This document shows positions 1 through 21,598 of a DNA stretch of 21,598 nucleotides, piece by piece (position 1 is the stretch's first letter; each line of letters opens with the position of its first letter). A program made the position numbers and the translations under genes. Source of the stretch: a virus. A model generated the notes under the pieces. That model ran no database searches. It was not told the DNA's origin and worked only from the letters and a program-made list of their open reading frames with translations. The DNA lies in the IMG/VR virus record IMGVR_UViG_3300028840_008161, positions 1 to 21,598 of that record. One strand, written 5' to 3'.

Positions 1-1314
1 CTACAATTTGGGCTGCGGGGGTGGGAGCTTGCCGCCGCCGACGGTCAGCGCGCGGATGACGCGATCGAGTTGCGTCTTGAATAGTGCGTGGTCCGTATTC
101 CAGCCCTTAAAGCTCGCCACGTTACGCGCCTTTAAGGCACGTCGATACTCCCCAGAATAGGACTCAAGCAGATAGCCATCCAAATCAAGCGGGATGAGGG
201 CCAGTACCTCCTCACCGCGCTGTTTAGTGAGTTCCTCCTCCTTGCCCAGCACCATTGAGATCTCTCTGTCCACCCACCAGCTGTGCAGCGCGGTCTCCGA
301 GCAGCACAGCAGCACTTTGTCCCAAATGCGAATGCCCAGGCTGACCTCGCGGGCGATCTTCTCCCCGGGCAGGATCTGATGGTCGTCCAGCCAACAGCGA
401 ATGCCCCGGCCCTGCAATCTGTCGTGCAGCAGGCGGGCGAAGTCGGCGTCCGCGTGGCTATAGCTGATGAAGCATGAATAGAACTCGATAACCTCTCCCC
501 GGAGTGATGGTAGCGAGGAAATCAGCTGCTCGGGCACGCCACTGCCACGCAAGAATACTGCTGGAAGGTCACCCGAAGTAGAGAAGATTGTGTCCACCGA
601 AATTTGGCTGGAGCCAACATGTACGATGCTCTCAAGCCCCTTGGCTGTAGAAAGGTCTACATCCGCGAAGGTGGTATAGTGACATGTTGCGCCAGTGAAG
701 TCTGACTCTGATAGGCGAGTGGTCTTGAAGTTTGCACCGCGCAAATCGGCCCCTGACAGGTTCGCTCCGTTCAGATTTGTCTTGGTCAAGTCAGCGTCTT
801 CGAGATTCACATCTCGAAGGTCAGCCCCGCTCAAGTTGGCCCTAACAAGATTGACGCCTGTCAGATTAGCATTGGGAAGACGTGCTAGGCTGAGATCCGC
901 TTCTTGGAGGTTGGCAAACCCAAGATCAGTGTTTGAAAGGTCGGCACCACTGAGATCGGCTCTCGCGAGATTGGCGTAGCGGAGATCAAGATACGACAAG
1001 TCTGCGTTTTGGAGCTTCTTGTGTGCGAGGTCTGCCCCCAACGTAAAGCGGACACCACGCACATCGAAAGTGGCTCGCCCAAGTCTCTCCATCGCGGTGT
1101 TGACAGCAGGCCAATTTGTCAACAAATCCACGATCCTACCAGAAAGGTCAGGAATGAATCTGCGATAGGAACCTGAAAGCAGAGTTCTCGTAATCAGGTA
1201 GAAACTCAGTATGGCCAGCCCGCTGGCGATGCCAAGGAACGCCTCTATCACTGTCAAGTTATGTGCATCCCCTTTAGCTACAGACTGCCTGTCATCAGTC
1301 GTGACCACTAACAA
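1..1314 (-). CDS. Membrane-anchored pentapeptide-repeat protein with C-terminal TIR domain
   Basis: 437 aa, complete. A hydrophobic segment at about residues 22-41 suggests an N-terminal membrane anchor. Residues 96-220 are a run of A(D/N)LxxA-type pentapeptide repeats, which fold as a right-handed quadrilateral helix in this family. Residues 278-420 look like a TIR domain: it opens with YSCFISYSHADADFA, contains CWLDDHQILPGEKI, and has an SWWVDREI motif whose Glu351 sits where TIR NADases carry the catalytic glutamate. Bacterial TIR domains commonly cleave NAD+ or make nucleotide signals in anti-phage defence; that role here is inference. The start used is TTG at 1314 (GTG at 1308 is an alternative). 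It overlaps the end of the upstream membrane-protein gene by 20 bp, implying translational coupling. The gene is clearly lower in GC than the capsid genes and opposes them, so it is likely acquired cargo. Confidence 0.85.
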   Translation of the reverse strand: MLVVTTDDRQSVAKGDAHNLTVIEAFLGIASGLAILSFYLITRTLLSGSYRRFIPDLSGRIVDLLTNWPAVNTAMERLGRATFDVRGVRFTLGADLAHKKLQNADLSYLDLRYANLARADLSGADLSNTDLGFANLQEADLSLARLPNANLTGVNLVRANLSGADLRDVNLEDADLTKTNLNGANLSGADLRGANFKTTRLSESDFTGATCHYTTFADVDLSTAKGLESIVHVGSSQISVDTIFSTSGDLPAVFLRGSGVPEQLISSLPSLRGEVIEFYSCFISYSHADADFARLLHDRLQGRGIRCWLDDHQILPGEKIAREVSLGIRIWDKVLLCCSETALHSWWVDREISMVLGKEEELTKQRGEEVLALIPLDLDGYLLESYSGEYRRALKARNVASFKGWNTDHALFKTQLDRVIRALTVGGGKLPPPQPKL

Positions 1315-1744
1315 AAGTAAGAAAGACTTGGATAAGAAAGCAAACTACGATAGTTATCACGGCCAAGACAACGGCGAGCGTGGCAATCTGCAACTGTTGG
1401 AAACCCAACGGCTGCACTCTCTCATGGATATACGTTATTGCGAAGAAACCAGCGCTGCCCACGAGAAAGAACACTTGTACCAAGAACAAGAACCTTACAA
1501 ACCAATCGTCCCGATTCTTCAGTTCCGCGTTGTGGAAATCACTGAATGTTGAGCCCCATATAGCCAGCGAGAAGAAATACAATTCTGTTGTACCTACCAA
1601 CTCCACAAATCTTGGATTTGTGCTCTGCAGGTAAGCAACTGCCACACCCACCACCAAGAAGAACAATGGAAAGAAGCAACTCATACCTAACCAGATGGTC
1701 AGCTTGCCAAAGTCCTTGGATGTTAGAGATAACTCATTTCTCAA
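1295..1744 (-). CDS. Small four-helix membrane protein, partner of the TIR protein
   Basis: 149 aa with four strongly hydrophobic segments at about residues 15-39, 48-66, 81-106 and 118-144 and no recognisable enzymatic motif. The TTG start at 1744 is chosen because AGAGGAG lies 8 nt upstream, an excellent ribosome binding site; no in-frame ATG gives a comparable fit. Its end overlaps the start of the TIR/pentapeptide gene by 20 bp, so the two are almost certainly one transcript made in this order. I do not recognise a family. By analogy with other two-gene systems that pair a membrane protein with a TIR effector it could be a sensor, pore or anchor, but nothing in the sequence proves this. 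Base composition matches its partner and not the phage genes. Confidence 0.75.
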   Translation of the reverse strand: MRNELSLTSKDFGKLTIWLGMSCFFPLFFLVVGVAVAYLQSTNPRFVELVGTTELYFFSLAIWGSTFSDFHNAELKNRDDWFVRFLFLVQVFFLVGSAGFFAITYIHERVQPLGFQQLQIATLAVVLAVITIVVCFLIQVFLTFVSGHD

Positions 1745-1811
1745 TGGGGAACTCCTCTAACATTTCGCTCTTCGTTACCACATTGCTTTCCCTACAGCAC
1801 AAATTACATGA

Positions 1812-1840
1812 AGTATGCACAACAAGACTAAGAAAGGCAA
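1812..1840 (-). promoter_or_regulatory. Possible promoter for the TIR cassette
   Basis: On the minus strand TTGCCT (1840-1835) is separated by 17 nt from CATACT (1817-1812), four and five matches to the sigma-70 consensus boxes. It would give a leader of about 60 nt before the TTG start at 1744. It is weak evidence, supported mainly by position and AT-richness. Confidence 0.3.
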
Positions 1841-1878
1841 ACATAGAAGAAGAGGCCGAATCCGACGATGATCGAGAC

Positions 1879-1907
1879 TTGACAGCCTAGAACATTTGTG
1901 CGATAAT
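1879..1907 (+). promoter_or_regulatory. Sigma-70-type promoter facing the capsid genes
   Basis: TTGACA (1879-1884) is a perfect -35 box. A 17-nt spacer leads to GATAAT (1902-1907), five of six matches to the -10 consensus, preceded by TG one base upstream (1899-1900), an extended -10 motif. In a GC-rich window this is a conspicuous match. Transcription should start near 1914 and run through the hairpin at 1988-2031 into the scaffold gene. It lies back to back with the possible cassette promoter. Confidence 0.65.
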
Positions 1908-1921
1908 TATCCGCATCAGTA

Positions 1922-1956
1922 GGACACGGCCCGCCGACCACAGCGGGTAGCGTGCC
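1922..1956 (+). other. Imperfect hairpin in the capsid-operon leader
   Basis: CACG (1925-1928) can pair with CGTG (1951-1954), enclosing CCGC (1931-1934) paired with GCGG (1943-1946). It lies about 10 nt after the predicted transcription start and so would be near the 5' end of the leader RNA. It could be a structural element of an antitermination or processing signal, or chance. Confidence 0.3.
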
Positions 1957-1987
1957 AGGACGACCAACCATAGCGTTGCGTGAACCA

Positions 1988-2031
1988 CGGCACCTGTCAG
2001 GGAAAAGACTTCCCGGCGGGTGCCGTTTTTT
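1988..2031 (+). terminator. Intrinsic-terminator-like hairpin ahead of the scaffold gene
   Basis: CGGCACC (1988-1994) pairs with GGTGCCG (2019-2025) and is followed directly by six T residues (2026-2031). Inside the loop GGGAA (2000-2004) pairs with TTCCC (2010-2014), giving a nested stem. This is the form of a rho-independent terminator on the plus strand. It lies between the promoter at 1879-1907 and the scaffold ribosome binding site at 2044, so it would terminate or attenuate capsid transcription unless read through. Confidence 0.6.
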
Positions 2032-2054
2032 GTTGGGATAGCCAGGAGCTAGGC

Positions 2055-2600
2055 ATGACCGAGCAGGACTCACGAGAGGCGGTGCAGGACACCGGCCCGG
2101 CAGAGGGCGCGTCGGAAGACGCATCCGAAGACGCGGCCACCTTTGACGGGGAGTACGTCCGCAAGCTGCGGCAGGAGAACGCGCGCTGGCGCAAGGAAGT
2201 GCGCGAGTTGCAGGAAAAGCAGGGAGACGTAGAGGCTCTGCAGGCGCAGGTGCGCCGGAGCGCCATCCAGGCGGCGGTGATCGCGGCGGCGGCCAGAGCG
2301 GGGATCGCGGACCCGGAGGATGCGGTCCGGCTGGCCGATCTGGAAGGTGTGGAGATCGACGAGGACGGCACCGTGAGCGGAGCGGACGAGGCCGTGGCGG
2401 CGCTGGTCGAGGCCAAGCCCTATTTGCGGGGCGAACAGGCCGGACCGACGCCCGGCGTCAGGCCGCTCAAGCCGGGGGACGAAGGGCCGCCGGGTGGGCC
2501 ATCGCGGCGCATCCGCGACCTGACCGGGGTGCAGGGCACGCCGAAAGGGGCCGACGTTTTCCGGGGCGGGGGCGTCCAGTATGCAGGAGACCGCGAGTAG
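2055..2600 (+). CDS. Capsid scaffolding protein
   Basis: 181 aa from ATG 2055, chosen because AGGAG at 2044-2048 is 6 nt upstream; the longer in-frame start at 1980 would run through the terminator hairpin. The protein is very acidic at the N terminus and has a charged heptad-like helix at about residues 30-65 (KLRQENARWRKEVRELQEKQ), then an Ala-rich region and a Pro/Gly-rich basic tail. This design (coiled coil, low complexity, position directly before the capsid gene) is typical of GP20- or DUF4355-like scaffolds, which chaperone procapsid assembly and are then lost. No protease motif is visible, so it is not a protease-scaffold fusion. Sequence similarity to a named family cannot be checked here. 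Confidence 0.75.
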   Translation: MTEQDSREAVQDTGPAEGASEDASEDAATFDGEYVRKLRQENARWRKEVRELQEKQGDVEALQAQVRRSAIQAAVIAAAARAGIADPEDAVRLADLEGVEIDEDGTVSGADEAVAALVEAKPYLRGEQAGPTPGVRPLKPGDEGPPGGPSRRIRDLTGVQGTPKGADVFRGGGVQYAGDRE

Positions 2601-2647
2601 AGTGGGGGACAGAGGGACCAGAGCAAGAGTGTAAGCGTCTGGGTTTT

Positions 2648-2730
2648 CACCCCCACCCCCGCTGCGCGGACCCTCCCCCGTTGAACGGGGGAGGGTGGCC
2701 GAGCGTAGCGAGGCCGGGAGGGGGTGGGCC
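2648..2730. repeat. Type A palindromic repeat, copy 1
   Basis: CACCCCCACCCCC at the left and GGGAGGGGGTGGG at the right enclose a perfect palindrome at 2671-2695 with arms CCCTCCCCCGTT and AACGGGGGAGGG around one G. It fills most of the gap between the scaffold and capsid genes. Related copies lie near 4096, 9208, 10730 and 17321. Confidence 0.85.
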
Positions 2731-2800
2731 TGACAGGAGAAATAAGCCCATGTTTGGCCGCTCATCGCGGTCCACTGACCATCTAGGAGAAGACTAAGAC

Positions 2801-3658
2801 ATGGCTACAGGCCCTTCTCGTTGGGCGGACATCAGCAGCCTGGTCGACAACATCCACGAGGATGCCTTGTTTACCCTGCGCGCGCTGAACGTGCTCGGCC
2901 CGACGGTACGAGCTTTTAACGACGACGGCGGTTTCAATCCGCGCGACGTCACGCAGTACGGCCCGGCCAACGTGCGCCAGGCCGCCGAAGCCGAGGACGT
3001 GACGCCCACGGCGTTCAATCCCTCGGCGCTGACCACGCTGACGCCCGCGCGCTACGTCGATCAGTTTTTGCTGACCGACCAGCGGGTGGCATCGGACCGC
3101 CAGAACGTGCAGGTGGATGCCGCCCTGGAACTGGGCGCGGCTTTCGCCGCCAACGTGGACACCAACCTGGCGACCCATTTCAGCAGCCTGACGGGCGGCA
3201 CCATCGGTTCAGCCGGGGGGACGATTGGCTGGGACGACATCTTCAACGCGCGGGCGATTCTGCACGCGGGTGGGGTGCCGGGTCCGTACTACTGCGCGCT
3301 GCACCCGTACCAGTGGCGTTACCTGGTCAACGACGCGGTGGTGGCGGGCAACAGCATCGTCAACGCGCCGCAGTTCCAGGATGCGCTGGTGAGCACCTAC
3401 TTTACGGCGACCATCATCGGCGGCGTCACTTTCGCCATCAGCGGGCACATCGCAGTGGACGGCAGCGACGACGCCATCGGGGCGATGTACTCGCCGGTAG
3501 CGCTGGCGCTGGACATCCGCAGGCCGTTCAACATCCGGCCAGAGCGCGACGAGAGCCGCGAGGCGTTCGAGTTGAACGCCAGCATGTGGTACGCCCACGG
3601 CGTGTGGGATGCCGCGCGCGGCGTGCAGCTCGTCGGCGACGCGAGCGCGCCCAGCTAG
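2801..3658 (+). CDS. Major capsid protein
   Basis: 285 aa, start ATG with AGGAG at 2785-2789, 11 nt upstream. The call rests on size, position directly after the scaffold, and composition typical of HK97-fold shell proteins: an N-terminal region rich in Asn/Asp (RALNVLGPTVRAFNDDGGFN), a central stretch with TPARYVDQFLLTDQRVASD and an acidic helix, a P-domain-like middle (GGVPGPYYCALHPYQWRYLV), and a C-terminal AMYSPVALALDIRRPFNI segment of the kind seen near the end of many capsid subunits. There is no N-terminal delta domain long enough to act as scaffold, consistent with the separate scaffold gene. It is followed after 12 nt by a small probable head protein. Alternative structural roles are unlikely. 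Confidence 0.8.
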   Translation: MATGPSRWADISSLVDNIHEDALFTLRALNVLGPTVRAFNDDGGFNPRDVTQYGPANVRQAAEAEDVTPTAFNPSALTTLTPARYVDQFLLTDQRVASDRQNVQVDAALELGAAFAANVDTNLATHFSSLTGGTIGSAGGTIGWDDIFNARAILHAGGVPGPYYCALHPYQWRYLVNDAVVAGNSIVNAPQFQDALVSTYFTATIIGGVTFAISGHIAVDGSDDAIGAMYSPVALALDIRRPFNIRPERDESREAFELNASMWYAHGVWDAARGVQLVGDASAPS

Positions 3659-3670
3659 GAGTGAGCGAAC

Positions 3671-4087
3671 ATGGCTAACGTGCAAAACGTGAAAACGATC
3701 GTGGTGCCGCTGTACGGCGGCGCGACGGACTGGCAGGGCGACGACGTGCACATGCACATCTACAAAGCGCCCGACGCCGACGAGGGCGGCAACGTGCAGG
3801 TGCTCAGTGCCTGGGCAGTGATGGCCGCCGCCACCGGTGCGGGGACCAGTTTCTCGCTGGCGCTGCACAACTACGGCACCGCCGGGACCGCTGTGGAGGG
3901 CACCGTGGCCGCCGCGATGGGCGGCACGGCAGACGCCGCGCAGTGGGCCGCCGACACCCCGCGCGAGTTCACCATCTCGGATGGCGATCTCAACGCCGGG
4001 GAGTGGTTGGTGCTGGACAAGCAAGAGGACAACTCCAGCGACCCCACCCGTGGGATTGTGGTGGTCAACATCCTGGAGGGTGTGTAA
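3671..4087 (+). CDS. Small probable head decoration or head fibre protein
   Basis: 138 aa. The ribosome binding site AGGAG overlaps the stop codon of the capsid gene, so translation is probably coupled. The sequence is rich in short beta-strand-like segments (KTIVVPLYGG, FSLALHNYG, GIVVVNILEGV), Gly, Ala and Asp, with no membrane segment or enzymatic motif. Position directly after the major capsid protein and the beta-rich composition suggest a surface decoration or head-fibre protein. I do not recognise a specific family. The type A repeat starts right after its stop codon. Confidence 0.55.
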   Translation: MANVQNVKTIVVPLYGGATDWQGDDVHMHIYKAPDADEGGNVQVLSAWAVMAAATGAGTSFSLALHNYGTAGTAVEGTVAAAMGGTADAAQWAADTPREFTISDGDLNAGEWLVLDKQEDNSSDPTRGIVVVNILEGV

Positions 4088-4095
4088 GAGAAGAA

Positions 4096-4163
4096 CACCC
4101 CCACCCGCCCAGCTAGCGCTGGGCACCCTCCCCCGTTCAACGGGGGAGGGAAGGGGAGGGGGT
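4096..4163. repeat. Type A palindromic repeat, copy 2
   Basis: CACCCCCACCCGCC at the left and GGGGAGGGGGTGAG at the right flank a perfect palindrome at 4126-4150 with the same arms as copy 1. A second small palindrome, CCCAGCTAGCGCTGGG, precedes it. It separates the head genes from the glycosyltransferase. Confidence 0.85.
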
Positions 4164-4185
4164 GAGACTGGGGCGACAGGCATCC

Positions 4186-5442
4186 ATGAAAATCCTCTGG
4201 CTGAGCAACGCGCCCTGGAGCGCTACCGGATACGGCAACCAGACCGACATGTTCGTCTGGCGGCTGCGCGACCTGGGGCACGAGATCACGTGCAGCAATT
4301 TCTACGGCTTGCAGGGCGCGCCGCAAAAGCTGGATGGCATGCTGATGCTGCCCGCCGGGCGCGACGCCTTCGGGCAGGACGTGATCGCCGCCGACGCCGA
4401 GCACGTGGGGGCCGACATCGTGATCACGCTGGTGGACGCCTGGGTGCTCAGCCCGGAGATCACCCGGCGCTTCAACTGGGTGGCGTGGGCACCTATCGAC
4501 CACGACCCGATCCCGCCTGCCGTGGCCCGCTCGCTGGAGGCGGCGTTCCAGCCGATTGCCTACAGCCGCTTCGGCGAGGCCAGAATGCGCGAGGCTGGAT
4601 TGGACCCGCTCTACGTGCCGCACGGCGTCGACACAGACATTTTTTACCCGGTGGACAAGCGCACCGCCCGGGAGGCCATCGGAATCCCGCCCGAATACCA
4701 GGACCGTTTTCTGGTGGGCATCGTGGCGGCCAACAAGGGCACGCCCAGCCGCAAGGCGTTCGACCAGCAAATCCGGGCCTTTGCCCGCTTCCACGCCAAC
4801 CACCCGCGGGCGATGCTGTATCTGCACACCGACGTGACTGGCATCAACGGGGTCAGCATTCACGACATCATCCGGCTGGCGGGTTTGCCGGAGGAGGCCA
4901 TCGCTACCGTGCCGCCCTATCGCTACGCGCGGGGCATGATCGGCAAGGACGAGATGGCCCACCGTTACAGCGCGCTCGACGTGCTGCTCAACGCGACCAA
5001 GGGCGAGGGCTTCGGGCTGCCCATCGTGGAGGCGATGGCGTGCGGCGTGCCGGTGATCGTCACCGATTTCACCGCCATGCCCGAACTGGTCTCGGAGGGG
5101 GCGGGCTGGAAAGTGCCGGTGGACGGCGACTGCCTGACCTTCTCGCAGGAGAGCTACCAGGCCACGCCGCCGGTGAGCGGCATTCACGCCGCGCTGGAGC
5201 GGGCCTACCTGGAGGCGGGCGGCATGCGCGAGCAGGCTCGCCGGGGGGCGCTGGCCTACGACGCGGACGTGGTCACGGAACAGTATTGGAAGCCTGCGCT
5301 GGAAAAGATTGAGAAGAAACTGAAACGGGGCGAGGCGTCGAGCCGGGGGAAGAAGGATGGTGTCCACAGATTGCACAGATTACACGAGATTCAATCTGTG
5401 CCATCTGTGAAATCTGTGGACTCCCCAGGCTGCAAGCCTTGA
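4186..5442 (+). CDS. GT4-like (GT-B fold) glycosyltransferase
   Basis: 418 aa from ATG 4186 (MKILWLSNAPWSATGYGNQT); the upstream in-frame GTG at 4162 lies in repeat DNA. The N terminus has the first beta strand and Gly-rich loop of a GT-B donor/acceptor fold. PHGVDTDIFYP at about 145-155 and the EX7E motif EGFGLPIVE at 274-282, followed by AMACGVPVIVTD, are signatures of family 1/GT4 glycosyltransferases that use nucleotide sugars and retain anomeric configuration. A TALE-like tail is absent. Residues 393-412 are encoded by the type B repeat, so the natural C terminus has been extended by repeat insertion. It begins a block of three modification genes between head and connector genes. Substrate is unknown: capsid or tail protein, or host surface glycan. 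Confidence 0.85.
   Translation: MKILWLSNAPWSATGYGNQTDMFVWRLRDLGHEITCSNFYGLQGAPQKLDGMLMLPAGRDAFGQDVIAADAEHVGADIVITLVDAWVLSPEITRRFNWVAWAPIDHDPIPPAVARSLEAAFQPIAYSRFGEARMREAGLDPLYVPHGVDTDIFYPVDKRTAREAIGIPPEYQDRFLVGIVAANKGTPSRKAFDQQIRAFARFHANHPRAMLYLHTDVTGINGVSIHDIIRLAGLPEEAIATVPPYRYARGMIGKDEMAHRYSALDVLLNATKGEGFGLPIVEAMACGVPVIVTDFTAMPELVSEGAGWKVPVDGDCLTFSQESYQATPPVSGIHAALERAYLEAGGMREQARRGALAYDADVVTEQYWKPALEKIEKKLKRGEASSRGKKDGVHRLHRLHEIQSVPSVKSVDSPGCKP
5362..5421. repeat. Type B inverted-repeat element, copy 1
   Basis: 60 bp bounded by GTCCACAGATT (5362-5372) and AATCTGTGGAC (5411-5421), with further internal CACAGATT / AATCTGTG units. It is translated as part of the glycosyltransferase C terminus. 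A second copy lies at 7725-7785. Confidence 0.85.
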
Positions 5443-5460
5443 AAGCCGAAAGAGCGAGAC

Positions 5461-5487
5461 TGACTGAATGTTGACTGCTGAATGCCT
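5461..5487. repeat. Type C repeat (TGACTGCTGAATGC), copy 1
   Basis: A short unit with TGACTGAATG and TGACTGCTGAATGC. It overlaps the start codon and first codons of the methyltransferase-like gene. Confidence 0.7.
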
Positions 5488-6061
5488 TCTGCCGGACGAT
5501 CCGCGCGCCAGCCATCTGACGGTGCTGCGGGCGATTGGGGCCAGGGTGCCGGTGCGCTCGGTGCTGGAGTTTGGCTGCGGCCCCTACAGCACGCTCACCT
5601 TTCTGGACCGGGCGGTCTTCCCGGAGGTGGAGCGGGTGCTGAGTTACGAAGCCGACGGCGATTGGGCGTACACCGTGCGGCAGGCGGCCTGGGACGACGC
5701 GCGGCTGCATTTGCAGGTCTTGCGCGCGAGTGTCGAGGACACCATCCGCCAGCAGGACTTGGACGGCTACGACCTGATCTTCATCGATGACCAGAAGCGC
5801 GTCGAGGCGCGGGCGCAGACCATCCGGGCGGTGGCGAGCCGCCAGCCGCAGGGGTTGGTGGTCGTCCACGATTTCGAGGTGGCCGCGTACCAGAAGGCGG
5901 CCAGGGGACTGGCGTCGGGCATTGTCTACGATGCGCTGCGGCCTTACACGGGCGTGCTGTGGCGGGGTCCGTGGGAGCGATGGGGGCCAGTATTGGAAGA
6001 GAGCGTTCAGCCACCAGCAGTCAGCTGTCAGCAAGCTCGTTGGAAGCTGAAGGCTGACTGA
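5468..6061 (+). CDS. Class I SAM-dependent methyltransferase-like protein
   Basis: 197 aa. SVLEFGCGPYSTL at residues 31-43 matches motif I of Rossmann-fold methyltransferases, Glu61 at the end of strand 2 (VLSYEADGDW) would hold the ribose of S-adenosylmethionine, and YDLIFIDD at 101-108 is a strand 4 motif, followed by GLVVVHDFE. No substrate-specific motif is recognised. The start is uncertain: the ribosome binding site is weak and the first seven or so codons lie in a type C repeat, while the last twenty residues are encoded by another one, so both termini may be repeat-derived extensions of a smaller domain. It follows the glycosyltransferase by 25 nt and is probably cotranscribed with it, which suggests methylation of a sugar or protein in the same pathway. 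Confidence 0.7.
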   Translation: MLTAECLLPDDPRASHLTVLRAIGARVPVRSVLEFGCGPYSTLTFLDRAVFPEVERVLSYEADGDWAYTVRQAAWDDARLHLQVLRASVEDTIRQQDLDGYDLIFIDDQKRVEARAQTIRAVASRQPQGLVVVHDFEVAAYQKAARGLASGIVYDALRPYTGVLWRGPWERWGPVLEESVQPPAVSCQQARWKLKAD

Positions 6062-6062
6062 C
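6003..6062. repeat. Type C repeat, copy 2
   Basis: CGTTCAGCCACCAGCAGTCAGC on the left and AGCTGAAGGCTGACTG on the right are roughly inverted. The repeat encodes the C terminus of the methyltransferase-like protein and ends just before the AAGGAG site at 6064. Confidence 0.7.
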
Positions 6063-6075
6063 GAAGGAGCGAGCG

Positions 6076-6120
6076 ATGGCGATGGCGAACATATCAAATG
6101 AAGGCTGCTACCGACTATGA
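6076..6120 (+). CDS. 14-codon leader ORF coupled to the sulfotransferase-like gene
   Basis: ATG at 6076 has a near-ideal AAGGAG (6064-6069) 6 nt upstream and opens MAMANISNEGCYRL, ending in a TGA that overlaps the ATG of the next gene (ATGA at 6117-6120). The next gene has no good ribosome binding site of its own, so this mini-cistron may deliver ribosomes by termination-reinitiation. It could instead be the remnant start of a phage gene broken by insertion. No protein function is implied. Confidence 0.4.
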   Translation: MAMANISNEGCYRL

Positions 6121-6701
6121 GCGTTCAGCTTGGGCTGACTGCTGAATGCTGCAAGCTGACTGCTTTCTTGGTCTTGGGGCCTGAGAGCAGCGGCACGCGG
6201 CTGGTGACGCGCCTGCTGGTGGCGGCGGGCTGTGCGGGCACGGACGCTCACCACCAGTGGTGGGACCGCGAAGCGCCCACCGCCGAGCGGATCGTCTGGC
6301 GGCGCAGCGTGCCGCACGGGGGCCGCTGGCCCGACGTCGAGCGCATGGTCTGGGACCTGCGCGAGGCCGGGTACGCGGTGCGGGCAGTCGTCACGACGCG
6401 CGACTGGTTCCCGGCGGCGATGTCGCAGAACGGGCAGCACGTGCGCAGCCTGGAGCAGGCGTACGCCAACCTGAAGCGGGCGCTGCCCATCATCCTGGCG
6501 CATTTGCAGGAGGCCGGGGTGGATTACGAGCTGGTCAGTTACGAGGGGTTGGTGGCGCGGCCTCGCCAGATGGTGGCCTGGCTGACCGGGCGATTGGGAC
6601 TGCCCATGCCCGGCCAGATCGAGGAGATTGTCGACGGGAACGAGAAGTGGTGGGGTAAACAGCAGCCAGCAGTCAGCGACCAGCTTCCAGCCCGCAATTG
6701 A
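6117..6701 (+). CDS. Sulfotransferase-like P-loop protein
   Basis: 194 aa. FLVLGPESSGTRLVTRLLVAAG at residues 17-38 resembles the 5'-phosphosulfate loop of PAPS sulfotransferases, which is related to a kinase P-loop. VVTTRDWFPAAMSQ at 91-104 resembles the conserved Arg/Asp/Ser region that binds the 3'-phosphate (RDPxxxxxS), and LVSYEGLVARPRQMVAWLTGRLGL at 139-162 matches the usual yExL...P...l...L.flG end of such domains. A related P-loop kinase is the main alternative. The first sixteen or so residues and the last fifteen are encoded by type C repeat DNA. Third member of the modification block; sulfation of a glycan made by the upstream glycosyltransferase is an inference. Confidence 0.65.
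   Translation: MSVQLGLTAECCKLTAFLVLGPESSGTRLVTRLLVAAGCAGTDAHHQWWDREAPTAERIVWRRSVPHGGRWPDVERMVWDLREAGYAVRAVVTTRDWFPAAMSQNGQHVRSLEQAYANLKRALPIILAHLQEAGVDYELVSYEGLVARPRQMVAWLTGRLGLPMPGQIEEIVDGNEKWWGKQQPAVSDQLPARN
6121..6163. repeat. Type C repeat, copy 3
   Basis: Contains GCTGACTGCTGAATGCTG and GCTGACTGC units. It encodes the first residues of the sulfotransferase-like protein. Confidence 0.65.
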
Positions 6702-6737
6702 CGCTGACTGCTAAACGCTGAAGGCTGACTGCTGACG
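6658..6737. repeat. Type C repeat cluster, copy 4
   Basis: CAGCAGTCAGC-type units at the left and GCTGACTGCT...GCTGAAGGCTGACTGCTGA at the right make an imperfect inverted repeat. It spans the end of the sulfotransferase-like gene and stops directly before the GGAGG of the connector gene. Confidence 0.75.
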
Positions 6738-6747
6738 GAGGAATCAT

Positions 6748-7329
6748 ATGGCAGCACGCGCGGGAATGACCAACCTGATTCGACGCCTGCGGGGGATGAC
6801 CGCTGCAGGCAGCGCCGACTACAGCGTGGACGGCGAGACGTGGTGGGCCGACGACCACCTGCAGGAGGTGCTCGACGCTTACCGCATCGACCTGAACCGC
6901 GTGCCCCTGTTCGCGCAGCCGGAGTACGACGGCGGCACGCCGCTCTACCACGATTACTACGCGCCGTTGGGCCACCTGGAAGAGGCGGCCAGCGGGAGCG
7001 CGGCCTGGGCCGTGGAGGATGGCGACGGGGACAACGTGGGCACGGCCAGCTACACGGCGGACTACGTGCGCGGCCTGATCCGTTTCAGCGCCGACCAGGG
7101 CGGCAGCGCCTACTACCTGCGGGCGCGGGCCTACAATCTGGCGGCGGCGGCGGCGCAGGTCTGGCGCGAGAAGATGGCCTCGACGGCGGCTTTCTACGCG
7201 GCCAGCGTGGACGGCCAGCGCCTGGACCGCGAGCAGTGGTTCGATCACTGCGAGCGCATGGTGCGGCGCTACGAGAGCGAGGCCGGGGTGCAGACCGTGG
7301 CCGTGAGCCGGACGGATATCGCGTCATGA
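6748..7329 (+). CDS. Head-tail connector (adaptor) protein
   Basis: 193 aa, ATG 6748 with GGAGG about 7 nt upstream. It begins with a short helix (MTNLIRRLRGMT), has TWWADDHLQEVLDAYRIDL, a beta-rich middle (YTADYVRGLIRFSADQGG) and a long Ala-rich helix followed by RLDREQWFDHCERMVRRYESE. This helix-plus-beta pattern and the position two genes before the tail terminator fit the gp6/gp15 ring that docks on the portal. It overlaps the next gene by ATGA, so the two are translationally coupled. Exact family assignment cannot be confirmed by eye. Confidence 0.65.
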   Translation: MAARAGMTNLIRRLRGMTAAGSADYSVDGETWWADDHLQEVLDAYRIDLNRVPLFAQPEYDGGTPLYHDYYAPLGHLEEAASGSAAWAVEDGDGDNVGTASYTADYVRGLIRFSADQGGSAYYLRARAYNLAAAAAQVWREKMASTAAFYAASVDGQRLDREQWFDHCERMVRRYESEAGVQTVAVSRTDIAS

Positions 7330-7703
7330 CGATCATCACCGATGCGGAACGCGACGCGCTGCGGGCGCACATGGACGACACGCTGACCGAGACGTGCACC
7401 ATCCGGCGGGTGGCCCGTTCGGAGGACGGCCAGGGCGGCTGGACCGAGGGCTGGGCCGACGAGTATACGGACGTGCCCTGCCGCCTCGACCCGTTTCAGA
7501 CGGTGATCTCGCAGTACGACACGACGGTGCACAGCGCCCGCGTCGCCAACGTGGACGAGTACGCGCTGCGGGTCCAGGCGGCGCAGGACATCCGGCCCGG
7601 CGACCGGGTGGTGCTGAACGGGATCACCTACGAGGTGGAGGGCGTGCAGGACGCGCACACCTGGCTGGCGATCAAGCGCTGCAAGCTGACGCGGATTCGT
7701 TGA
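7326..7703 (+). CDS. Head closure / head-tail joining protein
   Basis: 125 aa starting at an ATGA overlap with the connector gene. The sequence runs from a short acidic helix (DAERDALRAHMDDTLTETC) into a strand-rich barrel-like part: CTIRRVARSEDGQGGWTEGW, VPCRLDPFQ, DIRPGDRVVLNGITYEVEGVQDAHTWLAIKRCKLTRI. The 'RPGDRVVLNGITYEVEGV' stretch is characteristic of small beta-barrel head-tail joining proteins (gp16/SPP1-type head closure). It probably forms the ring between connector and tail. Ends 21 nt before a type B repeat. Confidence 0.7.
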   Translation: MTIITDAERDALRAHMDDTLTETCTIRRVARSEDGQGGWTEGWADEYTDVPCRLDPFQTVISQYDTTVHSARVANVDEYALRVQAAQDIRPGDRVVLNGITYEVEGVQDAHTWLAIKRCKLTRIR

Positions 7704-7724
7704 TAGGCCGGGCAAGAAACTGGA

Positions 7725-7785
7725 GTCCACAGATTACACAGATTTCACAGATTCTAATTTTGTGTAATCAGTGAAATCTGTGGAC
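7725..7785. repeat. Type B inverted-repeat element, copy 2
   Basis: 61 bp bounded by GTCCACAGATT (7725-7735) and AATCTGTGGAC (7775-7785). The inner units CACAGATT and GTGAAATC also pair. Unlike copy 1, it sits wholly between genes. Confidence 0.85.
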
Positions 7786-7816
7786 TATCCACCCGCTGAA
7801 CAGGAGGAGCAGAGTT

Positions 7817-8227
7817 ATGGCGGGACCGATAGGCGCGCTGGACGCGGCAATCTACGGCGAGTTGTCCGGCGGGGCCGGGCTGATCGCCGAGTTGGGCGGG
7901 ACGGCGATCTACAACCGGGTCGCGCCGCAGGAGGCGGGCCTGCCCTACGTGATCTTCCAGTGGCAGGGTGGCGGCGACGAAAACCTGACGCCCTCCCGCA
8001 CCCGGAACGTGGTCTACGTGGTCAAAGGGGTGGCCGACGCACTGAGCAAGGCCGAGGCCATCGACGAGCAGTGCGACGCGCTGCTGCACGGGCAGGCGCT
8101 GAGCGTGGCGGGCTGGAGCAACTTCTGGCTGGCGCGAGAGAGCGACATCGCCTACGTGGAAGTGGACGAGTCGGGCCGCCCGGTCTACCACAGCGGCGGC
8201 GTGTACCGGATTCGGGTGGGGCAGTGA
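7817..8227 (+). CDS. Tail terminator / tail completion protein (DUF3168-like)
   Basis: 136 aa, ATG 7817 preceded by AGGAGGAGC. It opens with a helix (GALDAAIYGELSGGAGLIAELGG) followed by TAIYNRVAPQEAGLPYVIFQW, the usual start of DUF3168/gp17-type proteins ('iy.gvpPqga.~PYvvf'). Later come VVYVVKGVADALSKAEAIDEQCDALLHGQAL and a final AYVEVDESGRPVYHSGGVYRIRVGQ strand pair. In characterised phages this protein forms the hexamer that caps the tail tube. Its last eleven codons are duplicated at 9072-9105 beyond an antisense gene. Confidence 0.75.
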   Translation: MAGPIGALDAAIYGELSGGAGLIAELGGTAIYNRVAPQEAGLPYVIFQWQGGGDENLTPSRTRNVVYVVKGVADALSKAEAIDEQCDALLHGQALSVAGWSNFWLARESDIAYVEVDESGRPVYHSGGVYRIRVGQ

Positions 8228-8248
8228 TCACCTTCGGTGAGCAGGCAG
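8195..8248 (+). repeat. Direct duplication flanking the antisense gene, left copy
   Basis: 54 bp including the 3' end and stop of the tail terminator gene. It matches 9072-9125 at 50 of 54 positions; both copies encode a final GVYRIRVGQ and stop, and the two differences before the stop codon are synonymous. Confidence 0.9.
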
Positions 8249-8256
8249 ACTCAGCG

Positions 8257-8997
8257 TCAATCGGGTGCCTGCGGAGTGCGCAAACACTCCGGTGGCTCGA
8301 CCATGTATTTCCCACACGACCCTGGCGGGGTTTGGAGCGGTTCAAAGGGTCCCCAGTCGAAGGCATCACACTCCCACGTCCGGTCTTGCGACGCGTACAG
8401 ACACGCCGGTGTGCCATACCTATCCGGCGAGTGCCAGTAGCCAAGGGTGAAGTCGTGGCCGTCGCTTTCGTACAGCCAGCCGGTGCCTTGCGTCGTCAGG
8501 GCATCAGGCAGGGTTTCCAAATGGGTTGGCTCAAGTTGGGTGAGTTCTTCCGGGTATTGGCCCGTGGCAGCATGGTATTTGTCAAGCGCCTGAATGATAA
8601 GATCGCCGTTGCGCTGGGTGGTTTCTTTTGGATCCTCAGGCGCATGCCAGTTGCCTGCCGCGATACTGAGAATCATCGCCGCGACAAGCGCCACCCAAAA
8701 TATGGGGCCTGCCAGCTTGCGCCAGCGCGGGAGAGTCCCCGCCAGCCAGATTGCCACGACGAGGGCAATGAAGGCGCTCAGGAGGCCGATCATGAAGGCG
8801 ACAGCACCTCCCAGCCCACCGAGGCTGGCTGACGCAAAAAGCGAAAGGCAAAGCAAGCCGATGGCAAGCACTGAGACCAACAGCCGCCACCATTGGATGC
8901 GCGCCTCGCGCAGGCCGGACCAGAGCAGATATCCGGCGAGGATTGGGGCGATGAACGGCCACACCATTGAGAAGGAATCGAGCAATCGGGTGTACAT
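8257..8997 (-). CDS. Four-helix membrane protein with C-terminal pseudopilin-like domain
   Basis: 246 aa. Hydrophobic segments lie at about residues 12-29, 36-57, 63-88 and 97-115. The soluble part (120-246) begins NGDLIIQALDKYHAATGQYPEELTQL, then GTGWLYESDGHDFTLGYW. This pattern of a helix ending in Y-x-x-x-x-G-x-Y-P followed by a beta sheet resembles the globular part of type II secretion pseudopilins, although the usual N-terminal pilin helix is missing. Four cysteines in the C-terminal part (199, 210, 228, 238) could form extracellular disulfides. The ATG at 8997 has AGGA 6 nt upstream. It lies antisense between the tail terminator and tail tube genes, bracketed by the 54-bp duplication. 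Function unknown; likely cargo acting at the host membrane. Confidence 0.75.
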   Translation of the reverse strand: MYTRLLDSFSMVWPFIAPILAGYLLWSGLREARIQWWRLLVSVLAIGLLCLSLFASASLGGLGGAVAFMIGLLSAFIALVVAIWLAGTLPRWRKLAGPIFWVALVAAMILSIAAGNWHAPEDPKETTQRNGDLIIQALDKYHAATGQYPEELTQLEPTHLETLPDALTTQGTGWLYESDGHDFTLGYWHSPDRYGTPACLYASQDRTWECDAFDWGPFEPLQTPPGSCGKYMVEPPECLRTPQAPD

Positions 8998-9071
8998 ACC
9001 TCGTCCTGGGCTTGACCTGGCACGATGGTATCACAAAAAGGCGTGCGCCGGGGCAGGGGGATGAGGACACT

Positions 9072-9125
9072 GGCGGCGTGTACCGGATTCGAGTGGGGCA
9101 ATGAACACTTTCGGTGAGCAGGCAG
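9072..9125 (+). repeat. Direct duplication flanking the antisense gene, right copy
   Basis: Second copy of 8195-8248 (50/54 identical). It holds an orphan 3' end of the tail terminator gene in the original reading frame (GGVYRIRVGQ, stop), with no start. Confidence 0.9.
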
Positions 9126-9334
9126 CGTTCAGCAGTCAGCTGACAGCAAGTGGGGCGCGGATTTCCACGGAGTGCATGGATCCCAGGTTGGCTGCGACGG
9201 CGGGTTCTCACCCCCACCCGCCTTCGCTGCGCTCAGGCCGCTACGCGTCCCCCTTTAAGGGGGACTCCAGTCCAGCGCTAGCTGGGGGGCCGGGGAGGGG
9301 GTTGTAGCTGACTGCTGGTAGCTGAAAGCTGGAA
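9124..9334. repeat. Composite repeat: type C arms around type A copy 3
   Basis: Type C units occur at 9124-9150 (CGTTCAGCAGTCAGCTGACAGC) and, roughly inverted, at 9304-9332 (GTAGCTGACTGCTGGTAGCTG). Between them a type A element (9208-9303) has its core palindrome at 9247-9265. The 356-nt gap from 8998 to 9353 therefore holds the duplicated gene end, these repeats and the tail tube ribosome binding site. I see no gene in it. Confidence 0.75.
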
Positions 9335-9353
9335 AAAAAGGAGACGTTGAGAG

Positions 9354-9755
9354 ATGGCTGAATTCACCGGCAAGAATCTGTACCTGGCGTTCGACGGCAC
9401 CGCCATCAACGCCGACTTCCGCGAGTTCTCGGAAGACGAAGAGGTGGGCACGGTGGACGCGTCGGCGGGGTCCGACGCGGCCCGCACCTACCTGACCACG
9501 CTGGAGGACGGCACGGCCAGCCTGACCCTGCTCTTGCAGGAGGACGGCACGGCGGCCACCGACCCGTGGCAGTTGATGGACAAGGGGAACGAGGGCACGC
9601 TGGAGTGGGGGCCGGAAGGGACGGCGGCAGGCAAGCCCCGGCACAGCGTCAACGCGATTGTGACCAGTCGCGGCAAGTCGGTGCCCTACGACGACGTGGT
9701 CGAGATGACGTTCAATTTTCAGTTCAGCGGCGTCGTCGCCGACTCGGCCTACTAG
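9354..9755 (+). CDS. Major tail tube protein
   Basis: 133 aa, ATG 9354 with AAGGAG about 11 nt upstream. It starts MAEFTGKNLYLAFDGTAINADFREFSEDEEVGTVDASAGSDAARTYL and goes on TLEDGTASLTLLLQEDG, then NAIVTSRGKSVPYDDVVEMTFNFQFSG. An N-terminal strand, a loop 'GssD..r.yl.t..~g~~sl~~l' and a final strand pair are typical of the two-sheet tail tube fold. The gene lies between the tail terminator and the chaperones, as expected. No contractile sheath gene is present, so the tail is non-contractile. Confidence 0.8.
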   Translation: MAEFTGKNLYLAFDGTAINADFREFSEDEEVGTVDASAGSDAARTYLTTLEDGTASLTLLLQEDGTAATDPWQLMDKGNEGTLEWGPEGTAAGKPRHSVNAIVTSRGKSVPYDDVVEMTFNFQFSGVVADSAY

Positions 9756-9797
9756 CGCCGACGACAGCCGTGGGGTAGGGGGGTGGATGCGCGGCTC

Positions 9798-10145
9798 TCA
9801 CTCCTGCCCGGCCATCGGGTCGGGGCCATACTGATTCGGCCCCTCGGTGCCTTTCACGAAGCCGCACTGGTACAGGGCGTACAGGGAGCCAAAGGGCACC
9901 AGGTTGACCAACATCCACCAGCCCGATTTGTCCACGTCGTGCCAGCGCTTGATCTGGATCGCCAGGGAGGGCCAGACCGACAGCAGCGAGAACACGACGA
10001 CGATAGCCAGGGCAGCCGCCGAGTCGCTGAGGCGGGCCACGATCATCATGACGAGGTTGATGACCGTTATCAACAGCGTGCCGATCCAGAAATCCTCGCG
10101 GTTGATGCGGCCTTTGGTCGAAAGCAGCAGGTTGAAGATATCCAT
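9798..10145 (-). CDS. DUF805-family membrane protein
   Basis: 115 aa from ATG 10145 (MDIFNLLLSTKGRINREDFW), the usual N terminus of the family; longer in-frame starts run into unrelated sequence. Hydrophobic segments lie at about residues 20-37, 43-63 and 77-92. The conserved KRWHDVDKSGWW (67-77) and the C-terminal GPNQYGPDP (102-110) identify DUF805, small inner-membrane proteins of unknown function. It lies antisense between the tail tube and chaperone genes, a place where phage genes are normally adjacent, so it is probably cargo. The ribosome binding site is weak. Confidence 0.85.
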   Translation of the reverse strand: MDIFNLLLSTKGRINREDFWIGTLLITVINLVMMIVARLSDSAAALAIVVVFSLLSVWPSLAIQIKRWHDVDKSGWWMLVNLVPFGSLYALYQCGFVKGTEGPNQYGPDPMAGQE

Positions 10146-10182
10146 GATGAATCCCGTGTGTTCGACGTATGAGTCTGGCCCT

Positions 10183-10191
10183 ATCATAGCA
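10183..10191 (-). promoter_or_regulatory. Possible extended -10 promoter for the DUF805 gene
   Basis: On the minus strand TGC directly precedes TATGAT (10188-10183), an extended -10 with five of six matches, in a local AT-rich island between two GC-rich phage genes. No good -35 box is seen at 17 nt. It would give a leader of about 30 nt. Confidence 0.35.
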
Positions 10192-10232
10192 CAATTATGA
10201 ATTCTGCATTTTTGAGCGGGAGAATGTGAGAC

Positions 10233-10517
10233 GTGACGGGCAAAACGGAGCAAGCAGAACAGGCAAACGACAACCCGCGCCAGGTGACACTGAGCGACGG
10301 GCGCGAGGTCGAGGTGGACCTCTACAGCGTGACCTACGCCGAGGTGGTCGAGATGACCGACCCGGCCACGCCGCTGGACCGCATGCACGCCTTGATGGGG
10401 CAGGTGGTCGGGCTGAAGGGCGACGAGCTGGCCGCGCTGCCTTACCCGGATTACCGCCGGGTGGACCGGGCGGTCTTCCGGCTGCTCAAGGACCCGCTGG
10501 GTGCGGACCCAAACTGA
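10233..10517 (+). CDS. Tail assembly chaperone G-like protein
   Basis: 94 aa from GTG 10233. The region VTLSDGREVEVDLYSVTYAEVVEM followed by DPATPLDRMHALMGQVVGLKGDELAALPYPDYRRVDRAVFRLLKDPL resembles the N-terminal part of G-type chaperones, which coat the tape measure during tail assembly. The protein ends two codons after a slippery heptamer, exactly at the end of the zero frame; a fraction of ribosomes should shift to make the longer product described separately. Upstream is the minus-strand DUF805 gene, so this gene must be transcribed across it or from a local promoter. Confidence 0.75.
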   Translation: MTGKTEQAEQANDNPRQVTLSDGREVEVDLYSVTYAEVVEMTDPATPLDRMHALMGQVVGLKGDELAALPYPDYRRVDRAVFRLLKDPLGADPN

Positions 10518-10726
10518 GCAAGGCGCTCTACCTGAGCGCCCGTTGGGGAAAGCCGGTGACGCTGGCCCAGTGGCGGACGGCGCTGCGCTGGCGCATCGCC
10601 CAGGAGACGGGCTGGACGCTGGCGACGATCGACGGCCTGTCGCTGGGTGACATCTGGGAGTATTTGAGCGTGCGCGACGGATTGGGCAAGGCAGCCGCGT
10701 CTGCGGCGCGTAAGGGCGGGGGGTAG
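10233..10726 (+). CDS. Tail assembly chaperone GT-like fusion made by -1 frameshift
   Basis: Predicted 164-aa product: 94 residues in the zero frame through the heptamer, then a -1 shift into an open frame that continues 70 residues (LSKALYLSARWGKPVTLAQW...GLGKAAASAARKGGG) to TAG at 10724-10726. This second part has no start codon with a ribosome binding site and cannot be made alone. In lambda and many other tailed phages the G and GT pair is made at a fixed ratio by exactly this kind of shift; GT recruits tube subunits to the tape measure. The T part is helical, with LAQWRTALRWRIAQETGW and LSLGDIWEYLSVRDG. Confidence 0.8.
10508..10540 (+). promoter_or_regulatory. -1 ribosomal frameshift signal (C CCA AAC plus hairpin)
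   Basis: CCCAAAC at 10508-10514 fits the X XXY YYZ slippery pattern in the zero frame (Pro CCA, Asn AAC), followed by the stop TGA. After a 7-nt spacer GGCGCTC (10522-10528) pairs perfectly with GAGCGCC (10534-10540) around a 5-nt loop, a stem at the distance expected of a stimulatory structure. Confidence 0.85.
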
Positions 10727-10729
10727 ATA

Positions 10730-10809
10730 CTACCCCCACCCATCCTCGCTTCGCTCGGATTTCCCTCCCCCTTAAAGGGGGAGGGCCCGCGCAGCGGGGG
10801 TGGGGGTGA
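10730..10809. repeat. Type A palindromic repeat, copy 4
   Basis: The core at 10763-10785 is a 23-nt palindrome of CCCTCCCCCTT and its complement around one base, framed by TACCCCCACCC and GGGGGTGGGGGTG. It separates the chaperone and gp10-like genes. Confidence 0.85.
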
Positions 10810-10832
10810 ATCGAGGCGGAGAGAGACAAGCG

Positions 10833-11165
10833 ATGTTGGAACTCGAAATCGTGGTAGACACCGGCCCGCTCGACGCGATCATCGCCGGACTGCCGGGGGC
10901 CGACGCCCTGCTGGCCGAGGCCGCCTCGCAGCAGGTGGAAGCGGGCGCGCAGAACCGCGCCCCGGTGCGGACGGGAGCCTTGCGGTCCTCCATCGCCCGG
11001 CGGGTCGCGGGCGCGCATTGGGCGGTGGGCGCGGGCGTGGATTACGCGCTGTTCGTCGAGATGGGCACGTCGCGCATGGGCGCGCGGCCCTACCTGCGCC
11101 CGGCACTGGAGGCGGTGAATTGGGCATCCTTGGTCAAACAGGTCTTCAGGACCGTTGGACTCTAA
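10833..11165 (+). CDS. HK97 gp10-like neck or minor structural protein
   Basis: 110 aa from ATG 10833; the longer in-frame start lies in the type A repeat. The family signature is clear: RAPVRTGALRSSI (42-54), VDYALFVEMGTSRMGARPYLRPAL (69-92). Proteins of this kind normally sit between the head closure and tail terminator genes and act at the head-tail junction. Here the gene lies after the chaperones and before the tape measure, an unusual position that may reflect rearrangement. At 110 aa it is at the short end of the family, but the N-terminal strand (LELEIVVDTGPL) looks intact. Confidence 0.8.
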   Translation: MLELEIVVDTGPLDAIIAGLPGADALLAEAASQQVEAGAQNRAPVRTGALRSSIARRVAGAHWAVGAGVDYALFVEMGTSRMGARPYLRPALEAVNWASLVKQVFRTVGL

Positions 11166-11255
11166 GCTGATGAGGGTTGCGTTGGATGTGAGCCAGTATG
11201 GGGATGTGGAAACCAGATGTCAAGCAAGGCACGTAATGAGGAAACTGTCATTTCG

Positions 11256-12149
11256 TTACTGAGACAAAGCGCAGACTCTCACATAGTCGATTGCTACATG
11301 CGCGCCAGATACCTCCAATCCAATAGTGCCCCTCTCGTAGAGGTCCTCTACGTCTATCAAGGTATCGATATGTTGGTCGTCAACATAGAAAGTGAACACA
11401 TTGTCCTTCGCGACTACAGTCAGAGTGTGACTGTTGGCCTGCCTGTCGACGGAGCGCGCGTAACCACGCCAGATAAGGGCAGAGGGCCAACCGACACCTG
11501 TATCGCTCACATTGAAATCCGGTCGCTCGACATTGTACACCTGTTCGTTCGGAATCATCTCAAATGAATAGAAACGTTGCCATGTGTGTGGACCAGGGTA
11601 ATGGGCACGGAAAAGGAGAGAGTAGGAGTAGCTGCCTTTGCCGTCCACCGTGGCTACCGAAGCGGTGTAAGCGAAATCCCGCCATTCAAAGTAGTCCCCC
11701 TCGGAAAAGACGTGACGTGCTTGGTCTTTGCCAAGGGAGACGTGGTAATGCCCGTCTTCAATCCAGAAGAGATTGGAGTCCCAATCCGGCCACTCGTTGC
11801 TGTTGTCATCGAAGTTGTCCTCAAACAGCACCTCGCATTGCTCTGGGGGCGCGAGGGGCGTGAGGGTTGTCTCGGTGTCAGCAGCCGCTGTGGATTCTGG
11901 CCTAGTGGTGGGCAGCGGGCTAGCCGTGGCCGGTTCATCAGTCGCGGGGGCAACGACTGTGGGAGCTTGTGAAGCGCCAATGACCGCACGAATAATCTCA
12001 GGGGCGATCGCAGCAATGATTGCGGCTGCAGCCCCGATGATTGCTGCAACGATTACCGGGTTGGCTCTCTCCCTAGCCGTGCCTGCATTCGTGGCTTCCG
12101 AACCGGTAAATTCAGGTTCGCCGCCCGCATCCCTGTTTGGAGAAGCCAT
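11256..12149 (-). CDS. Membrane-anchored protein with concanavalin-like (LamG/DUF1080-type) outer domain
   Basis: 297 aa, ATG 12149. A polar N terminus of about 30 residues precedes one hydrophobic segment (about 32-58), then a Pro/Thr/Ala-rich linker (61-102) and a beta-rich domain (105-297). The domain starts with CEVLFEDNFDDNSNEWP, typical of LamG or glycosidase-like jelly rolls ('F.D.Fddns..W'), and has SYSYSLLFRAHYPG and TFYVDDQHIDTLIDVEDLYERGTIGLEVSGAHVAIDYVRV, the usual last strands of such domains. Cys105 and Cys293 could be paired. No catalytic residues are recognised, so a sugar- or surface-binding role is likelier than hydrolysis. Antisense, lower in GC than the neighbours, and inserted between the gp10-like and tape measure genes; function unknown. 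Confidence 0.75.
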   Translation of the reverse strand: MASPNRDAGGEPEFTGSEATNAGTARERANPVIVAAIIGAAAAIIAAIAPEIIRAVIGASQAPTVVAPATDEPATASPLPTTRPESTAAADTETTLTPLAPPEQCEVLFEDNFDDNSNEWPDWDSNLFWIEDGHYHVSLGKDQARHVFSEGDYFEWRDFAYTASVATVDGKGSYSYSLLFRAHYPGPHTWQRFYSFEMIPNEQVYNVERPDFNVSDTGVGWPSALIWRGYARSVDRQANSHTLTVVAKDNVFTFYVDDQHIDTLIDVEDLYERGTIGLEVSGAHVAIDYVRVCALSQ

Positions 12150-12288
12150 GGCCCCAGCCCTCTTTCATTTCTCGACAGGTAGAGTGTGCAACAGAATGCG
12201 GTAGAGGACAAATAAGCATGTTCAGAAGCCAATCCTCAGGCACCTCAGCCTGGACGACTACGGACGACTGTTGGAATGGAACGATACG

Positions 12289-13017
12289 ATGACGACGATA
12301 GCGACGGCTCACGTACAAGGCAGCAGCAACCTGGGGGCGGTGCTGGGCGATTTGCGCGCCCTGCGCGGCGAGTTAGACGCCATTCGCGGCATGGGCGGCC
12401 CGGCAGGCCCCCAGATCGGGGACGTGCGCGGCGGGCTGGACACCCTCCGGGCACAGGGCGACCTGCTGCGCGGCCTGCTGGGCGACCTGCCCACCGAGCA
12501 TCGGCTCACCTTCCAGACCAACGCGCCCGCCGCCGCGACCTCGGTGCGGAGCTACAGCGCCGCCGTCCGAAGGGTCCCGGCGGCGCAGCGGACCGCTTTT
12601 CAGGCCGACACCCGCGCGGCGCGGGGCGACGTGAAGGCGCTGGAGCGGGCCATCGACAGGCTGCCCACCCGGCGCGTCATCACCCTCCAGGTGAGAACCG
12701 AGGGCGGCGTTCCTGCCTTGCAGGGCGGCGCGCACGACTTCGCGGGCGGGCTGGCGCTGGTCGGCGAGGCCGGGCCGGAGTTGGTCGCCCTGCCGCGCGG
12801 CGCGGACGTGATCCCCGCCGGACAGACGAAGCACCTGCTTGCGACGGGCACGATGGCCGCAGAAGACAGCCGTGGGGCAGGGGGGTCGGTTCAGGTGAAG
12901 GGCGGTACCCAGGAGCACCACTACCACATCCACGGCCCGGTGCACCTGCACCCCCAGGGATCCACCGGCATCGCGGATGCCCTTCGAGAACTTCGTATAG
13001 TGATGTCAGGACTCTAA
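12289..13017 (+). CDS. Short tape measure protein
   Basis: 242 aa from ATG 12289 (an in-frame ATG 18 nt upstream is possible). Residues 15-65 and 100-125 are helical and Ala/Arg/Leu-rich. Residues 151-177, with GGLALVGEAGPELVALPRG and ADVIPA, carry the LVGExGPELVxLPxGxxVIPA motif seen near the C-terminal part of many tape measures. A His-rich run (EHHYHIHGPVHLH) follows. No long central hydrophobic segment is present. Typical siphovirus tape measures are 600 aa or more; this one is less than half, so it specifies a very short tail or has suffered an internal deletion. The neighbours, chaperones upstream and Dit downstream, support the identification. Confidence 0.7.
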   Translation: MTTIATAHVQGSSNLGAVLGDLRALRGELDAIRGMGGPAGPQIGDVRGGLDTLRAQGDLLRGLLGDLPTEHRLTFQTNAPAAATSVRSYSAAVRRVPAAQRTAFQADTRAARGDVKALERAIDRLPTRRVITLQVRTEGGVPALQGGAHDFAGGLALVGEAGPELVALPRGADVIPAGQTKHLLATGTMAAEDSRGAGGSVQVKGGTQEHHYHIHGPVHLHPQGSTGIADALRELRIVMSGL

Positions 13018-13021
13018 AAAA

Positions 13022-14965
13022 ATGGACTTGCAGATCGTATCCTACGCAGGCCACCCCCTACAAACAGCCAGCTTAGAGGCCTACTTTCCTGGCGACGCCT
13101 GGGTGCGGCAGGCCCGCTCGCAGGCGGTCACGTCGCCGCGCGCCTACACCGCCCCGGCCTACACCTATCTGGCCCGGCAGGCGCACATGCTGCCCGTGGC
13201 GGTGCGGCTGCGGAACATCACCGCCAGCGAGATCGACACGCTCAAGAGCCATTTCGACACCGCCGACCCCACCGAGAAAAAGCTGCTGGTGCGGGATTTG
13301 GACGACGGGAACAAGCAATGGTACGTGATGGGCGTCTGCGTCGACCAGCCGGAGGCCAGCCGCCACCACGTCACCTTTACCCTGGCCGTGGCCGACATGG
13401 TGTGGACCGAGGAAAGCCAGTCCAGCGAGTCCTGGAGCATCACCGCCAGCGGCCAGACCAAACAGATCACCCCCGGCGGCAACCGGCCCGCGCTGCCCAT
13501 CTTCGAGATTCAGCCCACCTCGGCGCGGTCGGGGGGATCGGACAACGGCTTTGCCTACGAGCGCTTCGTCGTCGTCAAAAACAACTCCGGCGAAGCCCTG
13601 CTCAACTATCCCTTCGAGCTGACCGACGGCGGGATGGACACGCAAACGCCGGTGGGCGCGGGCAAGATGCAGGCCGACGGCGACGACGTGCGGGTCACCG
13701 TGGACGGGGTCGAGGTGGAGCGCTGGTTCGCGGACTTCAACCACGCCTCCGACACCAAAATCTGGACGGTGCTGTCCAGAATCCCTCCCCAGACCACCGC
13801 CACGCTGGACGGCAACCACAGTGATTCCACGACGACGTTCAACGTCACCCGCACGAGCAAGAAGATCCCGCCGCTGGAAAGCTTCCCGGCGCAGGGCTTC
13901 GCCATCGTCGAATCGGAGATCGTCTTTTACAGCGCCAAGGACGACAAGAAGGACACCCTGACCGTCACCCGTGGCGTGCAGGGGTCGTCCGCCGCCGCGC
14001 ACAACGACGGGACGACGATCCAGTTGATCCCCGACGTGCGGCTTTTCTACGGCAACAGCGCCCTGAGCGCCCCGGTCCAGACCGACAAGAACAAGCCAGT
14101 CTTCGAGCTGGACGCCTCGACCAACAGCAGTTGGGTGTACGCCGACTTCGCCACCGAGGCTGGAGGGCGCGCCGGGGCCTGGACGCCCTCGGTGTTGAAG
14201 GCGAAGGGGGATGACACCGACACGTATACGGCAGACCACGCCGCCGACGCCGACCCCGCGTCCGAGATGGGCATGACCATCGCCTCCTATAAGAACGGGG
14301 CCAAGGACGTGGGCGAAGACGGCGTGGTCGTCTGGACGATAGACCACCCCTGTGGCGTGACGACCGTCTCGACCAGCGGCGAGAAATATCGCAGCGACGG
14401 CGACTGGCCCTCCGTTGCCGCCTTGCAGGTGCCCAAGAAGAGCGGCAAGAAGAAGAAAAAGAAGTGGACGAACGTCTGGAACGAAGCGACGCCGGGCAGC
14501 GAGGATAGCTGGACGGCCTTCACGCAAAACAGCGTTGCCCTGGGAGGCACGTACAACTCCCTGCGCTACGCCCTGGACGGGTCGATCGGCGGCGGGGACG
14601 GGTACCTGGCCCACCTGGAAATTTCGGACGTGACGCTGGCGCTGACCGGGACGCCCACCGTCTCGATGGGCGGCGAGCAGTCCAGCACCTACGAACTGGC
14701 GGCCACGATCACCAACAACCTGACCGGGGAGTCCATCAAGCTCCAGGGGGCCATCCCCCTGAACGACAAATTGATCGTCGACACGGAAAGCAAGCGGGTC
14801 TATCTGAACTCCGATGGCTCTCCCCTGCTGTCCTATTTGAGTTGGGACGCGGTGCGCTTCGACTGGCTGAAATTGCTGCCGGGGCAGGCCAACACCCTGC
14901 AATACGACGAGGACGGCGCGCAGGGCTTGACGGTGACGATAAAGTGGCGAGACAGGAATAACTAG
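13022..14965 (+). CDS. Dit-like distal tail protein with large internal insertion
   Basis: 647 aa, ATG 13022 only 4 nt after the tape measure stop, in a run of eight A. The N-terminal 130 residues (QIVSYAGHPLQTASLEAYFPGD, then MLPVAVRLRNITASEIDTLKSHF and ASRHHVTFTLAVADMVW) and the last 70 residues (PLNDKLIVDTESKRVYL, SYLSWDAVRFDWLKLLPGQANTL) fit the two parts of a distal tail protein ring and its galectin-like domain. The middle (about 185-560) is an insertion with a DUF2341-like piece (VRVTVDGVEVERWFAD...VRLFYGNS) and at 472-481 a Lys-rich run (KKSGKKKKKK), unusual in a virion protein. It may be an 'evolved' Dit with carbohydrate-binding insertions. About 650 aa is much larger than the roughly 250 aa of a minimal Dit. 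Confidence 0.65.
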   Translation: MDLQIVSYAGHPLQTASLEAYFPGDAWVRQARSQAVTSPRAYTAPAYTYLARQAHMLPVAVRLRNITASEIDTLKSHFDTADPTEKKLLVRDLDDGNKQWYVMGVCVDQPEASRHHVTFTLAVADMVWTEESQSSESWSITASGQTKQITPGGNRPALPIFEIQPTSARSGGSDNGFAYERFVVVKNNSGEALLNYPFELTDGGMDTQTPVGAGKMQADGDDVRVTVDGVEVERWFADFNHASDTKIWTVLSRIPPQTTATLDGNHSDSTTTFNVTRTSKKIPPLESFPAQGFAIVESEIVFYSAKDDKKDTLTVTRGVQGSSAAAHNDGTTIQLIPDVRLFYGNSALSAPVQTDKNKPVFELDASTNSSWVYADFATEAGGRAGAWTPSVLKAKGDDTDTYTADHAADADPASEMGMTIASYKNGAKDVGEDGVVVWTIDHPCGVTTVSTSGEKYRSDGDWPSVAALQVPKKSGKKKKKKWTNVWNEATPGSEDSWTAFTQNSVALGGTYNSLRYALDGSIGGGDGYLAHLEISDVTLALTGTPTVSMGGEQSSTYELAATITNNLTGESIKLQGAIPLNDKLIVDTESKRVYLNSDGSPLLSYLSWDAVRFDWLKLLPGQANTLQYDEDGAQGLTVTIKWRDRNN

Positions 14966-14966
14966 T

Positions 14967-15128
14967 GCGATCAGCAGACAGCATTCAGCAGTCAGCAGTC
15001 AGCAGGTCAGCTTTTGGCGTAGCTCTGTTCATCGCCGGGCCTCACCGATAGCTGTTGATCGCTGGCTGCTCGCCGAAGGCGGCTGAAAGCTGGTAGCTGG
15101 TAGCTGACTGCTGTCCGCTGCTTGGAGG
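14967..15128. repeat. Type C repeat cluster, copy 5
   Basis: Units CAGCAGTCAGCAGTCAGC (left) and GCTGAAAGCTGGTAGC, GTAGCTGACTGCTG (right) are opposed around a central stretch. The right end supplies the GGAGG ribosome binding site (15124-15128) of the hub gene. It fills the gap between the Dit-like and hub genes. Confidence 0.75.
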
Positions 15129-15134
15129 CTGAAC

Positions 15135-16202
15135 TTGGAAGGTCGAATTACCCTCTATACCAACGACGGGGTCCCCCTGGCCGAAGTCAGCGGCCAGGCT
15201 CCCCGCACGTGGCTGCTCAACAAGTTCGGGCAGGCCAAAATTAGAATACCCCTCAGCGCCTACAAGTCCGCCGACCATCCAGACGGCGCGCTGCTGCCCA
15301 CCGACACCCAGATCGGCAACCTGGTGTTGATCGAACACGACCGGGTGGGGCCGTGGGCGGGGATATTGGCCCTGCCCCAGACGTTCGACGAGATGAGCGG
15401 GGAGGCCGAGTTGACGGCCTACACCGCCGAATGGCTGTTGAAGTATCGCATGGTGGAAGCGCGGTTTGCGGGCACGCGCGGGCAAATCTTCGAGGACCTG
15501 CTCCAGGCGGCCAACGAGGTGCCGGGGCCGGACTTCCAAGTCGGGACCCTGTATCGCGACGGGGAGTCCTTCCCGCTGGCGGCGGGCAAGCAGCCGAACA
15601 TCTACGACATGATCGTCGGCAACCTGGGCGGCGACCGGGCCGGACACGATTGGGGCCTGACGCACGCCTTCACCGCCGATGGCCGGTTATACTTCGTCGG
15701 CCACTGGTATGGCATCCGGGGGGAGTACCGGCCCAACGTCGCCCTGATCGAGGGCCACAACATGCAGCTGCCCAGCGGCGCGGTGCTGACCTACGACGGC
15801 GAGATTCTCAACGACGTGAAGACCAAGGGGGAAAAGGAGCGCGAGGGGCAGCACAGGGGCAAGCCGGAGCAGCGCCGCCGCGACTGGACCTCTATCGGGC
15901 AATATGGGGTGTTCCAACAGCTTCTTCTGGTTGAGGCCACATCCGAGACAGAGGTGGGGGACATCGCCGTCACCACCCTGGCCGAGCAGGCCCAGCCCCG
16001 CAAGCGCTTTCGCGTGGAGGCGTTGGACATCAACGACAGCTTCGACTTCCTCCACCTGGGCGACGTGATCCCCGTCCGCTTCGTGCGGGCCGGGTTCTTC
16101 AGCGGGCAGTTGGGGATGGAGACGGACGTGCGCATCATCGGCAAGGCGTTTGACGAGACCGAGGGGTATATGACGCTGACGGTGGAGGAATCGGTGATAT
16201 GA
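15135..16202 (+). CDS. Baseplate hub / Gp37-like tail protein
   Basis: 355 aa from TTG 15135; GGAGG lies 6 nt upstream and no ATG is close, so the TTG is well supported. The sequence LYTNDGVPLAEVSGQAPRTWLLNKFGQAKIRIPLSAYKSADHPDGALLPTDTQIGNLVLIEHD resembles the N-terminal part of the siphovirus Gp37-like hub family, followed by VGPWAGILALPQTFDEMSGEAELTAYTAEWLLKYR. A conserved VRAGFFSGQLGMETDVRIIGKAFDETEGYMTLTVEES segment ends it. It would form the hub below the tail tube and hold the fibres. It overlaps the fibre gene by ATGA. Confidence 0.7.
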   Translation: MEGRITLYTNDGVPLAEVSGQAPRTWLLNKFGQAKIRIPLSAYKSADHPDGALLPTDTQIGNLVLIEHDRVGPWAGILALPQTFDEMSGEAELTAYTAEWLLKYRMVEARFAGTRGQIFEDLLQAANEVPGPDFQVGTLYRDGESFPLAAGKQPNIYDMIVGNLGGDRAGHDWGLTHAFTADGRLYFVGHWYGIRGEYRPNVALIEGHNMQLPSGAVLTYDGEILNDVKTKGEKEREGQHRGKPEQRRRDWTSIGQYGVFQQLLLVEATSETEVGDIAVTTLAEQAQPRKRFRVEALDINDSFDFLHLGDVIPVRFVRAGFFSGQLGMETDVRIIGKAFDETEGYMTLTVEESVI

Positions 16203-17257
16203 ACGGCAACGGGCGCTACCGCTTCAAAGCCGCCGACATGCTGCTGCCTGCCGAGCTGGCCCCCGGCAACCCTTTCTACGATTTCAAGAAGGCCCTGCGG
16301 CACGTCCAGGCCAGCATTGCCACGCTGGAAAATCCGGCCACGCTGGCCGACATCACGCCCTCGCTGGGCCGGGTCCACGGCGGCGACATCATTTTCTCCG
16401 CGCTGGACGAGTTCCTGATTGGCAACACCCAGGAGTACATCTGGTACACTCCGGGTGTGGGCTTGCTGGTCAAGGGCGACGTGGTGGCGATGCTCGTCCA
16501 CCCCTTCGGGTTCGACATCTTCGACGAAGAGGTGGAAGGGGCCATCGACGGCAGCAACACCGGCTTCGCCACCCACGCGCGCTATGAGTCCGGGACGCTG
16601 TGCGTCATGCACAACGGGGTCTGGCTGCAAGAAGGGGCCGACTACGCCGAGGGCAGCGCGACCGCGCTGGAGTTCAATACCGCGCCCCAAAGCGGCGACG
16701 TGCTGCGGGTGAACTACACCCGGAGCAGCGACAAGGCGCGCGTGTACCAGGAGACGCCCACCGGGACGATCAACGGGTCGAACACGTCATTCACCCTCGA
16801 CCACGCCTTCGTCCCCGGCACCCTGGAGGTGTTTTTGAACGGCACGACCTTGCAGTTTCGAGAGGACTTCTACGGCGGCACCAAGAGTTTCGAGATGACC
16901 ACCGCGCCGGAGACGGGGGACGATCTGGTCGTGGCTTACCAGGTGGTGCCCAACACCGCCTGGCTTTACCAGGAGGTGCCGTCAGGAGCCATCAATGGCA
17001 GCAACACCGACTTCGACACGGCCAACGAATACGCCGAGATCGCGGTCTTCCACAATGGGTTGAAGCTCTCGGAGACGGTAGACTACACCGAGACCGACGG
17101 CGACACGATCACGCTGGCGACCGCCCCCTCGACAGGCGATACGTTGTGGGTGGTCTACAGCAGCGACGAGATCGCGCCAGCCGCCGAGCCGCCGGGTGGC
17201 TCGTTCGATGCCTGGCTGTGGAACCAGCAGCCGCTCGTCGTCATAGAGGGGCTGTAG
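16199..17257 (+). CDS. Tail fibre protein with three tandem repeats
   Basis: 352 aa, overlapping the hub gene by ATGA. Residues 1-60 (YDFKKALRHVQASIATLENPATLADI) form a likely trimer-forming or attachment region. Three copies of a roughly 63-residue unit follow at 111-173, 185-247 and 259-320, each built on (E)xPxGxI(D/N)GSNTxF ... VxxNG ... DY/DF ... TAPxxGDxLxVxY. The unit is an immunoglobulin- or CBM-like beta module found in fibres and surface proteins. Copies are clearly diverged in sequence, so repetition is not recent. The C terminus (FDAWLWNQQPLVVIEGL) is short and lacks a receptor-binding head, which the downstream spike genes may supply. Confidence 0.7.
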   Translation: MNGNGRYRFKAADMLLPAELAPGNPFYDFKKALRHVQASIATLENPATLADITPSLGRVHGGDIIFSALDEFLIGNTQEYIWYTPGVGLLVKGDVVAMLVHPFGFDIFDEEVEGAIDGSNTGFATHARYESGTLCVMHNGVWLQEGADYAEGSATALEFNTAPQSGDVLRVNYTRSSDKARVYQETPTGTINGSNTSFTLDHAFVPGTLEVFLNGTTLQFREDFYGGTKSFEMTTAPETGDDLVVAYQVVPNTAWLYQEVPSGAINGSNTDFDTANEYAEIAVFHNGLKLSETVDYTETDGDTITLATAPSTGDTLWVVYSSDEIAPAAEPPGGSFDAWLWNQQPLVVIEGL

Positions 17258-17320
17258 CGTGAGGGGTGAGTTACGGTGTTTGAACCCGTCCGACGCGCTT
17301 CTTTCGCCAAGGTCCACCCT

Positions 17321-17408
17321 CACGCTTTGCTTCGCAAAGCTCAGGACAGGCCCCCTCCCAACCCTCCCCCTTAAAGGGGGAGGGTGGCCGCAGGCCGGGT
17401 GGGGGTCG
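17321..17408. repeat. Type A palindromic repeat, copy 5
   Basis: Core palindrome at 17362-17384 is the same as copy 4. CTTTGCTTCGCAAAG upstream is another small palindrome. The gap 17258-17478 holds this repeat and the ribosome binding site of the GH16 gene; I see no other gene there. Confidence 0.85.
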
Positions 17409-17478
17409 CCCGCGACGAACGCGGGAAGATCGGCAGAGGATCAATTCACACCAAGCGCCATATATAAAGGAGAACTTG

Positions 17479-19410
17479 ATGAGAATCAGAGGGTATGTGT
17501 GGCTGGTGGCCGTCTTTGCGGTGGCCTGCGTGCCCACCCCGACCCCGCCGCCTCCAACGGCGACCGCTATCCCGACCGCGACGCCGACGCCCGGCGAGCG
17601 GAAGGCTGTCACCTTCCGGGAGGACGGGATGCTGCTGCTGGGCGGGCAGCCTGAATTTCCGTTCGGGCTGTACCACACGTCCTTGAGCGGGCCACGGCGT
17701 GGCCAGGCGTTGGTGGACGACGTGAACACGCTGGCCGACGCCGGGTTTAACGCCCTGCATCCTTTCCTGGGCCCAGATGACCCGTACGACGTGGACATCC
17801 TGGCAGCCGCCGAGGAGCGAGGCGTGTACCTCGTCGCGCAGTATGGGTGGGGCGACCAGATGGTGCCCTCCCTGGAGAAATACTCCAGCCCCGAGTATCC
17901 AGCCTTTCTGGGCTGGATGGTGGCCGACGACTTCCACAACGACGACCCGGCGGCGGTGCAGCAACTCGCCGACACCGCCCGGCAATACGACCCGGACGGT
18001 TTCACCTACGGCTCGGCAGCTGGCGACCCGCGCTATACCCAAAACGAGCAGTTCATCGACGTGCTGGATGCGTGGGGAATTCAGTGCTACCCGATTTCCT
18101 CCAAGAACTGGCCTTTCGAAACCGAACTCGAAGAATGCTACGTGTACTTCAGCCACGCCCGCGCGATGCTGCCCGATGGGAAGCCGCTCTTTGCGAACTT
18201 GCAGGCGTTTGCCTGGGGCAGCGGCAGGTACCCCACGCCGGAGGAGGCCCGGAACTTCCACTACTCCGCGTTGATCGCGGGCGTCAACGGCTTTCTCGAC
18301 TACACGTACTGGTACGAGCGGGGGCGGCTGGACGAACTGGACCCGGCGCTGTGGGCAGAACTGTCCGCCCTGGCGAATGATTTCAGCCGCCTGGAGCCGA
18401 TCATCCTGGGCGGCACGCGCAGCGTCTACGACCCGCTCGGCGAGACCGAAGACCTGTTCCCCATCGATTACCCCAACTACGAGGGACAGGAACGGGCGCG
18501 CGTTCACGCGGGCATCTGGGACCCTGAGGGTGACGGTGCCGTTTACGTCGTGGTGCTGAACACGTCTCAGACGCAAACCCTCCAGGCGGACATCCCCCTG
18601 CCTGTCGACGGCGGTCTGGCCCGCCCATATTTTGACGACGACCGCTACGGTGCGGGGATGGTCGTGGTGAACGGGCGTCTGGTCGGCGGCGTCGCGCCCG
18701 GTGCTGTCCACGTTTACGAAATCACGCAGGAGATCCCCGGACTGATTTTTGCCGACGAGTTCGACGGAGACGCGCTGAATCTTGCCGTGTGGGAGCCGTC
18801 GGCGTTCAACGGGAACAAGATCTCGGAGCCGACGAATCGCTACAAAGACAATTGCTACGATCCCCAAATGGTGACGGTATCGTATGGCATGCTGCACATC
18901 GCCATGAATCCCAACACGTCCCCCGATTGCCGGGATAGAGACGGCAACGTGGCTTCGTATCGCACGGGATTTGTCAACACCCGCCAATCCTTCCGTTTCA
19001 CCTACGGCACGGTGGAAGCGCGCGTTTTCCTGCCGGGTGACGGGGCGAGCATTTGGAACTGGCCCGCGTTCTGGACGGTTGGGCAAAACTGGCCCCAGGA
19101 CGGCGAAATCGACGTGGTCGAAGGCTTGCATGGCGAACCCTGTTGGCACTACCACTACGCCGACGCGAACGGGAATGATACGGATGACGGGCTATGCGTG
19201 GATGGGGAGTACGCTGGCTGGCACACTTACGCGGCGACCTGGGAGCCAGGGCTAATCACCTTCCTCTGGGACGGGCAGGTCGTCGGGGTGCAGACCCACG
19301 ACGTGCAAGATGCTCCACACTGGGTCATCTTCGGTTATGGGGCATGGCGGGGGGAACCCGCCACCCCCGCGACGATGCTGGTGGATTACGTGCGAGTCTC
19401 TATCGAGTAG
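17479..19410 (+). CDS. Lipoprotein-like two-domain glycoside hydrolase (GH16 C-terminal domain)
   Basis: 643 aa; ATG 17479 with AAGGAG 6 nt upstream. The N terminus is a signal-peptide-like segment ending AVAC (Cys17), a relaxed lipobox, followed by a Pro/Thr linker (18-38). Residues 43-415 look like a TIM-barrel glycosidase-like domain: GFNALHPF, GVYLVAQYGWG, FLGWMVADDFHNDDP, with a C-terminal beta sandwich. Residues 422-643 are a GH16 domain with the catalytic motif EIDVVE at 543-548 (nucleophile Glu543, acid/base Glu548 by family analogy) and FADEFDGDALNLAVWEP at its start. GH16 enzymes cleave beta-1,3/1,4 glucans and galactans. A signal sequence is unusual for a virion protein; it may instead be secreted from the lysogen or a recently acquired host gene. 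Neighbours are tail fibre genes, suggesting a depolymerase. Confidence 0.8.
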   Translation: MRIRGYVWLVAVFAVACVPTPTPPPPTATAIPTATPTPGERKAVTFREDGMLLLGGQPEFPFGLYHTSLSGPRRGQALVDDVNTLADAGFNALHPFLGPDDPYDVDILAAAEERGVYLVAQYGWGDQMVPSLEKYSSPEYPAFLGWMVADDFHNDDPAAVQQLADTARQYDPDGFTYGSAAGDPRYTQNEQFIDVLDAWGIQCYPISSKNWPFETELEECYVYFSHARAMLPDGKPLFANLQAFAWGSGRYPTPEEARNFHYSALIAGVNGFLDYTYWYERGRLDELDPALWAELSALANDFSRLEPIILGGTRSVYDPLGETEDLFPIDYPNYEGQERARVHAGIWDPEGDGAVYVVVLNTSQTQTLQADIPLPVDGGLARPYFDDDRYGAGMVVVNGRLVGGVAPGAVHVYEITQEIPGLIFADEFDGDALNLAVWEPSAFNGNKISEPTNRYKDNCYDPQMVTVSYGMLHIAMNPNTSPDCRDRDGNVASYRTGFVNTRQSFRFTYGTVEARVFLPGDGASIWNWPAFWTVGQNWPQDGEIDVVEGLHGEPCWHYHYADANGNDTDDGLCVDGEYAGWHTYAATWEPGLITFLWDGQVVGVQTHDVQDAPHWVIFGYGAWRGEPATPATMLVDYVRVSIE

Positions 19411-19419
19411 GGAGTGACG

Positions 19420-19668
19420 ATGGCGCGCAGTGTTGACGAAATACACGTCACCAATTGGACCAATTTGGGCAGCACGGCCCCGGTTCCGCAGTGGACCGTG
19501 AACATCACCGTGCGCTGGACGCGGGACGACGGCACCTCCGCCGAAGACAGCCGGATGGTGACGTTTCCCAACATTCTATCGGGCGTGCCGCTGAGTCGCT
19601 TGCGGCGCTATATGGAGGAGATCATCCTCCGAGAGTTGCGCGTGCAACTGGGGATTGACGACGAATGA
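19420..19668 (+). CDS. Small conserved-looking tail-cluster protein
   Basis: 82 aa from ATG 19420, chosen over the GTG at 19414 because AGGGAG is 5 nt upstream. A central beta stretch (PQWTVNITVRWTRDDG) is followed by a basic helix (SRLRRYMEEIILRELRVQLGIDD). It ends in an ATGA overlap with the spike gene, so it is likely translated with it. No family recognised; a chaperone or adaptor for the following spike is possible, but there is no direct evidence. Confidence 0.6.
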   Translation: MARSVDEIHVTNWTNLGSTAPVPQWTVNITVRWTRDDGTSAEDSRMVTFPNILSGVPLSRLRRYMEEIILRELRVQLGIDDE

Positions 19669-21035
19669 CCACTTACTACGTCGGATCAGGGGGGAATGAC
19701 GGTAACGCGGGCACGTCCTGGGCGGCGCGCAAGGAGACGCTGACCGGGGCCGAAGATATCCCCGTGTCGGCTGGCGATACCGTCTACGTGGGGCCGGGCA
19801 CGTACCGGGAAACACTCACCTGTGACGTGTCGGGGTCGTCAGGCAACCCCATCACCTACATTGGGGACGTGACGGGCGAGAACACGGATGGGGTAGGGGG
19901 GGTCGTGCGCATCACGGGCAGCGACGACGACCAGACCGCCACGCGCAATAACTGCGTGGACGTCAACAACAAGGATTACCGGACCTTCCGGGGATTCGTC
20001 TTCGAGATGTCGGCGGACACTGCCGTGGTGGCCGATGCGTGCGAAAACCTCATCGTCGAGGATTGCGTCTTCAGCTGCAACGCCAAGGGCGTGTATTTGA
20101 ACGTCGTCAATAGTTCGGCTAACACCGTGCGGCGCTGCCTGTTCGTGGGGCACAAACAAAAGTGTGTGGCGATGTGGGAGGGGTCGTTGCAGGCGGGCGA
20201 CCCCGGCCACGAGGTGGAAAACTGCGTTTTCCTGGGGTTACGGGAATGGCAAGGCGGCGTCAACCTCCAGAACTCTGGCGGGGTGGATGTTAACGCCTGC
20301 CTGTTTTTCGGGACGGTTTACGGCGTGCGGAGCGTTCACACGGGCGCAGCCACGGTCAACGTGACGAACAGCGTCTTTTGCGGGTTGACGAACGGCATCC
20401 TGGCGAATACGGTTGGCGATATTGTAGAAGACTACAACACCTTTTGGGCCGTCAACACGTCCCGACAGAATACCAATACCGGAGCCAATTCCCAGACATA
20501 TCCCCCGCTTTTTAAGCCCCCGCTCTTGCTGGACGGCTATAAACTGCCCCACTGGATGTTCGAGCTGGCGGATTACTCGCCGCTGGCCCACCTGACAGGC
20601 TCCAGCCTCCCCGGCGACGACCTGCACGGCATGGCGCGGCCCACCACGGGCAGCAAGCAGTCCTGGGGGCCGCTGCAGGAGGTCGCCCTGGAGAAAGACA
20701 CCACGGTCGTTCACGAGGGCAGCGCCAGCGCCAGGCTGGACGACGCGGGGCGGCACCAGGTATACGTCCCCGTGACAGGGGAGCCGATCACGGTCCGCGT
20801 GCGCTGCTACCGCGAGGCGGACTACGCCGGAACCAACCCGCAGATGGTGATCCGCCAGCCGGGGCAGGCCGACCGCACGACGACCGACGCCGGGAGCGCG
20901 TCCGCCTGGAACGAACTCTCCGACACCTTCACCCCTGCTTCAGACCCGGAGTGGATCGTGGTCGAATTGGTCAGCGACAACACGGCGTCGTCGGGCAGCC
21001 ATGCGGCCTATTTTGACAACCTAGAGGTGAGCTAA
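19665..21035 (+). CDS. Tailspike-like right-handed beta-helix protein
   Basis: 456 aa. The N terminus TYYVGSGGNDGNAGTSWAARKETL, followed by VSAGDTVYVGPGTYRETL, is the usual opening of pectate-lyase-like beta helices. Residues 60-270 contain repeated strand turns with Asn/Val/Cys stacks (NLIVEDCVFSCNAKGVYL, NTVRRCLFVG, HEVENCVFLG, VNVTNSVFCG), one coil per 20-25 residues. Residues 325-456 form a separate jelly-roll-like carbohydrate-binding region (DTTVVHEGSASARLDDAG..., SAWNELSDTFTPASDPEWIVVELVSDN). Such folds bind or cut polysaccharide; no catalytic residues can be assigned by eye. ATGA upstream and TAATG downstream overlaps place it in a tight tail-tip operon. Confidence 0.75.
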   Translation: MTTYYVGSGGNDGNAGTSWAARKETLTGAEDIPVSAGDTVYVGPGTYRETLTCDVSGSSGNPITYIGDVTGENTDGVGGVVRITGSDDDQTATRNNCVDVNNKDYRTFRGFVFEMSADTAVVADACENLIVEDCVFSCNAKGVYLNVVNSSANTVRRCLFVGHKQKCVAMWEGSLQAGDPGHEVENCVFLGLREWQGGVNLQNSGGVDVNACLFFGTVYGVRSVHTGAATVNVTNSVFCGLTNGILANTVGDIVEDYNTFWAVNTSRQNTNTGANSQTYPPLFKPPLLLDGYKLPHWMFELADYSPLAHLTGSSLPGDDLHGMARPTTGSKQSWGPLQEVALEKDTTVVHEGSASARLDDAGRHQVYVPVTGEPITVRVRCYREADYAGTNPQMVIRQPGQADRTTTDAGSASAWNELSDTFTPASDPEWIVVELVSDNTASSGSHAAYFDNLEVS

Positions 21036-21598
21036 TGGCAACGCAAATCAACACCAACCAGATCAAGGACGGCGCGGTGACGGCGGCCAAGCTGTCGTTC
21101 GTTCCCACGCAAGTGCTGGCGATGGTGGATACGTTCAGCAAGCTGGTCGATAACGACGGCTCAGAAACCGCGATCATGACCGAGACGATCCCTGGCGGCA
21201 CGCTGGGAAGCACCGGTCTCATCGTGGGGCGCATCCGAGGGTGGGCGCGCAACGAGTCGGGGAGCAACAAGACGGTCGTGCTGCGCCTGAAATATGGAGC
21301 CGAGACCCTGGCAACCACCGGGGCGATTGACATCCCCAACGGCATTACGGAGTCCGCCGTCCACGTCGACTTTGTGCTGGCTGCGAATGCGGGGGAATCT
21401 GCGCAGTTGGGCGGTCTGACGGCTGGCATCTTCCTCTTGGACGAACAGAAGACAGAGGGCGGGGCCGACGACGGCTCGGCGTCTCAGGACTCGTCGGGGG
21501 ACCTGGACCTGGTGGTGACGTGGGACTTCAGCGCGGCGGATGGGGCGCTCGAATACAAACAGTACGGTTACGAACTGCAATTTGCGGACCCCGGATAG
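21035..21598 (+). CDS. Putative tail fibre protein
   Basis: 187 aa, complete with TAG at the window edge. The start overlaps the stop codon of the spike gene (TAATG). It begins MATQINTNQIKDGAVTAAKL, a motif seen at the head of many tail fibre and fibre-repeat proteins ('I.~~qIkDGAVTaaKL'). The rest is beta-rich (LIVGRIRGWARNESGSNKTVVLRLKYGAETL, SAVHVDFVLAANAGESAQLGG), without enzyme motifs. It probably attaches to the tail tip or forms a short fibre. Confidence 0.65.
   Translation: MATQINTNQIKDGAVTAAKLSFVPTQVLAMVDTFSKLVDNDGSETAIMTETIPGGTLGSTGLIVGRIRGWARNESGSNKTVVLRLKYGAETLATTGAIDIPNGITESAVHVDFVLAANAGESAQLGGLTAGIFLLDEQKTEGGADDGSASQDSSGDLDLVVTWDFSAADGALEYKQYGYELQFADPG

Follow-up and report, generated by a model that had tools for sequence, protein, structure and literature searches.

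A virus-like cluster of tail genes, linked to Anaerolineae bacteria, contains two copies of a 54-bp stretch in which the tail terminator gene ends, and a single antisense membrane-protein gene lies between the two copies. This arrangement is most simply read as the scar of an insertion. The window, meaning the whole stretch of DNA that was analysed, is a virus record of 21,598 nucleotides. Our preferred explanation, to which we assign a probability of about one half, is a single-gene, moron-like insertion, accompanied by copying of the target, into a tail operon belonging to a siphovirus-like element from Chloroflexota (Anaerolineae). The entry of extra genes into phage operons is rarely caught at the sequence level; with a gene-end duplication beside a truncated repeat element, the scar of one such entry can be read here. 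The locus as it stands is a single, well-bounded example.

A duplicated gene end in the tail operon

Profile matches place a head-and-tail module in the window, starting with a capsid-like gene at 2801, a glycosyltransferase gene at 4162, a head completion gene at 7326 and the tail terminator gene (TERM) at 7817, and continuing with the major tail protein gene (MTP) at 9354, a tail chaperone gene at 10233 and a neck protein gene at 10800. Viral-contig relatives and a genome bin named Anaerolineae keep the same gene order, from head completion through terminator, tail tube and chaperone to neck. TERM (7817–8227, plus strand) is intact and ends in GGVYRIRVGQ*. It matches PF11367 (Tail_completion_gp17; E = 4.9e-6, 27.1 bits against a curated cut-off of 24.5) and phrog_176, ‘tail terminator’ (E = 5e-4), and its relatives in the syntenic position are 46–60% identical, so that both a profile match above the cut-off and neck and tail synteny identify the gene. 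MTP, the tail tube gene (9354–9755, plus strand), was assigned by a match to phrog_10528 (2e-8) and by its spacing in relatives. The gap between TERM and MTP is 1–105 bp in relatives (63 distinct loci, some of them near-identical) and 1126 bp in this record, so the block between the two genes is an insertion. Two relatives with a longer gap each have an additional sense gene there, and a cargo of the kind described here was unique among the loci sampled.

Other features of this module were also observed. The tape measure protein (12289–13017) has only about 243 residues, compared with 671–850 in four syntenic relatives, whose proteins match that of the window in their C-terminal part only; this implies a tail that is very short or decayed, or else a particle resembling a gene-transfer agent. 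The tail chaperone gene carries a slippery heptamer, C CCA AAC, at 10508–10517, directly 5′ of its TGA, with the −1 frame open to 10726, as in the usual G/GT frameshift. The relatives’ chaperone genes have an equal arrangement of heptamer and −1 frame.

Alignment of 8195–8248 with 9072–9125 (both plus strand) gave identity at 50 of 54 positions, in agreement with the original prediction to the base. Extended to the left, the pair covers 8190–8248 and 9067–9125 with 53 of 59 positions identical (90%), and gapped extension past the 54 bp gained almost nothing. A record of this size would contain about 1e-16 such pairs by chance, and the full record has the two copies only. Each copy consists of the last 10 codons of TERM, the stop and a further 21 bp, and both translate to GGVYRIRVGQ*. 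The left copy is thus the end of the functional gene and the right copy an orphan gene end, with the antisense cargo between them, as had been proposed. The copies differ, left against right, by CGG/CGA, CAG/CAA, T/A and C/T; the two codon differences before the stop are synonymous, as had also been noted, and the encoded peptide is identical. An exact-pattern search of the viral contig collection for the repeat returned nothing. A 16-base core of it occurs in 28 viral loci, a result that we attribute to chance in view of the shortness of the word; the longest of these matches (locus L149, 59 nucleotides at 76%) is an unrelated coding stretch. Both copies folded as RNA no better than shuffled sequences, and there was no support for taking the 21 bp that follow the stop as the beginning of another gene (a GTG or ATG overlapping the TGA, followed by TFGEQA).

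From the right copy, the sequence runs without a break into an intact repeat element. This includes a degenerate heptad array, (GTCAGCA)5, at 9114–9148 on the plus strand (GTGAGCA GGCAGCG TTCAGCA GTCAGCT GACAGCA), whose first unit or units lie within the 54-bp repeat. At 9306–9333 (minus strand; repeats I19 and D1), 160 bp further on, inverted heptads mark the far end of this intergenic element, ahead of the tail tube gene. The left copy is broken off within the element, with the first unit or units followed by cargo DNA. Because the start of the heptads is common to both copies, we infer that the element was probably already present downstream of TERM before the duplication. Elsewhere in the window, heptad arrays occupy further intergenic positions (5462, 6006, 6133, 6658, 6702, 14970 and 15081), and similar arrays recur in Anaerolineae-class chromosomes. 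The suspicion that the repeat is a general dispersed element unrelated to TERM is thereby false for the coding portion, which has two copies only, though the last ~13 nucleotides belong to a dispersed heptad array.

Two further families of intergenic elements were seen. Palindromic CCACAGATTACACAGATTTCACAGATT elements occupy the gaps at 5358–5424 and 7724–7786, and the motif has 90 copies in one Anaerolineae-class genome (G069), so intergenic repeats of host type have entered the phage operon and spread there. A third palindromic family, with arms CCCTCCCCC...GGGGGAGGG, is found at 2646–2723, 4098–4150, 9215–9300, 10763–10807 and 17362–17406.

The cargo gene and its relatives

The cargo gene (8257–8997, minus strand) would encode a host-type membrane protein of 246 amino acids, to judge from hydropathy, predicted helices at residues 2–117 and its chromosomal relatives. 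Hydropathy and the predicted structure suggest a helical membrane first half and a soluble second half. The ATG is preceded by a Shine–Dalgarno-like AGGACGAGG. The 5′ region (8998–9071, minus strand) contains a possible extended −10 element, TGA-TACCAT, picked out by eye only; a consensus scan for promoters at the cargo found no site, which we count against the preferred explanation.

Searches of Pfam, PHROGs, NCBIfam and PADLOC gave the cargo no significant match, and the phage, plasmid, viral contig and genome contig collections contained no relatives of it. Relatives were found in 19 of 396 sampled genomes of the class to which the genome bin named Anaerolineae belongs, the best being 41% identical over 216 amino acids and the next 37%; in these chromosomes the homologues adjoin ordinary cellular genes. 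Genome searches at family and order level around G345, G249, G069 and G001 found no closer donor or prophage. The GC content of the cargo is 0.61, compared with 0.60–0.71 for phage genes, and its GC3 is 0.70, compared with 0.79–0.94. By its sequence, the cargo appears to be a host-type, moron-like gene. The second half of one relative matches type II secretion protein G (T2SSG) weakly, below the cut-off (E = 0.035), from which a pilin-like outer domain in the cargo may be guessed. With a mean pLDDT of 54.8, the single-sequence structure model was not good enough to be searched for similar folds.

The tail operon has two other antisense genes, one encoding a DUF805 membrane protein (9798–10145, minus strand; PF05656, 4e-28) and one encoding a 297-amino-acid protein of no family (11256–12149, minus strand). 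No gene-end duplications flank either of them, and the lack of such scars at these two genes is also counted against the preferred explanation. A 29-nucleotide repeat bracketing the DUF805 gene (9681–9709 and 10329–10357) was taken as chance, because its copies sit within MTP and chaperone codons and the MTP motif is kept in relatives. Two genes lie upstream of those for scaffold and capsid, one encoding a pentapeptide-repeat protein with a TIR domain (1–1314, minus strand; PF13676, 6e-19, and PADLOC TIR models) and, beside it, one encoding a small low-GC membrane protein (1295–1744, minus strand); the two are possibly defence cargo.

Divergence of the copies and origin of the insertion

The original prediction had read the synonymous differences as a sign that each copy was under coding selection separately. 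The prediction is borne out for the duplicated TERM 3′ end, its orphan copy and the antisense cargo, but separate coding selection is not supported, as two silent changes arise by chance in 7–18% of cases. The probability that two random substitutions in the 33 coding nucleotides are both synonymous is 0.07–0.11, and it is 0.18 if only G:C>A:T transitions are allowed; moreover, selection would in any case let only silent changes persist in the left copy, which is functional. In both cases it is the right copy that carries the minority codon: phage genes use CGA 18 times and CGG 109 times (18/127), and CAA 34 times and CAG 172 times (34/206). All three differences between G/C and A/T have the A/T state in the right copy. 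Neutral decay of an orphan accounts for these codons and this bias no less well, although the bias of the four substitutions could be chance, given so few sites, and a donor phage of lower GC is possibly compatible with it too. The comparison with uninterrupted loci suggested for telling the copies apart used the gene ends of 22 relatives, which score both about equally; polarizing the four differences failed because these ends are too distant. If the right copy is neutral, the divergence of about 7% accumulated since the insertion, and together with the open neighbouring structural genes it suggests that the module was still selected afterwards.

According to the preferred explanation, a host-type heptad element would first have settled between TERM and MTP. 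A chromosomal gene would then have become linked to the heptad array on its 3′ side and, on its 5′ side, to a site in TERM lying 54 bp upstream, leaving the target in two copies. At the heptads, a replicating or repairing end may have changed template to the chromosome and come back slightly upstream; at the right junction we saw no clear homology accounting for the point of return. Selection would have maintained the left copy, as the end of TERM, and the right copy would have drifted. The cargo might have a promoter of its own that is active in the lysogen, and its product might act at the host envelope. Neither an empty-site relative nor a donor chromosome above 41% protein identity was found, so the order and the mechanism are read from one sequence.

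It is possible, though we think it doubtful, that, in line with the original prediction, a sister phage with the cargo beside its own TERM end recombined illegitimately with this one, the gene ends having diverged before they met. Phage mosaicism is general, and such an exchange would agree with it and with 7% divergence over an identical encoded peptide. The synonymy, however, is expected by chance at the frequencies given above, the codons in the right copy are minority ones in this phage, and the sister would have to carry the same heptad repeat at the same place, since both copies include its start; no such sister was found in the viral contig collection by exact-pattern or protein search. 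We prefer insertion with target copying mainly because it needs no unseen phage with the same heptad element. A bolder reading, in which host intergenic heptads are landing pads that recombine with like repeats beside chromosomal genes, seems unlikely to us; if it were true, a prophage or domesticated Anaerolineae particle would load host genes into its tail operon, with gene-end duplications as the scars.

Site-specific integration, with the 54-bp repeat as attL- and attR-like arms and the cargo as a small element whose insertion makes the gene end whole again, a behaviour known from integrative elements at tRNA or tmRNA genes, would account for a complete left end and a displaced right end. 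We consider it improbable: the 823-bp insert (8249–9071) contains one gene and no recombinase match, the arms differ by 7% and share no exact core longer than 20 bp, and no other element of this kind occupies the TERM–MTP site in the 63 loci. Chimeric assembly of two strains comes into question for a single metagenomic record and is very improbable here, as the open frames are intact across both flanks and the longest exact word common to the copies in the alignment is 20 bp, shorter than the k-mers in normal assembler use, which makes collapse or misassembly at the repeat unlikely. Transposition of the cargo as mobile DNA, with target duplication, would explain direct repeats at both ends of the insert and has the lowest probability of all, because 54 bp is far above the usual length of transposon target duplications and the insert has neither terminal inverted repeats nor a transposase.

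Comparison with known systems

Elements that integrate at att-type sites and duplicate or restore a gene 3′ end resemble this locus in having one complete end and a displaced end opposite, whereas here there is no recombinase, the arms are 7% diverged and occupancy of the site does not recur among the loci sampled. Transposons carry inverted repeats at their termini and duplicate a short target; the insert has no such inverted repeats and its duplication is 54 bp. Arrays of the heptamer TAACTGA lie between genes in Beggiatoaceae and Cyanobacteria (PMC4679880), and, like those described here, they are short and dispersed; the present arrays differ in being of GTCAGCA, degenerate, in inverted pairs and within a phage operon. 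The closest likeness is to phage morons, as defined by Hendrix 2000 and Juhala 2000 and given in PMC6814406. As in a moron, an extra gene lies between structural genes that are adjacent in relatives (1126 bp against 1–105 bp), outside the virion module of those relatives, and its composition and relatives are unlike those of the phage (GC3 of 0.70 against 0.79–0.94, with chromosomal relatives). A moron would also have a promoter (and a terminator) of its own for expression in the prophage; the promoter of this cargo is putative. Unlike typical morons, the cargo is antisense and of Anaerolineae type, and it is bordered by a 54-bp duplicated gene end.
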